Both the position numbers and the translations under genes were made by a program. From the NCBI GenBank assembly GCA_947571775.1, contig CANOZK010000003.1:62001-126000 (forward strand): a stretch of DNA of 64,000 bases. The letters are read 5' to 3'. Each line of letters starts with the position of its first letter. Positions within the stretch are counted from its first letter, which is position 1. Below the pieces are notes generated by a model. The model was not told the DNA's origin, searched no databases, and worked only from the letters and a program-made list of their open reading frames with translations. Below, in pieces: positions 1 to 64,000 of the stretch. Source of the DNA: an uncultured Lachnospiraceae bacterium (GTDB lineage Bacteria > Bacillota > Clostridia > Lachnospirales > Lachnospiraceae).

Positions 1-587
1 GGAATCATCCAGACGCCCACTTGCAGCAAAATGGCGATAATCTGGGTCAAATCCCGAAAGAAAATCACAACCGCGCTTGTGGCGTAACAGATGCCCAGCA
101 CCAGCACAAACATACTGAACGTATAGTAAAAGATCTGCAACTCGTACCAATCAGGAAAGTAGCCGTAGCAGCTAAATAGGATCACCGCAAACAATACAAA
201 AAATCCGTGGATAAACAGGGCGGAAATCAATTTTACCATAGGCAGGATGCTGATTTTAAAGACCACTTTTTTGACCAGGTAGCTGTATTCGATCAAAGCC
301 CCAGTGCCGCTGCTTAAGGCGTCCTGGAAATAAAACCAGGGGACGATTCCTGCAATCAAGTACAGCACAAAGGGCACGGTCCCCACTTCTCCGCTGCGAA
401 ATCCCACCTGAAAAACGAACCAGTAGACCAGCACGGTCACAATCGGCTGGATAAAAGCCCACACAATCCCTAAGTAAGAGCCTGCGAATTTCGTCTTAAA
501 ATCATTTTTTGCCAGATTCAAAATCAACTGGCGGTTCTGGATGATCTCAATGGGCAGGGCAAGAAGCCCTGCTTTTTTCTCTGACAT
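1..587 (-). CDS. Polysaccharide ABC-2 type transporter permease (partial, C-terminus off the window)
   Basis: This is the N-terminal ~195 residues of an integral membrane permease of the Wzm/TagG type, which exports lipid-linked polysaccharide with a partner ATPase. The start is the ATG at 587-585, preceded on the minus strand by AGGAG. A short cytoplasmic N-terminus (QNRQLILNLAKNDFKTKFAG) is followed by several hydrophobic spans, as in ABC2_membrane proteins. It lies 9 bases after the rfbC stop in the same direction, so it is probably the last visible gene of the dTDP-rhamnose operon, and a rhamnose-containing glycan is the inferred cargo. The ATPase and glycosyltransferases would lie beyond position 1. 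Confidence 0.8.
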   Translation of the reverse strand, partial: MSEKKAGLLALPIEIIQNRQLILNLAKNDFKTKFAGSYLGIVWAFIQPIVTVLVYWFVFQVGFRSGEVGTVPFVLYLIAGIVPWFYFQDALSSGTGALIEYSYLVKKVVFKISILPMVKLISALFIHGFFVLFAVILFSCYGYFPDWYELQIFYYTFSMFVLVLGICYATSAVVIFFRDLTQIIAILLQVGVWMI

Positions 588-596
588 GGCCTGCTC

Positions 597-1166
597 CTAA
601 TTTCCAGAACCTTGGGTTGCCTGGTACTGCGAAAGCCCTTCCCATTTCTGATCTTTTTCGGAAATGGTGAGTTCCATGCCCTCCGGGATCGGCCAGTCAA
701 CGCCGATTTCTTTATCGTTCCAGGCCAGTCCGCCCTCATCGTTGGGATGGTAAAAATCCGTACATTTGTAAACGAATTCCGCAGTTTCCGAGAGCACCAG
801 AAAACCGTGGGCAAAATTTTTCGGAATGAAAAATTGTTTTTTGTTCTCGGCGGAGAGCCGAACGCCGAACCATTTGCCGAACGTCGGGGAACCCTCGCGC
901 AGATCTACGGCTACGTCAAAGACTTCCCCTTGGATTACCCGCACCAGCTTGTCTTGCGGATAGTTGATTTGAAAATGCAGCCCCCGCAGCACGCCTTTCT
1001 TGGACATAGATTGATTATCCTGGACAAAAGTCAGGTCAATTCCGGCTTCCTTGCAGTCGTTGTAATTGTAGGTTTCCATGAAATACCCCCGTTCGTCTCC
1101 GAATACTGTGGGAGTGATGACCTTTAGACCTTCGATTTCACATGTTTCTACATTTATTTTTCCCAT
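597..1166 (-). CDS. rfbC: dTDP-4-dehydrorhamnose 3,5-epimerase
   Basis: This 189-residue protein has the usual RmlC length and fold signatures. They include DERGYFMETYN near residue 24, VLRGLHFQ near residue 60 with the catalytic His at about 64, and FFIPKNFAHGFLVLSE near 112. It performs the third step of dTDP-L-rhamnose synthesis in the cytoplasm, the double epimerisation of dTDP-4-keto-6-deoxyglucose. It lies between rfbA, 65 bases upstream in transcription order, and the exporter permease. The final reductase, rfbD, is not in the window. Confidence 0.95.
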   Translation of the reverse strand: MGKINVETCEIEGLKVITPTVFGDERGYFMETYNYNDCKEAGIDLTFVQDNQSMSKKGVLRGLHFQINYPQDKLVRVIQGEVFDVAVDLREGSPTFGKWFGVRLSAENKKQFFIPKNFAHGFLVLSETAEFVYKCTDFYHPNDEGGLAWNDKEIGVDWPIPEGMELTISEKDQKWEGLSQYQATQGSGN

Positions 1167-1231
1167 TTTTTTATTTTTCCCTTGTTTTATACTTGTGTAC
1201 TCTTGGAATCTTCTGGGGAGTACATACTTTA

Positions 1232-2101
1232 TTATAGTCCTTCCGATACGTCCAGCAGATATTTTCCGTAGGCGGTTTTTAAGAGAGGCTGGGCCAGGCT
1301 CACCAATTGTTCCTTGCTGATAAACCCGGATCGGTAGGCGATTTCCTCAATACAGGAGATATATAACCCCTGCCTTTTTTGGACGGCGGCTACAAAATCC
1401 GCGGCGTCCAGCAGAGAGTCATGGTTGCCGGTATCCAGCCAGGCAAAACCGCGGCCCAGGGTTTCCACCTGGAGGGTGCCTCTGCTTAAATAGGCGTTGT
1501 TTACCGAAGTAATTTCGATCTCCCCTCTCTGAGAAGGCTTTACATCCTTGGCGATCTGCACCACGTCATTGTCGTAGAAATACAGGCCTGGCACCGCATA
1601 GTTGGACTTGGGGTGTTCCGGCTTTTCCTCAATGGACAGCGCCTTGCCGTTTTCGTCAAATTCCACGACGCCGTATTCTCTGGGGTCCCGCACATAGTAG
1701 CCGAAGATTGTCGCTCCGGCTTCCCTGGCAGCCGCTTTTTTCAGCACCCGCGAAAAGCTCTGCCCGTAGAAAATATTATCTCCCAGCACCAGGGCTACGT
1801 GATCGCTGCCGATAAAGGATTCCCCGATCAGAAAAGCGTCCGCCAGCCCTCTGGGCGTTTCCTGGATTGCGTAAGACATGCAAAGCCCTAATTGCTCGCC
1901 GTCCCCCAAAAGTTCCTGGAATACGGGCAGATCCCTGGGTGTGGAGATCACGAGGATCTCCCGGATTCCTGCCAGCATCAGTGTGGAGAGCGGGTAATAG
2001 ATCATCGGCTTGTCGTATACGGGCAGAATCTGCTTGGATACTGCCTTTGTCAGCGGGTATAGCCTGGTGCCGGCCCCGCCTGCCAATATAATCCCTTTCA
2101 T
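1232..2101 (-). CDS. rfbA: Glucose-1-phosphate thymidylyltransferase
   Basis: This 289-residue nucleotidyltransferase makes dTDP-glucose from dTTP and glucose-1-phosphate, the first committed step to dTDP-rhamnose. The N-terminus has the sugar-nucleotide loop [11 protein letters not shown] at residues 8-18, then [12 protein letters not shown] and LGDNIFYG. Length and motifs match the RmlA short form. It starts 15 bases after the rfbB stop, so the two are almost certainly cotranscribed. Confidence 0.95.
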
Positions 2102-2116
2102 CCGTTTCTTTGCCTC

Positions 2117-3196
2117 CTAGATTTGATACATTTCTTCGTAATATTTCTGATAATTTCCGCTGGTCACATTTTTCATCCACTCTTCGTGTTCAAAAAACCA
2201 CTGGATGGTCTTGCGGATGCCGTCTTCGAATGCTGTCTCTGGATACCAGCCAACCTCTTTTTTGATTTTATCCGGGGCGATGGCGTAGCGGCGGTCATGG
2301 CCTTTGCGATCCTCCACATAGGTAATCAGGTCGTCGCTGACCAGCTTTTTGCGGGGATCGCCGTCGGGCAGCATATCGCGCAGCGTATCCAGAATGATGT
2401 GGATAATCTCAATATTCTGTTTCTCATTGTGGCCGCCGATGTTGTAAGTCTCAAATAATCGTCCTTTTTCCATTACCAGATCAATTCCTTTGGCGTGATC
2501 TTCCACGTATAGCCAGTCCCGGACGTTCTTTCCGTCGCCGTAGACTGGAAGCTTCTTTCCCTGCAACGCATTGTTGATGATCAGCGGAATTAATTTTTCC
2601 GGGAATTGATAAGGCCCGTAATTGTTGCTGCAATTGGTGATATTTGCCGGGAACCGGTAGGTGTCCATATAGGATTTTACCAGCATGTCCGAGGACGCTT
2701 TGCTGGCGGAATAGGGGCTGTGAGGATCGTAGGGGGTTGTCTCGTAGAAATACCCGCCGTCCTCCTCCAAGGAGCCGTACACTTCGTCCGTGGACACATG
2801 GAGGAATTTCTTTCCTTCCGAAAATGTGCCGTCCGGCAGTTCCCAGGCCGCCTTTGCTGCGTTTAACAGCACCAGAGTTCCCAGTACGTTGGTTTTGACA
2901 AAGATTTCCGGGTCCCGAATGCTTCGGTCTACATGGGATTCCGCTGCAAAATGCACCACCCGGTCAATCTCGTTTTCGGCAAAGACTTTGTTTACCGCCT
3001 CCCTGTCGCAGATGTCTGCCCGGACGAAGGTATAATTCTTTCGATTTTCGACTGATTTCAGATTTTCCAGGTTGCCCGCATACGTCAGTTTATCCAGATT
3101 GATGATATGGATATCGTTCTCGTATTTTTGAAACATATAGTGAATAAAATTTGACCCAATGAAACCGGCGCCGCCAGTTACCAGATATGTTTTCAT
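2117..3196 (-). CDS. rfbB: dTDP-glucose 4,6-dehydratase
   Basis: This short-chain dehydrogenase/reductase-family protein has 359 residues. The N-terminal NAD-binding motif TGGAGFIGSNF begins a few residues in, followed by VSTDEVYG and the YSASK (YxxxK) catalytic pair. It converts dTDP-glucose to dTDP-4-keto-6-deoxyglucose. I place the start at the ATG at 3196, which follows GGAGG at a good distance and begins MKTYLVTGG; the open frame continues 28 codons upstream but that stretch does not look like protein. It is the first gene of the minus-strand rhamnose cluster. Confidence 0.95.
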   Translation of the reverse strand: MKTYLVTGGAGFIGSNFIHYMFQKYENDIHIINLDKLTYAGNLENLKSVENRKNYTFVRADICDREAVNKVFAENEIDRVVHFAAESHVDRSIRDPEIFVKTNVLGTLVLLNAAKAAWELPDGTFSEGKKFLHVSTDEVYGSLEEDGGYFYETTPYDPHSPYSASKASSDMLVKSYMDTYRFPANITNCSNNYGPYQFPEKLIPLIINNALQGKKLPVYGDGKNVRDWLYVEDHAKGIDLVMEKGRLFETYNIGGHNEKQNIEIIHIILDTLRDMLPDGDPRKKLVSDDLITYVEDRKGHDRRYAIAPDKIKKEVGWYPETAFEDGIRKTIQWFFEHEEWMKNVTSGNYQKYYEEMYQI

Positions 3197-3304
3197 TCTC
3201 AAAACCTCCGATTCATGTTGTTGTCTAATCACTGGATAGATATTCCTGCTTATTATAGCATTGCCTGATTCAAGCTTCAACCAATTTTTTATATACTCAA
3301 TTAC

Positions 3305-3332
3305 AAAGAGTCCAGCAAATGCCGGACCCTTT
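3305..3332 (-). terminator. Intrinsic terminator after the cooS-cooF-oxidoreductase operon
   Basis: Read on the minus strand, 13 bases pair across a small loop with two G-U wobbles (core GTCCGGCA / TGCTGGAC), followed by a modest T-rich stretch. It separates the CODH module from rfbB. Confidence 0.7.
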
Positions 3333-3340
3333 TTTCTATT

Positions 3341-4564
3341 TTAAGACATCCACTGATATTCTCCGTTTTCGGCCACCTGATAAAAGTCTGCATAGTTGAT
3401 GTCAAAAATATTCTTTTGAATGCTGCTGATGTCGATTTTGTTTTTGATCAGATACTGCCAGGTTCCCGCATGGGAAATATCCCCTTGCAGCAGGATGCCC
3501 TGCACTTTTCCATCTTTTACAATCACCCGTTTATACTGAGATTTGTCTTCTTTGATCTGAATCTGATCGCCTTCTTCTTCTAGGATTCTTCCTACGCAGA
3601 GAGTAACCAGCCCAAAGAAGTTGATCGTGTTTTTGATGGCATAAGTATCGTTGTATTCTTCTGTACCGCCGCACATATTGGCGCCGGCAATTTTTCCCTG
3701 GTTTGCCGCGTTGGGCCAGATTCCAGAGAGGCCGGTGATATCCCCGGCAGCGTAAATATCTGCTTTTGAGGTCTTTAGACAGTTGTCTACGGTGACGCCT
3801 CTGTCGCATTCGATGCCGCTGCCTTCCAGACAGGCGATGGAGGAGCGTACGCCTGCGGCTACGATAAGCAGGTCGCAGGGGATTTCTTCGCCGTTGTCGA
3901 GAGTCACTTTGTGAATCTTGCCGTCCGCTTCGCAGACTGCCTCGGAGGCTTTCCTCCCCAGGACAAAACGTACTCCAGCTTTTTCAAACAGCGCCTGATA
4001 AGCGTTGGCGGCGTATTTGTCAAGCTGTACGGGCAGGATGCGATCCACCATTTCCACGATGGTGATTTTCTTACCCCGTTCTAAGAGGCCGTAGGCCGCG
4101 TCCAGACCCACCAGGCCGGAACCGATGATCAGCACGTTTTCTGCCAGGTCGGCTTCTTTTACGATTGCCTGTGCATCGGATAGATTTCGCAGACCGTATA
4201 CGTTGGAGGCTTTTCTAAGTTCTCCTACTGGCGGGATGAAGCTGTCGGCGCCGCCTGCCAGGAGAAGTTTGTCGTAGCTGATTTTTTCGCCATTGTCCAA
4301 AGCGATCTCTTTTTCATCGGGACAGACAGCGGTTACTTGGACGCCTTTCTTCCAGTCGATCCGATAGTTTTCAAAGAAATCTTTTTCCGTAAAATCCAAT
4401 CCCTGTTCATCGCGCTCGCCTGCAATGAATTTGTGCAGCATACAGCGGGAATGTACGTCGGTATCTTTGGATATCATCAGGATTTCTCCGGTATTGTCTT
4501 TCTGGCGGATGGTTTTTGCCGCTTCGACGCCGGCAACTCCAGCGCCTATGATCACATATTTCAT
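3341..4564 (-). CDS. FAD/NAD(P)-dependent oxidoreductase of a CooS-CooF module
   Basis: This 407-residue flavoprotein resembles NADH:rubredoxin or NADH:ferredoxin oxidoreductases. It has an N-terminal FAD site (IIGAGVAGVEAA), a central NAD site (VLIIGSGLVGLDAAYGL) and a second FAD motif (DIYAAGDITG). It begins 2 bases after the cooF stop, with its ribosome site inside the cooF end, so it is tightly coupled to cooF. In other Clostridia the order cooS-cooF-FNOR is read as CO oxidation feeding electrons through CooF to NAD(P); I infer the same here. The electron acceptor cannot be told from sequence alone. Confidence 0.85.
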   Translation of the reverse strand: MKYVIIGAGVAGVEAAKTIRQKDNTGEILMISKDTDVHSRCMLHKFIAGERDEQGLDFTEKDFFENYRIDWKKGVQVTAVCPDEKEIALDNGEKISYDKLLLAGGADSFIPPVGELRKASNVYGLRNLSDAQAIVKEADLAENVLIIGSGLVGLDAAYGLLERGKKITIVEMVDRILPVQLDKYAANAYQALFEKAGVRFVLGRKASEAVCEADGKIHKVTLDNGEEIPCDLLIVAAGVRSSIACLEGSGIECDRGVTVDNCLKTSKADIYAAGDITGLSGIWPNAANQGKIAGANMCGGTEEYNDTYAIKNTINFFGLVTLCVGRILEEEGDQIQIKEDKSQYKRVIVKDGKVQGILLQGDISHAGTWQYLIKNKIDISSIQKNIFDINYADFYQVAENGEYQWMS

Positions 4565-4566
4565 CC

Positions 4567-5013
4567 TTACACCTCCTCTACATAAATGGCCTGTTTGGGA
4601 CAGGAGGCTACGCAGGACGGTTCTCCTCCTGCATTTACACAGAAGTCACATTTGATTACTTTGGTCTTGCTCACTGTGTCTGGTTTCAGTACTCCATAAG
4701 GACAGTTCATCACGCACATAAAGCAAGAGCCGCAGCGTGTTTCATCGTAGAATACATGGCCGCTCTTGGGATCTTTGTGAAGCGCGCCGCTCATACAGGA
4801 TTCCACGCATTTGGGATCGTCGCAGTGGCGGCAGAACAATGGTTTGTATTGTCCGTCGGCGTCTTTCAAGATGCGGTTCCGGGATTCGTTATGGGGGTCT
4901 GTCAGATCCAGGTCGTAAACTGTCCCTTGGGTTTCCCTGTGCGCCTGCATACAAGCAATGGAACAGCTTTTACACCCGTCACATTTCTGATAATCGATTA
5001 CGATGCGTTTCAT
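4567..5013 (-). CDS. cooF: CooF-like polyferredoxin, electron carrier for CO dehydrogenase
   Basis: This protein of about 148 residues carries four four-cysteine sets, including CDGCKSCSIAC, CRHCDDPKCVESC and CGSCFMCVMNCP, followed by a final set near the C-terminus. They suit four [4Fe-4S] clusters. It is the usual partner that takes electrons from CooS. The ribosome site is AGGAAGGGG; possible starts are GTG 5022, ATG 5019 and ATG 5013, and I chose 5013 because KRIVIDYQKCDGC is where homologues normally begin. It lies 9 to 18 bases downstream of cooS, depending on the start used. Confidence 0.88.
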   Translation of the reverse strand: MKRIVIDYQKCDGCKSCSIACMQAHRETQGTVYDLDLTDPHNESRNRILKDADGQYKPLFCRHCDDPKCVESCMSGALHKDPKSGHVFYDETRCGSCFMCVMNCPYGVLKPDTVSKTKVIKCDFCVNAGGEPSCVASCPKQAIYVEEV

Positions 5014-5031
5014 ATGCATCACCCCTTCCTC

Positions 5032-6915
5032 TTATATATTAAGCCCTTGACGTTTTTCTTCTATAATTTTCTCAAGAATGTCAGCGGATTCCTTGGCGTC
5101 GGCGTTGATGATGACCTGTCCGCCGGTGAGTTTCTTCATATCTTCGGTAAGTACCTGTACGGCTACTGGGCTTCCGGTTACGAATGGAGGCAGTCCTAAG
5201 TGCAGCGGCAGTCCAAGAGCCAGACCATAGCAGCCGTCTGCCAGCGCTTGTTCTTCCAGCCACTGTGCGGCGGAGAGTACCAGCGGAAGCTGCGGCAGGT
5301 CTATATTCAAAGCTTCTGCCAGCTCAGTTGCCACGATTTCCAGACGGCCGATTGCCAGACATGGTCCAAAGTTTAATACCGGCGGGATGCCCAGTTTTTC
5401 ACAGACAGCGCGAAGCTTTGGCCCTGCCAGCTTGGCAGCTTCCGGCTCCATAAGGCCGCAGTTTTCGATTCCGCCTGAAGAACATCCGGCAGTCAGTACG
5501 ATGATGTCTTTGGCAATCAGTTCTTTTACCAGGTCTACGGACAGAACGTCGTGTCCGCCTGCAGTTAAGTTGGAACATCCAACGACGCCGGCAACACCTT
5601 TGATGTCTCCAGATACGATCAGATCGATCAGCGGTTTCCAGTTTCCGCCCAGGAATTTCTTTAAGGACACTTCGCTAACGCCGGTAAGGCTGTTTCCATA
5701 GCCGTGATCTTTCATCAGGTTCATGGGTACATTTCCGCGGCGGGCGGTGTAAGCTGCAACGATTTCATCGATGATCTCATCTGTGACAGCGGGACGGTTC
5801 TCGAAGTCAAATTCCTTTAACTCGGCGTTTGCTTTCTTTGCCACGTTGTCGATACAGATCTGTTTGATCTTTAATTCATCGCAGATTGGCTCGATGCCCG
5901 GAAGGGTACAGTTAAACTCGGAGATCACTGCGTCGATTCCGCCGGTTGCCAGGATTGCTTCACTGGTATAGTTGTTTCCAGCGTGTCCGTCGAAGATTTC
6001 GGTGTAATGTGCGCCGCGAAGCTGCAGATCCTGTCCGACACAGGTACAGCCAACCAGCTTAAAGCCTTTGGCTCCGGCTTTCTTTGCTTTTTCTTTTACA
6101 TCGTCATCGGTCAGACGATTTTGTAAGAATGTGAACATGGAATGCTGGTGGCCGGTGATCATAATGTTTATGTAGTCTGGATCGATGACGCGCAGTCCAA
6201 CGGGAGCTGTGCGGATTTCCGGCTCGCCCAAGACAACGTCATTTAACAGGTTGGTCAGCACCAGACCATGGATTCCGGTAGAGATTCCCAGCTTCAGGCA
6301 GTCTAAGAGCATGTTTACTGGGTCGGAATTTAAGTTGGTGGAGCATTTTACAACGCCGTGGAACACTTCGGATTTTGCGCCGCCCGGCAGGATGCCCAGC
6401 TCTTTCCATTTCTCGTAACGGGGGCCGTAGGACATCTTTTCGGTCAGATCCATTTTCTCATATTCCGGTTTATACAGATCCTTTAATACGGCGTCGGCGA
6501 CTGCTTCTGCGCATTTGTGTACGTCGGTTTCCTCAATGCCGAAAATAGAAGCCAGGCGTTTTAAAGTATCTACGCCCTTGATCTCGCCTTTGGTCTGGGC
6601 GATGTTCTTTACGTTTAAAGCGGTATTTTCTACTACATGGATGTAGCAGCCGGATCCAGAAGCAACGGCCCGCAGCAGATTCCGAACAACGATGGTATCT
6701 GCGTTGGCGCCGCAGATTCCCCGTGGTGACTTCGGTGTGATACGGCATGGCCCGTTGGCGCACAGACGGCAGCATACGCCCTGAAGCCCGAACCCGCATT
6801 TGGTACTCTGGCTTTCTACACGGTGATGGGATGTTTCCATGGGAAGCCCCGCAATGAACTCCTCTAACGGTTTGTCTGCGCTCTTACAGGTGTTGCACCC
6901 ATAACATTCATTCAT
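5032..6915 (-). CDS. cooS: Anaerobic (Ni,Fe) carbon monoxide dehydrogenase, catalytic subunit
   Basis: This 627-residue monofunctional CODH reversibly oxidises CO to CO2. N-terminal cysteines (CYGCNTC, then CGFGLQGVCCRLCANGPC) fit the D and B cluster regions. Candidate C-cluster ligands follow in VGCTCVGQD, SEFNCTLPG, VVGCSNLTAGGHD, AGCSSGGIENCG and NFGPCLAIGR. The start has an AAGGAGG site 7 bases upstream. No acetyl-CoA synthase genes are nearby, so this is the CooS-CooF-oxidoreductase type of module and not the Wood-Ljungdahl acs cluster, as far as this window shows. It heads a three-gene operon. Confidence 0.96.
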   Translation of the reverse strand: MNECYGCNTCKSADKPLEEFIAGLPMETSHHRVESQSTKCGFGLQGVCCRLCANGPCRITPKSPRGICGANADTIVVRNLLRAVASGSGCYIHVVENTALNVKNIAQTKGEIKGVDTLKRLASIFGIEETDVHKCAEAVADAVLKDLYKPEYEKMDLTEKMSYGPRYEKWKELGILPGGAKSEVFHGVVKCSTNLNSDPVNMLLDCLKLGISTGIHGLVLTNLLNDVVLGEPEIRTAPVGLRVIDPDYINIMITGHQHSMFTFLQNRLTDDDVKEKAKKAGAKGFKLVGCTCVGQDLQLRGAHYTEIFDGHAGNNYTSEAILATGGIDAVISEFNCTLPGIEPICDELKIKQICIDNVAKKANAELKEFDFENRPAVTDEIIDEIVAAYTARRGNVPMNLMKDHGYGNSLTGVSEVSLKKFLGGNWKPLIDLIVSGDIKGVAGVVGCSNLTAGGHDVLSVDLVKELIAKDIIVLTAGCSSGGIENCGLMEPEAAKLAGPKLRAVCEKLGIPPVLNFGPCLAIGRLEIVATELAEALNIDLPQLPLVLSAAQWLEEQALADGCYGLALGLPLHLGLPPFVTGSPVAVQVLTEDMKKLTGGQVIINADAKESADILEKIIEEKRQGLNI

Positions 6916-7025
6916 TTATGATACCTCCTTGGTGATACGTGATCATTTAGTTATTTTTGTTTCGTTCAAGATGGATTTTACTATATTTGAAATTTTTTTT
7001 CAACACTTGATTGAGACTCTTTGTC

Positions 7026-7054
7026 TTGATTTTTTTGTCGGAAAACTATATGAT
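7026..7054 (+). promoter_or_regulatory. Sigma-A promoter for the HAD gene
   Basis: TTGATT, 17 bases, TATGAT. It would start RNA near 7061, about 53 bases before the ATG at 7114. Confidence 0.6.
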
Positions 7055-7113
7055 GAAATCCAGTGTATGCTTTTGCGGCGCTTGTCCTGCAAAAGGGGAA
7101 AGGTGGAGGAACA

Positions 7114-7815
7114 ATGGGAATTACAACTGTTTTCTTTGATCTGGACGGAACGCTGCTTCCGATGGATCCAGATCTGTTTACAAAAAATTATTTAGAGCTG
7201 CTGGCGGCAAAGCTGGCCTCCTGCGGCTACGAGCCAAAACTGCTGATCGATACGATCTGGGCAGGGACGGCCGCCATGGTAAAAAATGACGGAAGCCGCA
7301 GGAATGAAGAAGTCTTTTGGGAAAAATTCGTGGAAGTTTATGGGGACGGGGCCCTTGCGGACAAGCCGGTGTTTGATGCGTTTTATCGCAAGGAATTTCA
7401 GGAACTGAAAGATTCCTGTGGATACAATCCCAAAGCAAAGGAAACTGTTTCGAGAGTCCGGGAAATGGGATATCGGACGATACTGGCGACAAACCCGATT
7501 TTCCCGGCAGAGGCCGTCGAGAGCCGCATCCGCTGGGCGGGGCTTGACCCTGCGGACTTTGAATTTCATTCTTCCTATGAAAAAATAGGCTACTGCAAAC
7601 CGAACCCCTGTTACTATCGGGACATCCAAAAGCAGAGGGGGCTTAGAGCGGAGGAATGCTGTATGGTCGGCAACGATGTGACAGAGGATATGGTTGCCGA
7701 AACGGTGGGGATGAAAGTGTTTTTACTGACCGATTGTCTGATCAACCGCGAAGGCAAGGATATTTCCGTGTATCCGCACGGCGGCTTTGAACAGCTTTTG
7801 GAATTTCTTTCATAA
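7114..7815 (+). CDS. HAD-family hydrolase
   Basis: This 233-residue soluble HAD phosphatase carries motif I FFDLDGTLLP, motif II around ILATNP, and motifs III/IV around KPNPCYYR and VGNDVTEDM. The cap insertion between motifs I and II suits small phosphorylated metabolites, but the substrate is unknown. The start is ATG 7114 behind GGTGGAGG; the frame is open 17 codons further upstream without good initiation signals. It is divergent from cooS. Confidence 0.88.
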   Translation: MGITTVFFDLDGTLLPMDPDLFTKNYLELLAAKLASCGYEPKLLIDTIWAGTAAMVKNDGSRRNEEVFWEKFVEVYGDGALADKPVFDAFYRKEFQELKDSCGYNPKAKETVSRVREMGYRTILATNPIFPAEAVESRIRWAGLDPADFEFHSSYEKIGYCKPNPCYYRDIQKQRGLRAEECCMVGNDVTEDMVAETVGMKVFLLTDCLINREGKDISVYPHGGFEQLLEFLS

Positions 7816-7860
7816 AAAAGCGGCTGGATTTGGAAAAATTGTTACAGAAAAGAGGGCTGG

Positions 7861-9096
7861 ATGATGAAAAAAATATTTTTGGGAATTCTCGCGGGAGTAT
7901 GGATGTGCGCAGGGGTCTTTGGGGGCTGTGCGCAGAATCCAGACAGCGAGACGTCTGCCGAAAAGGAAGAGGTAAAGGCTGAGACAGAAGCTGCTCCAGA
8001 AGAAAATACCGACTATCAGGTAAAATACCTTTCAATGAGCCAGGAGGAGAAGGAGGAAGTCTCGGAGAAGCTTCTGGCAGTGACGGAAAAATGCCAGCCG
8101 ATTTTTGAGCAGGCGGATAAAGGCAGCGCTTCCAATGTGGTTTTGGAAGAGGCGGCGGTTCATAAGATGGCAAAAGCCGCGGCGGCAGACGGGACTCCCG
8201 TTACCTGCGGGGGACACGACCTGAATATGCACAATTATGAGCTGGTGGACAGCGAACTGCAAAAAGCCAGAGAATCCGAAGATGCAAAGACGGAATTTTA
8301 TGTGATAGACGCCAATGGAATTTTTCGGTATTATCGCTTCCAATTTGAAGGCGGGGAGCTGTCTTTAACATTTGCGGGAGCGGTGATCGGGCAGGAAGGC
8401 CCGGTGATTCAGCAGATGGAGAAAATACAGCCGTATCAGTGGGAGTATACCGAAAAAGGGTGGCTTATCTGGGAAAAGGCGTTGTCCAGGAATCAGGAGA
8501 TGGATATGCATGTTTTCTGCCGGGTTCTGCCTTTGGATGAGAAATGCAGAGAAATTACGGAAAAATATATAGCTTCCGTCGGTTACACGGATAACAACCT
8601 ATTTTTAGTGGATTGGGATAAGACAAGCCGACAGCAGATTGTATTCAACGATTTGTTTGACTCCCTGTACAGAATGGAAACGGGCAGTGCGCCGGATCAA
8701 GGCGCTTACTCAGAAGGAATTCCGAAAGAAGAGTTTGAGACAAGGATACTGCCGCATTTTGATATGACGGCAGAAGAGTTGGAGCAGTATGGAGCATATG
8801 ACCAGGAGAAGGGCGTTTATCCATGGTATGCAGTCGGGCCGCGAAATCAAATACAGCGCACCAGTCTTCTGCCGGAAGTGGTGAAATATGTGGAAAACGA
8901 GGACGGCACGTTATCGATTTATGTGGAGGCGGTTTTTATCCAGATAGGGAAAGATTGTGCCTTTCGGCATATCGTGACAGCCAGGGAAGAAGACGGGAAG
9001 TGGATCTATCTGGGCAATCAGATTGACTGGGAGGAGGCGTATACGGTTCCGGCCTATAAGGCGAGGAAAGAGTATGTAGAGCGAAAAACCGTGTAA
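7861..9096 (+). CDS. Predicted lipoprotein of unknown function
   Basis: This 411-residue protein begins with a signal peptide ending in FGGC, a plausible lipobox with the acylated Cys at about residue 22. An acidic Glu-rich linker of about 25 residues follows, then a mixed alpha/beta extracellular domain without a motif I recognise. Two ATGs in tandem (7861 and 7864) are both usable. It lies 45 bases after the HAD gene and may be cotranscribed with it. I do not assign a function; it should sit on the outer face of the membrane. Confidence 0.75.
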   Translation: MMKKIFLGILAGVWMCAGVFGGCAQNPDSETSAEKEEVKAETEAAPEENTDYQVKYLSMSQEEKEEVSEKLLAVTEKCQPIFEQADKGSASNVVLEEAAVHKMAKAAAADGTPVTCGGHDLNMHNYELVDSELQKARESEDAKTEFYVIDANGIFRYYRFQFEGGELSLTFAGAVIGQEGPVIQQMEKIQPYQWEYTEKGWLIWEKALSRNQEMDMHVFCRVLPLDEKCREITEKYIASVGYTDNNLFLVDWDKTSRQQIVFNDLFDSLYRMETGSAPDQGAYSEGIPKEEFETRILPHFDMTAEELEQYGAYDQEKGVYPWYAVGPRNQIQRTSLLPEVVKYVENEDGTLSIYVEAVFIQIGKDCAFRHIVTAREEDGKWIYLGNQIDWEEAYTVPAYKARKEYVERKTV

Positions 9097-9110
9097 TAGG
9101 CAATCGGTTC

Positions 9111-9140
9111 TTGCAACAGGGGACAGGGTTGTGGTATCAT
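9111..9140 (+). promoter_or_regulatory. Possible sigma-A promoter for the membrane protein gene
   Basis: TTGCAA, 18 bases, TATCAT, about 70 bases upstream of the ATG at 9213. Confidence 0.35.
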
Positions 9141-9212
9141 AAATCGATAGTTTTTGATAGAATGATGTAACAGTTCCGATACCTTTATTGATAGAAACGG
9201 CAGGATAAAGAT

Positions 9213-10262
9213 ATGCAACCGATACATTGGCTTTATGCCGTCCTGTGGCTGCTGGCGGTTCCGGCGGCTGTGGGGATGGCGCTGGCATGGCATACAAGCA
9301 AGAGAAAAAGCATTTGTTTTGCGCTGGTCTGCGGCTATGCAGGTTTGTTCGCTATGGCGCAGATTTTGATTGTCCCTGGGATTTTTCTGAAAGCGTCGCT
9401 GACCATAGTGATGCAGATTTACCGGGTAGTGGCGCTGATTGCGGCGGCGGCAGGGTTGGTTTTGAATTTCCGAGGTCTAAAAGAATTATTCTTGGGAATA
9501 GTGAGAAAGAAAACGCAAACAAAATTATCTGAAGAATTGCTGTTTTTTGTGGCGATTCTGCTTGTGGCGATTCAGATGCTTGTCGTGGGCATTTTGTCCC
9601 ATCAGGACGGGGACGATTCCTTTTATGTGGCCACAGCCAGCACTTCTATATATACAGACAGTATTTTTGCATATAATCCGTACACCGGGGCCAAATATCG
9701 AGGCAAGCTTCCCAGCAGATATGTGTTGTCGCCGTTTCCAGTTTACGAGGCCATACTGGCAAAGCTGGTGGGGGTGGATGTCCCCTGTTTTGTCTACACG
9801 ATTTTTCCAGTGTTTTTAATTCTGCTGGCTTATCTGGTCTACTATCTGTGGGCAGATCAGCTCTTTGACGGCGACAAAAAGCAGTGCGCCCTGTTTTTGA
9901 TTTTTACCAGTGTGGTGCTGATTTTCTCGAATTATTCGATTTATACTTCCGGTACCTTTCTGATGCTGCGTATCTGGCAGGGAAAAGCCATTTTGGCGGG
10001 TGTTTTGCTGCCCGCGGTGGCTTATCTGTGCGTGCGGCTGATGGCGAAGGATGAGAAAGGGGGCGGCTGGCCGGCGCTTTTTTGTATGCAGTTGGCGTCC
10101 TGCCTGGTATCCTCGATGGGAATCATTCTGTCTGCGCTTATGGTAGGGATTTATATGTTTGTGTGCGGAGTCTGCGCCTGGAAGTGGAAAAACGTGGGGA
10201 AGGCGTTGCTCTGCTGTCTGCCCAACCTGGTTTTTGCAGTAATTTACCTGTTTATACGTTAG
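9213..10262 (+). CDS. Polytopic membrane protein, N-terminal part of a probably split gene
   Basis: This 349-residue, very hydrophobic protein has about nine predicted spans. The conserved-looking loop SHQDGDDSFYVATASTSIYT after the fourth span resembles the extracytoplasmic loop of glycosyltransferase-like membrane proteins; it may belong to the Lachnospiraceae-type DUF6077 group, from memory only. It ends abruptly at a TAG in a transmembrane stretch (AVIYLFIR), and the next gene continues with more spans in the +1 frame. See the finding on the split. The role is unknown, perhaps envelope glycan modification. Confidence 0.6.
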   Translation: MQPIHWLYAVLWLLAVPAAVGMALAWHTSKRKSICFALVCGYAGLFAMAQILIVPGIFLKASLTIVMQIYRVVALIAAAAGLVLNFRGLKELFLGIVRKKTQTKLSEELLFFVAILLVAIQMLVVGILSHQDGDDSFYVATASTSIYTDSIFAYNPYTGAKYRGKLPSRYVLSPFPVYEAILAKLVGVDVPCFVYTIFPVFLILLAYLVYYLWADQLFDGDKKQCALFLIFTSVVLIFSNYSIYTSGTFLMLRIWQGKAILAGVLLPAVAYLCVRLMAKDEKGGGWPALFCMQLASCLVSSMGIILSALMVGIYMFVCGVCAWKWKNVGKALLCCLPNLVFAVIYLFIR

Positions 10263-10275
10263 GGGGCATATTCAG

Positions 10276-11058
10276 ATGGTAGAAGAGATGTGGAACTTGA
10301 GCCTGGATACATGGCTGGCGTATTGGGGGGATGGCTGGCATAGTTTCTTATTTTTTCTGTGCCTGGTGTATCTGCTGATTTCCAAAAGGGAGAGAAAGGA
10401 CTGGCGAATTTTCGTCGGGTATACCCTGGCGGCCCTAGTTGTTTTCTTTTTGCCCTATACGGCCAATCTCATTGCCAATTACTGTATCGGCAAGAGTGTT
10501 TACTGGCGGGTATTGTGGCTGCTTCCGGTCGCGCCGGCCATCGCGTATGTGTGCACCAGAGTCTGCACCAGATGGAAGAATGCGGGGGTTCAGATGATTC
10601 TTGCCGCAGTCTTTCTCGTAGTCCTTGTATTTGCCGGGACGCAGGTCTATGTGAATGGGAATTACCAGATGCCTGACAACATGGAAAAGATTCCCTATGA
10701 GGTCAAGGCGGTTGCGGATCTGGTTCGCAAGGACGCCAAAGATGGAAAAAAAAGGCTGGCCGCGCCGGAGGCGATTGCTACTTATATTAGAATCTACGCG
10801 CCGGATATTCGGATGCCTTATGGGCGGGGATCGCGGGGAACATCTAAAGAGAAAACCAAGCTGCTTTATCTGATGGTCAACCAGGAGCAGCAGTGGGTGG
10901 AGCCGTCCGAGGTGACCAAATTGGCTCGGCAGTCCCGGTGTAATTATCTGGTGCTGTGGATCGAAGATGCAGCGGTGGAACAGGAGTATGAACGCTATGG
11001 CTGTGTGCTTGTGGGAATGGTGGACAAGTATCATATATATAAATGTGCTTCGCAATGA
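10276..11058 (+). CDS. Polytopic membrane protein, C-terminal part of a probably split gene
   Basis: This 260-residue protein has several N-terminal transmembrane spans (for example SFLFFLCLVYLLI and ALVVFFLPYTANLIANY), then an extracytoplasmic C-terminal domain starting near residue 125 (NYQMPDNMEKIPYEVKAVAD). It begins 13 bases after the stop of the preceding frame. GGGGG lies 9 bases before the ATG and could support separate initiation. Together with the upstream piece it would give a protein of about 615 residues, a natural size for this architecture, so I favour one broken gene over two real ones. Confidence 0.55.
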   Translation: MVEEMWNLSLDTWLAYWGDGWHSFLFFLCLVYLLISKRERKDWRIFVGYTLAALVVFFLPYTANLIANYCIGKSVYWRVLWLLPVAPAIAYVCTRVCTRWKNAGVQMILAAVFLVVLVFAGTQVYVNGNYQMPDNMEKIPYEVKAVADLVRKDAKDGKKRLAAPEAIATYIRIYAPDIRMPYGRGSRGTSKEKTKLLYLMVNQEQQWVEPSEVTKLARQSRCNYLVLWIEDAAVEQEYERYGCVLVGMVDKYHIYKCASQ

Positions 11059-11143
11059 AAGCTGACTTTTGTTTGTCATGGACTTCTTTTTTTCCTCATA
11101 TATATTATTGATGTGAATGTATGAGGGAGGAAAGGAGTTTTTT

Positions 11144-12613
11144 ATGACTAATTTTCAGGTATATAAAGATATACAGGCCCGTACCAACGGGGAAATCTAC
11201 ATAGGCGTTGTGGGTCCGGTGCGCAGCGGGAAGTCCACATTTATCCGCCGTTTTATGGAGCTGGTGGCGCTTCCGGTTCTCTCACAGCTTCGTCAGGCCC
11301 AGGTGCGGGATGAGCTGCCCTTGAGCGGTTCGGGAAAGCTGATTACCACGGTAGAGCCGAAATTTATCCCAAAAGAGGCAGTGAATATGTCCTTGGGGGA
11401 TGACATCCAGGTACGGCTGCGCCTGATTGACTGCGTGGGTTTTCTGATTCCAGATGCCGTTGGAAATATGGAAGAGGGAAAGGAACGAATGGTCAAAACG
11501 CCATGGTTCGAGCGGGAGATTCCGTTTCATCAGGCGGCCGAGGTGGGAACGCGAAAAGTCATTGAGGAGCACGCCACAATCGGGTTGGTGATGACCTGCG
11601 ACGGCTCTTTCGGCGAAATTCCCAGAGATAATTTTAGAAAGGCAGAAGAAAAAACCATACGGGAGCTGGAAGACCGGGGCAAGCCGTTTCTGGTGATTGT
11701 AAATTCTCAGAAGCCTTACGGGGAGGAAGCCGCGGCTGCGGTAAAAGAAATTGAAGAAAAGTACCAGGCGTCTGTTTTGGCAGTAAACTGTGAGCAGCTC
11801 CGCAGGGAGGACGTAGGAATGATCCTGGAGCGGGTGCTGTATGAATTTCCGCTGGGGCAGATACAGTTTTATATTCCCAAGTGGGTCGAAATCCTGCCCC
11901 TGCAAAACCCCTTAAAGGCAAACTTGCTGGAACAGATTAAGCAGTTGACGGCGGGCTGGAAGCGGATTCGGGATTTTACGGGGAATCCTCTGGAATTGGA
12001 AGGGCCTTATGTGGAACGGGTAACCTTAGAGCAGATGGATCTGGCTACCGGGGTGGTGCGGGTGCAAATTCATGTGCGGGAGCAGTATTATTATGAAATG
12101 CTATCGGAAATGACGGGTATCCACATGGGCAGCGAGTATGAACTGATTCATATGATCCGCGAATTTGCCCGCATGAAAGAAGAATATGTAAAGGTTCAGT
12201 CCGCCTTGGAGGCAGTCAGGGGGTGCGGCTACGGGGTGGTCACGCCAGAACGGGGAGATATTGAGTTAGAAGAGCCAGAGGTAATCAAGCAGGGGAACAA
12301 ATACGGTGTTAAAATCAAATCCCAAAGCCCTTCTATCCATATGATCAAAGCCAACATCGAAACAGAGATTGCCCCCATTGTGGGAACGAAGGAGCAGGCG
12401 GAGGATTTGATTGCCTATATCAAGGAGGGAGAGATACGAGGGGAAACCATCTGGGAAACGAATATTTTCGGAAAATCCATCGAGCAGTTGGTGGAAGATG
12501 GAATCCGCTCTAAGATTGCGGTGATCGGGGAGGAAAGCCAGGGCAAGCTGCAGGAATCCATGCAGAAAATCGTCAACGACAGCAAGGGCGGACTGGTCTG
12601 CTTTATTATATGA
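11144..12613 (+). CDS. spoIVA: Stage IV sporulation protein A, spore coat ATPase
   Basis: This 489-residue protein matches SpoIVA in length and order. The N-terminal P-loop GPVRSGKST lies at residues 24-32, followed by an ATPase domain (RLIDCVGFLIPDA, VIVNSQKP), a middle domain, and the short hydrophobic C-terminus GGLVCFII, the part that in known SpoIVA docks on SpoVM at the forespore membrane. It polymerises to form the basement layer of the coat. The start is ATG 11144, 6 bases after GGAAAGGAG; the frame opens 9 codons earlier. It is direct evidence for sporulation. Confidence 0.95.
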   Translation: MTNFQVYKDIQARTNGEIYIGVVGPVRSGKSTFIRRFMELVALPVLSQLRQAQVRDELPLSGSGKLITTVEPKFIPKEAVNMSLGDDIQVRLRLIDCVGFLIPDAVGNMEEGKERMVKTPWFEREIPFHQAAEVGTRKVIEEHATIGLVMTCDGSFGEIPRDNFRKAEEKTIRELEDRGKPFLVIVNSQKPYGEEAAAAVKEIEEKYQASVLAVNCEQLRREDVGMILERVLYEFPLGQIQFYIPKWVEILPLQNPLKANLLEQIKQLTAGWKRIRDFTGNPLELEGPYVERVTLEQMDLATGVVRVQIHVREQYYYEMLSEMTGIHMGSEYELIHMIREFARMKEEYVKVQSALEAVRGCGYGVVTPERGDIELEEPEVIKQGNKYGVKIKSQSPSIHMIKANIETEIAPIVGTKEQAEDLIAYIKEGEIRGETIWETNIFGKSIEQLVEDGIRSKIAVIGEESQGKLQESMQKIVNDSKGGLVCFII

Positions 12614-12733
12614 TACTAGATTCTTGAGGATGAAAAATTGCCCAGCCATGCAATATCAAACGATCATGCCGGCATGAATAGAAATATTACAGAAATTTGT
12701 CTTTTTTGGTATCCTTTTTGTTTTGGTCCCGTC

Positions 12734-12762
12734 TTGACATTCATATAAACTTAATATATAAT
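12734..12762 (+). promoter_or_regulatory. Consensus sigma-A promoter of the cell-wall hydrolase gene
   Basis: TTGACA at 12734, 17-base spacer, TATAAT at 12757: a perfect match to consensus. The RNA should start near 12770, leaving a leader of about 65 bases. A 12-base palindrome CATGCCGGCATG at 12665-12676 lies upstream; its role is unknown. Confidence 0.85.
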
Positions 12763-12832
12763 TCATAAATGCAGGAGACAAGATATACAGGATACCCCTT
12801 GGGGAATCCATACAAGAGAAAGGGGTGGGTAG

Positions 12833-14173
12833 ATGAAAAGGACAAGAAAAACATATGGTTACGGTTTATTTTTATTGCTGTCTACGCTGATATTGCTTTC
12901 TGTTTGCGTGGTGTCCAGGCCGGCGCAGGTATGGGCTGTTCCTGAGAACTATACTGGATGGCAGCAGGAAGGAAAATACTGGTATTTTTACAAAGAGGGA
13001 GTGCTTCAGAAAGGCTGGCTGGACTGGGAGGGAAACCGGTATTTTCTGGCAAAGAAAAACAACCGGATGTTTACCGGCCTGCATAAGATTTCCAAAAACT
13101 GGTATTATTTTGACTCCAAAGGAGCCATGGTAAAAAACAAATGGGTGGAAGTCAAAGAAAACTGGTATTTTTTTGACGCGGATGGAAAGGCCCTGGTCAA
13201 TCAGTGGAAAACTTCTTCCGGCAAAAGGTACCGTCTGGGGAGCGACGGCATCATGTTGACCGGACTGCAAAAAGTGGGAAAGAAAACGTATTATTTCAAC
13301 CCCAGTGCCACGCAGGAAGGCGGAGTCAGTTATCCCATCGGCTGCCGCAGGACTGGAAGCTTCCAGATATCGGGAAAATGGTATTATTTTGAGACAAATG
13401 GGGTTATGCTGGTTTCTTCTTGGAAAAAAATCAGCAGCAAATGGTATTATTACCAAGAAGACGGAACGCGAAAAACTGGATGGCTGACACTCGACGATAA
13501 ACGTTATTACTTCAAATCCAACGGGGTTATGGCAGTCAGCGAGACGATGGTCATCGGAGGAAAGACCTGGTCTTTTGACAGCGATGGAGTAGCCACAGAG
13601 GCCCAAAGTTTTACATACGATTCCAACGGGAATGTCAGAGTCGTTGCCGACAATAAGAAAGTTTATACACTGCAGAAAGAATTTGCGACGCATCCGGGTA
13701 TCGCAAACGGAAAAGTCAGCGATAAGGAACTGCTGGCCGCAGCCATACACTGTGAAGCTGGCAACCAGGGAGTACAGGGTATGACGGCCGTAGCTATGGT
13801 TATCCTGAACCGTACCCTTGCGCCTCAGTATAACTTTCCGCCGTCTGTGCGTTATGTCATTTACCAGAAGGGACAGTTCTCCATTGTTTCGGACGGCTCT
13901 CTGCTGAAAAAGCTGAACAATACCAATGTAGCCGGATACGACACAGCAGTAAAAGCAGTAAACCGGGCGTATGCGATGTACAACGCCTATGTAAATAGCA
14001 AGACAAAGCGCACCAAATATCTGACGAATGTGTTGGCTAAGTCGAACGGAAAGGACGATTTTGACTGTCTGTTCTTTATGACGCCGGCGGCTTTTTCCGC
14101 AACTTCCGGGCTGACCAGCAAATCGGGGGCGTTTACATTCAAAGGACATACTTTCTTTACATACTGGAAATAA
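12833..14173 (+). CDS. Secreted cell-wall-binding protein with SleB-type hydrolase domain
   Basis: This 446-residue protein has a signal peptide cleaved near AQVWA (about residue 35). About nine degenerate 20-residue aromatic repeats of the choline/glucan-binding type follow (GWQQEGKYWYFYKEG and variants such as KWYYYQEDGTRKTGW) to about residue 255. The C-terminal Hydrolase_2 domain (SDKELLAAAIHCEAGNQG onward) belongs to the SleB/CwlJ spore cortex hydrolase family, with the Glu in HCEAGN the likely catalytic acid. I infer a peptidoglycan hydrolase held on wall polymers. The sigma-A promoter suggests vegetative expression; it could be wall turnover and not germination. Confidence 0.88.
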   Translation: MKRTRKTYGYGLFLLLSTLILLSVCVVSRPAQVWAVPENYTGWQQEGKYWYFYKEGVLQKGWLDWEGNRYFLAKKNNRMFTGLHKISKNWYYFDSKGAMVKNKWVEVKENWYFFDADGKALVNQWKTSSGKRYRLGSDGIMLTGLQKVGKKTYYFNPSATQEGGVSYPIGCRRTGSFQISGKWYYFETNGVMLVSSWKKISSKWYYYQEDGTRKTGWLTLDDKRYYFKSNGVMAVSETMVIGGKTWSFDSDGVATEAQSFTYDSNGNVRVVADNKKVYTLQKEFATHPGIANGKVSDKELLAAAIHCEAGNQGVQGMTAVAMVILNRTLAPQYNFPPSVRYVIYQKGQFSIVSDGSLLKKLNNTNVAGYDTAVKAVNRAYAMYNAYVNSKTKRTKYLTNVLAKSNGKDDFDCLFFMTPAAFSATSGLTSKSGAFTFKGHTFFTYWK

Positions 14174-14186
14174 TAGGATATGATGA

Positions 14187-14215
14187 AACTGCTGCCATTT
14201 GGGCGGCAGTTTTTT
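14187..14215 (+). terminator. Intrinsic terminator after the cell-wall hydrolase
   Basis: A 10-bp stem (AACTGCTGCC / GGCGGCAGTT, one wobble) is followed by TTTTTT. Confidence 0.85.
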
Positions 14216-14235
14216 AAGTTTAAGGAGGACAAACA

Positions 14236-15942
14236 TTGCGGGAACATTGGGTTTTGATTTGCTTTATTCTGGGAATCTGGCTTTTGGTATCCGGGATGAT
14301 GCTCTACCACAATTACAAAAACAGAAAGCTTTTTTTGCAGCAGACCAAGCAGAGCTGGGGGAAAGTCCCGGACGCCGTCTATACGGCCGATCAGATGGAA
14401 AGACTCTCGATTTACGGGAGGCAAAAAGCCAGGCGGGAGCCTTTTTTTATTGACGAGATCACCTGGAAAGATCTGGATCTGGATCGCATCTTTCAGCGGA
14501 TGAATCACACGGTTTCCGCCCCAGGGGAGGAATACCTGCTGTATCTGCTGCGGACGCCCCAGCTCAAAGAGGAACAGATCTGGGAACGGGATCGTTTGAT
14601 TCAGTTCTTCGCTCAGGATACAGAGAAACGCGCCGCCTTGCAGGTGATTCTGGCCCAGGCGGTCAAGTCCAAGAGACGTTCCATCGGGGAAGAACTGCAA
14701 GCACTAAAGACAGCGGAATTTATCGGCAAAAACAAACATCGTCTCTTGTGCGCGGCAGCAAGGGTCAGCCTGCTGGCGATTCTGGTTCAGCCCGTGTACG
14801 GTTTTTTCCTGTTTCTGGCTGTGGCCTGCGTGAATACGGCAGATTATTATGCGGGCAGGGATCGAAAAGTGGTGGAAGTTTATCTGAAATGTTTTCAGAG
14901 CGTGTTGCAGATGTTGGGGGCGGCAAAAAAAGTGGAGCGGCTTGCCTGGACGGAGATTGAGCAGTATGTTTCCCATATGCGCAAGGCTCGCAAAAATCTG
15001 CTGTCTTTTCAGAAGGAGTCCCGCTGGCTCTCAGGCAAAAACGGAGTTTCCGGCGGGCTGGAGGCCATTGTGACCGATTGGATACGAATGATTTTTCATG
15101 TGGATCTGATTCACTACAACAAAATGTTGGGGGAAATCCGGCATCACCGGGAAGATGTAGAACTGCTCATAGACAGTTTGGGAGAGCTGGACTGTGCCAT
15201 TGCTGCCGCATCCTTTCGGGAAATGCTGCCCGTCTGGTGCAGGCCGTCTTTTCAAAAGGAGGGAGGGATGCAGGCCAAGGATCTGTATCATCCCCTGATC
15301 GAAAACCCCGTTTCCAACAGCTTTTGTCTGGATGGGGGAATGCTGGTCACCGGTTCCAATGCTTCCGGGAAATCTACGTTTCTGAGGAATGTGGCGGTCA
15401 ATGCAGTCCTTGCCCAGACGATAGCCACCTGCACGGCTTCTTTTTACCAGGCACCGCCAAGCCGCATTCTTACCTCTATGGCTCTTACCGACAACTTGGA
15501 AGGAGGAGAGAGCTATTTTATGGTAGAAATCCGATCCCTGAAACGGATTTTGGACGCAGCCGCCCAGGACGGCGCTTTGTTGTGCGTGGTGGATGAAGTG
15601 TTAAGAGGAACCAACACCATAGAACGGATTGCCGCGTCCTCCCGGATTTTGCAGAAATTATGCCAAAAACAGGTGTTTTGTTTTGCGGCGACCCATGACA
15701 TTGAGCTGACGTATATCCTGGAAGATTGGTATGAGAATTATCATTTTGGGGAAGAGATTCGGGGAAAAGACGTGCTCTTTTCCTACCTGCTCAGAAAAGG
15801 GCGGGCGTCTTCCAGAAATGCGATTCGGCTGCTGGAGAACTTAGGTTATGGCAAAGAGCTGGTTCAATCGGCCAGGGAAGCCGCCGGGGAATTTGAACGC
15901 ACGGGCGTATGGAAGAAGGTCGGTAAAAGAAAATCTACTTGA
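14236..15942 (+). CDS. Membrane-anchored MutS-family ATPase
   Basis: This 568-residue protein starts at TTG 14236, 7 bases after AAGGAGG. An N-terminal hydrophobic span (VLICFILGIWLLVSGMML) and a second hydrophobic pair near residues 172-196 precede a MutS core-like helical region and the ABC-type MutS ATPase. The ATPase has Walker A GSNASGKSTF, Walker B LCVVDEVLRGTN and a terminal FAATHD. The mismatch-binding domain of MutS is missing, and no Smr nuclease tail as in MutS2 is present. The function of these membrane MutS-like proteins is not established. It probably shares no operon with tyrS, whose promoter overlaps its stop. Confidence 0.8.
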   Translation: MREHWVLICFILGIWLLVSGMMLYHNYKNRKLFLQQTKQSWGKVPDAVYTADQMERLSIYGRQKARREPFFIDEITWKDLDLDRIFQRMNHTVSAPGEEYLLYLLRTPQLKEEQIWERDRLIQFFAQDTEKRAALQVILAQAVKSKRRSIGEELQALKTAEFIGKNKHRLLCAAARVSLLAILVQPVYGFFLFLAVACVNTADYYAGRDRKVVEVYLKCFQSVLQMLGAAKKVERLAWTEIEQYVSHMRKARKNLLSFQKESRWLSGKNGVSGGLEAIVTDWIRMIFHVDLIHYNKMLGEIRHHREDVELLIDSLGELDCAIAAASFREMLPVWCRPSFQKEGGMQAKDLYHPLIENPVSNSFCLDGGMLVTGSNASGKSTFLRNVAVNAVLAQTIATCTASFYQAPPSRILTSMALTDNLEGGESYFMVEIRSLKRILDAAAQDGALLCVVDEVLRGTNTIERIAASSRILQKLCQKQVFCFAATHDIELTYILEDWYENYHFGEEIRGKDVLFSYLLRKGRASSRNAIRLLENLGYGKELVQSAREAAGEFERTGVWKKVGKRKST

Positions 15943-15967
15943 CAAAAAAATAAGCGATTTGTATACT
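15939..15967 (+). promoter_or_regulatory. Sigma-A promoter of tyrS
   Basis: TTGACA at 15939, 17-base spacer, TATACT at 15962. The -35 overlaps the stop codon of the preceding gene. The leader of about 45 bases is too short for a T-box; it holds the dyad GTGTAC / GTACAC. Confidence 0.85.
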
Positions 15968-15974
15968 TTTTACA

Positions 15975-15993
15975 GTGTACGCGCAAAGTACAC
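15975..15993 (+). promoter_or_regulatory. Inverted repeat at the tyrS transcription start
   Basis: GTGTAC, a 7-base GCGCAAA spacer, GTACAC sit at the predicted RNA start. It could be an operator or a small 5' hairpin; nothing else supports either reading. Confidence 0.35.
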
Positions 15994-16016
15994 ATATTTA
16001 TGAGGAGGAAGATACC

Positions 16017-17243
16017 ATGACTGTGTATGAAGAACTGCAAGCCAGGGGCCTGATCGCGCAGGTAACGGACGAAGAGGAAATCAAAGAGCTGATCAACCAT
16101 GGGAAAGCAGTATTTTATATAGGATTTGACCCCACTGCGGACAGCCTGCACGTGGGCCATTTTATGGCGTTGTGTCTGATGAAGCGGCTTCAGATGGCGG
16201 GGAATAAGCCCATTGCCCTGTTGGGCGGGGGGACCGGTATGATCGGAGATCCGTCCGGCAGAACCGATATGCGCCAGATGATGACGCCGGAAACGATCGC
16301 CCACAACTGCGAGTGTTTCAAAAAACAGATGAGCCGTTTCATTGATTTTTCAGACGGAAAGGCTTTGATGGTCAACAATGCGGACTGGCTGATGGATCTG
16401 AATTATGTGGACGTGCTCCGGGAAATCGGCCCTCATTTCAGTGTAAACTGGATGCTGCGGGCAGAGTGCTACAAGCAGCGCATGGAAAAAGGGTTAAGTT
16501 TCCTGGAATTTAACTATATGATTATGCAAAGCTATGATTTTTATGCATTGTACCAGAAATATGGCTGCAATATGCAGTTCGGCGGCGACGACCAGTGGAG
16601 CAATATGCTGGGAGGAACCGAGCTGATTCGCCGGAAGCTGGGAGCGGACGCCTACGCGATGACCATCACGCTATTGTTAAACAGCGAGGGCAAGAAGATG
16701 GGCAAAACCCAGTCCGGCGCGGTGTGGCTCGACCCGAATAAAACCTCTCCGTTTGATTTCTATCAGTATTGGAGGAATGTCGGAGACGCCGACGTACTCA
16801 AATGCATCCGTATGCTGACTTTCCTTCCATTGGAACAAGTGCGCGAGATGGAAAAATGGGAAGGCAGTCAACTGAATCAGGCAAAAGAAATCCTGGCTTA
16901 CGAGCTGACCGCTCTGGTTCACGGAGAAGAAGAGGCCAAAAAAGCCCAGGAAGGCGCGCGCAGTCTGTTTGGCAGCGGCAGCGCCCAGGATATGCCTACT
17001 ACGGAGCTGACCGAGGATGATTTTAAAGAGGGCAAAGTGGATCTGATTACGATGCTCTGCAAAGCGGAACTGGTGCCGTCCCGCTCCGAAGCCCGCAGAG
17101 CCATCGAACAGGGCGGGGTTTCCATCGACGGAGAGAAAATCATGGACATCCATCATCAGGTGGAGCGTGCGTCCATTCCCGCGCAAGGGCTGGTTTTGAA
17201 ACGGGGAAAGAAGAAATTCAGAAAGATTATCGCGAGAGTGTGA
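16017..17243 (+). CDS. tyrS: Tyrosyl-tRNA synthetase
   Basis: This 408-residue class I enzyme charges tRNA-Tyr. It has the HIGH-like HVGHFM, the Tyr pocket stretch [26 protein letters not shown], the KMSKS-like KKMGKTQSG, and a C-terminal S4 RNA-binding domain ([19 protein letters not shown]). The start is ATG 16017 behind GAGGAGGAAG, not the earlier in-frame ATG. It has its own promoter and is followed after 90 bases by alaS. Confidence 0.97.
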
Positions 17244-17333
17244 AATACAAAACAAGCAACTTTCGTAGACATGGAACAATAATAAATCTTTGTCAAAACT
17301 CGCGTGAAATATAGATATTTAGGAGGCAGACAG

Positions 17334-19979
17334 TTGAAAAAATATGGAGTGAATGAGCTGCGCCAGATGTTCCTGGACTTTTTTGAGAGCAAAGGACATT
17401 TGGCTATGAAAAGTTTTTCCTTGGTGCCGCAGAACGATAAGAGCCTGCTGTTGATCAATTCCGGGATGGCTCCGTTAAAGCCTTATTTTACAGGCATGGA
17501 GATTCCGCCGAGGAACCGGGTGACTACCTGTCAGAAGTGCATCCGAACCGGGGATATTGAGAACGTGGGCAAGACCGCGCGGCACGGTACATTCTTTGAG
17601 ATGCTGGGAAATTTTTCCTTTGGGGATTATTTTAAGAAAGAGGCCATTGCCTGGACTTGGGAGTTTTTGACAGAGGTCGTGGGACTGGACGCGGATCGGC
17701 TGTATCCGTCTGTTTACGAAGACGACGATGAGGCTTTCGAGATCTGGGAAAAACAAATCGGCATTGCGCCGGAGCGGATTTTCCGTTTTGGAAAAGAGGA
17801 CAACTTCTGGGAGCATGGGGCGGGGCCTTGCGGGCCTTGTTCGGAGGTATATTATGACCGGGGCGAGTCATACGGCTGCGGCGAGCCGGGTTGTACGGTG
17901 GGCTGCGACTGCGACCGCTATATGGAAGTGTGGAACGATGTATTTACCCAGTTTGACAACGACGGAAACGGGAATTATACCGAGTTGGAGCACAAGAACA
18001 TCGACACCGGAATGGGGCTGGAACGTCTGGCCGTGGCTGTCCAGGATGTGGATTCCATCTTCGATGTGGACACAGTGCGAGCCTTGAGGGAAAAAGTATC
18101 GGAGATCACCGGACATCCCTATAAGGTAAAAGAGGAGGACGACGTTTCCATCCGTCTGATTACCGATCATATCCGCTCGGCCACCTTTTTGATTTCCGAC
18201 GGCGTTATGCCGACCAACGAGGGACGGGGCTACGTGCTGCGCCGCCTGATCCGCCGGGCCGCCCGTCATGGAAGGCTTCTGGGCGTGGAAGGAACTTTTT
18301 TGGCAAAATTGAGCGCCACGGTGATTGAAGGCTCCAAGGACGGGTATCCAGAACTGGAAGAGAAAAAGGAGTTTATCTTCCATGTGCTGACTCAGGAGGA
18401 GAACCAGTTTAATAAGACCATCGACCAGGGGCTTCGGATTTTAAACGATCTGGAAGAGAAGATGAAACAGGCGGGATCAAAGATTCTGGCTGGAGCAGAT
18501 GCTTTCCGTCTTTATGATACCTATGGTTTTCCGCTGGATTTGACCAAAGAAATCTTGGAAGAAAAGGGCTATCAAATCGACGAGCAGGGCTTCCGAAGCG
18601 CCATGGAAGAACAGCGCAAAATGGCGCAGCAGGCCCACGAGTCCACCAATTACATGGGCGCGGACGCGACCGTTTACGACGAAATCGATCCGTCTGTGAC
18701 CACGGAATTTGTCGGCTATGACAATCTGTCCTACGAATCCCCCATTACGGTGCTGACCACCCAGGAGGAGATTACCGAAGGTCTGGCAGAGGGACAGTCC
18801 GGCACAGTCTTTGTGGAGCAGACGCCTTTCTACGCCACGATGGGCGGGCAGGAAGGCGACGCCGGCGTGATCCGCACAAAGGACGGAGAATTCCAGGTGA
18901 CGGGCACCATTAAGCTGCTGGGCGGCAAATACGGCCATGTAGGTCAGGTGACTTCCGGTATTATTCGCCGCGGAGAAACTGCCGCTTTGGAAGTCAACAC
19001 GGCAGAACGGCAGGATACCGCCCGCAACCACAGCGCTACGCATTTGCTGCACAAGGCGCTGAAAATGGTGTTGGGATCTCATGTAGAGCAGAAAGGCTCC
19101 CTGGTAGCTCCCGGCAGGCTGCGTTTTGACTTCGCTCATTTCCAGGCTATGACCCGGGAAGAACTGGCAAAAGTGGAAAAACTGGTCAATGAGCAGATTC
19201 AGGAAGCCCTTCTGGTGCAGACGGATATTATGGATATTGAGTCCGCCAAGAAATCCGGCGCTATGGCTCTGTTTGACGAGAAATACGGCCAGGAAGTCCG
19301 GGTGGTATCGATGGGAGAATTTTCCAAGGAATTGTGCGGCGGTACCCATGTAAAAAATACTGGAGAGATTATGCTCTTTAAGATCATTTCCGAGGCCGGG
19401 ATTTCCGCCGGAGTGCGGCGTATCGAGGCCCTTACGGGGAACCATGTGCTGGCCTATTACCAGGATATCGAAGAACAGCTTTTGCAGGCGGCTAGGACGG
19501 TAAAAGCCTCTCCAGCAGATTTACAGGATCGGCTGACGCACTTGATGGATACGGTAAAATCCTTGCAGAGCGAAAACGAGTCCCTAAAAAGCCAGTTGGC
19601 GCAAAATTCCCTGGGAGATGTGATGGATCAGGTGACGGACGCAGCCGGAGTGAAGCTGCTGGCCGTTTCCGTGGACAATGTAGATCGAAACGGTTTGATG
19701 GATCTGGGCGATCAGATCAAAGGCAAGTTGGGAGAAGGCGTTGTCGTGCTGGCTTCCGCGGCGGAGGGCAAGGTCAACCTCCTGGCCATGGCAACCCCGG
19801 CGGCTGTCAAAGCCGGAGCGCACGCCGGGAACCTGGTCAAAGCCCTGGCGCAAATCGTAGGCGGTGGCGGCGGCGGACGGCCGAACATGGCCCAGGCCGG
19901 AGGAAAAGAACCGGCGAAAATACCGGAGGCCATTGCACAGGCAAAGGCTGTTTTGGAAGAGCAGTTGGCGGCGAAATAA
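17334..19979 (+). CDS. alaS: Alanyl-tRNA synthetase
   Basis: This 881-residue enzyme has full-length AlaRS architecture. The class II catalytic core begins FLDFFESKGH with VTTCQKCIRTGDIENVG. The editing domain has the zinc motif NHSATHLLH and CGGTHV, and a coiled linker near residues 720-750 leads to the C-terminal DHHA1 domain ending in GGGGGGRPNMAQAGG. I start it at TTG 17334, 7 bases after AGGAGG, since the 10 codons upstream lack homology. It charges tRNA-Ala and deacylates Ser/Gly-tRNA-Ala. Confidence 0.97.
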   Translation: MKKYGVNELRQMFLDFFESKGHLAMKSFSLVPQNDKSLLLINSGMAPLKPYFTGMEIPPRNRVTTCQKCIRTGDIENVGKTARHGTFFEMLGNFSFGDYFKKEAIAWTWEFLTEVVGLDADRLYPSVYEDDDEAFEIWEKQIGIAPERIFRFGKEDNFWEHGAGPCGPCSEVYYDRGESYGCGEPGCTVGCDCDRYMEVWNDVFTQFDNDGNGNYTELEHKNIDTGMGLERLAVAVQDVDSIFDVDTVRALREKVSEITGHPYKVKEEDDVSIRLITDHIRSATFLISDGVMPTNEGRGYVLRRLIRRAARHGRLLGVEGTFLAKLSATVIEGSKDGYPELEEKKEFIFHVLTQEENQFNKTIDQGLRILNDLEEKMKQAGSKILAGADAFRLYDTYGFPLDLTKEILEEKGYQIDEQGFRSAMEEQRKMAQQAHESTNYMGADATVYDEIDPSVTTEFVGYDNLSYESPITVLTTQEEITEGLAEGQSGTVFVEQTPFYATMGGQEGDAGVIRTKDGEFQVTGTIKLLGGKYGHVGQVTSGIIRRGETAALEVNTAERQDTARNHSATHLLHKALKMVLGSHVEQKGSLVAPGRLRFDFAHFQAMTREELAKVEKLVNEQIQEALLVQTDIMDIESAKKSGAMALFDEKYGQEVRVVSMGEFSKELCGGTHVKNTGEIMLFKIISEAGISAGVRRIEALTGNHVLAYYQDIEEQLLQAARTVKASPADLQDRLTHLMDTVKSLQSENESLKSQLAQNSLGDVMDQVTDAAGVKLLAVSVDNVDRNGLMDLGDQIKGKLGEGVVVLASAAEGKVNLLAMATPAAVKAGAHAGNLVKALAQIVGGGGGGRPNMAQAGGKEPAKIPEAIAQAKAVLEEQLAAK

Positions 19980-19997
19980 AATATAGAAAGTATTAGA

Positions 19998-20033
19998 AAG
20001 CGGGCAAAACCATTTTTGGAGGTTTGCCCGCTT
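19998..20033 (+). terminator. Hairpin terminator between alaS and the cupin gene
   Basis: AAGCGGGCAAA pairs with TTTGCCCGCTT (arms 19998-20008 and 20023-20033). Weak T/A-rich sequence follows on both strands, so it may serve both convergent genes. Confidence 0.7.
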
Positions 20034-20065
20034 AAATTATGGGGAGAGAAAATGCTCATATCGTA

Positions 20066-20419
20066 TCAGTACATAACCGCGTCATCTTGGGTATAGCCTT
20101 TCAGGGAATGTTCTTTTACTTGAATGCAGGCGAAACTTATGGCGGCATCTTCTGATGCAAAAAATTGGCGTTTTGCCGCCGGGGAAATCCGAATCCAATC
20201 ACCATCTGCAAGAACAACAGTTTCTCCGTCGATCACAGCCTTTCCTTTTCCTGCAAGGATGACATAGATTTCTTCGTTATTTTTATGAGAGTGGACAAAC
20301 GGCACGCTGCTTCCGGCCGGAAGGGTATTAAGGCTTACTTCTGCCCCGGTTAAAGCAAGTTTGTCGTGAAGTTCCATTCTGCTATCTTCTGTCGCGCTGA
20401 TTTTGCTGTAATTTGCCAT
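20066..20419 (-). CDS. Small cupin-domain protein
   Basis: This 117-residue single-domain cupin has VPFVHSHKNNEEIYVILAGKG (His-x-His and the following Glu as metal ligands), then DGDWIRISPAAKRQFFA. It starts at ATG 20419 behind GGAGGTC. The substrate is unknown; such proteins range from isomerases to sensors. It stands alone, facing alaS. Confidence 0.8.
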   Translation of the reverse strand: MANYSKISATEDSRMELHDKLALTGAEVSLNTLPAGSSVPFVHSHKNNEEIYVILAGKGKAVIDGETVVLADGDWIRISPAAKRQFFASEDAAISFACIQVKEHSLKGYTQDDAVMY

Positions 20420-20860
20420 AATTTGACCTCCAAATATTTTTTGATGTAATATTGATTGATACAACTACTTTATATCATGGATTTGTTGTAATGTCAATAA
20501 TTATATCAGGATTTTTGGAAAAGATTCAACTATTCCCCGCATTGGAAGGCGTTGTTTTGTATGATTGTCTATTATCCATAAAATTTTTGCAAGATTTGTT
20601 GAGACTTCTAAGTTAAAACTCCAACCATCTACTTAGGCGAACGTACATTGAAAAGCAAATACATCCATAGAATGAAAGATAGCAAGGAAAGCGTTTTAAA
20701 GGGGACGGGGGGAAATCCGCAAGGTCTCCGCTTCGTTCCGGTCGTTGCTAACCAAGTGCCACTGGCGCTTAGCACCCCCGGCGCTTTTGGTACTTTTCTT
20801 GCTTTTGCATTGCAAATCGTCTAGCTATCCATATAACAAAATGCGAAAAGAGTCGATACC
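20420..20860 (+). other. Gene-free stretch with an atypical accessory patch
   Basis: No convincing gene is seen in this 441-base stretch. The first half is AT-rich and contains the cupin promoter region. From about 20690 composition changes to a G/C-rich block (GGGGACGGGGGGAAATCCGC through about 20820) lying directly before a truncated antitoxin gene. It looks like a leftover of a mobile element or integration site, but I cannot name one. Confidence 0.4.
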
Positions 20861-21031
20861 ATGGCAAACACGACAAATTTCAGCGTCCGCATGGACAGCG
20901 ACGTCAAAAAGCAATGCGAAGCGCTTTATGGAGAGTTGGGGATGAACCTGACTGCCGCAATCAACGTATTTCTTCGCCAGTTCCCTGATTTGACCCAAAC
21001 CAGAACACACAGCGATTTATTTGGTAAATAA
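20861..21031 (+). pseudogene. Truncated DinJ/RelB-type antitoxin
   Basis: This 56-residue frame starts MANTTNFSVRMDSDVKK and includes GMNLTAAINVFLRQ, the ribbon-helix-helix DNA-binding half typical of RelB/DinJ antitoxins. After FLRQ the usual toxin-binding tail is replaced by FPDLTQTRTHSDLFGK and a stop. There is no toxin gene after it and no clear ribosome site. I read it as the remnant of a lost toxin-antitoxin pair; an orphan DNA-binding peptide is possible. The flagellin promoter begins 15 bases after its stop. Confidence 0.7.
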
Positions 21032-21046
21032 GATACTGTTTCTATC

Positions 21047-21074
21047 TTAAGTTACAGGAAGAAAATGCCGATAA
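21047..21074 (+). promoter_or_regulatory. Sigma-28 (SigD)-type flagellar promoter
   Basis: TTAAGTTA at 21047, 12 bases, GCCGATAA at 21067. The -10 is identical to the flagellar sigma consensus GCCGATAA and the -35 differs from TAAAGTTT at two positions. It predicts sigma-28 control of flagellin with a leader of about 70 bases. Confidence 0.85.
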
Positions 21075-21151
21075 TTAATGTATAGAGGAAAAGCAATGGG
21101 CTGATAAAAACCAGTCTATCATAGATAAAATATCTGGGGAGGAAAGCAGAC

Positions 21152-21973
21152 ATGAGAATTCAGCATAACATCAAATCATTAAATACGCACAAATCATTGA
21201 TAAAAAATGATTCTTCCGAGAAGAAGAATCTCGAAAAGCTGGCGTCCGGTTATCGAATCAACCGCGCAGCGGACGATGCATCTGGATTGGATATATCGGA
21301 GGGAATGCGGGCGCAGGTGGCAGGTCTGGATCAGGCTTATGAGAATTCTATGAATGGAATTGCTCTGGTTGAGACAATGGAAGGCGCGATGGAAGAGGTT
21401 CACAGTATGCTGAACCGGATAGTAGGGTTGTCGATACAGTCGGCCAACGATATCAATTCGGAGCAGAACCGCAAATCGATCCAAGAAGAGGTGGATCAGC
21501 TTCGCGACGAGATGAAGCGCATCGAAGACACCACGAACTATAATGGAATTCCGCTTTTCAAAGGCGGCGATGCCCTTGTGCTTCAGGTGGCGGAAAATTC
21601 ATTGGAAAGCAGTCAGTTGGAGGTAGAACGGCCAGATCTGAGTGCGGTGAACTTAGGCATCCAGAACGTTTCCGTGGAGACTGCGGACGATGCCAGGGCC
21701 GCCATTTCAAAGATCGAGTGGGCGGTTGATTATGTGAGCCAAGCCAGAGGCAAAGTAGGGGCTTATTATAACAGGCTGGAGTATACGGCAAACAACTTAA
21801 ACGAGATGTCCAGTAATATATCTGCTTCCGAGAGCCGGATCCGGGATGTGAATATGGCGAAGGAAGAGATGTATCGGGTGAAAAACGATATTTTGGGTGA
21901 GTCAGCCCAGGCGATGCTTGCTCAGGCAAACCAGGTGCCGGAAGGAGTTCTTCCACTGTTGCAGCAACAATAA
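21152..21973 (+). CDS. hag: Flagellin
   Basis: This 273-residue flagellin has the conserved D0/D1 termini. The N-terminus includes MRIQHNIKSLNTHKSL and LASGYRINRAADDASGLDIS, and the C-terminus ARGKVGAYYNRLEYTANNL, ESRIRDVNMAKEEMY and ANQVPEGVLPLLQ. Almost no variable domain lies between them, so this is a short flagellin. It is secreted by the flagellar export system and polymerises into the filament. GGGGAGG lies before the start. No other flagellar genes are in the window. Confidence 0.95.
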   Translation: MRIQHNIKSLNTHKSLIKNDSSEKKNLEKLASGYRINRAADDASGLDISEGMRAQVAGLDQAYENSMNGIALVETMEGAMEEVHSMLNRIVGLSIQSANDINSEQNRKSIQEEVDQLRDEMKRIEDTTNYNGIPLFKGGDALVLQVAENSLESSQLEVERPDLSAVNLGIQNVSVETADDARAAISKIEWAVDYVSQARGKVGAYYNRLEYTANNLNEMSSNISASESRIRDVNMAKEEMYRVKNDILGESAQAMLAQANQVPEGVLPLLQQQ

Positions 21974-21976
21974 AAC

Positions 21977-22027
21977 GAAAGTCAGCAGCTCCGTGCTTTC
22001 GACACGCTGCCGCTTAACGGGACTTTC
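21977..22027 (+). terminator. Two-tier hairpin after flagellin
   Basis: An outer GAAAGTC / GACTTTC pair encloses an inner GCAGC / GCTGC stem. No T-run follows, so it may stabilise the 3' end of the mRNA and not only terminate it. Confidence 0.45.
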
Positions 22028-22079
22028 ATAATAAAATGGCAGGAGTTTATAAAAATTTTATAAAATTACGGGAAACTGG

Positions 22080-22107
22080 TTGACGGAATGAGAATATCTG
22101 TTATAAT
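22080..22107 (+). promoter_or_regulatory. Sigma-A promoter of rpsU
   Basis: TTGACG, 16 bases, TATAAT; RNA start near 22114. Confidence 0.75.
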
Positions 22108-22184
22108 ATTCTTTGTGCAATAAAATACCCATACAGTTGTATTTAAGCACAATCTACAACTGGAGGGAGGTTAGGTGTGAGTTT

Positions 22185-22361
22185 ATGTCAAATGTGATCG
22201 TAAAAGAGAACGAGACTTTGGACAGTGCTCTGCGCAGATTCAAACGAAGTTGTGCCAAGGCAGGCATTCAGCAGGAAATCCGCAAAAGAGAGCATTACGA
22301 GAAGCCAAGTGTGCGCCGTAAGAAAAAGTCTGAAGCCGCCAGGAAACGTAAATATAATTAA
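22185..22361 (+). CDS. rpsU: Ribosomal protein S21
   Basis: This 58-residue protein begins [19 protein letters not shown] and ends in a Lys/Arg-rich tail ([15 protein letters not shown]), as in all bacterial S21. It binds 16S rRNA in the small subunit. The start is ATG 22185, with AGGTG 7 bases upstream and a stronger GGAGGGAGG further out; the open frame upstream is not part of the protein. It is a single-gene unit with its own promoter and terminator. Confidence 0.96.
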
Positions 22362-22370
22362 TGTGCACGA

Positions 22371-22400
22371 AAAACCCTGCTGTTATGACAGGGTTTTTTT
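22371..22400 (+). terminator. Intrinsic terminator of rpsU
   Basis: AAAACCCTG pairs with CAGGGTTTT and is followed by more T. Confidence 0.9.
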
Positions 22401-22421
22401 ACTTGATTGATTCCTTCCATT

Positions 22422-23957
22422 ATGAAAAAAATATTAAAAATTCTTTTTAACAGGGTGTTTTTTGTCAGCATGGCGCTGCTTCTGCAGTTGCTCTGGTGGC
22501 TGTTCCTGATCTGGTTTTTGAACAATGTTTCTCAGATCACCCGCAGTCTAATCCGCGTACTGGCTGTGGTGATTGTCCTGTGGCTGGTGAACAAACGGAT
22601 CAATCCGTCTTATAAGCTGGCCTGGACGATACTGATTTTGACAACTCCGATTTTCGGGGTTTGTCTATATGCAGTGTTCGGAACTTCCAGGGTTGCGTCT
22701 GCCATGCAGCAAAATTATGAGGAGCTTTTGGCGAAGGGAAAGAACCTGCTTCGGGAAAATCCAGACACCCGCAGAAGATTGGATGAGATAAACCGGAATG
22801 TCTCCAATCAGTCCCGCTATATCCGGGACTGCGCGGAATTTCCTCTGCAAGAGGGTACGACTGCGGATTATTACTCCGAGGGAGAGGATTTGTTCCCGAT
22901 GCTTTTGCAGGAGTTGGGAAAAGCCCAGCACTTTATTTTTATGGAATATTTTATTATCAACGATGGAGTGATGTGGAATTCCATATTAAATATCCTAGAA
23001 AAGAAAGCGGCCCAGGGGGTGGATGTGCGCCTGATTTACGACGATTTTGGCTGCATCACAACGCTGCCTCACCGTTTTTACAAACAATTACAGGCAAAGG
23101 GAATCAAATGCGCGGCGTTTAATCCGTTTCGTCCGGTACTGAATGTTATCTTGAACAATCGGGATCACCGGAAAATCTGTGTGGTGGACGGCCATACGGG
23201 GTTTACTGGGGGAATCAATCTGGCAGATGAATATATCAATGTGCGCCAGCGGTTTGGCCATTGGAAAGATACTGGTATTATGTTAAAAGGGGAAGCGGTC
23301 TGGAATCTCACGGTGATGTTTTTGCAGATGTGGTCTGTGATTACAAAAATGCCGCTGGAGTTTTCGGAATATATGCCTCATAAATACCACCCAGAGGCTT
23401 TTGTATCCGACGGCTTTATACATCCTTACTGCGATACGCCTCTGGATGATGAGATTGTGGGAGAAGATGTATATCTGAATATGATTAACCGCGCGGAGAA
23501 ATATGTATACATCTGTACGCCATATCTGATTATTGATAACGAGATGATGACTGCTTTGTGCCTGGCTGCCAAGAGCGGTGTGGATATACGCATTATGACT
23601 CCTGGCATTCCAGATAAGAAAATGGTTTTTTTGCTGACGCAGTCATATTATGAGCAGTTGATTGAATCCGGCGTAAAAATCTATGAGTACCAGCCAGGGT
23701 TTCTTCACGCAAAATCGTTTGTCTGTGACGATGAGCTGGCCGTCATTGGCAGCATCAATATGGATTACCGCAGCTTATATCTTCATTTTGAAAATGGGGT
23801 ATGGCTGTATCGCAACAGAATTATCGAAGATATGCGGCAGGATTATTTAAAATCGCAGGAGGTGTGCCGGCAGGTTACGCTGGATTTTTGCCGGAACCGG
23901 AATATATTTGTGCGGGCGGCGCAAAGTGTCCTGCGGCTGTTTGCGCCGATGTTGTAA
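22422..23957 (+). CDS. cls: Cardiolipin synthase
   Basis: This protein of about 511 residues has two N-terminal membrane spans (VFFVSMALLLQLLWWLFLIWF and RVLAVVIVLWLVNKRI), then the PLDc_N region and two phospholipase D HxK(x)4D motifs: HRKICVVDGHTGFTGG and HAKSFVCDDELAVIGS. It condenses two phosphatidylglycerols into cardiolipin at the membrane. The start is unclear: ATG 22422 and TTG 22407 are both in frame and neither has a good ribosome site. It lies just after the rpsU terminator. Confidence 0.92.
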   Translation: MKKILKILFNRVFFVSMALLLQLLWWLFLIWFLNNVSQITRSLIRVLAVVIVLWLVNKRINPSYKLAWTILILTTPIFGVCLYAVFGTSRVASAMQQNYEELLAKGKNLLRENPDTRRRLDEINRNVSNQSRYIRDCAEFPLQEGTTADYYSEGEDLFPMLLQELGKAQHFIFMEYFIINDGVMWNSILNILEKKAAQGVDVRLIYDDFGCITTLPHRFYKQLQAKGIKCAAFNPFRPVLNVILNNRDHRKICVVDGHTGFTGGINLADEYINVRQRFGHWKDTGIMLKGEAVWNLTVMFLQMWSVITKMPLEFSEYMPHKYHPEAFVSDGFIHPYCDTPLDDEIVGEDVYLNMINRAEKYVYICTPYLIIDNEMMTALCLAAKSGVDIRIMTPGIPDKKMVFLLTQSYYEQLIESGVKIYEYQPGFLHAKSFVCDDELAVIGSINMDYRSLYLHFENGVWLYRNRIIEDMRQDYLKSQEVCRQVTLDFCRNRNIFVRAAQSVLRLFAPML

Positions 23958-24022
23958 GGCAGGCTTTGGAACGAAATATCGCTTTTCGGGGGAGAAGGGA
24001 ATATTTGGAAAAAGGAGGGCGT

Positions 24023-24571
24023 ATGTGGAGCAGACAGTTTTTTGGAGTTGACTCGTATCATTTGATCCAATGGTTTTTTGTATACAGCATCCTGGGGTGG
24101 ATGGTAGAGTCGATTTATATGTCGTTTTGCAATCGGCGTTTAACCAATCGGGGGTTTGTGAAGGGGCCTTTTTGCCCGATTTACGGATTTGGCGCATTGG
24201 GTGTTTATTTTCTTTTGAGGCCATTTGACGGCCATTACATAACTCTGTATATTATGGGGGCTCTGATGGCCACGGCTTTTGAGTTTCTGGTGGCAAAGGT
24301 TATGCGGCATTTGTTCGGGGCGGTATGGTGGGATTACGAGGATAAGCCGTTTAATTACCAGGGGGTGGTCTGCCTGGAAAGCACCCTGGCCTGGGGGCTT
24401 TATACCATCCTTTTGTTCCGTTTCCTGCACCATATGGTAGAACGGCTGGTGGACACCTATTCCTACCGGACTGGGGTATTTATGACAAATATTGTTTTTA
24501 TCCTGTTTGCCATTGATTTGAGCCATAGTCTGTATGAGGCGAAAAAAGATAATAATTATGATATCGGATGA
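24023..24571 (+). CDS. CmpB-like putative ABC transporter permease
   Basis: This 182-residue membrane protein has about five spans and the family signatures FFVYSILGWMVESIYMSF, RGFVKGPFCPIYGFGALG and WWDYEDKPFNYQGVVCLEST. These are typical of the ABC_trans_CmpB family (PF06541), common in Lachnospiraceae; transport has not been proven for the family. The start is ATG 24023 after AAAGGAGGG, 65 bases downstream of cls. Confidence 0.85.
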   Translation: MWSRQFFGVDSYHLIQWFFVYSILGWMVESIYMSFCNRRLTNRGFVKGPFCPIYGFGALGVYFLLRPFDGHYITLYIMGALMATAFEFLVAKVMRHLFGAVWWDYEDKPFNYQGVVCLESTLAWGLYTILLFRFLHHMVERLVDTYSYRTGVFMTNIVFILFAIDLSHSLYEAKKDNNYDIG

Positions 24572-24577
24572 TGAGAT

Positions 24578-24607
24578 GGAACTCCTAATCAAGAGGGGTT
24601 CCTTTTT
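24578..24607 (+). terminator. Intrinsic terminator after the CmpB-like gene
   Basis: GGAACTCCT pairs with AGGGGTTCC across a 7-base loop, then TTTTT. Confidence 0.85.
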
Positions 24608-24672
24608 ATGCATAATTGCCCGCCTTTTCTCTTAGAATAGAGTAGAGTGAGAGAAAAATGGAGTGAGAATAT

Positions 24673-25887
24673 ATGCATAACAGTTTTTTTCATCTGCTGA
24701 TTGCGGGTCTTATGCTTATCTGTCTGACAACGGGTTTGGTACTTCCCGCCGGGTCTGTATACGGGCAGACGAAAACCCAGGAAGAGCCTGAGGGCGGCGG
24801 GGCGATTCAGATTGCGGCGCCGCATGGGGTATTGATGGAGGCCGCCACGGGGAAAATTATTTACGAGAAGGAAAAAGACGTTCAGGTCAGCCCGGCCAGT
24901 ATCACCAAGATCATGACTCTGATTCTGATTTTTGACGCTTTGGAAGAAGGGAAGATTACCATGGAGGAGGAGGTCACCACCAGCGCTTATGCCAAGTCCA
25001 TGGGCGGCTCGCAGGTGTTTCTGGAGGAAGGGGAGAAACAGACTGTGGAAACTCTGATCAAATGTATTGTCATCGCCTCTGGAAACGATGCCAGTGTGGC
25101 TATGGCGGAACGTATCGGCGGCAGTGAGGAAGCGTTCGTGGAGTCCATGAATCAGCGGGCACAAGATTTAGGCATGGAAAATACTCATTTTGAGGATTGC
25201 TGCGGGCTGACAGAATCCAAGAATCATTATTCGAGCGCCTACGATGTAGCCCTGATGTCCAGGGAGCTGATCACCCGCTATCCCAAAATCTTGGAGTATT
25301 CCTCTATCTGGATGGACACCATCATCCATGTGACCAGACAGGGCAGCAGCGAATTCGGGCTGACCAACACCAACAAGCTGCTGCGGAGTTTTGACGGCTG
25401 CGTGGGACTGAAGACAGGAAGTACCAGCATCGCCAAATACTGTGTTTCCACTGTTGCTGTGCGCAACGGCATTACCTTAATCGGTGTGGTGATGACCGCT
25501 CCAGATTACAAAGTACGTTTTGCGGACGCTGCGGCCATGCTGAATTACGGGTTTGGAAAATGCAGTATGTTTGTGGATGAGCATACCGAGAAGCTAAAGA
25601 AAGTCCCTGTAAAAAAGACCGTCCAGGGCAGCGTTCCTTGCAAATTCAGCGAGACCTTTTATTATCTGGAAACAGAGGGAAAATCCCTGGATAATATGAA
25701 AAAAGAAATCCGTATGAAAAAATCGCTGACCGCTCCGGTAAAAGCGGGGGATACGGCCGGAGAGGCGGTGTACCTGCTGGACGGGCAGGAAATCGGAAGC
25801 GTGAAGATTGTGGCGGCGGAAGATTTGGCGGCTTCCAAGTATCTGGATTATCTGATATATCTTTGTATGCAGGCGGTTTCGTTCTGA
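24673..25887 (+). CDS. D-alanyl-D-alanine carboxypeptidase (PBP5/DacF family)
   Basis: This 404-residue secreted serine peptidase trims the terminal D-Ala from peptidoglycan stem peptides. A signal peptide of about 34 residues precedes the active-site SxxK in SPASITKIM, then SGN in IASGNDASVAM and KTG in LKTGSTSI. The C-terminal beta domain (from about residue 300) is followed by an amphipathic end (YLDYLIYLCMQAVSF) that may tether it to the membrane. GGAGTGAG precedes ATG 24673. A second paralogue is at 29.5 kb. Confidence 0.93.
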   Translation: MHNSFFHLLIAGLMLICLTTGLVLPAGSVYGQTKTQEEPEGGGAIQIAAPHGVLMEAATGKIIYEKEKDVQVSPASITKIMTLILIFDALEEGKITMEEEVTTSAYAKSMGGSQVFLEEGEKQTVETLIKCIVIASGNDASVAMAERIGGSEEAFVESMNQRAQDLGMENTHFEDCCGLTESKNHYSSAYDVALMSRELITRYPKILEYSSIWMDTIIHVTRQGSSEFGLTNTNKLLRSFDGCVGLKTGSTSIAKYCVSTVAVRNGITLIGVVMTAPDYKVRFADAAAMLNYGFGKCSMFVDEHTEKLKKVPVKKTVQGSVPCKFSETFYYLETEGKSLDNMKKEIRMKKSLTAPVKAGDTAGEAVYLLDGQEIGSVKIVAAEDLAASKYLDYLIYLCMQAVSF

Positions 25888-25896
25888 GTATATGCC

Positions 25897-25934
25897 AAAA
25901 GCCCTAAAGTAATAGTCTTTGCTTTGGGGCTTTT
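25897..25934 (+). terminator. Intrinsic terminator after the first carboxypeptidase
   Basis: A 13-bp stem (AAAAGCCCTAAAG / CTTTGGGGCTTTT, one wobble). It also lies just beyond the end of the convergent gene at 25946. Confidence 0.8.
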
Positions 25935-25945
25935 GATATATGTAT

Positions 25946-26251
25946 TTAGGAATTGAGGTTATGAATATTTTTTAACTGTTCCAAAGTGCGATCCAGATTT
26001 TCTTTATGCCAATTTGATATTTTCAAACCTTCGGAATATATCGTCAGAGTGCCGCAAGAGCGGAAGTCGCTCAATTCCTTTTGCTGGGTGGTCAGACATA
26101 TAGTATCGGTATCTGTTGTAATGCGAATCAGTTCATTCATTCCATCTTCGGTGATTTCAATGGATTTTATTGTGGAATAAGGTATCTGTAAAGAGATTTC
26201 TTTCTTTACGGATGTCACTGCACCAATTGGAATCAAAACATAAAATTCCAT
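25946..26251 (-). CDS. Small hypothetical protein with PH-like strand pattern
   Basis: This 101-residue frame begins MEFYVLIPIG and contains ISLQIPYSTIKSIEITEDG, a beta-strand pattern like bacterial PH/YcxB-type domains, then a Lys/Glu-rich C-terminal helix. No ribosome site precedes the ATG, and the frame stays open for about 30 more codons upstream without a good start (…KIENFFS before M). It may be the C-terminal remnant of a longer protein. No partner genes; function unknown. Confidence 0.45.
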   Translation of the reverse strand: MEFYVLIPIGAVTSVKKEISLQIPYSTIKSIEITEDGMNELIRITTDTDTICLTTQQKELSDFRSCGTLTIYSEGLKISNWHKENLDRTLEQLKNIHNLNS

Positions 26252-26454
26252 ACTAAAAAAATTTTCTATTTTCGCGCTTAGATTTTCTGGAGCATATGCA
26301 CGCTGGAAGTTTTGTTTGTGCCTGCCCAGTTTACATTTTCTCGTTTTTTATTTTATCATGTTTCTTTTGGAACTTCCATTAAATTTCCGTTAAATTTTGC
26401 CGGGGAACGGCGTCTATTTTCTAAAGGTACAATACAATATGCGATTATGCAAAC

Positions 26455-26483
26455 TTGAATTGTTTGCCCGAACATGATAGACT
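26455..26483 (+). promoter_or_regulatory. Candidate promoter that would give a leaderless transcript
   Basis: TTGAAT, 17 bases, TAGACT. The expected RNA start, 7-8 bases further on, falls on or beside the ATG at 26491, which lacks a ribosome site. Confidence 0.4.
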
Positions 26484-26490
26484 GTATCGT

Positions 26491-27300
26491 ATGAAAAAGT
26501 TTCAAATCAAAACATATCGGATTTTTTCAGAGAAAATCAGTCCTGTGCAGCCTGTCCGACTGGTGTTTCTGAGCGATCTGCATGGCCTTTGCTTTGGCGA
26601 AGGGAACGGCCGTTTGATACAGGCCATCGAAGAAGCTTCTCCAGATATGGTTTTGGTGGGCGGCGATATGATGGTTGGGGAGCCTTCCCCTCGTCTGGAG
26701 GTAGCCGAAGAGCTTCTTGTCTCTCTGGTAAAAGAATTCCCAGTGTATTACACATTTGGAAATCATGAGCATCGTCTGATGAGGAAGCCTGAGATTTATG
26801 GAAAACAATTCCCAAAATTCTGTGCATATCTGAGAAAACAGGGAGTCCAGTTTTTGAACAATCGGAAAGTACGGGTGGATATGGGAACCGAAACGCCCCT
26901 GTTTCTCTGGGGATGGGATGCGGCTCGGAGGTTTTACCGCAAGCTGCGGCCCGCATCTATGGATATTTCGGATCTGTCGGATGTACTGGGAAACCCAGCG
27001 GAAGAGGGATATCATATCTTGATGGCCCACAACCCGCAGTTTGGGAAGATTTATTTTTCCTGGGGAGCGGATTTGGTTTTATCTGGGCATTATCACGGAG
27101 GGGTCTGGCGGTTTTCGGAGAACCGGGGGCTGATTGCGCCCAACTTTCACCTGTTCCCGGCCTACTGCTGCGGGCTATTTGCGAAAGGGGCGCAGCGCAT
27201 GGTGGTCAGCCCCGGTCTGGGGGAACATACGTTAAAGCTGCGGATACACAATCCGCGGGAATTGATTGTGATAGAACTGATGCATGGAGGGAATGTGTGA
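26491..27300 (+). CDS. Calcineurin-like metallophosphoesterase (YkuE-like)
   Basis: This protein of about 269 residues carries all metal motifs: LSDLHG, VGGDMM, FGNHEHR and SGHYHGGVWR. YkuE-type enzymes are dimetal phosphohydrolases whose physiological substrate is not settled. I start it at ATG 26491 (MKKFQIKTYRI); a TTG at 26455 is also in frame, and neither has a Shine-Dalgarno. Its stop overlaps the scpA start (TGATG), so the three genes to scpB are translationally coupled. Confidence 0.85.
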   Translation: MKKFQIKTYRIFSEKISPVQPVRLVFLSDLHGLCFGEGNGRLIQAIEEASPDMVLVGGDMMVGEPSPRLEVAEELLVSLVKEFPVYYTFGNHEHRLMRKPEIYGKQFPKFCAYLRKQGVQFLNNRKVRVDMGTETPLFLWGWDAARRFYRKLRPASMDISDLSDVLGNPAEEGYHILMAHNPQFGKIYFSWGADLVLSGHYHGGVWRFSENRGLIAPNFHLFPAYCCGLFAKGAQRMVVSPGLGEHTLKLRIHNPRELIVIELMHGGNV

Positions 27301-28046
27301 TGGCGATTCCGGTAAAACTGCCGGTGTTTGAGGGGCCGCTGGATCTGCTGCTGCACCTGATCGATAAGAATAAAGTGAATATTTACGATATCCCGATTGT
27401 CCAGATCACAGATCAGTATATGGAGTATATCCGCCAGATGGAGCGGGAGGATTTGGGGGTTGTGAGCGAATTCATGGTGATGGCGGCAACCTTGATGGAC
27501 ATCAAATGCCGGATGCTGCTTCCCGCTCCGGCACAGGAGGAAAGTACGGCGGAAGATCCAAGAGCAGAGCTGGTGGCAAAGCTGCTGGAATATAAGCTGT
27601 ATAAATATATGTCGTATGAATTAAAAGATCGCATGGAAAGCGCTGAGAAGCACTTTTATAAAAAACCAACCATTCCGACAGAAGTATCCAGATACCGCCA
27701 GCCGGTCGATCCTTATGAACTGCTGGCCGACGTCACTCTGCCTCAACTCAGTCAAATCTTCAGCTCTGTAATGAGCAGAAGGGAGGACAAGCTGGATCCG
27801 ATACGCAGCAAATTCGGCAGGATTGAGAAGGAGGAGACCAGCCTGTCGGATAAGCTGCAAGATATCCGGGAGTATATCCAATCTCATCGGCGGTTTACTT
27901 TCCGCAGCCTGCTGGAGAGACAGGCCAGCAAAATGCAGGTGGTCGTTACTTTTCTTGCGATTTTGGAATTGATGAAGACTGGGGATATCCGAATTATCCA
28001 GGAGCACATTTTTGATGAAATACAGATAGAGGTGGTGGGAAATTGA
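27300..28046 (+). CDS. scpA: Segregation and condensation protein A (kleisin)
   Basis: This 248-residue kleisin of the SMC-ScpAB condensin starts MAIPVKLPVFEGPLDLLLHLI, the ScpA signature, and continues to a C-terminal winged helix near FLAILELMKTGDIRI. It bridges SMC heads and helps organise replication origins. ATG 27300 overlaps the preceding stop by one base, and its own TGA overlaps the scpB ATG. A much longer frame extends upstream but overlaps the metallophosphoesterase and is not used. Confidence 0.95.
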   Translation: MAIPVKLPVFEGPLDLLLHLIDKNKVNIYDIPIVQITDQYMEYIRQMEREDLGVVSEFMVMAATLMDIKCRMLLPAPAQEESTAEDPRAELVAKLLEYKLYKYMSYELKDRMESAEKHFYKKPTIPTEVSRYRQPVDPYELLADVTLPQLSQIFSSVMSRREDKLDPIRSKFGRIEKEETSLSDKLQDIREYIQSHRRFTFRSLLERQASKMQVVVTFLAILELMKTGDIRIIQEHIFDEIQIEVVGN

Positions 28047-28621
28047 TGGGGGAGCAGGAAAAACGGCTGGAGGCCGCTGTGGAAGCGATTTTATTTACGA
28101 TGGGCGAATCGGTAGAGGAGGAAGCCCTTGCCAGGGCGATTGGACTGGATGCGGCTGGCGCCCGGAAAATTGTTCACAGGCTGATGGAGCGGTATCAGGG
28201 GGACGAATACGGCATTCAGGTCATTGAGTTGGACCATGCCTATCAGATGTGCAGCAAGAAACAGTGTTACGAATATTTGATTAACATTGCGATACAGCCA
28301 AAGAAGGCCGTACTGACTGAAGTGATGCTGGAAACGCTGTCGATTATCGCTTATAAGCAGCCGGTCACAAAGGCGGAGATTGAGAAAATCCGCGGCGTGA
28401 AATGCGACCACCCGGTAAACAAGCTGGTGGAATACGATCTGGTAAAAGAGGTGGGCCGCCTGGACGCACCCGGCAGACCCATTTTGTTGGGAACGACGGA
28501 AGAATTTCTGCGTTCTTTTGGCGTGCAGACCTTAGACGAGCTGCCGGCGATGAACCCGGTTCAGGTGGAGGATTTTAAGGCGGAAGCCGAAGAGGAAGTC
28601 CAGATGAATCTGGATGTATAA
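28046..28621 (+). CDS. scpB: Segregation and condensation protein B
   Basis: This 191-residue ScpB has two winged helices, with AVEAILFTMGESVEEEALA at the start and LETLSIIAYKQPVTKAEIEKIRG in the middle, the classic family stretch. It binds ScpA as a dimer in the condensin complex. The ATG overlaps the scpA stop. A slightly acidic C-terminal tail follows residue 175. Confidence 0.95.
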   Translation: MGEQEKRLEAAVEAILFTMGESVEEEALARAIGLDAAGARKIVHRLMERYQGDEYGIQVIELDHAYQMCSKKQCYEYLINIAIQPKKAVLTEVMLETLSIIAYKQPVTKAEIEKIRGVKCDHPVNKLVEYDLVKEVGRLDAPGRPILLGTTEEFLRSFGVQTLDELPAMNPVQVEDFKAEAEEEVQMNLDV

Positions 28622-28635
28622 AAAGGAGAGAAATA

Positions 28636-29424
28636 ATGCCGACTACATTTACGCACGATTGGTTTGGAAAAAAAGTTTATCAAAAGATGCCGCAGGAAAT
28701 GCGCCGTCTGGTAAAGGCCCACGGGGAGCTGTATCGGATTGGGCAGCACGGGCCGGATGTTTTGTTTTATTATGGGTTTGGCAAAAACCGGGTAAACCGG
28801 CATGGGGTGCGGCTGCATGGCGAGGCGGCGGCGCCTTTTTTTGAACGAGGCGCTTATTTGGTAAAAGAGCAGCAAGACGACGCGCTTCTTGCATATCTAT
28901 TGGGATTTGCATGCCATTTTATGTTGGACAGCACCTGCCATCCCTATATTGACGGAACGGTGGTAAAAGAAGTGAGCCACGGGGAGATTGAAAAAGAACT
29001 AGATCGGCGGCTGATGGTTCTGACCGGACGAAATCCCCATCGGTATTATCCGGCGGCCTGCTGTATTCGCCCTTCCAGGGAAAATGCCTGTGTCATTCAA
29101 AAAGTCTTCCCGGAAGTCACAGTCCGTCAGGTGGAGAGCGCGCTGCGCAATATGATTTTTATCACCAATACGATGGTTTACGACGACAACGGCAGGAAGC
29201 AAAAAGTAATCCTTTCGCTTTTAAAGCTGACGGGGCATTATGACGAGGTGGGCGGTAATTATATGAAGGCTGTCTGCGACCCCCGCTGCGCCCCTTATTT
29301 GGAAGAGCTGGAAAAGCTGCTGGAACAGGCGGTAAAAGAAACGCCTAAGATGCTGGAGGCTCTGTGGAATGCGGCTAGAAAAGGAGAACGGCTGCCGGAG
29401 CGGTTTTGGAGAAATTATAAATAG
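28636..29424 (+). CDS. Zinc-dependent phospholipase C-like protein
   Basis: This 262-residue protein of the Zn_dep_PLPC family (PF00882) has an N-terminal PTTFTHDWFGKKV with a likely metal His, then IGQHGPDVLFYYGFG and GFACHFMLDSTCHPYID, whose His and Asp residues suit the zinc site. There is no signal peptide, so it is probably cytoplasmic, unlike toxin phospholipases. AAAGGAGAG precedes ATG 28636, 14 bases after scpB. The substrate is unknown. Confidence 0.85.
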   Translation: MPTTFTHDWFGKKVYQKMPQEMRRLVKAHGELYRIGQHGPDVLFYYGFGKNRVNRHGVRLHGEAAAPFFERGAYLVKEQQDDALLAYLLGFACHFMLDSTCHPYIDGTVVKEVSHGEIEKELDRRLMVLTGRNPHRYYPAACCIRPSRENACVIQKVFPEVTVRQVESALRNMIFITNTMVYDDNGRKQKVILSLLKLTGHYDEVGGNYMKAVCDPRCAPYLEELEKLLEQAVKETPKMLEALWNAARKGERLPERFWRNYK

Positions 29425-29508
29425 AACAACATATTTTTAAAAATCCTTACATACATTTAATATCACAGGAAGTAGACTTCTGGATGGGATATAGGAGTGA
29501 GGATCATT

Positions 29509-30708
29509 ATGAAAAAAACGGTTTTTGTTCTTCTACTGATGTTTGCCGCGGTGTGCAGCAGGGTACAGGCTTACGGGGCTACGGATACGCCGCAGGAGCT
29601 TCAGCAGCTTTATGCACAGAGTGCAGTTTTGATGGACGGGGATACCGGCAGGGTGCTCTATGAGAAAGACGGATATCATTTTATGCCCATGGCCAGTACC
29701 ACCAAGGTGATGACCTGTATCCTGGCGGTGGAAAACGCTTCGGGTGAAGAGATTGTACAGGTTTCTTCCTATGCGGCTTCCATGCCGGATGTGCAGCTAA
29801 ACATCCGAGAGGGCGAGGAATACTACCTCAAAGATTTGGTCTATTCGCTGATGTTGCAGAGCCATAATGATTCTGCGGTGGCCATTGCCGAGCATATCGG
29901 CGGGAGCGTAGAAGGGTTCGCGGCCATGATGAACGAGAAGGCCAGGGAAATCGGATGCTCGAATACCCATTTTGTCACACCCAACGGATTGGATGCCTCG
30001 GACGAGGGCGGCGCTCATGGAACAACAGCGGCGGATTTGGCAAGAATCATGAGTTATGCCATCCAAAACGAAACGTTTCTGCGCATTACCCAGACTAGGG
30101 ATTATAGCTTCCATGATGTTGAGGGTAAGAGGAGTTATACGCTGCGCAATGCCAATGCGCTGCTGGATATGATGCCGGGGGCGCTATCCGGCAAGACCGG
30201 TTTTACCAATGCCGCCGGATATTGTTACGTGGGTGCAGTCCGGCAGGATGGAAAAACCTTTATCGTAGCCCTGCTTGCCTGCGGCTGGCCAAGCCATAAA
30301 ACCTATAAATGGATCGATACCAAGAAGCTGATCACTTATGGCATGCAGCATTACGAATATCGGGAAGCTGAGAAACTTCCAGATCTGGGGGCTATCGCCG
30401 TGGAAGACGGAATTCCTGCGGATCGGGGGTGGGCAGACACTGCTTATGTCAATCTCCAGATAGAAAATGCGGAGGAAACTTTTCGTATCCTAATGAGAGA
30501 AGACGAACAGGTACGGATGGAGAGGGATTATCCCCAATCGTTAAAAGCTCCGGTAGCCCGCGGAAAACAAGTGGGGGCGATCCGGTATTATCTGGGGGAT
30601 TTGAAGTTAATGGAATATCCGGTGGTCACTGCGGGAACAATAGAAAAAGCCGATTATGCCTGGTGTTGTGAACGGGTATTTGGGAAATATTTTCATGGCG
30701 CGGTGTGA
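29509..30708 (+). CDS. D-alanyl-D-alanine carboxypeptidase (second PBP5-like paralogue)
   Basis: This 399-residue secreted protein has a signal peptide ending near VQAYGA, the active-site SxxK in MASTTKVMT, SHN in LQSHNDSAVAI in place of SGN, and KTG in LSGKTGFT. The family role is peptidoglycan trimming. The start is ATG 29509 after GGAGTGAGG; a GTG four codons earlier is in frame. It overlaps the next gene by 4 bases if that gene uses GTG 30705. Confidence 0.93.
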   Translation: MKKTVFVLLLMFAAVCSRVQAYGATDTPQELQQLYAQSAVLMDGDTGRVLYEKDGYHFMPMASTTKVMTCILAVENASGEEIVQVSSYAASMPDVQLNIREGEEYYLKDLVYSLMLQSHNDSAVAIAEHIGGSVEGFAAMMNEKAREIGCSNTHFVTPNGLDASDEGGAHGTTAADLARIMSYAIQNETFLRITQTRDYSFHDVEGKRSYTLRNANALLDMMPGALSGKTGFTNAAGYCYVGAVRQDGKTFIVALLACGWPSHKTYKWIDTKKLITYGMQHYEYREAEKLPDLGAIAVEDGIPADRGWADTAYVNLQIENAEETFRILMREDEQVRMERDYPQSLKAPVARGKQVGAIRYYLGDLKLMEYPVVTAGTIEKADYAWCCERVFGKYFHGAV

Positions 30709-30734
30709 AGAAAAGCGGGAAGGAGGGAATCGCC

Positions 30735-31226
30735 ATCAAAGAGCAGGATGTTCTGACGGGCCTGTATAATATGCAGGCGGCCAGAAAGAAAATTGTGGAA
30801 TTGCTGGACGGGGAGAAGGTAGAAAGGGGGCTTTTGTTCTACATTGACCTGGATGATTTTCAGGAGATCAACGATACTTACGGGTATCCCGCGGGGGATG
30901 AACTGCTCCAGACGATAGGCGGACTGCTGCTGAAAGCTGCGCACAAAGAAGACGTAGCCGCCAGAATTGGAGGAGATGAATTTCTTTTATTTCTGGGAAA
31001 TGTGCCTGGCGGGAGAGCAGCATACAGTCAGGCCATGCAGTTATATGGGACATGCATGGCGGCAGGCCGGGAATCCCCAGTATCCGTCAGCATGGGCATT
31101 GCCTGTTACCCAGAAGACGGCCGTTTTTATGAGGAATTGGCGGCGCGGGCGGACGAAGCTTTGTATGCGTCCAAGCATCTGGGAAAACAGTGCTTTCTTT
31201 TTTATGAAGATCTATCCAAGCTGTGA
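30735..31226 (+). CDS. GGDEF-domain protein (diguanylate cyclase-like), start uncertain
   Basis: This is a single GGDEF domain of about 163 residues with no sensory domain. DVLTGLYNM opens it, then LFYIDLDDFQEINDTYG, the intact active site RIGGDEFLLF, and SMGIACYPEDG. No RxxD inhibitory site is seen. A perfect AAGGAGGG at 30720-30727 sits 7 bases before the ATC codon 30735, whereas the only standard upstream start, GTG 30705, has no ribosome site. I therefore mark 30735 as a possible non-standard start; the gene may instead begin at 30705. It should make cyclic di-GMP. Confidence 0.75.
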   Translation: MKEQDVLTGLYNMQAARKKIVELLDGEKVERGLLFYIDLDDFQEINDTYGYPAGDELLQTIGGLLLKAAHKEDVAARIGGDEFLLFLGNVPGGRAAYSQAMQLYGTCMAAGRESPVSVSMGIACYPEDGRFYEELAARADEALYASKHLGKQCFLFYEDLSKL

Positions 31227-31252
31227 AACGGCCGTTTTGCAGCTTCTTTTTT
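31220..31252 (+). terminator. Terminator overlapping the GGDEF stop codon
   Basis: GCTG and AAACGG pair with CCGTTT and CAGC (one 2-base internal mismatch), followed by TTCTTTTTT. Confidence 0.65.
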
Positions 31253-31255
31253 GTA

Positions 31256-31284
31256 TTGAAAGTGGCGGGAAAACAAGTTATAAT
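31256..31284 (+). promoter_or_regulatory. Sigma-A promoter of the decarboxylase operon
   Basis: TTGAAA, 17 bases, perfect TATAAT. RNA start is near 31291. Confidence 0.8.
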
Positions 31285-31345
31285 AAAAATGGTATGATTT
31301 TGTTAATTTTTAACGAAAATAGAAGAAAATGGAGGGCAAAAAAGA

Positions 31346-32764
31346 ATGAGTACTGCGAGAATCCATTCTTTGCTTGACGCAAACAGTTTTGTGGAAATCG
31401 GCGGCGGCGTAACTGCCAGGAATACGGATTTCAATCTGGCCGATACAGAAACGCCGTCGGACGGTGTGAGAACTGGATACGGCGTGGTTGACGGAAAGCT
31501 GGTATATGTGTACAGCCAAGATGTGTCCGTGTTAAATGGAACTGTGGGCGAGATGCATGCAAAAAAAATCACCAGCCTGTATGACCTGGCGATGAAAACA
31601 GGCGCGCCGATTGTGGGCCTGCTGGACTGCGGCGGAATCCGTCTGCAAGAAGCCACCGATGCTTTGAACGCATTCGGGGAGATTTACCGGCGACAGGTAA
31701 TGGCTTCCGGCGTGATTCCTCAGATTACTGGTATTTTCGGTGTCTGCGGCGGCGGATTGGCCATATTTCCAGCGCTGACGGATTTTACGTTTATGGTTCA
31801 GGATGCGGGAAAATTATTTGTCAATGCGCCCAACACTCTGGATGAAAACCGCGTGTCCGTCTGCGATACCGCCGATGCCAAATTCCAGAGTGAGGAGACC
31901 GGATTGGTGGACGGGGTCGGGACAGAAGAAGAAGTCCTGGAGCAGATAAGGCGTCTGCTGGTGCTGCTTCCCTCAAACAATGAAGATGAGCTTCCATGCG
32001 ATCTGGACAACGCCGATGATTTGAACCGCACCTGTCCGGGGTTAGCAGAGAGCGCGGGGGACAGTGTCCGCGTACTGAGTCAAATTGCGGACAACCATGA
32101 TTTTATGGAGATCAAACCGTCCTATGGAAAAGATGTGGTCACTGGATTTATCCGGCTCAACGGCAATACGGTGGGATGCGTGGCAAACAGAAGCGTGATG
32201 TACGACGAGGAGGGAGAAAAAACCGAGGATTTCGGGAATGTACTCTCTGCCAGGGGCGCAAAGAAAGCTGCCAAGATGGTCAAGTTCTGCGACGCCTTTC
32301 AGATTCCGGTGCTTACGCTGACCAATGTGGCCGGCTTTAAGGCTTCCAAATGCTCGGAAAAGTATATGGCCAAAGCGGTGGGCGATCTGACCTATGCCTT
32401 TGCCGACGCTACGGTGCCGAAGGTAAACGTGATTATCGGAAAGGCCTACGGAAGCGCTTATGTGGCTATGAACAGCAAAGCGATCGGCGCAGACATGGTC
32501 TTTGCCTGGTCCATCGCCGAGGTGGGTATGATGGAAGCGTCTATGGCGGCAAAAATCATGTATCCCGAAGCTGACGCGGACACCTGGAAAATCAAGACGG
32601 TAGAGTATCAGGCCCTGCAATCCAATGTGCTTTCCGCGGCAAAAAGAGGGTATGTAGATGCGGTGATCGAGCCGCAGGATACCAGAAAACATGTGATTGG
32701 AGCCCTGGAAATGCTGTATACCAAGCGGGAAGGGCGTCCAGACAAAAAACATGGCACAGTTTAA
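31346..32764 (+). CDS. Acyl-CoA carboxyltransferase subunit (MmdA-like)
   Basis: This 472-residue crotonase-fold carboxyltransferase has two halves. The N-terminal half shows LLDCGGIRLQEA and IFGVCGGGLAIFPALTDF; the C-terminal half shows LTNVAGFKASK, GKAYGSAYVAMNSKAIGADMV and MMEASMAAKIM. It moves a carboxyl group between an acyl-CoA and biotin, as in methylmalonyl-CoA decarboxylase. It is about 40 residues shorter than typical MmdA, so the CoA substrate is uncertain. It is the first gene of a five-gene operon with OadG, a biotin carrier, OadB and a second carboxyltransferase. GGAGGGC precedes the ATG. Confidence 0.87.
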   Translation: MSTARIHSLLDANSFVEIGGGVTARNTDFNLADTETPSDGVRTGYGVVDGKLVYVYSQDVSVLNGTVGEMHAKKITSLYDLAMKTGAPIVGLLDCGGIRLQEATDALNAFGEIYRRQVMASGVIPQITGIFGVCGGGLAIFPALTDFTFMVQDAGKLFVNAPNTLDENRVSVCDTADAKFQSEETGLVDGVGTEEEVLEQIRRLLVLLPSNNEDELPCDLDNADDLNRTCPGLAESAGDSVRVLSQIADNHDFMEIKPSYGKDVVTGFIRLNGNTVGCVANRSVMYDEEGEKTEDFGNVLSARGAKKAAKMVKFCDAFQIPVLTLTNVAGFKASKCSEKYMAKAVGDLTYAFADATVPKVNVIIGKAYGSAYVAMNSKAIGADMVFAWSIAEVGMMEASMAAKIMYPEADADTWKIKTVEYQALQSNVLSAAKRGYVDAVIEPQDTRKHVIGALEMLYTKREGRPDKKHGTV

Positions 32765-32777
32765 TCGAGGTATAGAT

Positions 32778-33521
32778 ATGAAGCAGACATGGAAACAAAT
32801 CTTCCGCGCTGTCTTGCTGGCGCTCAGTGTACTGTTGTGTACAGCCTGCCCGGCATGGGCACAAGCGCAGGAAGAAGTGGATGAAGATATGCGGATTACT
32901 CTGACTAGTACGGCGGAGAGTCTCTCACAGACCATTGTAGAACTGAGTCAGGAAGAGATTGACGATTACCGGGAATCCGGGGATGAATTTACCGTAAACA
33001 CCATGGAGGTGTGGGAGAACAGCAGAAAAGAGCTGGGAGAATTCGAAAGCATGGGGGAGTCCATGGTAGAAAAGACAACCGCGGGCTATTCGGTAAAAAT
33101 CCCTGCGCAATTTTCTGAGCAGAATGCGGAAATCGTTTATCTATTTGATCAGACAGGGGTGCCGATATCGTTTAGTATGGATATACAGTATCCGCTGTCA
33201 GCCTTGTTAAAAAGGGCTGGGATGAATACGCTGATGGGGCTGGGAATCGTATTTGCCATGCTGATCTTCCTGACCCTGGTGATTTCTCTGTTCCGTTTTA
33301 TCGGAAAGAAAGAAGAGAAACCGCAAAAAGAGATCGAAGATCTGCCGCGTCCGGCACAGGCGCAAAGGCAGCCTCAGCCTGTGAATATGCAAGAGAACCT
33401 GGACGATCAGGAGTTGATTGCGGTGATCGCCGGAGCGATTGCGGCTTACGAAGGCACTTCGACAGACAGCTTTGTCGTGCGTTCCATCCGCAAGTCAAAC
33501 CGCAGGAAAACAGTTTGGTAA
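32778..33521 (+). CDS. OadG-family decarboxylase subunit gamma with extended extracellular domain
   Basis: At 247 residues this is much longer than classical OadG (about 80-100). A signal sequence (LLALSVLLCTACPAWA) is followed by about 125 residues outside the membrane (ESLSQTIVELSQEEIDDYRES onward), one span (LMGLGIVFAMLIFLTLVISLF), and a cytoplasmic tail ending with the OadG-like LIAVIAGAIAAYEG and basic residues. The subunit would hold the cytoplasmic carboxyltransferases to the OadB pump. The start is ATG 32778 after CGAGG. The role of the outer domain is unknown. Confidence 0.8.
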   Translation: MKQTWKQIFRAVLLALSVLLCTACPAWAQAQEEVDEDMRITLTSTAESLSQTIVELSQEEIDDYRESGDEFTVNTMEVWENSRKELGEFESMGESMVEKTTAGYSVKIPAQFSEQNAEIVYLFDQTGVPISFSMDIQYPLSALLKRAGMNTLMGLGIVFAMLIFLTLVISLFRFIGKKEEKPQKEIEDLPRPAQAQRQPQPVNMQENLDDQELIAVIAGAIAAYEGTSTDSFVVRSIRKSNRRKTVW

Positions 33522-33540
33522 AAAAAGGAGGAAAGAAAAG

Positions 33541-33897
33541 ATGAAAAGCTATACAATTACGGTAAACGGAACGGCATACGATGTGGTTGTAGAGGAACGG
33601 GAGGGCGGCGCACCCGCTGCCCCGGCCGTTTCAGCAGCCCCCAAAGCAGCGCCAAAGCAGCCTGCGGGGGGCGGAAGCGCAGGAGCAGTGAAGGTAACGG
33701 CTTCCGTGCCGGGCAAGGTCTTTAAAGTAGAGGCGAAAGTCGGAGATACGGTAAAGGCCGGGGATACCATTGTGATTCTGGAATCCATGAAGATGGAAAT
33801 TCCGGTGGTAGCGCCCCAGGACGGCACATTGGCTAGCATTGAGGTAGCAGTTGGCGATTCGGTGGAAAACGGAGATACTTTAGCATCCATGAATTAG
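33541..33897 (+). CDS. Biotin carboxyl carrier protein
   Basis: This 118-residue protein has a short N-terminal segment (KSYTITVNGTAYDVVV), an Ala/Pro/Lys-rich hinge, and the lipoyl/biotinyl domain with the biotinylated lysine in ESMKMEIPV. It shuttles CO2 on biotin between the two carboxyltransferases and OadB. GGAGG lies before ATG 33541. Confidence 0.93.
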   Translation: MKSYTITVNGTAYDVVVEEREGGAPAAPAVSAAPKAAPKQPAGGGSAGAVKVTASVPGKVFKVEAKVGDTVKAGDTIVILESMKMEIPVVAPQDGTLASIEVAVGDSVENGDTLASMN

Positions 33898-33913
33898 GAC
33901 AGGAGGTAGTCAA

Positions 33914-35062
33914 ATGTCGTATGTTACAGAAACCTTGTCTAACCTGCTCCATCAGACTGCGTTCTTTGGCTTAACCGGGGGAAATTACTTTATGATCTTG
34001 GTGGCACTGGTATTTCTATATCTTGCCATTCGGCATGGGTTTGAGCCTTTGCTGCTGGTGCCTATCGCTTTTGGTATGCTTTTGGTTAATATCTATCCGG
34101 ATATCATGATGAGAGTCGAGGACTCCCCCAATGGGGTGGGCGGCTTGCTGCATTATTTTTATCTGCTGGATGAGTGGAGCGTCCTGCCCTCGCTGATTTT
34201 CCTGGGCGTGGGGGCCATGACGGATTTCGGCCCTTTGATTGCCAATCCAAAAAGCTTTCTGTTGGGAGCGGCCGCTCAGTTTGGTATTTACATTGCCTAT
34301 TTTCTTGCTATCTTTATGGGATTTAACGGAAAAGCGGCGGCAGCCATTTCTATCATCGGCGGCGCAGATGGGCCGACGTCCATTTTCCTGGCTGGAAAGC
34401 TGGGGCAGGGGTCTTTGATGGGGCCAATCGCGGTGGCGGCTTATTCCTATATGTCGCTGGTGCCGATTATCCAGCCGCCCATTATGAAGCTGCTGACAAC
34501 GGAAGAAGAGCGCAAGATCAAGATGGAACAGCTCCGCCCGGTATCCAAGCTGGAAAAGATTTTATTTCCAATTGTGATTACGGTTGTAGTCTGCTTGATT
34601 CTGCCGACTACGGCTCCGCTGGTGGGTATGCTGATGCTGGGCAATCTCTTCCGGGAATCCGGCGTGGTAGGCCAGTTGACCGAGACAGCCTCCAACGCGC
34701 TGATGTATATCGTAGTCATTTTGCTGGGAACCTCCGTAGGAGCCTCCACCAGCGCAGAGAATTTCCTGAACCTGGATACTCTGAAAATCGTGCTGCTGGG
34801 TCTGGTGGCCTTTGCCTTCGGAACCGCATCCGGCGTTATTTTCGGCAAGATTATGTGCAAGGTGACCAAGGGCAAAGTCAATCCATTGATCGGCTCTGCC
34901 GGTGTGTCTGCGGTGCCTATGGCGGCGCGTGTTTCTCAAAAAGTCGGCGCGGAAGCCGATCCCAGCAATTTCCTGCTGATGCATGCCATGGGGCCGAATG
35001 TGGCGGGCGTGATCGGGACAGCAGTAGCGGCAGGTACATTTATGGCCATTTTTGGTGTGTAG
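33914..35062 (+). CDS. oadB: Sodium-translocating decarboxylase subunit beta
   Basis: This 382-residue polytopic protein has about nine spans and the conserved family stretches FLGVGAMTDFGPLIANP, IIGGADGPTSIFLAGKL and SAGVSAVPMAARVSQ. OadB decarboxylates carboxybiotin and drives Na+ out of the cell. It lies 16 bases after the biotin carrier with GGAGG before its start. It makes the operon an ion pump and not only a biosynthetic carboxylase. Confidence 0.95.
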   Translation: MSYVTETLSNLLHQTAFFGLTGGNYFMILVALVFLYLAIRHGFEPLLLVPIAFGMLLVNIYPDIMMRVEDSPNGVGGLLHYFYLLDEWSVLPSLIFLGVGAMTDFGPLIANPKSFLLGAAAQFGIYIAYFLAIFMGFNGKAAAAISIIGGADGPTSIFLAGKLGQGSLMGPIAVAAYSYMSLVPIIQPPIMKLLTTEEERKIKMEQLRPVSKLEKILFPIVITVVVCLILPTTAPLVGMLMLGNLFRESGVVGQLTETASNALMYIVVILLGTSVGASTSAENFLNLDTLKIVLLGLVAFAFGTASGVIFGKIMCKVTKGKVNPLIGSAGVSAVPMAARVSQKVGAEADPSNFLLMHAMGPNVAGVIGTAVAAGTFMAIFGV

Positions 35063-35078
35063 ATTAGGAGGAGAAGAT

Positions 35079-36500
35079 ATGTCAGAGAATCAAAATAATG
35101 AAAAAAAGCCCATTCGGATCACAGAAACGATTTTGCGTGACGCCCATCAGTCCCTGATTGCCACAAGAATGACCACAGAACAGATGCTTCCCATTGTGGA
35201 TAAAATGGATCAGGTAGGCTATCATTCAGTGGAGTGCTGGGGAGGAGCGACCTTTGACGCGTCCCTGCGTTTTCTAAAAGAGGATCCGTGGGATAGGCTG
35301 CGCAAATTCCGGGATGGATTCAAAAAGACCAAGCTTCAGATGCTGTTTCGGGGGCAGAATATCTTGGGATACCGTCCCTATGCAGACGACGTGGTGGAAT
35401 ACTTTGTACAGAAATCGGTAGCCAACGGGATTGACATTATCCGTATTTTTGACTGTTTAAACGATCTGCGGAACTTGCAGACAGCGGTGACGGCGGCCAA
35501 TAAAGAAAAAGGCCACGCGCAGGTGGCGCTGTCCTACACCTTGGGGGACGCCTATACCATTGAGTACTGGACGGATATTGCAAAAAGAATTGAGGATATG
35601 GGGGCAAATTCCATCTGCATTAAGGATATGGCGGGTTTGCTTTTACCCTATCAGGCCACAGAACTGATCGGCGCGTTAAAAGACGCGGTAACTCTGCCAA
35701 TCCAGCTTCATACCCACTATACCTCTGGTGTGGCTTCTATGACTTATCTGAAAGCTGTGGAAGCGGGCGTGGATGTGATTGATACGGCGATGTCGCCGTT
35801 TGCGCTGGGAACTTCTCAGCCGGCCACAGAGGTAATGGTAGAAACATTCAAGGGAACGCCCTATGACACCGGATTTGACCAGAACCTGCTGGCGGAGATT
35901 GCCGATTACTTCCGTCCGATTCGGGACGACGCTCTGGAGAGCGGGCTGTTAAATCCCAAGAATCTGGGCGTCAACATCAAGACGCTGCTGTACCAGGTGC
36001 CGGGCGGTATGCTTTCCAACCTGACTTCCCAGTTAAAAGAGCAGCACGCCGAGGATAAATATTACGAAGTGCTCGAAGAGGTGCCCAGAGTGCGCCAGGA
36101 TCTGGGAGAATGCCCGCTGGTAACCCCGTCCTCCCAGATTGTGGGAACCCAGGCGGTATTCAACGTTCTCACTGGAGAACGCTATAAGATGGTGACCAAG
36201 GAGACGAAAGACGTTTTGAGCGGAAAATATGGCCAGACGGTGAAGCCCTTTAACCCGGAAGTACAGAAAAAATGCATCGGGGATACCAAGCCGGTGACCT
36301 GCCGCTATGCGGATTTGATCCCGGCAGAGCTGGAGACATTGGAAAAAGAAATGGAAATCTACAAAGAGCAGGACGAAGACGTACTGACCTATGCCCTGTT
36401 TCCCCAGGTGGCAAAAGAATTTTTCCAATACCGTGAGGCTCAGAAGAAAAAAGTGGACGCTTCCGTGGCCGATACAGAAAACGGAGCGTATCCGGTTTGA
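35079..36500 (+). CDS. oadA: Oxaloacetate decarboxylase alpha-type / pyruvate carboxylase subunit B
   Basis: This 473-residue HMGL-like TIM barrel plus PYC/OADA domain has ITETILRDAHQSLIATR, ECWGGATFDA, QMLFRGQNILGYR, ICIKDMAGLL and QLHTHYTSG, whose residues bind the metal and pyruvate. The biotin domain found at the end of classical OadA is absent and is supplied by the separate carrier at 33.5 kb, like the 5S subunit of transcarboxylase. It moves carboxyl between oxaloacetate/pyruvate and biotin. The start is ATG 35079 after GGAGGAG. Confidence 0.93.
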   Translation: MSENQNNEKKPIRITETILRDAHQSLIATRMTTEQMLPIVDKMDQVGYHSVECWGGATFDASLRFLKEDPWDRLRKFRDGFKKTKLQMLFRGQNILGYRPYADDVVEYFVQKSVANGIDIIRIFDCLNDLRNLQTAVTAANKEKGHAQVALSYTLGDAYTIEYWTDIAKRIEDMGANSICIKDMAGLLLPYQATELIGALKDAVTLPIQLHTHYTSGVASMTYLKAVEAGVDVIDTAMSPFALGTSQPATEVMVETFKGTPYDTGFDQNLLAEIADYFRPIRDDALESGLLNPKNLGVNIKTLLYQVPGGMLSNLTSQLKEQHAEDKYYEVLEEVPRVRQDLGECPLVTPSSQIVGTQAVFNVLTGERYKMVTKETKDVLSGKYGQTVKPFNPEVQKKCIGDTKPVTCRYADLIPAELETLEKEMEIYKEQDEDVLTYALFPQVAKEFFQYREAQKKKVDASVADTENGAYPV

Positions 36501-37747
36501 GTAAGACAGAAGAAACTGCATTGATCATCGGCGGCGGGGCGGCCGGAATGCTGGCGTCCATCCTCTTGGCGGAAAGAGGATACCCAGTCCATGTATTTGA
36601 GCAAAACGAAAAGCTGGGTAAGAAATTGTTCCTCACCGGGAAAGGCCGCTGCAATGTGACCAACGCCTGCGAAGATGTGGAGGGTTTGCTGAAATCGGTG
36701 GTTTCCAATCCAAAATTCTTGTACAGCGCGTTCAATCAATGCACCAACCGCCAGATTATGGATTTTTTTGAAAGGTTAAATGTGCCGCTGAAAATCGAGC
36801 GGGGCGGGCGGGTCTTTCCAAAGTCCGATAAATCTTCGGATGTGATCCGCGCCCTGGAGCGCAGGATGAAACAGTTGGATGTAAAGATCCACCTGAACAG
36901 CCGGGTCGAAAAACTTTTGCTGGACAACCAGCAGGAGCACCCTCACATCCAAGGAGTCCTGCTGGAAAATGGCACAAAAGTAAACGGGGGGCGGGTGCTT
37001 GTAGCCACGGGCGGACTTTCTTATGCAAGTACCGGGGCCGACGGCAGCGGCTATGCTTTTGCGAAAGCGGCGGGACACAAAGTCGTAACACCAGTCCCGT
37101 CCTTGGCGCCGCTTCTGGTACAGGAAGGGTATGTGCGGCATTTGCAGGGATTATCTTTACGGAATATTGAATTTTCCGCCTGGGACGCAAAGAAATGCCT
37201 GTATAAAGAATTTGGAGAGCTTTTGTTTACCCATCACGGCATCAGCGGTCCGGTGGCGCTCTCGGCGAGCGCCGTCATCGGCAGACGGCTGCGGGAAAGC
37301 CCCCTGAGCGGCCGGATCGACTTAAAACCGGCGTTATCGGAGGAACAACTGGATGCCCGTATCCTGCGGGAATTTGAAAGCAATTCCAACAAACGTCTGA
37401 AAAATGCCCTCAGCAGCCTGTATCCGGCATCTTTGACCCCGGTCATCATTCAGTTGAGTGGTATTTCACCGGATTGCCCGGTTCATGCCATCACTAGGGA
37501 GGCACGCCAAAAGATACTGTCGCTGACGAAAGCTTTTCCCATGACCATTGACGGCGTGGCCGGCTTTCGGGAGGCGATTATTACCAAGGGAGGCGTATCG
37601 GTGCGGGAGATTCATCCATCTACGATGGAATCCAAAAAAGTTTCAGGACTTTATTTTATTGGGGAAGTGCTGGATGTGGACGCCCTGACCGGGGGCTACA
37701 ATCTGCAGATTGCCTGGTCCACCTCCTGGGCAGCGGCGAATGCGTAA
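36497..37747 (+). CDS. BaiN/HI0933-family NAD(P)/FAD-dependent flavoprotein
   Basis: This 416-residue flavoprotein has an N-terminal dinucleotide fold (LIIGGGAAGMLASILLAERG), the family block KKLFLTGKGRCNVTN, ATGGLSYASTGADGSGY, and a C-terminal GGYNLQIAWSTSWAA. The start TTG overlaps the oadA stop (TTGA), so translation is coupled. Related proteins are called aminoacetone oxidase or bile-acid 3-dehydro reductase (BaiN) homologues; the true substrate here is unknown. Confidence 0.87.
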   Translation: MSKTEETALIIGGGAAGMLASILLAERGYPVHVFEQNEKLGKKLFLTGKGRCNVTNACEDVEGLLKSVVSNPKFLYSAFNQCTNRQIMDFFERLNVPLKIERGGRVFPKSDKSSDVIRALERRMKQLDVKIHLNSRVEKLLLDNQQEHPHIQGVLLENGTKVNGGRVLVATGGLSYASTGADGSGYAFAKAAGHKVVTPVPSLAPLLVQEGYVRHLQGLSLRNIEFSAWDAKKCLYKEFGELLFTHHGISGPVALSASAVIGRRLRESPLSGRIDLKPALSEEQLDARILREFESNSNKRLKNALSSLYPASLTPVIIQLSGISPDCPVHAITREARQKILSLTKAFPMTIDGVAGFREAIITKGGVSVREIHPSTMESKKVSGLYFIGEVLDVDALTGGYNLQIAWSTSWAAANA

Positions 37748-37771
37748 GAATGAAAGGGGATGAAAAACGCT

Positions 37772-38443
37772 GTGACAACCAATATTGCCATTGATGGGCC
37801 GGCCGGGGCGGGAAAAAGTACCATTGCCAAAAGAGTGGCCCATGAGTTATCCTTTATCTATGTAGACACCGGAGCCATGTACCGGGCCATGGCCCTGTAT
37901 CTAATCCGCCAGAACATATCGCCCCAAGATCCGGCGGGAATCGAAAAAGCCTGTGAACAGGCGGATATTACCATTGTCTATGAAGACGGGGAACAACAAG
38001 TATTGTTAAATGGGGAAAACGTTACCAGCCTTCTGCGGACGGAAGAAGTGGGAAACATGGCGTCGGCCAGCTCTCCCAATCCGAAAGTACGCCGAAAGCT
38101 GACTGCCTTGCAGCAAAAACTGGCCAGAAAAACCGACGTGGTTATGGACGGCAGGGATATTGGGACACAAGTGCTGCCCGACGCAAAGGTGAAAATCTAT
38201 CTGACCGCCTCCGTTCACACCCGCGCGCTGCGAAGATATCAGGAGCTGCAAGAGAAGGGAAGCGCAGTTTCTTTGGAAGAAATTGAAAATGATATCCAAA
38301 AGAGGGATGAACAGGATGAAAATCGGGAAAACTCCCCTTTAAGGCAGGCTGAAGACGCCGTGCTGGTAGATTCCTCGGAAATGACCATCGATCAGGTGGC
38401 GCAAAAAATCCTCTCGATTTACAGAGAAAGAGAGAACGCCTGA
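37772..38443 (+). CDS. cmk: Cytidylate kinase
   Basis: This 223-residue CMP/dCMP kinase has P-loop IDGPAGAGKSTIAK, VDTGAMYRAMALY, DGRDIGTQVLPDAKVKIYLTAS and the C-terminal RxQAED-type LID region (SPLRQAEDAVLVDSSEMT). I prefer GTG 37772 since AAAGGGG lies 12 bases before it and the protein then begins MTTNIAID; ATG 37760 is also in frame but sits directly on that ribosome site. It is followed 2 bases later by ispH. Confidence 0.95.
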   Translation: MTTNIAIDGPAGAGKSTIAKRVAHELSFIYVDTGAMYRAMALYLIRQNISPQDPAGIEKACEQADITIVYEDGEQQVLLNGENVTSLLRTEEVGNMASASSPNPKVRRKLTALQQKLARKTDVVMDGRDIGTQVLPDAKVKIYLTASVHTRALRRYQELQEKGSAVSLEEIENDIQKRDEQDENRENSPLRQAEDAVLVDSSEMTIDQVAQKILSIYRERENA

Positions 38444-38445
38444 TT

Positions 38446-39297
38446 ATGAAAGTAAAAGTTGCGCGGACGGCGGGGTTTTGTTTTGGCGTGAAACGGGCGG
38501 TAGACCGGGTCTATCAGTTGGCCGAGGAGGCAAAAGGGCCGATCTATACTCTGGGTCCGGTAATCCACAACGAGACAGTGGTGGAGGATTTGGAAAAAAA
38601 AGGCATCCGTATTTTATCCGGCTGTGAAGAGCTGGAAAAGCTGAAAGAGGGTACGGTCGTGATCCGCTCCCATGGAGTGGGCAAGGATGTCTATGAGAAA
38701 ATCTCAGCTCAGGGATTAGAATGTGTGGATGTGACCTGTCCCTTTGTTTTGAAAATCCACCGGATCGTGGAAAAGGAGAGCGCCCAGGGCAGGGAGATTT
38801 TAATTTTCGGAGATCGCCGTCATCCAGAGGTGGAGGGGATCTGTGGATGGTGTCATTTTCCTGCCAGTGTTGTATCAAATTTGGCAGAATTAGAGAATTT
38901 TATGGTAAAATCGCACGAAAAATTGTGCGTAGTTTCCCAAACGACATTTAATTACAACAAATTTCAAGATTTAGTTGAAATTCTGGAAAAAAAGAGGTAT
39001 GATAGTATTATTCTAAATACAATCTGCGACGCTACTGAAAAGCGGCAGCGGGAGGCGCAGGCTATTGCCAGTGAATCCGATACCATGTTGGTCATTGGCG
39101 GCAGGCAGAGTTCCAACACCCAGAAACTATATGAGATATGCAAAAAGGAATGTAAAAATACTTACTATATACAGACACTTGTTGACTTGGATTCTGAAAT
39201 GTTTCGATCCAGTAGTTGCGTAGGTATTACAGCGGGTGCGTCTACCCCAAACAAAATTATTGAGGAGGTTCATAAACATGTCAGAATTAAGTTTTGA
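38446..39297 (+). CDS. ispH: 4-Hydroxy-3-methylbut-2-enyl diphosphate reductase
   Basis: This 283-residue LytB/IspH carries out the last step of the MEP isoprenoid pathway. The iron-sulfur cysteines are in ARTAGFCFGVKRAV, VDVTCPFVLKIH and NTICDAT, with SHGVG, HPEVEGICGW and TAGASTPN as substrate-binding parts. It overlaps the start of rpsA by 20 bases. In some Clostridia the two are fused into one protein; here the ispH stop separates them. Confidence 0.96.
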   Translation: MKVKVARTAGFCFGVKRAVDRVYQLAEEAKGPIYTLGPVIHNETVVEDLEKKGIRILSGCEELEKLKEGTVVIRSHGVGKDVYEKISAQGLECVDVTCPFVLKIHRIVEKESAQGREILIFGDRRHPEVEGICGWCHFPASVVSNLAELENFMVKSHEKLCVVSQTTFNYNKFQDLVEILEKKRYDSIILNTICDATEKRQREAQAIASESDTMLVIGGRQSSNTQKLYEICKKECKNTYYIQTLVDLDSEMFRSSSCVGITAGASTPNKIIEEVHKHVRIKF

Positions 39298-40411
39298 ACA
39301 AATGTTAGACGATGAATCAGTGAAAACAGTCAGGAATGGAGAGGTAGTCGAAGGCACTGTCATTGAGGTGAAGGAGAATGAGATTATCCTAAATATCGGC
39401 TGCAAGGCAGACGGTATCATCACAAAGAACGAATACTCCAACGACCAGTCCATAGATCTGACCAGTGCAGTCCATGCAGGGGATACCATGTCTGCAAAAG
39501 TATTAAAGGTAAATGACGGAGAAGGCCAGGTTATCCTCACCTATAAGAGGCTTGCAGCCGAAAAAGGCAATAAGCGTCTGGAAGAGGCATTTAAGAATGA
39601 AGAAGTTCTGAAGGCTCCGGTTACCCAGGTTTTGGACGGGGGTCTCTGTGTTGTAGTGGACGAGGCGCGGGTATTTATTCCTGCAAGTCTGGTGTCTGAC
39701 ACTTATGAGAGAGATCTGACTAAATACGCAGATCAGGAGATTGAATTTATCATCACAGAGTTCAATCCCAGAAGAAGAAGGATTATTGGAAACAGAAAAC
39801 AGCTTCTGTTGGCAGAACGGGCAGAGAAACAAAAAGAGCTGATGGCTCGGATTGCGCCTGGGGATGTGGTAGAAGGTGTAGTTAAGAATGTGACAGATTT
39901 CGGTGCGTTTATCGATTTGGGCGGTGCAGACGGACTGCTTCACATTTCTGAAATGTCCTGGGGCAGAGTGGACAATCCGCGCAAAGTATTCCAGGCAGGC
40001 GATGAAGTAAAAGTTCTGATTAAAGAGATCAAAGGGGATAAGATTGCCCTGAGCCTGAAATTCGAGGATCAGAATCCATGGTTGACGGCTTCCGAGAAAT
40101 ATGCCATTGGCAATGTCATCAAGGGAAGAGTAGCCAGAATGACAGATTTCGGCGCGTTTGTAGAGCTGGAGCCTGGCGTGGATGCGCTTTTGCATGTATC
40201 CCAGATTTCCAGAGAACACGTGGAAAAACCTTCGGATGTTCTGAAAATCGGCCAGGAAGTTGAGACGAAAGTCGTTGATTTCAATGGAGAAGATCGGAAG
40301 ATCAGCCTGAGTATCAAGGCGCTTCAAACAGACGCTTTGCGGGCAGAAGAAGCTGCTGCTCAGGAGGTTCCGGCAGAAGCCGAGGACGAAACGGCTGCAA
40401 CAGAAGAATAA
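39278..40411 (+). CDS. rpsA: S1-domain RNA-binding protein, ribosomal protein S1-like
   Basis: This 377-residue protein has four S1 repeats. Clear ones include VVEGTVIEVKENEIILNIG, VVEGVVKNVTDFGAFIDLGG and VIKGRVARMTDFGAFVELEPG, then an acidic Ala/Glu-rich tail. Four-domain S1 proteins of Firmicutes bind mRNA and assist translation, though they are less central than E. coli S1. The start is ATG 39278 with TGAGGAGG about 9 bases upstream, inside ispH. Confidence 0.93.
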   Translation: MSELSFEQMLDDESVKTVRNGEVVEGTVIEVKENEIILNIGCKADGIITKNEYSNDQSIDLTSAVHAGDTMSAKVLKVNDGEGQVILTYKRLAAEKGNKRLEEAFKNEEVLKAPVTQVLDGGLCVVVDEARVFIPASLVSDTYERDLTKYADQEIEFIITEFNPRRRRIIGNRKQLLLAERAEKQKELMARIAPGDVVEGVVKNVTDFGAFIDLGGADGLLHISEMSWGRVDNPRKVFQAGDEVKVLIKEIKGDKIALSLKFEDQNPWLTASEKYAIGNVIKGRVARMTDFGAFVELEPGVDALLHVSQISREHVEKPSDVLKIGQEVETKVVDFNGEDRKISLSIKALQTDALRAEEAAAQEVPAEAEDETAATEE

Positions 40412-40428
40412 GATACAAAAAAACGATG

Positions 40429-40474
40429 AAGCTGCTGTGCCCGATGCGTTCGTTACGGGCACGGCAGCTTTTTT
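40429..40474 (+). terminator. Strong intrinsic terminator after rpsA (also serving the opposite strand)
   Basis: A 15-bp stem AAGCTGCTGTGCCCG / CGGGCACGGCAGCTT (one wobble) is followed by T on the plus strand. On the minus strand a T7 stretch lies a few bases beyond the stem, so it may also end the gene at 40481. Confidence 0.9.
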
Positions 40475-40480
40475 ATCACA

Positions 40481-41500
40481 TTAGCAGAGACTTTTCAGAC
40501 AGCGGCGGATATAGGCTTCTACTTGTAAAGAGTTTTGCATAAAATCTATGGAACAGGGGAAACGTGTGAAACAGTTTTCGGCCATGGCCTGCTCGCGGTG
40601 CGGTTTGTCTACATAGGCGCCCACGCTTTTGTGTATGGCGGTATTCTCGTCCGGGAGATAGTAATAATCTTTGTAGTTCATATAGTACATCCGACAGCAT
40701 CCATTTTCCAGGGTAATGTCCATCTGCACCTGGCTGCCGGTTCCGAAAATCCTCCAGGGCTTAGGGCTGCAATCCACAGACAAAGGCCGGGGAAGCGGGG
40801 TGTCCGGTATCAGCATACAGGTCAGCACATCCGAAACCAGTCGGCACTGTTCCAGTCGAAACTGTCCCTGAAAGAACGCAGGGCAGGCAAGCGCGCAAGT
40901 TCCCTGCAAAAGACCGATCAAATCCCATTGGTTGTGAAGCAGCAGGGATTCTTCCTGGGTCTTTTTTTGCTCGGATTGTTTTTCTAGTACATATTTGCGG
41001 TAAATCGAAATACATTCTTTTCCAGAAAGCCTATCGGACCGGGAGATCTTTAGATAATGTTCCAGATCGGTCAGTTTCAGGCGTTCCAGTCCCAGAAATT
41101 TTTGGTAAGAGCGCAGGCTCTGGTACAAATCCAACTGCCGACAATTATCCCAGGCAGTCGGAATGCTGAGTGCCTGGCAGCGGCCTTTCAGAAAAGGCAG
41201 ATCGAATTGGCGGCCGTTGTAATGAAGAAGAAGCGTATCGCTGTTTATCATATCAAAGAATTGTTCCAGCAGTTCTTTTTCGGCGCAGGGATTGTCCAGC
41301 AGCCATTGTTCCAGACACCACTGTCCAGTTGCGGTATCCGGTTTTAGGAAGCCGATTAGGAATACCATGCTGTTTTTCCAGGAGAGGCCGGTGGTTTCGA
41401 TATCGAAGGCCAGAATATTTTCCACAGAGGTTTTGGAAAAGGTTTCCAGCAGATGCCGGTTAACAGAAGGAAAATTCAGATATTTTTTCCTCGAAATCAT
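40481..41500 (-). CDS. RNase H-like exonuclease-domain protein (YprB-like)
   Basis: This 339-residue protein has a DEDD-type exonuclease fold: ILAFDIETTGLSW, LLHYNGRQFDLPFL and a later Asp-rich segment. It resembles the ribonuclease H-like domain of Bacillus YprB, whose function is not well known. AAGGAG precedes the ATG at 41500. It is a single gene facing rpsA and divergent from the Rnf operon. Confidence 0.8.
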   Translation of the reverse strand: MISRKKYLNFPSVNRHLLETFSKTSVENILAFDIETTGLSWKNSMVFLIGFLKPDTATGQWCLEQWLLDNPCAEKELLEQFFDMINSDTLLLHYNGRQFDLPFLKGRCQALSIPTAWDNCRQLDLYQSLRSYQKFLGLERLKLTDLEHYLKISRSDRLSGKECISIYRKYVLEKQSEQKKTQEESLLLHNQWDLIGLLQGTCALACPAFFQGQFRLEQCRLVSDVLTCMLIPDTPLPRPLSVDCSPKPWRIFGTGSQVQMDITLENGCCRMYYMNYKDYYYLPDENTAIHKSVGAYVDKPHREQAMAENCFTRFPCSIDFMQNSLQVEAYIRRCLKSLC

Positions 41501-41631
41501 GGGGATTTTCTCCTTTTATAAAATTTTTTTAAATTATATAGCAAAAAATAAAAAAAATATAGTGATTTTTTTCTCATTTTTTAGTATAGTTATAGAAGTG
41601 AGCTAGTAAGGCAAGAGAAGGAGGAGTAACA

Positions 41632-42954
41632 ATGGGACTTTTGACATTTAAAGGTGGTGTGCATCCTTATGATGGAAAAGACTTATCTAAGGACAAGCCA
41701 ATCAAGTCAGTTTCGCCCAAGGGAGATTTAGTCTATCTGTTATCCCAGCATATCGGCACCCCTGCTAAGCCATTAGTGGCAAAAGGAGATCGGGTGTTGG
41801 TAGGGCAGAAGATTGCAGAGCCGGGAGGCTTTGTGTCTGCACCGGTTCATGCATCGGTATCTGGAACGGTAAAAGCGATTGAGCCGCACTTGACTGTGGG
41901 CGGCGCTACCGTACCTGCGATCGTCGTGGAAAATGACCAGCAGTATGAAGAAGTGGAATTTTCCAGTGTAGAAAAGGTGGAAGACCTGACAAAAGAAGAA
42001 GTGATCAAGCGGATTCAGGAGGCCGGCGTTGTGGGCATGGGCGGTGCGGGATTCCCCACCCATGTAAAACTGTCGCCTAAGGAGCCGGATAAGATTGAAT
42101 ATGTATTGATCAACGGCGCGGAGTGCGAGCCCTATCTGACTTCCGATTACCGGAGGATGATGGAGGAACCGCAACTTGTCGTTGCCGGATTGAAAACAAT
42201 CCTGTATCTGTTCGACCATGCAAAAGGATATATCTGTATCGAGGATAACAAGCCGGACTGCATCAAGAAAATGGAAGAGCTGGTAAAGAACGAACCAAGA
42301 ATCGAAGTGAAAGCTTTGCAGACCAAGTACCCCCAAGGTGCAGAGCGTTCTCTGATTTACGCTACCACCGGACGCGAAGTAAATTCCGGTATGCTGCCCG
42401 CAGACGCAGGGTGCGTGGTGGATAACTCAGATACAGCGGTTGCTGTTTACCGGGCTGTTGTTTTAGGAAGACCTTTGATTCATAAGGTAGTTACGGTGAC
42501 CGGAGATGCGATTGCAAGCCCGCAGAACTTTGCAGTCTGTACTGGAATGATTTACGAGGAGCTGATTGAAGAGGCAGGCGGATTCAAAGAAGAACCGGCA
42601 AAACTGATCTCCGGCGGGCCGATGATGGGACAGAGCTTATATTCCCTTCAGGTGCCGGTGACCAAGAGTTCCTCTGCGCTGCTGTGCCTGACAAAAGACG
42701 AGGTGTCTGCATCTCCTGAAACGGCATGTATCAACTGTGGAAGATGTGTAACGGTTTGCCCGGCGCGTCTGGTACCTTCCAGGCTGGCGACTTATGCCGA
42801 CCATCAGAACGAAGAAGCGTTTGTAAAATGGGAAGGCATGGAGTGCGTAGCTTGCGGATGCTGCAGTTTCACCTGTCCGGCCAAACGGCATTTGACACAG
42901 TCCATCAAGTCCATGCGTATGATGGTCTTAAATAATCGGAAAAAGAATGCGTAG
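41632..42954 (+). CDS. rnfC: Rnf complex subunit C
   Basis: This 440-residue peripheral subunit contains VVGMGGAGFPTHVKL (NADH/FMN region), INGAECEPYLTSDYR and two [4Fe-4S] motifs, CINCGRCVTVCP and CVACGCCSFTCP. It is the NAD-reducing side of the Rnf ferredoxin:NAD oxidoreductase. It opens a six-gene operon; GAGAAGGAGGAG precedes the start. The 130-base upstream region is very AT-rich and surely holds the promoter (TATAGT near 41586), but no good -35 is seen. Confidence 0.97.
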   Translation: MGLLTFKGGVHPYDGKDLSKDKPIKSVSPKGDLVYLLSQHIGTPAKPLVAKGDRVLVGQKIAEPGGFVSAPVHASVSGTVKAIEPHLTVGGATVPAIVVENDQQYEEVEFSSVEKVEDLTKEEVIKRIQEAGVVGMGGAGFPTHVKLSPKEPDKIEYVLINGAECEPYLTSDYRRMMEEPQLVVAGLKTILYLFDHAKGYICIEDNKPDCIKKMEELVKNEPRIEVKALQTKYPQGAERSLIYATTGREVNSGMLPADAGCVVDNSDTAVAVYRAVVLGRPLIHKVVTVTGDAIASPQNFAVCTGMIYEELIEEAGGFKEEPAKLISGGPMMGQSLYSLQVPVTKSSSALLCLTKDEVSASPETACINCGRCVTVCPARLVPSRLATYADHQNEEAFVKWEGMECVACGCCSFTCPAKRHLTQSIKSMRMMVLNNRKKNA

Positions 42955-42971
42955 AGGAGGAGGATAAGAAA

Positions 42972-43961
42972 ATGAGTGATTTAATAAATGTATCATCTTC
43001 ACCTCATGTCAAGTCTAAGGTGAACACAAGCAATTTGATGCTGATGGTAGTCATTGCCCTGTTGCCGGCCACCATATTTGGCGTAATTAATTTTGGGCTT
43101 CATGCACTGTTGATCATTGTTGTGTCCGTCATTGCCGCTGTGGTAACGGAATGGTTATACAACAAAGGAATGAAGAAAACCCAGACAATCGGGGATTACA
43201 GTGCCGTGGTTACCGGACTTTTGCTGGCTCTGAATATGCCGCCGGCAATCGCTTTGTGGATTCCTGCATTGGGCAGCGTTTTCGCAATTTTAGTAGTAAA
43301 ACAGCTTTTTGGCGGTTTAGGCCAGAACTTTATGAATCCTGCTTTGGCAGGTAGATGTTTTCTGATGATTTCTTTTGCAGGAAAAATGACAGACTTTACC
43401 CTTCCTGCAGGCGCTTCCAGCAAAGTTGCCTTGGATGCAGTGACAGGGGCTACCCCGTTGGCCGTTTTGAAACAAGAAGGCGTTGCAAAATTGGCTGAAA
43501 ACGGCGTAAACATTTCGGATATGTTTTTTGGTAATATCCAGGGTACCATCGGTGAAACTTCCGTAATCGCCCTTTTGATTGGCGCGGCTTTCCTTCTGTT
43601 TATGAAAGTCATTGATTTGCGGATTCCCCTTACTTACATAGGAAGCTTTACTGTTTTTGCAGCTATCTATTCTGCGGCAACAGGCGGTTTTGACATAAAT
43701 TACGTGGCAGCGCATCTTTGCGGCGGCGGTTTGATGCTGGGCGCATGGTTTATGGCTACTGACTATGTAACTACGCCAATCACCAAGAAAGGCCAGTTGG
43801 TATACGGCTGTCTCTTAGGTATTGTGACCGCAGTGTTCCGTATCTTCGGCGGTTCCGCAGAGGGCGTATCCTATGCGATTATTTTCTGTAACCTGTTGAT
43901 TCCGCTGATTGAGCGTGTGACTATCCCCACAGCATTGGGAAAAGGAGGGCAAAAGGCATGA
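42972..43961 (+). CDS. rnfD: Rnf complex subunit D
   Basis: This 329-residue membrane protein has about nine spans. The motif DAVTGATPLA carries the Thr expected to hold covalent FMN, and GGLGQNFMNPALAGRCFL is diagnostic. It forms the membrane ion-translocating core with RnfA and RnfE. It overlaps rnfG by 4 bases. Confidence 0.96.
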   Translation: MSDLINVSSSPHVKSKVNTSNLMLMVVIALLPATIFGVINFGLHALLIIVVSVIAAVVTEWLYNKGMKKTQTIGDYSAVVTGLLLALNMPPAIALWIPALGSVFAILVVKQLFGGLGQNFMNPALAGRCFLMISFAGKMTDFTLPAGASSKVALDAVTGATPLAVLKQEGVAKLAENGVNISDMFFGNIQGTIGETSVIALLIGAAFLLFMKVIDLRIPLTYIGSFTVFAAIYSAATGGFDINYVAAHLCGGGLMLGAWFMATDYVTTPITKKGQLVYGCLLGIVTAVFRIFGGSAEGVSYAIIFCNLLIPLIERVTIPTALGKGGQKA

Positions 43962-44566
43962 AAAACACCATTGTAAAAGATACCATCGCCATCACCTTAA
44001 TCACCTTGGTTGCCGGATTGGCTTTGGGCGGTGTGCAGGGAATTACCGCAGAGCCCATTGCTCAGCAGCGGCAGTTGGCGAAAGATGAGGCATATAAAGC
44101 CGTATTTGCAGACGCAGACAGTTTTGAGACGATTGTGGCGGAAGAAGATCCAGAAATCGAAGCGTTTCTGGACGAGAGCGGTTATGCGTCCCAGAATATC
44201 GACGAAGTTGTGCAGGCTATGGACGCCAGCGGCAATCCGCTTGGCTACGCATTCACCGTTACCACATCGGAAGGCTATGGCGGTGACATCCAGTTTGCTA
44301 TGGGTGTAAAAGAAGACAACACATTAAACGGTATCTCCATTTTGTCTATCGCTGAGACCGCCGGTCTTGGTATGAAAGCGGACACAGACGAATTTAAGGG
44401 TCAGTTCGCAAACAAAAACGTGGAGAAATTCGAGTATACAAAGAGCGGCGCGACCGACGACAGCCAGATTGACGCGTTAAGCGGCGCAACCATCACCACC
44501 AATGCGATGGTGAACGGGGTGAATGCAGGTCTTTGCGCATTTACCTATGAGAAAGGGGGAAATTAA
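43958..44566 (+). CDS. rnfG: Rnf complex subunit G
   Basis: This 202-residue protein has one N-terminal span (IAITLITLVAGLALGG) and an outer FMN-binding domain with DALSGATITTNAM, whose Thr is the covalent FMN site. TAGLGMKAD is also typical. ATG overlaps the rnfD stop. Confidence 0.96.
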   Translation: MKNTIVKDTIAITLITLVAGLALGGVQGITAEPIAQQRQLAKDEAYKAVFADADSFETIVAEEDPEIEAFLDESGYASQNIDEVVQAMDASGNPLGYAFTVTTSEGYGGDIQFAMGVKEDNTLNGISILSIAETAGLGMKADTDEFKGQFANKNVEKFEYTKSGATDDSQIDALSGATITTNAMVNGVNAGLCAFTYEKGGN

Positions 44567-44568
44567 TC

Positions 44569-45261
44569 ATGCAGAAAAATACTCCTGCTGAACGGTTATA
44601 TAATGGTATCATTGCAGAGAACCCCACATTCAGCCTGATGCTGGGTATGTGTCCGACCCTGGCGGTTACCACATCCGGTATCAACGGCATCGGTATGGGT
44701 CTGACGACGACGGTTATCTTGACCGCGTCCAACATGCTGATCTCTATACTGCGTAAAGTGATCCCGGACAAAGTGCGTGTGCCGGCCTTTATCGTAGTCG
44801 TGGCTTCTTTCGTTACAATCGTACAGTTTTTGCTGGAAGGTTTTATCCCCAGCCTGAACGCGGCTTTGGGTATCTATATCCCTCTGATCGTGGTAAACTG
44901 TATCATCCTGGGCCGTGCGGAATCCTACGCGTCCAAGAATAAAGTCATACCATCTGTTTTCGACGGTATCGGCATGGGTTTAGGTTTTACCCTGTCCATT
45001 ACAATTTTGGGTCTGATCCGTGAATTTATCGGCGCTGGAACATTATTCAACGTAAACATCCTGGGCGGAATCGGATACGAGCCTGTATCCATCTTCATCC
45101 TGGCTCCTGGAGCTTTCCTGGTGTTGGCATTTATGGCCGCTTTCCAGAACAAGTTTAAAGTGGGAGCTGCCAAGAGAGGCATCGATCCCAGTAATCCAAG
45201 CTGCGGCGAGGGCTGTGCAAGCTGCGGAAACATCATGTGTAAAGGAAGGAGCGGGAACTAA
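44569..45261 (+). CDS. rnfE: Rnf complex subunit E
   Basis: This 230-residue membrane protein has six spans, begins NGIIAENPTFSLMLGMCPTL and ends with a Cys-rich tail (CGEGCASCGNIMC). RnfA/E carry the membrane cluster that passes electrons across the bilayer. Two bases separate it from rnfG. Confidence 0.96.
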   Translation: MQKNTPAERLYNGIIAENPTFSLMLGMCPTLAVTTSGINGIGMGLTTTVILTASNMLISILRKVIPDKVRVPAFIVVVASFVTIVQFLLEGFIPSLNAALGIYIPLIVVNCIILGRAESYASKNKVIPSVFDGIGMGLGFTLSITILGLIREFIGAGTLFNVNILGGIGYEPVSIFILAPGAFLVLAFMAAFQNKFKVGAAKRGIDPSNPSCGEGCASCGNIMCKGRSGN

Positions 45262-45263
45262 TC

Positions 45264-45839
45264 ATGAAAGAATTATTGATCATAGCCATCGGCTCTGCCA
45301 TGGTGAACAATGTCGTGTTAAGCCAGTTTTTGGGTTTGTGTCCGTTCTTTGGTGTTTCCAAGAAGATTGACACGGCAACAGGTATGAGCGCGGCGGTTGT
45401 CTTCGTTATCACGCTGTCCTCCTTCGTGGCCAGTTTGATTTACAGGTTCATTTTGGTACCGGCTAATGTGACTTATCTGCAAACCATCGTGTTTATTCTG
45501 GTTATCGCTGCCCTGGTGCAGTTTGTGGAAATGTTTTTGAAAAAGGCTATGCCGCCGCTGTATCAGAGTTTGGGCGTATACCTGCCTCTGATCACCACCA
45601 ACTGTGCCGTATTGGGTGTGGCGCTCACAAACGTGCAGAAAGAATACGGGGTTTTGAGCAGTACCGTCAACGGTCTGGCAACGGCGTTGGGATTTGGTAT
45701 CTCCATCATAATTCTGGCCGGGCTGAGAGAAAAAATGGAAACTAACGACATACCAAAAGCATTTCAGGGATTCCCGAATGTACTGCTGACAGCTTGTCTG
45801 ATGGCGATCGCATTTTTCGGATTCTCAGGAATGATATAA
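45264..45839 (+). CDS. rnfA: Rnf complex subunit A
   Basis: This 191-residue protein has six spans: VNNVVLSQFLGLCPFFGVSKK at the N-terminus and LPLITTNCAVLGVAL in the middle, the two conserved Cys-bearing segments of RnfA. It pairs with RnfE. Two bases separate it from rnfE. Confidence 0.97.
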   Translation: MKELLIIAIGSAMVNNVVLSQFLGLCPFFGVSKKIDTATGMSAAVVFVITLSSFVASLIYRFILVPANVTYLQTIVFILVIAALVQFVEMFLKKAMPPLYQSLGVYLPLITTNCAVLGVALTNVQKEYGVLSSTVNGLATALGFGISIIILAGLREKMETNDIPKAFQGFPNVLLTACLMAIAFFGFSGMI

Positions 45840-45851
45840 GGAGGCGGCGAG

Positions 45852-46634
45852 ATGGGATTTATAATAGCGGCTTTAGTAGTAGGCGGAACCGGACTTTTCA
45901 TCGGTGTATTCCTGGGGATTGCCGGTATCAAATTCGCCGTGGAAGTAGATGAAAAGGAAGTGGCTGTCCGTGAAGCTCTGCCGGGAAACAACTGCGGTGG
46001 CTGCGGTTTTCCGGGATGTGACGGTCTGGCGGCTGCCATCGCCAAAGGCGAGGCTCCAGTAAACGCTTGTCCGGTAGGCGGCGAGGCTGCGGCAAACGAA
46101 ATTGCCGCCATCATGGGCCAAGAGGTAGGCGAAAGCGTTCGTGAGGTAGCCTTCGTAAAATGCGGTGGTACCTGTGAAATAGCAAAGGACAATTATGAAT
46201 ATACAGGCGTTCAGGACTGTGAGATGATGGCGTTTGTTCCCTCCGGCGGAGCAAAAAAATGCGACTATGGCTGCCTGGGCTTTGGCTCTTGTGTAAAAGC
46301 TTGTCCGTTTGACGCGATACATATTGTAGACGGCATCGCTGTCGTAGACAAAGAGGCTTGTAAGGCCTGCGGCAAATGTATTGCGAAGTGCCCGAAACAC
46401 CTGATTGAGTTAGTACCTTACGATCAGCAGACTTTTGTAAACTGCAGCTCTCACGCAAAAGGAAAAGCAGTAACCACAAGCTGTGATATTGGATGTATCG
46501 GATGTAAGAAGTGCGAAAAGACCTGTACGCATGAAGCAATCACTGTGACAGATTTTGTGGCACACATTGATTACAGCAAGTGTACCAACTGTGGGGAATG
46601 TAAAGAAGTATGCCCGCGTAAAGTTATTATCTAA
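45852..46634 (+). CDS. rnfB: Rnf complex subunit B
   Basis: This 260-residue protein has one N-terminal span, the four-Cys domain NNCGGCGFPGCDGLAAAI, then several ferredoxin sets (CLGFGSCVKACP, CKACGKCIAKCP, CIGCKKCEKTC, CTNCGECKEVCP). It receives electrons from reduced ferredoxin. The order C-D-G-E-A-B matches Acetobacterium and clostridial Rnf. Whether the pumped ion is Na+ or H+ cannot be read with confidence. Confidence 0.97.
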   Translation: MGFIIAALVVGGTGLFIGVFLGIAGIKFAVEVDEKEVAVREALPGNNCGGCGFPGCDGLAAAIAKGEAPVNACPVGGEAAANEIAAIMGQEVGESVREVAFVKCGGTCEIAKDNYEYTGVQDCEMMAFVPSGGAKKCDYGCLGFGSCVKACPFDAIHIVDGIAVVDKEACKACGKCIAKCPKHLIELVPYDQQTFVNCSSHAKGKAVTTSCDIGCIGCKKCEKTCTHEAITVTDFVAHIDYSKCTNCGECKEVCPRKVII

Positions 46635-46649
46635 ATACGGATTAAGAGG

Positions 46650-46684
46650 GGTAGCCGTTGCAGGAAAGCAATGGCTGCCTTTTT
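46650..46684 (+). terminator. Intrinsic terminator of the Rnf operon
   Basis: A 12-bp stem GGTAGCCGTTGC / GCAATGGCTGCC with two wobbles is followed by TTTTT. Confidence 0.85.
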
Positions 46685-46751
46685 CATCCATAATTCAATA
46701 AAAAGGTACAGGTAACTTCGGAATATAAGGCACAAAATAAGGAGTAGACAG

Positions 46752-47474
46752 ATGGATTTTTATTCGTGTGAGATTTTGCTGGTGGATGATAACCACGAGT
46801 TACAGGAAATGCTGCGGGAGCTGTTGGAGAGGGAGGGTTACCGCAATCTGAGGCAGGCGTATTCCTGCCAGGAGGCCAGAATGCTGTTTGAACAGCGGGA
46901 GCCAAAGCTGGTGATTCTGGATGTGATGCTGCCGGACGGAGATGGTTTTTCGCTGTTTCGCGAATTTCGGGAGAATACGAAGGTGCCGATTCTATTTCTT
47001 TCTGCCAGGGATGAGGATAACGATCGGCTGCTGGGATTAGGTATGGGCGCGGACGATTATATTACAAAACCTTTTTTGCCCCAAGAGCTGCTGCTGCGTA
47101 TACAGGCGATTTTAAAAAGAGTCTATTGGTATCCCGTTTTACAGGCACAAAAAGAGCAGATCGCAGAGGTGGGCAGATACCGTGTGGATCTGCGAAACGC
47201 CTCGGTCGATCGGGACGGGCAGGAAGTTCGGCTGACGGCCAAAGAGCTGCTGCTGTTTCAGAAGCTTTGGGAAAATCGGGGGAATATTGTGACCTTTGAC
47301 GCATTGTGTCAGACGGTTTGGAATGACAATTATTATGGATACGAAAATACGCTGATGGTTCATATTCGGAGACTGCGGGAGAAAATCGAAGAGGATCCCT
47401 CTCACCCACAATGGATTCTGACAGTTCGAGGATTGGGTTATCGTCTGGCAGCGGAAAAAAGAGGCGGTTTATGA
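46752..47474 (+). CDS. OmpR-family response regulator
   Basis: This 240-residue protein has a receiver domain (ILLVDDN, phospho-acceptor Asp57 in LVILDVMLPDGDG, conserved FLSARD and GADDYITKPF) and a winged-helix DNA-binding domain (ARLTAKE-like VRLTAKELLLFQ, TVWNDNYYGYENTLMVHIRRLR, TVRGLGYRL). AAGGAG precedes ATG 46752. It overlaps the kinase gene by 4 bases. Targets are unknown. Confidence 0.93.
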   Translation: MDFYSCEILLVDDNHELQEMLRELLEREGYRNLRQAYSCQEARMLFEQREPKLVILDVMLPDGDGFSLFREFRENTKVPILFLSARDEDNDRLLGLGMGADDYITKPFLPQELLLRIQAILKRVYWYPVLQAQKEQIAEVGRYRVDLRNASVDRDGQEVRLTAKELLLFQKLWENRGNIVTFDALCQTVWNDNYYGYENTLMVHIRRLREKIEEDPSHPQWILTVRGLGYRLAAEKRGGL

Positions 47475-48847
47475 AAAGTTTGTTTAAGATTATCCGAAGA
47501 TATGTGCTGACCGCAGTATTGATTGCATTCTTGGTATTATTTTTCAACTGGCTTTTTCTGCTGCTTTGGGGATACTGGACTATGAAAGGAGAACGAAACA
47601 TTGCGCTCCGGTGGCGGATAGAAGAAATCGCCAAAGAATTATCCGAGGAAAACAGCAGCTTTCGCATGACTAAGGAAGGTTATCAGAGATTAGAGGAATC
47701 GCCTTTTGTCTGGGCAATGCTGATAAAAGATGACGGGACGTTGGGCTGGTCGTATCAGCTTCCGCCAGAGATTCCTCATAACTATACGCTGGCAGATATC
47801 TCGGTACTCAGCAAATGGTATCTGAAAGATTATCCGGTCTTTACCTGGACTTGCGGGGACGGGGTTCTGGTCATGGGCACGGAAAAAGAAAGCGTTGCCC
47901 GGTTCAATATGGAATATTCGGTGCGAGTGATTGAAAAAATGCCGGCACTTTTTTTCTCTATGGTGTTTCTCAATCTGTGTTTGACACTCCTTTTGGCACT
48001 GGTTTTCGGATATCGGTTTTACTGCTCCCTGCGGCCGATTGCCCAGGGAATTGAGCGGATCTCCAATAAAGAAGCGGTTTTTTTGCCGGAAAAAGGCATG
48101 ACAGACGAACTCTCCCGCAAGCTGAATCAAACCTCCCGGATTTTGGTTCAGCAGAACAATCAATTGGCAAAACGGGACAACGCGCGGACAAACTGGATCT
48201 CCGGGGTTTCCCACGATATCCGCACGCCGCTATCTTTGATTCTGGGGTATGCGGACAGCCTGTCCCGCAATCCTGTGTTGGATCAAAAAGGACAAAAAGA
48301 GGCGCAGTCCATTCGCCGGCAGGCTTTGAGTATAAAAAAGCTTATCGAAGACCTGAATTTGACTTCCAAGCTGGAATACAACGCCCAGCCCCTTCGGATA
48401 GAAAAATTTTTGCCAGCGGTTCTTCTGCGCCAGGTAGCCGCAGATTTTTACAATGAAGAGATGTTGGGGGATTCGATATTGGAGCTGGATGTGCAGGAGA
48501 ACGCGGAGCAAATACAGATGGAGGGGGATACACAGATGTTGGAGCGGGCGTTTCGGAATCTGATTGGAAACAGTGTCCGCTATGCGCCAGGCTTGCGGAT
48601 ACTCGTTAGCATGAGCCAGAGAGAAAGATGGTTACGGTTTTTATTCCAGGATTTCGGGCCGGGAATTCCCTCGGAGGTGGTGGATATTGTGGAAGGGATA
48701 ACGGAAAACCCAAATATCCATGTGATGGGTCTTCGGGTGGTTCGGCAGATTGTCCAGGCACATCGGGGGCGGATGGAATTTCTGACAGATGGGGTCTGTC
48801 TCTGGCTGCCGCAGTCTTTGGACAAAGAGGAGAATGGATATGTATGA
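47471..48847 (+). CDS. Sensor histidine kinase
   Basis: This 458-residue membrane kinase has two spans (VLIAFLVLFFNWLFLLLWGYW and MVFLNLCLTLLLALVFGY) around an outer sensor region of about 110 residues, then a HAMP-like linker. The H-box is SGVSHDIRTPLSLILGYADS and the ATPase has N-box NLIGNSVRYAPG, FQDFGPGIP and GLRVVRQIVQAHRG. It partners the upstream regulator; ATG overlaps that stop. The signal is unknown. Confidence 0.92.
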   Translation: MKSLFKIIRRYVLTAVLIAFLVLFFNWLFLLLWGYWTMKGERNIALRWRIEEIAKELSEENSSFRMTKEGYQRLEESPFVWAMLIKDDGTLGWSYQLPPEIPHNYTLADISVLSKWYLKDYPVFTWTCGDGVLVMGTEKESVARFNMEYSVRVIEKMPALFFSMVFLNLCLTLLLALVFGYRFYCSLRPIAQGIERISNKEAVFLPEKGMTDELSRKLNQTSRILVQQNNQLAKRDNARTNWISGVSHDIRTPLSLILGYADSLSRNPVLDQKGQKEAQSIRRQALSIKKLIEDLNLTSKLEYNAQPLRIEKFLPAVLLRQVAADFYNEEMLGDSILELDVQENAEQIQMEGDTQMLERAFRNLIGNSVRYAPGLRILVSMSQRERWLRFLFQDFGPGIPSEVVDIVEGITENPNIHVMGLRVVRQIVQAHRGRMEFLTDGVCLWLPQSLDKEENGYV

Positions 48848-49439
48848 GAAATTTTTGAACCAGATTACAGATTTTATTTTCGTGGAAATACCCGCCGAGC
48901 CGTCCGATGTGATCTTTGTGCCAGGGAACGGCTATCCGCAGATGGCAGAGGAGGCCGCAAGGCTGTGGAAAGCGGGAATGGCGCCGTATGTGCTTCCCAG
49001 CGGCAGATACAGCATCCAGTCTGGGAAATTTACGGGCGTATCGGAGAAAAAGGAACAGTATAATGGAAATTATGATACGGAGTGGATGTTTTTGAGGGAA
49101 GTGCTGATCCGAAATGGGGTGAAGGAAGCCTGTATTTTAAAAGAAGATCGGGCGTCTTATACTTATGAAAATGCAATTTATTCCAGGCGTCTTACCGATG
49201 AGGTCGGGCTGGAGGTCAAGAAAGGGATTCTCTGCTGCAAGAGCTATCATGCCCGCCGTTGCCTGCTGTATTATCAATTACTGTTTCCCCAGACAGAGTT
49301 TTATGTCGTGCCCAGCGAAACAGAAGGAATCAGCCGCCATAACTGGTATCGGACCCAGGAGGGGGTGGAAAAGGTGTTAGGTGAGCTGGAGCGCTGCGGA
49401 AGCCAGTTCCATCAGATTGTAAAAGACCTGGAAGATTGA
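48840..49439 (+). CDS. DUF218 (YdcF-like) protein
   Basis: This 199-residue protein has SDVIFVPGNGYPQMAEEA, then ILKEDRASYTYENA and CCKSYHARRCLLYYQ, typical of the DUF218 fold. Unlike many relatives it has no membrane span. I chose ATG 48840, 6 bases from GGAGA; ATG 48834 is too close. It overlaps the kinase end by 8 bases. Its last codons (KDLED) are one arm of a bidirectional terminator. Confidence 0.85.
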   Translation: MYEKFLNQITDFIFVEIPAEPSDVIFVPGNGYPQMAEEAARLWKAGMAPYVLPSGRYSIQSGKFTGVSEKKEQYNGNYDTEWMFLREVLIRNGVKEACILKEDRASYTYENAIYSRRLTDEVGLEVKKGILCCKSYHARRCLLYYQLLFPQTEFYVVPSETEGISRHNWYRTQEGVEKVLGELERCGSQFHQIVKDLED

Positions 49440-49459
49440 TTAGTCTTCCAGGTCTTTTT
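49421..49459. terminator. Perfect bidirectional terminator embedded in two coding ends
   Basis: Arms AAAAGACCTGGAAGA (49421-49435) and TCTTCCAGGTCTTTT (49444-49458) pair over 15 bp around an 8-base loop TTGATTAG that contains both stop codons. T-runs follow on both strands. The arms encode the last residues of both convergent proteins. Confidence 0.92.
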
Positions 49460-50738
49460 CCTTGTTCAGATCTTTATAAAAATCTTCTGGAATGTAAATC
49501 CGAACTTTTTCTACTCGATTTTTGTCGATATGCTCCACCAGAAAACGGATGCCGGTTTCCAGGGCGAGGGTTTGCCCCTCGGAGGGCAGGCTGTCCATCT
49601 GTTCAATGAGGTATCCGCCGATGGAATCATAATCCTCGGAATCCAGATTCAGGTGTAGTTTTTCATTCAGATAATCGATACGGGCTGAACCCAAAGCCAG
49701 GTATTCCGCCTGCGGCACAATTTCCGTCAGATCTTCCTCTTCCTCTGCATCGTATTCGTCCCGGATTTCCCCGACGATCTCTTCCAGAAGGTCTTCTAAG
49801 GATACCAGACCCACGGTGGCTCCGTATTCATCCAGCACAACGGCCAGATTATAGGAAGCTTCCCGCATCTCCAGAAGAAGAGAAACGGTGCTCTTATGCT
49901 CATACGTAAAATAAGCTTTCCGCAGGTGTTCCCGCAGGACAAAAGGCTGATCAGGCTCCAACAGCAGCAGATCTTTCATATTTATGATACCAATGACATT
50001 GTCTGTTGTGTCTTCGTAGACTGGAAAGCGGGTATGCATATCCACCTGGAAAATATCAATCAGTTCCTGGTAGGTAGTGTTTACGTCTACAAAGGTCATG
50101 TCAACACGGGGCACCATCACATCTCTGGCAGAAGAATCTCCAAAATCGAAAACATTGTAAATCATCTGCTTCTCTTCGTTTTCGATCACTCCGTCCTGTT
50201 CGCTGACATTTACAATGGTGCGCAGCTCATGCTCAGTCATGGTGTTGGTTCTGGCATGGGGATCGATTCGCAAAAGCAGCATCAAACCGGTAGCCAGGCC
50301 CTGTACCACAAACACCACAGGGGTCAGCACAATCATCAGCGCGTAAATGATCCGCGCATAAGCCAGAGAAAATTTTTCCGCATGAAGGGTGGCCAGCGTT
50401 TTGGGGATGATTTCTCCCCAGATCAACACAATCAGGGTCAGGATTCCGGTGCCGGCGCCCACATAAACGTTGCCGAATTTCCGAATAACCAGGGTAGTCA
50501 TCAAAGAAGAAGCACAGATATTTACGATGTTGTTTCCGATCAAAACAGTACTGAGCATTTTGCCGGAATTGTCGATGATTTTGAGAAGAATCTGAGCCCT
50601 TTTGTTTCCCTGTTCCATAAGGGATTGAATCCTGATCCGATTGACCGTTGTCATAGCAGTTTCCGCTGATGAAAAAAACGCGGAAAGAAAGACAAGTATC
50701 AAAAGTACGACGATCTGTATACCGTCACTCGAGTCCAA
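49440..50738 (-). CDS. CNNM/CBS/CorC-HlyC family membrane protein
   Basis: This 432-residue protein has an N-terminal CNNM (DUF21) membrane domain of about four spans (FLSAFFSSAETAMTTVNRIR, LIWGEIIPKTLATLHAEK). A pair of CBS domains (VMVPRVDMTFVDVNTTYQ, GIINMKDLLLL) leads to a C-terminal CorC_HlyC domain (LDEYGATVGLVSLEDLLEEIVGE). The family is linked to Mg2+/Co2+ efflux or tolerance. The start is TTG 50738 behind AAGGAGTG. It ends in KDLED, and its stop abuts that of the DUF218 gene. Confidence 0.92.
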   Translation of the reverse strand: MDSSDGIQIVVLLILVFLSAFFSSAETAMTTVNRIRIQSLMEQGNKRAQILLKIIDNSGKMLSTVLIGNNIVNICASSLMTTLVIRKFGNVYVGAGTGILTLIVLIWGEIIPKTLATLHAEKFSLAYARIIYALMIVLTPVVFVVQGLATGLMLLLRIDPHARTNTMTEHELRTIVNVSEQDGVIENEEKQMIYNVFDFGDSSARDVMVPRVDMTFVDVNTTYQELIDIFQVDMHTRFPVYEDTTDNVIGIINMKDLLLLEPDQPFVLREHLRKAYFTYEHKSTVSLLLEMREASYNLAVVLDEYGATVGLVSLEDLLEEIVGEIRDEYDAEEEEDLTEIVPQAEYLALGSARIDYLNEKLHLNLDSEDYDSIGGYLIEQMDSLPSEGQTLALETGIRFLVEHIDKNRVEKVRIYIPEDFYKDLNKEKDLED

Positions 50739-51179
50739 TGATGTTCACTCCTTTTTTTCATTCCTTATAAAATTTAGTTGTCTTTGGAAATGATACATGA
50801 TTTTGGTAAGAAATGCAAGTGTTAGCAGAAAGATTCTGACTGTTTGGATGTGTTTTTTCAAGAATAGCTGTTCCGAAATATAGCCTCTATTTTTGTGCGC
50901 GGTATTTTGGAAGAATGCACAGCGGAATTGTTGTCCAGACTCTGGAAAAATTTAGAAAAACACTTGCATTCGGTAAAAAAATGCAGTATACTGAGGCCAT
51001 CTCAGTATCCTGTGGTTATATTTAATTTATAGTTGTGTACGACCGGAATTTCTTTGCGCCTGAATATGCACAAATTTAGGATGTGTATACGGAAGGGGTA
51101 TGCAGGGTGCACATAGATAAATTCGGGTGCGGAGAAGGTTCTGGGAGTATGCCAATCGTGAAAAGGAGGAAAAAGTTTT
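50739..51179 (+). promoter_or_regulatory. Intergenic region with promoter of the surface-protein gene
   Basis: There is no gene in this 441-base interval. TTGCAT at 50964, 17 bases, TATACT at 50987 is a good sigma-A promoter reading right, giving a leader of about 180 bases before ATG 51180. The left part must hold the promoter of the CorC-type gene, with no clear match seen. AAAAGGAGG precedes ATG 51180. Confidence 0.65.
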
Positions 51180-53772
51180 ATGAAACGGAAACGGTTAATG
51201 AAAATGCTGACAATGGCGTTGGTGGCAACAATGGTTTGCACGCCTGTACCAGCAATGGCAGCAGAAATTGCTGAGGGGGGGGGTACAACCCAACTCTAAC
51301 ATAATTGTTGAGGAAGCACCCGTTATTGTGCAGGATTTGGAAGAATACAGGGCGTTGGAAGGTGAGAGCGCTGCGGAAGATGTGACCGCAGAAAGCTTGG
51401 AGGACCTTAATACGCAACTGGGCAATGCAAATAATGCGGGCCGTACAGTAAAGCTTGGAGCTGATATTGACCTTACGAAGAATGAGGGAGATCATTATCC
51501 GGTTACTTCGAGAGGAACGGTTACTTTGGATTTGAACGGACACACAATCACGGCACTTCATGATAGCTGGAAGCATAATCTGGCTGTTACAGGAGACTTG
51601 ACTGTGATCGACAGTGTGGGCGGCGGAAAAATTATTGCGCCTGCGAATGCAACAGGAGGTTCTTCAATCATTCAGTGCTATGGAAATATGACGGTAAAGA
51701 GCGGTTCCATAGAGTCGCCGGGCTTTTCGGTAACGGTGTATGACAATAATAAGATAACAGTCGCGGGCGGTACTGTGAAATCAGACTCAGTGGCAATTTC
51801 CCTGCATGGAAACAGCGAAAGTGCACAGGCGGCGATAACGGGCGGCGAGGTTGTATCAACAAAGGATTATGCGATTTATTCCGCATCACCAGAATCCACA
51901 GTTGATATCGCAGGCGGTAAAGTAACCGGCGGCGCCGGATGTGTGATGATGAATGCCGGAACCTTAACCATTACAGACGGTACATTGGAAAGCGACGGCA
52001 CAGGAGATCCCGGTTCGAGAGAGACGGATGCGGTAAATGGCTCCGCAGGCGCTGCGAATGCTCTGATGAATCTGAAACACTTATATAAACCTGTGACGGC
52101 AAATATCAGCGGCGGAACATTTATTCAGAAAGATAATAGCAAACCGGTTTACTTGGTAGGAAATGCCGGCAAGGCAAATGATACAGAGTCTGTCTTGTCC
52201 GTGACAGGCGGAACATACACAAACGGAACGACTTCAATAGAATTGGCCAGAATTTTTCAAAAAGTAACAAAACGGGAGAACGGCTATGATGTTCCAGAAG
52301 CAGATGATTCGCATTTAGCTGAGGGATATATTTACCAAGACGGTCAAGTTACAAGAGACCTGAAGGAATTGACTATCGTGACAACATCGGCGAACGTAAC
52401 CGCTGGCGAAACCGTTGACCTGGCTAAGAATTTTACATTAAAAGATGCGGACGGGAATGCAGTGCCGGACGTCGGGGTAGCTTACTCCTCCTCAGATGAA
52501 AAAATCCTGACCGTCAGTTCAAACGGCACAGCGACTGGCGTTGCTGCCGGAACGGCAAAAGTTGCGGTTTCCCCGTTGGATCCACAAAAGGACGGGTATA
52601 CTTGGAAGGCGGCAGAGATTACTGTATATGTGGCGTCCAGGCCGATACCGACAATCGTTACGCCGCAAGCCAGCCCGACTCCCGAACCCAGCACATCGCC
52701 AGAACCGACTCCCGATGTCCCGACAGGCACCCCGGCACCGGGAACAACCACAGAGACAACGGTAAAAGACGACGGGACGAAAGTGACCACAACGACAACC
52801 ATCAACGAAGACGGAAGCCAGAAACAGGAAGTGATCGAAGAAAAGCCCGACGGCTCAAAAGTGGAATCCACCACGGTCACCAATGCCGACGGCTCCAGCC
52901 AGGCGACGAAAACCGAGACAGCAGCCGACGGCACCGTGACTAAGACTACCATGACCGAGACAGCGGCCGACGGCTCTGCAACCAAGACCGAGAATACAAC
53001 CGAAACCAACAGCAAGGGCACACAAGTCGCAAAAACCGTTGTGACCGAGAGCGATACCACAGGAAACGTAACGGGCGTAACCGAAAAATCCGTTTTTGCA
53101 CCGGTAAATAACACAGAAGCTACCGTGACCGTGACGAAAGACGGCAGCAACCATGTGACGGCGGCAAAAGCTTCGATTGTCAATACCACATCCGGCAGCA
53201 AGGTTATCCTGTCCGCAGACATCGCGGAACAGGTAGCCGAGGCGGCGGGACAGGAAAACGTAGTGATCACTTTGACAGCGAAGAAGGCCAACGGAGACGT
53301 TGCCTATCAGATGACCGTCAATGCATCCGATGTAAAATCCGGTGAAGATCTATATGTATACGCTTACAACAAGAAGACCAAGGAATACATGCTGGTCAAT
53401 GCCAAGACCTACGCGATAAAAAATACCAATCTGAGCATATCCTTGAAAAACAACAAGGTCAATGAGATTTACAGACTGGTAAACAACAAGCGGTCAACGA
53501 CTTTAACCAACAAGATACTGAAAACCGTGAAACTGGCAAAGACTTCCGTTTCCGTAAAAAAAGGCAAGAAGACAAACCTCGCATTCGGCTCTAAGCTGAA
53601 TACGGCAAATGTAAAGAAGATTACATACAGCACTTCCAAAAAAGCTGTCGCAGCCGTAAATAAAAACGGCAAAATTACAGCCAAGAAGAAAGGCGCTGCA
53701 ACCGTTAAGGCAAAAGTGACCCTGCTCAACGGCAAGACAAAGACAGTAAAAATGAAAGTAAGAGTAAAATAA
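51180..53772 (+). CDS. Large secreted surface protein, out of frame at a G9 tract (probably phase-variable)
   Basis: ATG 51180, with AAGGAGG upstream, encodes a signal peptide (MKRKRLMKMLTMALVATMVC, cleavage near AMA-AE) but meets TAA after 39 codons. The long frame continues in +1 from the run of nine G at 51275-51283; with eight G the whole is one protein of about 863 residues. Domains by position: a beta-helix-like, Gly/Thr-rich repeat region 51.40-52.34 kb, a Big2-type Ig domain 52.37-52.65 kb, a Pro/Thr stalk, degenerate TETAADG(T/S) repeats 52.75-53.09 kb, a C-terminal fold, and a Lys-rich Big2-like end. There is no LPXTG; wall attachment may use the basic C-terminus. Likely an adhesin or wall protein. 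Confidence 0.75.
51275..51283 (+). repeat. Homopolymer G9 tract, predicted slippage site
   Basis: Nine consecutive G at codon positions just after the signal peptide. Length 8 (or 11) restores the frame; length 9, as here, gives a 39-residue dead-end peptide. Confidence 0.85.
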
Positions 53773-53778
53773 TCCAAA

Positions 53779-53827
53779 AATAAAAAAGGCTTAGGAGCAT
53801 AGGCTTCTGGGCCTTCTTTATTTTTTT
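53779..53827 (+). terminator. Terminator after the surface protein
   Basis: AATAAAAAAGGC and GCCTTCTTTATT pair with one mismatch around a 20-base loop, followed by T7. Confidence 0.7.
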
Positions 53828-53893
53828 AAGAATGTTTTTGTCGAAATTTCTGTCAAAGATAGAGCGTACAAGCGAAAAAAATATGAAAAAGGG

Positions 53894-53923
53894 CTGTCAA
53901 AAAAGAATAGAATGTGATACAAT
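53894..53923 (+). promoter_or_regulatory. Promoter of the acidic surface protein
   Basis: CTGTCA, 18 bases, TACAAT; RNA start near 53930. Confidence 0.5.
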
Positions 53924-53965
53924 GTACTAGCTAAAAGTGGATAAGGTCAGATTTTAAGGTGGAGA

Positions 53966-55246
53966 GTGTCAAAAGTGGAAAAGAAAATTAGGCGCAATAA
54001 AGGCGCAATGAAAATCGGATGTATTCTTATGGCGGTATCTCTGGCAGTCTTAAACCCAAGCATGAGCATGGTTTATGCGAATTCAGACACAAATACAGAT
54101 ACGGAAAAGAAAATCGTCTCTGAAAACAAAACAAAATCCGACAGTGAGAAAAAGAAAAATAAAAAAGCAAAATCCGACTCCAAGCAGACGGAGAAATCAA
54201 CAGAAAAACCGACAGAAACAGACGCTGCACAGCCGGCGGAATCCCAGATTTCCCAAAAGACGGAAACGCCTCAGAAGACAACGGTTCCCGAAAAGGCCGA
54301 GGGCGATGACGAGCCGGACACAGAAGGATTAGACACCGATGCTGTGCAGGACAAGGGAGATACTTCAGACGTTGACGAGGAATCCCAGGGGCCGGAGGAG
54401 GAAGACGAAGAACACACTTCCGATGCAGAAAGCAAGGAAGACGTTTCCGGTAGCGGTTCCGAGGAAGAAAGTTCAGACAATACCGATCCATCTGAGGAAA
54501 CCAAGCCGGCAGAAAGTGAAAAAAGTGAAACTGGAACAAATACAGATACAGATACAGATGCGGCAGAAACCGACACAGAGGAAGACGTTTCAGATTCGGA
54601 ACAGTCTTCTGGTATACCAGATAGCGATGGGGAATACAGCGGAGAGTATATAGAAGAAGAAACCGAGCCAGTTCCCGTAGTGGGGCTAGTGGAAGGCGCG
54701 TCTACGGTGATCGTAGGCGGGCTGGCGCCAGTGGTGCAGACAGGCAGCCAGGGAGAGGATTCGGTGAACAAAGAAGTTGGGGGCGATGCTTCCGAAAATC
54801 AGGAAGACCAGGAAGACTCCGAGGAACAGAGCCGGATTGCGGGAAGTAAGCCCCTGGTAGGGGGAGTGCTTGCCGGGGAGGGACAGACAGGAACGTCGAC
54901 GCCAAAACCCTCCCGGACGCCGACTCCTACCAGCAGTGCAAGCCGTACGACAGCAACACCGGCGGCTACAACGGCAGCCACATCAACGCCAGCAGCCGTT
55001 CAGCCCGATAACCGGGTAGCCCTGAACGATACCTCCAACGCTTCCAACAGTCAGACCATTGTCACTCCGGCAGCGGCTTCCGACAGAGGAAATACAGTTG
55101 CAGGAGCGATTCGGGCAGGCGTGGCAACCGAAGATTCTACAAAGATTCTGCCGCTGATTCTAATCGGCGCGGCGGCGCTGATAGCCATTGCCGCTGTCGT
55201 AATACTCAAAATAAAAAGAGGCAGAAAAGACCAGGATCAGGAATAA
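53966..55246 (+). CDS. Acidic Ser/Thr/Glu-rich protein anchored by a C-terminal span
   Basis: This 426-residue protein has a signal peptide (MKIGCILMAVSLAVL, end near VYAN), then about 170 residues of low-complexity Lys/Glu/Asp/Ser/Thr sequence, a Val/Pro segment (PVPVVGLVEGASTVIVGGLA), a Thr/Ala/Pro stalk, and a C-terminal span (LPLILIGAAALIAIAAVVILK) with a KRGRK stop-transfer tail. It should stand out from the membrane like a mucin-type stalk. Start GTG 53966 follows AAGGTGG. No enzymatic domain is seen; function unknown. It follows the large surface protein and may act with it. Confidence 0.75.
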   Translation: MSKVEKKIRRNKGAMKIGCILMAVSLAVLNPSMSMVYANSDTNTDTEKKIVSENKTKSDSEKKKNKKAKSDSKQTEKSTEKPTETDAAQPAESQISQKTETPQKTTVPEKAEGDDEPDTEGLDTDAVQDKGDTSDVDEESQGPEEEDEEHTSDAESKEDVSGSGSEEESSDNTDPSEETKPAESEKSETGTNTDTDTDAAETDTEEDVSDSEQSSGIPDSDGEYSGEYIEEETEPVPVVGLVEGASTVIVGGLAPVVQTGSQGEDSVNKEVGGDASENQEDQEDSEEQSRIAGSKPLVGGVLAGEGQTGTSTPKPSRTPTPTSSASRTTATPAATTAATSTPAAVQPDNRVALNDTSNASNSQTIVTPAAASDRGNTVAGAIRAGVATEDSTKILPLILIGAAALIAIAAVVILKIKRGRKDQDQE

Positions 55247-55286
55247 ATGTCCAGCCTTTCCATATGATAATATATGGGAGGGTTGT

Positions 55287-55640
55287 ATGATGAAGGCAAA
55301 AGCAGTGTTAAAAGCGTTGTTGTGTTCCTATACATTGACGGGAGTCCTGCTGCTTATTCTGGCATTCCTGCTGTTTAAGATGGATTTAAGCGAGAAACTG
55401 GTCAGTATGGGGATTGTTTTGATTTACATTCTGTCCTGTTTTCTGGGCGGGCTGTTGCTGGGCAAGAAAATGAAAAAGCAAAAGTACGTCTGGGGTCTGC
55501 TGTTGGGAGTGGGATACTTTGTACTGCTGATCGGTGTGTCCTGCCTGGTGGAGAGAGGATTCCCCATGAATCTGGGACATCTGATCACAACGCTGATTAT
55601 GTGCGTAGGGGGCGGCTCCTTGGGCGGCATGATCTCATGA
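55287..55640 (+). CDS. TIGR04086-family membrane protein
   Basis: This 117-residue protein has four spans (TLTGVLLLILAFLLF, VLIYILSCFLGGLLLGKKMK, GLLLGVGYFVLLIGVSCL and LITTLIMCVGGGSLGGMIS). The Gly-rich spans match the TIGR04086 family, found in Clostridia next to the SCIFF locus. Function is unknown. GGGAGGG precedes two adjacent ATGs (55287 and 55290). Confidence 0.82.
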   Translation: MMKAKAVLKALLCSYTLTGVLLLILAFLLFKMDLSEKLVSMGIVLIYILSCFLGGLLLGKKMKKQKYVWGLLLGVGYFVLLIGVSCLVERGFPMNLGHLITTLIMCVGGGSLGGMIS

Positions 55641-55655
55641 GTTGTGAAAAAATCC

Positions 55656-55684
55656 TTTAAAAAAGGCAAATACTGTGTTATAAT
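55656..55684 (+). promoter_or_regulatory. Promoter of the SCIFF peptide gene
   Basis: TTTAAA, 17 bases, perfect TATAAT, about 40 bases before ATG 55725. Confidence 0.65.
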
Positions 55685-55724
55685 AACGGGAAATTAAAAT
55701 GTACATAGAAAACGGAGGAAGAGC

Positions 55725-55868
55725 ATGAAGCATATTAAGACATTGAATACGCGGAAATTGCAGAACACAGTGAAAAAAGGAGGCTGTGGGGAATGTCAGA
55801 CATCTTGTCAGTCCGCATGTAAGACATCCTGTACAGTAGGAAACCAAAGCTGTGAACAGGCAAAATAA
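55725..55868 (+). CDS. scfA: SCIFF ribosomal peptide precursor (six cysteines in forty-five)
   Basis: This 47-residue peptide begins MKHIKTLNTRKLQ and has six cysteines at positions 21, 24, 28, 32, 36 and 43 (GGCGECQTSCQSACKTSC, then NQSCEQAK). This is the hallmark of SCIFF, a ranthipeptide precursor conserved across Clostridia. The maturase installs Cys-to-residue thioether bonds. CGGAGGAAG lies before the ATG. Its physiological role is not firmly known; quorum or metabolic signalling has been suggested. Confidence 0.95.
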   Translation: MKHIKTLNTRKLQNTVKKGGCGECQTSCQSACKTSCTVGNQSCEQAK

Positions 55869-55887
55869 AGAAAAAACTGTCAAAACG

Positions 55888-55919
55888 GGGAAGCTGCGGG
55901 GTAAAAGCCGTTGCTTCCC
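55888..55919 (+). promoter_or_regulatory. Intercistronic hairpin between scfA and scfB
   Basis: GGGAAGC / GCTTCCC arms with an inner GCGG / CCGT extension and no T-run. It probably tunes scfB expression relative to scfA, as partial terminator or RNA-stability element. Confidence 0.55.
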
Positions 55920-55943
55920 TAGAGCGTGTTTGGAGGAATGGGC

Positions 55944-57308
55944 ATGGGCCTGATTCATCAATATAAAAATAATGGCTGTAATATCGTACTGGATATCAAC
56001 AGTGGTTCCGTCCATGTGGTTGACGATATGGCATACGATATCATAGAAGCCATGGATCGGGGAATCGAAAAAAAGCAGATTATACAGAAGTTATCCCCCG
56101 TCTACAATCCAGAGCAATTACAGGACGGATATGCGGAGTGCGAAGAGCTGGTAGAAACTGGCCAGCTTTTTTCAAAAGACATTTATGCGGACAATATCGA
56201 GGCTTTTACGAAAAAGGAGACGGTGGTCAAAGCCCTTTGCCTGCACGTTGCCCACACCTGCAACCTTTCCTGTAAATATTGCTTTGCGGAAGAGGGGGAA
56301 TATCACGGACAACGCGTAGTGATGCCGCTGGAGGTGGGAAAGCAGGCGTTGGATTTTCTGGTGGCAAATTCCGGTTCACGAAGAAATCTGGAAGTGGACT
56401 TCTTCGGCGGCGAACCGCTGATGAACTGGCAGGTGGTTCAAGAGCTGGTGTCCTACGGGCGCAGCCTGGAGGAAAAAAACGGCAAGAAATTCCGTTTCAC
56501 CATGACGACCAACGGCGTTCTATTGGATGAAGAAAAAATGGAATATCTGAACCGGGAGATGTCCAATGTGGTTTTGAGCATAGACGGCCGCCCGGAGGTT
56601 CATGATTTTATGCGTCCGTTTCCAAGCGGTGCAGGAAGTTATGATAAAATCCTGCCGAAATTTCAGGAGTTTGCCAAAAGGCGGGGAGAAAAGGATTATT
56701 ATGTCAGAGGAACGTTTACCCGTCATAACCTAGATTTTTCCAAAGATGTGCTGCATCTGGCAGACTTGGGTTTCCGGCAGATATCTATGGAGCCGGTGGT
56801 GGCGCCAGAAGACGCAGAATACGCCATACGACAAGAAGATCTGCCGGTGATTTATGAGGAATACGACACGCTGGCCAGGCAGATGATAGAACGGGAAAAA
56901 GAAGGCCGGGGATTCCAGTTTTTCCACTTTATGGTGGATCTATCGGGAGGCCCCTGCGTTTACAAAAGGCTTTCCGGCTGCGGATCTGGCACAGAATATC
57001 TGGCGGTAACCCCGTGGGGGGATTTGTATCCCTGCCATCAGTTTGTGGGGGAGGAAGCTTTTCAGATGGGGACGGTGTTTGACGGAATCCAAAAACCCGA
57101 GATTTCACAGCGATTTGCGGCATGTAACGTTTACACAAAGCCTGCGTGCAGGGAATGCTTTGCCCGCTTTTATTGCAGCGGCGGCTGTGCGGCGAATTCT
57201 TATCATTTCCATAAGGATATGGAGCAGGTTTACGAAATCGGCTGTGCGCTGGAGAGAAAGCGGATCGAATGCGCAATCTTACTCAAAGCTGCTCTGGCGT
57301 GTGATTGA
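55944..57308 (+). CDS. scfB: SCIFF maturase, radical SAM/SPASM thioether synthase
   Basis: This protein of about 454 residues has an N-terminal peptide-binding (RRE-like) region, then the radical SAM motif CNLSCKYC, FFGGEPLMNW, and a SPASM tail with cysteines in CGSGTEYLAVTPWGDLYPC, CNVYTKPACRECFARFYCSGGC and a final Cys. It builds thioether links in the SCIFF peptide using SAM and auxiliary [4Fe-4S] clusters. ATG 55944 lies 7 bases from GGAGG; two earlier in-frame starts are possible. It is followed by secDF, the usual neighbour. Confidence 0.94.
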   Translation: MGLIHQYKNNGCNIVLDINSGSVHVVDDMAYDIIEAMDRGIEKKQIIQKLSPVYNPEQLQDGYAECEELVETGQLFSKDIYADNIEAFTKKETVVKALCLHVAHTCNLSCKYCFAEEGEYHGQRVVMPLEVGKQALDFLVANSGSRRNLEVDFFGGEPLMNWQVVQELVSYGRSLEEKNGKKFRFTMTTNGVLLDEEKMEYLNREMSNVVLSIDGRPEVHDFMRPFPSGAGSYDKILPKFQEFAKRRGEKDYYVRGTFTRHNLDFSKDVLHLADLGFRQISMEPVVAPEDAEYAIRQEDLPVIYEEYDTLARQMIEREKEGRGFQFFHFMVDLSGGPCVYKRLSGCGSGTEYLAVTPWGDLYPCHQFVGEEAFQMGTVFDGIQKPEISQRFAACNVYTKPACRECFARFYCSGGCAANSYHFHKDMEQVYEIGCALERKRIECAILLKAALACD

Positions 57309-57383
57309 ATACGGAGGAAAGTTTGGAAGTAAACTTCCAAATCTACCTGGATGACGCAGCAAGTGTGTCAAAAGGAGGAAATC

Positions 57384-59531
57384 ATGAAGAAAAACAAAGG
57401 TATTGTTGTACTGCTTGTGTCAGTACTTATACTAGCATTTTTGATTTTTACTGCCGGCGTAGGGCTTGGGCCTACCGGGACAGGCTCTGCAAAGAATATT
57501 AATCTGGGTCTGGATTTAAGCGGCGGTGTCAGTATCACTTATCAGACAGTGAATAAAAATCCCTCTCAGGAAGATATGGATGATACGGTCTACAAGCTTC
57601 AGAAACGTGTGGAAGAGTACAGCACAGAAGCTCAGGCTTATCAGGAAGGCGACAACCGTATCAACGTGGAGATTCCGGGTGTGACGGATGCCAACGCAAT
57701 TTTGGAAGATCTGGGCAAGCCTGGTTCTCTGGTATTTGAAGATGAGGACGGCAATATAGTTTTGGAAGGTTCGGACATCGCTTCCGCAGAAGGCGTGGTC
57801 GGACAGGACGAAGCGACAAAAAGCAATGAATATGTCGTGACCTTGAGCATGACAGAGGAAGGCGCGCAAAAATTCGCAGAGGCGACGGCCAACAATGTGG
57901 GCAAGACCATCAGCATTGTGTATGATGGCGAAGTCATCAGCTCTCCCCAGGTAAGACAGGCGATTACCGGAGGGCAGGCACAGATTGACGGTATGGAATC
58001 CATTGAAGCGGCGAAGGAACTGGCTTCCTTTATCCGAATCGGCGGACTGAAGCTGGAACTGCAGGAGCTGCGCTCCAACGTGGTAGCCGCTCAGTTGGGA
58101 GAAGAAGCCATATCTACCAGTCTGATCGCAGCGGCAATCGGACTGGCCCTTGTGATTCTGTTTATGATTTTTGCTTACCGGGTTCCCGGTGTGGTAGCGG
58201 GTATCGCCCTGCTGGCGTATACCAGTCTGGTGCTGATTACTCTGAATGCATTTGATATTACCCTGACGCTTCCCGGCGTGGCAGGTATTATCCTGGGAAT
58301 CGGTATGGCGGTGGACGCCAACGTTATCATATATGCCCGTATTCGGGAAGAGATTGCGGCTGGTATTTCCGTGCGGTCTTCCATCAAAAGCGGTTTCCAG
58401 AAAGCGTTTTCTGCCATTTTTGACGGAAATATCACAACCTTGATCGCAGCGTTTGTGCTGATGTGGCTGGGGTCCGGTACGGTAAAAGGCTTTGCTTACA
58501 CTCTGGCGATCGGCATTATCTTCTCTATGTTCACAGCGCTGGTGGTGTCCAGGATTCTGATGAGCGCCCTCTATGCAGTGGGTGTGCAGGATGAAAAATA
58601 TTATGGCAGAGCAAAAGAAAGAAAGACCGTAGATTTTCTGGGGAAAAGAAAAATTTTCTTTATTATCTCGATTGTAGTGATTCTGTGTGTGCCCGTTGGG
58701 ATGTTTGCATTCCACGCCACCACAGGCAAGGTTTTGAATTACGGCCTGGATTTCCAGGGAGGTACTTCCACCAATGTAACCTTTAACGAAGATCTGTCCA
58801 TTGATGAGATCGATGCGAAAGTCGTTCCCATTATTGAGGAGATCACTGGAGATAAAAATGTGCAGGCTACAAAGGTTGTGGACAGCAACCAGGTTATTTT
58901 CAAGACGCAGGAACTGGATCTGGACACCAGAAATGAACTGAACAAAGCCCTAGTAGAAGAATTTGATGTGGATGAAGATTTGATTCAGGCAGAAAGTATT
59001 TCTTCCACCATCAGCAGCGAGATGCGAAGAGATGCGATCATTGCGGTGATTGTAGCTTCTATTTGTATGTTGATTTACATCTGGTTCCGGTTCAAAGACA
59101 TCCGTTTTGCCGGAAGTGCCGTGCTGGCTCTGCTTCACGATGTTCTGTTCGTGTTAGCATTCTATGTACTGGTAAGAGTATCTGTGGGAAATACGTTTAT
59201 TGCATGTATGCTGACGATTCTGGGTTACTCTATCAACGCAACCATCGTCATTTTTGACCGTGTCCGTGAAAATCTTTCCAAATCTGGAAAACGGCAGGAT
59301 CTAAAAGAGGTGGTAAATGCCAGCATTACCCAGACGCTGACCAGAAGTATTTACACTTCGCTGACCACCTTTATCATGGTAGCCCTGTTGTTTGTCCTGG
59401 GTGTTTCTTCCATCCGGGAGTTTGCGGCGCCATTGATGGTTGGTATTTTGTGCGGAGCCTATTCATCCGTATGTATTACGGGCGCGCTGTGGTATGTAAT
59501 GAAGAACCGTCAGACACAAAAAAGCAAATAA
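57384..59531 (+). CDS. secDF: Fused SecDF protein translocase subunit
   Basis: This 715-residue protein joins SecD and SecF, with twelve predicted spans and two large outer loops. SecD part: NLGLDLSGGVSITYQ and LTLPGVAGIILGIGMAVDANVIIYARIREE. SecF part: YGLDFQGGTSTNVTF and TILGYSINATIVIFDRVREN. It uses the proton or sodium gradient to pull secreted proteins through SecYEG. ATG 57384 follows AAAGGAGGAA. Confidence 0.96.
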   Translation: MKKNKGIVVLLVSVLILAFLIFTAGVGLGPTGTGSAKNINLGLDLSGGVSITYQTVNKNPSQEDMDDTVYKLQKRVEEYSTEAQAYQEGDNRINVEIPGVTDANAILEDLGKPGSLVFEDEDGNIVLEGSDIASAEGVVGQDEATKSNEYVVTLSMTEEGAQKFAEATANNVGKTISIVYDGEVISSPQVRQAITGGQAQIDGMESIEAAKELASFIRIGGLKLELQELRSNVVAAQLGEEAISTSLIAAAIGLALVILFMIFAYRVPGVVAGIALLAYTSLVLITLNAFDITLTLPGVAGIILGIGMAVDANVIIYARIREEIAAGISVRSSIKSGFQKAFSAIFDGNITTLIAAFVLMWLGSGTVKGFAYTLAIGIIFSMFTALVVSRILMSALYAVGVQDEKYYGRAKERKTVDFLGKRKIFFIISIVVILCVPVGMFAFHATTGKVLNYGLDFQGGTSTNVTFNEDLSIDEIDAKVVPIIEEITGDKNVQATKVVDSNQVIFKTQELDLDTRNELNKALVEEFDVDEDLIQAESISSTISSEMRRDAIIAVIVASICMLIYIWFRFKDIRFAGSAVLALLHDVLFVLAFYVLVRVSVGNTFIACMLTILGYSINATIVIFDRVRENLSKSGKRQDLKEVVNASITQTLTRSIYTSLTTFIMVALLFVLGVSSIREFAAPLMVGILCGAYSSVCITGALWYVMKNRQTQKSK

Positions 59532-59609
59532 GAGAAAAAAGGCAGGGGAGTGTAAATACGCTTCCCTGTATTTCTATCTATTTGGCGATAAAAAAGGAGA
59601 TTGCAGAAA

Positions 59610-61319
59610 ATGGAAAAATGGGTGGTTGCAGCCAAACGGGCAGATTTTTACAAGATTGCAGAAGAATTCGGGATCGACCCGGTGATTGCTAGGATTATAC
59701 GAAACCGGGATGTGATTGGGGAAGCGGATATCCGCATGTATTTGCAGGGAGAGGTAAGTGAGCTGCCGTCCCCCTGGCTGCTAAAAGACATGAAAGAATC
59801 TGTCGCCATTTTAACGGAGGGAATCCGTCGGAAAAAGAAGGTGCGGATCATCGGGGATTACGATATTGACGGGGTATGCGCGGCGGCAATTTTATATAAG
59901 GGGCTGCGCCGAGTGGGTATTCACACGGATACCTATATCCCCAACCGGGTCACAGACGGCTACGGCCTGAATCCCCACCTGATCGAACAGGCCGGGGAGG
60001 ACGGGATAGAATTGCTGATCACCTGCGACAATGGAATTGCCGCTGCCCAGGAGGTCAGGCAGGCGAAAGAACTGGGTATGACCGTGATTGTAACCGATCA
60101 CCACAACGTTCCCTATGAGGAAAAAGAGGGCGCGCGCATTCCCATACTGCCCCCGGCGGATGCAGTTATCAATCCCAAACAGGAAGCGTGTACCTATCCT
60201 TTTACAGAACTGTGCGGAGCGGCGGTTGCCTACAAGTTGGTTTCTGCCCTGTATGAAACTTGCGGCATCCCAGAAGAAGAGCTGGAGGAACTGCTGGTTC
60301 TGGCCGCTATCGCCACGGTAGGGGATGTGATGGATCTGCAAGGGGAGAACCGGGTTTTGGTAAAAGAAGGGCTGAAACGCCTGCCCCATACTAGTAATCC
60401 AGGGCTTCAGGCGCTCTTGCAGGCGAATCATCTGGATGGGGCGGTGACAGCCTATCACATTGGCTTCGTTCTTGGCCCCTGCATCAACGCCAGCGGCAGG
60501 CTAGATACGGCGGCCCGTTCGCTGAACCTCCTTTTGGAGCCGGATCCGCAGAAAGCGTCTGTGCTGGCGGGCGATCTGGTACATATGAATGAAAGCCGAA
60601 AGTCGATGACCGCCTTGCAGGTAGAAGAAGCAGTTCGGCAGATTGAAGACAGTCTGTTAAAAGAGGATTCTGTGCTGGTGGTATATTTGCCCCAGTGTCA
60701 CGAAAGTCTGGCCGGGATTGTGGCCGGACGGATACGGGAACGTTACCACAGACCGGTGTTTATCCTGGCAGACGGCGAACAGGACGTAAAGGGATCGGGA
60801 CGTTCCATCGAGGCATACTCCATGTTCGATGAGCTGACGGCTTGCAGTGATCTGCTGGTAAAATTCGGAGGGCATCCAATGGCTGCCGGACTCTCCATCC
60901 GTCCAGAATGTATAGAGGAGCTGCGTCGCCAATTAAACGAAAACTGCACGCTAAAGCCAGAGGACATGATTCCCAAGTATGTAATCGACGTGCCCATGCC
61001 CATCGGTTATGTGACGGAAGCGCTGGTGGAGCAGATGAGCCTTTTGGAGCCTTTCGGAAAAGGAAATGCCAAACCCTTATTTGCTCAGAAGAATCTCCGG
61101 GTCTCGGGATTTTCCATCTTTGGAAAAAACAGAAACGTAGCCAGGATGACCCTCACAGAAGAAACCGGAAAAAGCCAGGAGGCGGTTTATTTCGGGGATA
61201 TGGAAACCATAACACAGGTTCTAGCTGAGAAAAACTTGATATCTGTGCTGTATTATCCGCAGATCCGGGAATACCAGGGGAGAAGAAGCATACAAATTGT
61301 GATACAAAGCATTCAATAA
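59610..61319 (+). CDS. recJ: Single-stranded-DNA-specific exonuclease RecJ
   Basis: This 569-residue DHH phosphoesterase-type 5'-3' exonuclease has RIIGDYDIDGVCAAAIL, TCDNGIAA, VTDHHNVPYE (DHH), GAAVAYKL, then the DHHA1 domain with CHESLAGIVAGRIRERY and KGSGRSI, and a C-terminal OB fold. It acts in recombination and repair. ATG 59610 is 9 bases from AAGGAGA; TTG 59601 is too close. Confidence 0.95.
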   Translation: MEKWVVAAKRADFYKIAEEFGIDPVIARIIRNRDVIGEADIRMYLQGEVSELPSPWLLKDMKESVAILTEGIRRKKKVRIIGDYDIDGVCAAAILYKGLRRVGIHTDTYIPNRVTDGYGLNPHLIEQAGEDGIELLITCDNGIAAAQEVRQAKELGMTVIVTDHHNVPYEEKEGARIPILPPADAVINPKQEACTYPFTELCGAAVAYKLVSALYETCGIPEEELEELLVLAAIATVGDVMDLQGENRVLVKEGLKRLPHTSNPGLQALLQANHLDGAVTAYHIGFVLGPCINASGRLDTAARSLNLLLEPDPQKASVLAGDLVHMNESRKSMTALQVEEAVRQIEDSLLKEDSVLVVYLPQCHESLAGIVAGRIRERYHRPVFILADGEQDVKGSGRSIEAYSMFDELTACSDLLVKFGGHPMAAGLSIRPECIEELRRQLNENCTLKPEDMIPKYVIDVPMPIGYVTEALVEQMSLLEPFGKGNAKPLFAQKNLRVSGFSIFGKNRNVARMTLTEETGKSQEAVYFGDMETITQVLAEKNLISVLYYPQIREYQGRRSIQIVIQSIQ

Positions 61320-61357
61320 TTTAGCGATAGAACACCAGGTAGACTTTTATCTATCTG

Positions 61358-61392
61358 CGGAAATCCATTCTGATTTAGAAAATGGATTTCCG
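61358..61392 (+). terminator. Hairpin after recJ
   Basis: A perfect 12-bp stem CGGAAATCCATT / AATGGATTTCCG with an 11-base loop and no T-run. Probably a weak terminator or RNA end-stabiliser. Confidence 0.5.
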
Positions 61393-61435
61393 TGTTATCC
61401 ATCGGAAAGGTATCGAATTTACATATTTAGCATAA

Positions 61436-61482
61436 TATAATGATTTTGTTACCGCCCCTATACTTGGTACAGAAAGGGGGTG
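61436..61482 (+). promoter_or_regulatory. Toxin mRNA -10 region and leader with occluded ribosome site
   Basis: TATAAT at 61436-61441 (no good -35) predicts RNA from about 61448. CCCCT at 61455-61459 can pair with AGGGG at 61475-61479, closing off the AAGGGGGTG ribosome site. Confidence 0.45.
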
Positions 61483-61505
61483 TTTCCTAATATGGAATGG
61501 ATACT
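61480..61505 (+). repeat. Direct repeats DRa and DRb, copy 1 (toxin start region)
   Basis: GTGTTTCCTA at 61480-61489 and TGGATACT at 61498-61505 flank the toxin ATG and recur, in the same order and strand, at 61659-61678. Confidence 0.85.
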
Positions 61506-61578
61506 GTCTTTTTTAGTCGCTGTTGCGGCAGGTATGGTTAGCCGCCTTATCTGCAAATGGTTAGACAGCGATAAATAG
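61492..61578 (+). CDS. Small hydrophobic type I toxin (Fst/Lpt-like)
   Basis: This 28-residue peptide has one predicted span (ILSFLVAVAAGMVSRLI) and a charged tail CKWLDSDK. The W-L-D segment after the span resembles Fst/Lpt/TxpA-like membrane toxins. AAGGGGGTG lies upstream. Such peptides damage the membrane when made in excess and are normally silenced by an antisense RNA; a matching RNA gene is visible on the opposite strand. Toxicity is inferred from architecture and not shown. Confidence 0.75.
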   Translation: MEWILSFLVAVAAGMVSRLICKWLDSDK

Positions 61579-61624
61579 TCGGTAATTAGCCTATGGATTA
61601 AGCCTCCATGGCAAAATGGAATAG

Positions 61625-61654
61625 AAAACCCCGGAGAGCCGCCTCCGGGGTTTT
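61625..61654. terminator. Shared bidirectional terminator of toxin mRNA and antisense RNA
   Basis: Perfect 12-bp stem AAAACCCCGGAG / CTCCGGGGTTTT around AGCCGC. It ends in TTTT on either strand. Confidence 0.9.
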
Positions 61655-61658
61655 CGCT

Positions 61659-61678
61659 GTGTTTCCTATATGGATACT
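61659..61678 (+). repeat. Direct repeats DRa and DRb, copy 2 (antisense RNA 5' region)
   Basis: GTGTTTCCTA at 61659-61668 and TGGATACT at 61671-61678, identical to copy 1; similarity runs on into a TCT..TTTAG tail in both copies. Confidence 0.85.
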
Positions 61679-61697
61679 ATCTCTTTAGCCTATTGGC

Positions 61698-61726
61698 ATT
61701 ATAGCATATGTAATTTTGCATTGCAA
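61698..61726 (-). promoter_or_regulatory. Promoter of the antisense RNA
   Basis: On the minus strand: TTGCAA (61726-61721), 17 bases, TATAAT (61703-61698). Confidence 0.7.
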
Positions 61727-61842
61727 TATTCATAAAATATTTTTCGTCTATCTTCTCATTGATCATTCTAGAAAAAAATGTTATACTTGTAAACAATTTA
61801 TGAACACGGAGATGGAATGGAAAGGAAAGTGCAGGTGATAGG

Positions 61843-64000
61843 ATGGCGGAGCAGAAGATTATGGAAACAATAAAAAGGGCCGATGCCAGAACCAAGGCAA
61901 TGGATGATTTTACAAGCCCTTCGGATTTATACGATGAGCTGATACGCAGTGTGAAAAAGTATCATCCATCTGCGGACCTTTCCATGATCCAAAAAGCGTA
62001 TGATGCGGCATACTATGCGCATGAGGGACAGAAGCGAAAGTCTGGGGAGCCGTATATTATCCATCCGTTGTGTGTGTCCATTATCCTGGCAGATTTGGAA
62101 TTGGATAAGGAGACAATCGTGGCCGGGCTGCTTCACGACGCCGTGGAAGATACCTGGATGACAACGGAGGAAGTAACCAAGGAATTTGGAGCGGAAGTAT
62201 CCCTGCTGGTAGATGGAGTGACGAAGTTGGGACAGCTATCTTATTCGGCGGACAAAGTAGAGTTGCAGGCGGAGAATCTGCGAAAGATGTTTCTGGCCAT
62301 GGCCAAGGACATCCGGGTGATCCTGATTAAGCTGGCGGACCGTCTTCACAATATGCGTACATTGCAGTATATGACCCCGGCCAAGCAGATGGAAAAAGCC
62401 AGAGAAACCATGGATATCTATGCTCCGATCGCCATGCGTCTGGGCATTTCCAAAATTAAGGTGGAGTTAGACGATCTGGCCTTAAAGTATACCAAGCCGG
62501 ATGTATATTATGATTTGGTGGAAAAGATTTCTCTGCGCAAAAGCGTCCGGGAGGAATTTATCGGCCGTATTGTGGAAGAAGTCCAACAACAGATGGAGGC
62601 TTTTCACATCGACGCGCAGGTAGACGGCCGTATCAAACATTTCTTTAGCATCTACAAAAAAATGGTGAACCAGGACAAAACCCTGGATCAGATTTACGAT
62701 CTGTTTGCCGTGCGGATTCTGGTGGAATCGGTGAAGGACTGTTACGCAGCCCTGGGGGCGATTCATGAGAAATATAAGCCCATACCGGGCCGTTTCAAGG
62801 ATTATATCGCTATGCCCAAGCCGAATATGTACCAGTCTTTGCATACAACCTTGATTGGCTTTAACGGCCAGCCTTTTGAAATCCAGATACGAACCTATGA
62901 AATGCACAAAACGGCGGAATTCGGGATTGCGGCCCACTGGAAGTACAAGGAGTCTTCCGATGGGAAGAAGTCTGTGGACAAAAGCGAGGAGGAAAAGCTG
63001 AGCTGGCTGCGCCACATCCTGGAATGGCAGAGGGATATGTCCGATAACCGGGAATTTATGAGTCTGCTGAAAAGCGATCTGGATCTGTTTACGGATAATG
63101 TTTATTGCTTTACCCCAGCGGGGGATGTCAAAACCCTTCCGGCAGGCTCCACGCCCATTGATTTTGCTTACAGCATCCACAGCGCCGTGGGGAATACCAT
63201 GGTGGGGGCAAGGGTAAACGGCAAGCTGGTTCCCCTGGAATACGTCATCAAAAACGGCGACCGAATCGAGGTTATCACTTCTCAGAATTCCCAGGGCCCT
63301 AGCCGTGACTGGCTAAAGCTGGTAAAAAGCACCCAGGCAAAAAATAAAATCAACAACTGGTTTAAGCAGGAATTAAAAGAGGACAATATCCTCAAAGGCA
63401 AGGAAATGCTTAACCAATATGCAAAAAGCAAAGGGCTTCAGCTCGGCACATACACCAAGCCGAAATATGAAGAAGTCGTGATGAAGAAATACGGTTTCCG
63501 CGATTGGGATTCTGTTCTGGCAGCTTTGGGGCATGGCGGACTCAAAGAAGGCCAGGTATTCAACAAACTGTTAGAGGCTTACAAGAAAGAAAATCCGCTC
63601 AAGCTGACAGATGAGGATGTACTGGAGGCTGTCGCCAACAGTTCCGATAAAATCCATGTACAGAAATCAAAAGCCAAAGGAGGCATTACCGTAGAAGGGG
63701 TTAACGATATGTCGGTGCGCTTTTCCAGATGCTGCGCTCCGATACCAGGGGACGAGATCGTGGGATTTATTACTCGCGGAAGGGGCATCTCTATCCATCG
63801 AACCGACTGCGTCAACATACTTAGCATGGGCGAGCTGGATCGCGCCCGTCTGGTCGAGGCAGAATGGGAAATGCCGGAAGAGCAGGCGCACGAAAAATAT
63901 TTATCCGAAATCGTGATCCATGCGGATAACCGTACTGGTCTGATTGCGGATATTTCCAAGATTTTCATGGAGCGTAAGATTGACTTGAAAACGATCAACA
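61843..64000 (+). CDS. relA: Bifunctional (p)ppGpp synthetase/hydrolase (partial, C-terminus off the window)
   Basis: The first 719 residues of a RelA/SpoT enzyme are present. The HD hydrolase domain (HEGQKRKSGEPYIIHPL, LLHDAVEDT, KLADRLHNMRT) is intact. The synthetase domain follows (FAVRILVESVKDCYAALG, MPKPNMYQSLHTTLIG), then TGS (VYCFTPAGDVKTLPAGSTPI) and the zinc-finger-like region (FSRCCAPIPGDEIVGFI). The window ends inside the ACT domain. It controls the stringent response. AGGTG precedes ATG 61843. Confidence 0.96.
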   Translation, partial: MAEQKIMETIKRADARTKAMDDFTSPSDLYDELIRSVKKYHPSADLSMIQKAYDAAYYAHEGQKRKSGEPYIIHPLCVSIILADLELDKETIVAGLLHDAVEDTWMTTEEVTKEFGAEVSLLVDGVTKLGQLSYSADKVELQAENLRKMFLAMAKDIRVILIKLADRLHNMRTLQYMTPAKQMEKARETMDIYAPIAMRLGISKIKVELDDLALKYTKPDVYYDLVEKISLRKSVREEFIGRIVEEVQQQMEAFHIDAQVDGRIKHFFSIYKKMVNQDKTLDQIYDLFAVRILVESVKDCYAALGAIHEKYKPIPGRFKDYIAMPKPNMYQSLHTTLIGFNGQPFEIQIRTYEMHKTAEFGIAAHWKYKESSDGKKSVDKSEEEKLSWLRHILEWQRDMSDNREFMSLLKSDLDLFTDNVYCFTPAGDVKTLPAGSTPIDFAYSIHSAVGNTMVGARVNGKLVPLEYVIKNGDRIEVITSQNSQGPSRDWLKLVKSTQAKNKINNWFKQELKEDNILKGKEMLNQYAKSKGLQLGTYTKPKYEEVVMKKYGFRDWDSVLAALGHGGLKEGQVFNKLLEAYKKENPLKLTDEDVLEAVANSSDKIHVQKSKAKGGITVEGVNDMSVRFSRCCAPIPGDEIVGFITRGRGISIHRTDCVNILSMGELDRARLVEAEWEMPEEQAHEKYLSEIVIHADNRTGLIADISKIFMERKIDLKTIN

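Follow-up and report, generated by a model that had tools for sequence, protein, structure and literature searches.

A probable poly-G slippage switch behind the signal peptide of a secreted-protein gene in an uncultured Lachnospiraceae bacterium

Introduction

Most of what is known of phase variation by slippage at repeats comes from Gram-negative pathogens of mucosal surfaces. In gut anaerobes, surface genes are switched stochastically by invertons, that is, by recombinase-dependent DNA inversion, and the Lachnospiraceae are major commensals of the gut. Among the slippage systems, the pilC1 and pilC2 genes of Neisseria have poly-G within or beside the region coding for the signal peptide, and a one-base change toggles between the full-length protein and an early stop (PMC13190605); in pilC1 ten G correspond to the on state and nine G to the off state (PMC5231331). 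Campylobacter jejuni, devoid of mismatch repair (PMC4235727), has 12 to 29 G/C tracts per genome, located mostly in genes for surface-glycan enzymes (PMC4965091). Gardnerella, a Gram-positive mucosal bacterium, has many G/C tracts of at least 8 at surface-protein genes, one of which varies in length (PMC11287997). In Listeria, a frameshift in the 5' poly(A) of inlA truncates the surface protein, and a survey of 5' homopolymers found poly-G over-represented in few genomes only (PMC2831843).

The gene described here lies in a 64,000-nucleotide stretch of DNA (the window) from an uncultured Lachnospiraceae bacterium and is very probably a slipped-strand contingency locus captured in the OFF state, one of a genome-wide set of poly-G tracts. 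It resembles pilC in that poly-G at the signal-peptide region would toggle between a full-length and a truncated protein, but differs in its Gram-positive host and in a tract placed shortly past the cleavage site; no PilC domain was found, and the protein is no homologue of PilC. Taken together, the set of tracts would work like the phasome of C. jejuni, with tracts on surface-glycan enzymes, from which it differs by the presence of MutS and by the addition of large secreted proteins with the tract past the signal peptide. Gardnerella offers a Gram-positive parallel with long G/C tracts at surface-protein genes, though mostly upstream of the genes and in a different phylum. The inlA gene shares the 5' homopolymer frameshift in a surface-protein gene, but its tract is a poly(A) of 6–7, and the invertons of gut bacteria share the stochastic switching of surface genes, but act by inversion and not by repeat slippage. 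No report of repeat-slippage switching in Lachnospiraceae or gut Firmicutes was found in the openly licensed literature, which is weak evidence of absence; the mechanism is of a known kind, while the poly-G set in the Lachnospiraceae appears undescribed.

Organization of the proposed switch gene

The gene, from its Shine-Dalgarno sequence to the terminator, occupies positions 51163–53826 of the window. Together with a possible promoter upstream, it comprises the following features:

50964..50992, + strand: possible promoter TTGCAT-17-TATACT, read off the sequence, with a weak -35 and a good -10 box; below the promoter-scan threshold and only suggestive
51163..51169, + strand: Shine-Dalgarno sequence AAGGAGG, read off the sequence, 10 nt 5' of the ATG at 51180
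51180..51299, + strand: OFF reading frame of 39 codons, coding for the signal peptide and a short tail, with a hydrophobic core and an A-x-A cleavage motif at residues 25–27
51275..51283, + strand: tract of exactly nine G, the proposed slippage switch, about five codons past the cleavage site
51284..53772, + strand: silent mature frame, with a possibly beta-helix-like N-terminal half, a Pro-rich linker, a paralogue-like C-terminal half and a C-terminal Big_2 domain
53786..53826, + strand: intrinsic terminator-like hairpin with a T-rich tail, found by a sequence scan

The first-pass annotation had placed a start with a signal peptide at 51180, and this is borne out by the AAGGAGG at 51163–51169 and by direct reading of the signal peptide, MKRKRLMKMLTMALVATMVCTPVPAMA^AEIAE, the first 27 residues being signal-peptide-like and ending in AMA. 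Its count of nine G at 51275–51283, behind the cleavage site, is exact; with nine G the frame opened at 51180 ends at a TAA (51297–51299) after 39 codons, and with one G fewer it runs unbroken to 53772, giving a product of 863 residues, both as the annotation had stated. Two extra G (11 G) likewise restore the frame. The long frame (51268–53772) is stop-free; it counts 834 codons when begun at a TTG, which lacks a ribosome-binding site. The earliest in-frame ATG 3' of the tract, at 51688, has neither a ribosome-binding site nor a signal peptide, and the silent frame contains no well-placed internal start able to rescue secretion, so that the OFF state should yield no secreted product.

A palindrome at 50988–51008, ATACTGAG-GCCAT-CTCAGTAT, overlaps the possible -10 box and is a candidate operator or 5' leader hairpin. 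The next gene (53966–55246) codes for a secreted protein, acidic and of low complexity, that has a membrane helix at its C-terminus; its place is conserved in relatives, while its sequence is variable.

The product is read as a secreted, adhesin-like protein. Pfam places Big_2 (PF02368) at the C-terminus (E 5e-9) and gives weak Big-like matches besides; these are the only matches, and the PilC beta-propeller domain was not found. Folded as a single sequence, the N-terminal half gives a weak model (pLDDT 56) with a region of repeated strands; the nearest PDB structures are parallel beta-helices, the first being the SRRP adhesin of L. reuteri (probability 0.99, E 0.07, not significant), and the fold thus serves as a mere hint of a beta-helix. 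The gene had been annotated as coding for a surface protein: the signal peptide and the domain types support this, and from them we infer surface attachment and a presumably adhesive role. Neither an LPXTG motif nor an SLH domain, the marks of a sortase or S-layer anchor, was found by Pfam or at the C-terminus (KMKVRVK).

G tracts in the genome

Exact runs were counted on both strands of the host genome (G000; 2.70 Mb, 45 contigs, 99% complete), which has 8 G7, 3 G8 and 9 G9 runs and none of ten or more. The G9 tracts are a distinct class: against the nine seen, 1.1 would be expected even if the most generous decay is assumed (P about 3e-6) and 0.05 from the window's own 5-to-6 decay. The tract is long enough to slip and stands out from the genome background, in which G9 runs outnumber both G7 and G8 runs. 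In 80 named, syntenic Lachnospiraceae loci (1.13 Mb) there are 92 G6 and 3 G7 runs, and none of eight or more. The median among 61 genomes is one G9 run per genome, and G9 runs outnumber G7 runs in 6 of the 61, the host genome included; by these counts the same excess is seen in G033, G016, G020 and G046. Gene counts refer to one draft genome per species. A null model of dinucleotide shuffles of the window, under which a mean of 4.1 runs of eight or more G is expected and the 2 seen are unsurprising, was judged unsuitable, as it over-predicts G runs, long ones being avoided in the actual DNA of this group.

Most of the G9 runs of the host genome belong to envelope-type genes, either within them or immediately 5' of them. 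The other tracts of this genome, together with one G8, are:

C8:92906: G9 in a TylF-type methyltransferase gene, in frame
C8:106402: G9 in a hexapeptide acetyltransferase gene, in frame
C8:107443: G9 in a LicD gene, in frame
C7:15844: G9 in a radical-SAM/SPASM gene, in frame
C8:88812: G9 near the 3' end of a glyoxalase-family gene, out of frame
C6:88661-88669 and 88804-88812 (L054:4662-4670, 4805-4813): two G9 in a 284-bp gap before a small secreted-protein gene
C17:380-388 (L057): G9, followed about 130 nt downstream by a signal-peptide gene that is truncated where the contig ends
C3:225442 (L056:7443-7450): G8 splitting an NKWYS-type putative capsular-polysaccharide gene, out of frame

The two tracts of the C6 pair are 143 bp apart, and the gene downstream codes for a secreted protein of 187 aa. 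The position of one tract, perhaps in a promoter spacer (TTGCAT-18-TAATAC), and of the other in the leader suggests transcriptional phase variation. The contig break at the C17 tract fits a switch region. A glycan gene cluster at G000:C8:84000-112000 (L052, L053) holds four G9 tracts, including those in the LicD and TylF methyltransferase genes. In the sister species G002, the orthologue of the NKWYS-type gene (C6:36775; L150, L174) has nine G and is in frame; the two genes differ beyond the G count.

It could be argued that the true length of the tract is eight, the gene being always on and the ninth G an artefact of homopolymer calling, and homopolymers of eight or more G are indeed error-prone in assemblies (PMC4235727). 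Such a sequencing or assembly error is very unlikely here: the four other tracts of this genome that are in frame at nine G speak against a general one-base miscall, and a miscall would leave the presence of long G tracts at these genes unexplained, together with the recurrence of the same design in relatives (see below). Moreover, even a G8 at this place would remain a candidate switch.

The same design in relatives

Four further secreted-protein genes, all unrelated, have a tract directly behind the signal peptide; three are out of frame and one is in frame. The carriers are two further species of the genus (G002 and G003) and a member of another genus of the family (G033):

G003:C11:69984: MKQKWFRTMMAMTLSTTMMCVAIPMIAYANQ, then G9, then a secreted protein of 1763 codons, out of frame
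G002:C2:14330: MKRYKRVLALVLASAMALTPVTAYAAQ and about 20 residues, then G10, in frame, 1781 residues
G033:C4:1017: G9 behind the signal peptide, out of frame
G033:C11:6751: G9 behind the signal peptide, upstream of a GH43 domain, out of frame

Outside the repeat regions no homology among these signal-peptide/tract proteins is detectable, which points to the same engineering solution and not to one inherited gene. The post-tract motif GGGGGGGTASAACCNAAC, looked for in 397 genomes of the family (G003 not among them), turned up only in the window itself, and the post-tract peptides of the gene and of its G003 counterpart are similar only at E 0.14, a level at which homology is not claimed. A switch module shared by these genes is possible, and the tracts of the two genera could have been acquired independently.

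Tract-bearing genes of other genomes code for glycosyltransferases, Acyl_transf_3 and MBOAT acyltransferases, polysaccharide pyruvyl transferase, TupA-like ATP-grasp proteins and the like, and the tract lengths in G002 range from 9 to 12. G033 (L215-L234) has 20 G9 tracts, in acyltransferase, pyruvyl transferase, TupA-like, AraC regulator, GH43 and similar genes. Two paralogous loci of G003 (L160:1502-1510 and L163:1502-1510) have G9 followed by C before a second frame (QCSMMG...), out of frame with the upstream gene.

Selection on the silent frame and its distribution

The host genome encodes a paralogue (C8:27005-28114) to which the C-terminal half of the silent frame is 83% identical over 361 codons, with dS 0.59, dN 0.087 and dN/dS 0.15. 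The codons of the silent frame point to purifying selection, and the gene does not represent an old pseudogene, against which the first-pass annotation had already argued from the lack of stops: the 824 codons contain no stop or other second lesion, and both the ribosome-binding site and the downstream terminator are intact. An orthologue at the same place, sought in G001–G003 and in a sample of named relatives, is absent, the CorC-like neighbour (49440–50738) precedes other genes in the genus mates and named relatives checked, and a search of the genome contigs with the protein as a single query found no relative. The gene is accessory. Its absence from the same place in relatives and its being out of frame would suit a simple pseudogene, killed by a one-off frameshift; we regard this as highly improbable in view of the purifying selection seen against the paralogue, of the intact frame and flanking signals, and of the same arrangement at other genes.

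Proposed mechanism

Phase variation, as the first-pass annotation had suggested, is the reading that best accommodates the distinct G9 class, the location of most of its tracts at surface-glycan and secreted-protein genes, the recurrence of the design among relatives both in and out of frame, and the maintained frame. DNA polymerase would slip on the G tract, gaining or losing one G, presumably reversibly and at a high frequency. With 8 or 11 G, translation would run from the signal peptide into a secreted, probably cell-surface, protein of about 860 residues of the beta-helix/Ig-like adhesin type; with 9 or 10 G, it would halt just past the signal peptide and leave no export-competent product. 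The sequenced genome would represent the OFF state. The placement of the tract past the cleavage site would make the extra Gly-Gly harmless when the gene is ON and restrict the product to a tiny peptide when it is OFF.

A contingency locus is expected to toggle by a single unit, and here such a change converts a 39-codon product into one of 863 residues; the downstream frame is kept functional (no stop in 824 codons, the dN/dS value being that of the C-terminal 361 codons). Other genes of this design occur in both phases, and so does the NKWYS orthologue pair, whose members differ beyond the G count; for the gene itself no orthologue was found. It counts against slippage that every tract above eight in the host genome has one length, nine. 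MutS is encoded in this genome, and slippage may therefore be slower than in Campylobacter. The least probable reading is recoding, in which transcriptional slippage or ribosomal frameshifting on G9, known for slippery homopolymers in other systems, would give a constant low output of the full-length protein, with the tract setting the level and not acting as a switch: four of the five genes with a tract at the signal peptide are out of frame at nine G, but there is an in-frame example (G002, G10), and the proportion of out-of-frame to in-frame genes is about that of random phase. Recoding may add leakiness to slippage without replacing it.

Significance

The gene would be one member of a poly-G switch set acting in the genus on glycan-modifying and secreted-protein genes. 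We consider it rather probable, with less assurance than for the locus itself, that a genome-wide poly-G phasome operates in several lineages of the Lachnospiraceae: post-signal-peptide tracts would switch large adhesin-like or glycan-acting secreted proteins, and other tracts the decoration of surface glycans. Assemblies usually drop such length changes or label the genes as 'frameshifted'. If the proposal is true, the poly-G phasome would be the repeat-slippage counterpart of invertons in dominant gut anaerobes, and single-base changes of tract length could conceal how strains differ in adhesion, in IgA coating and in their sensitivity to phage.
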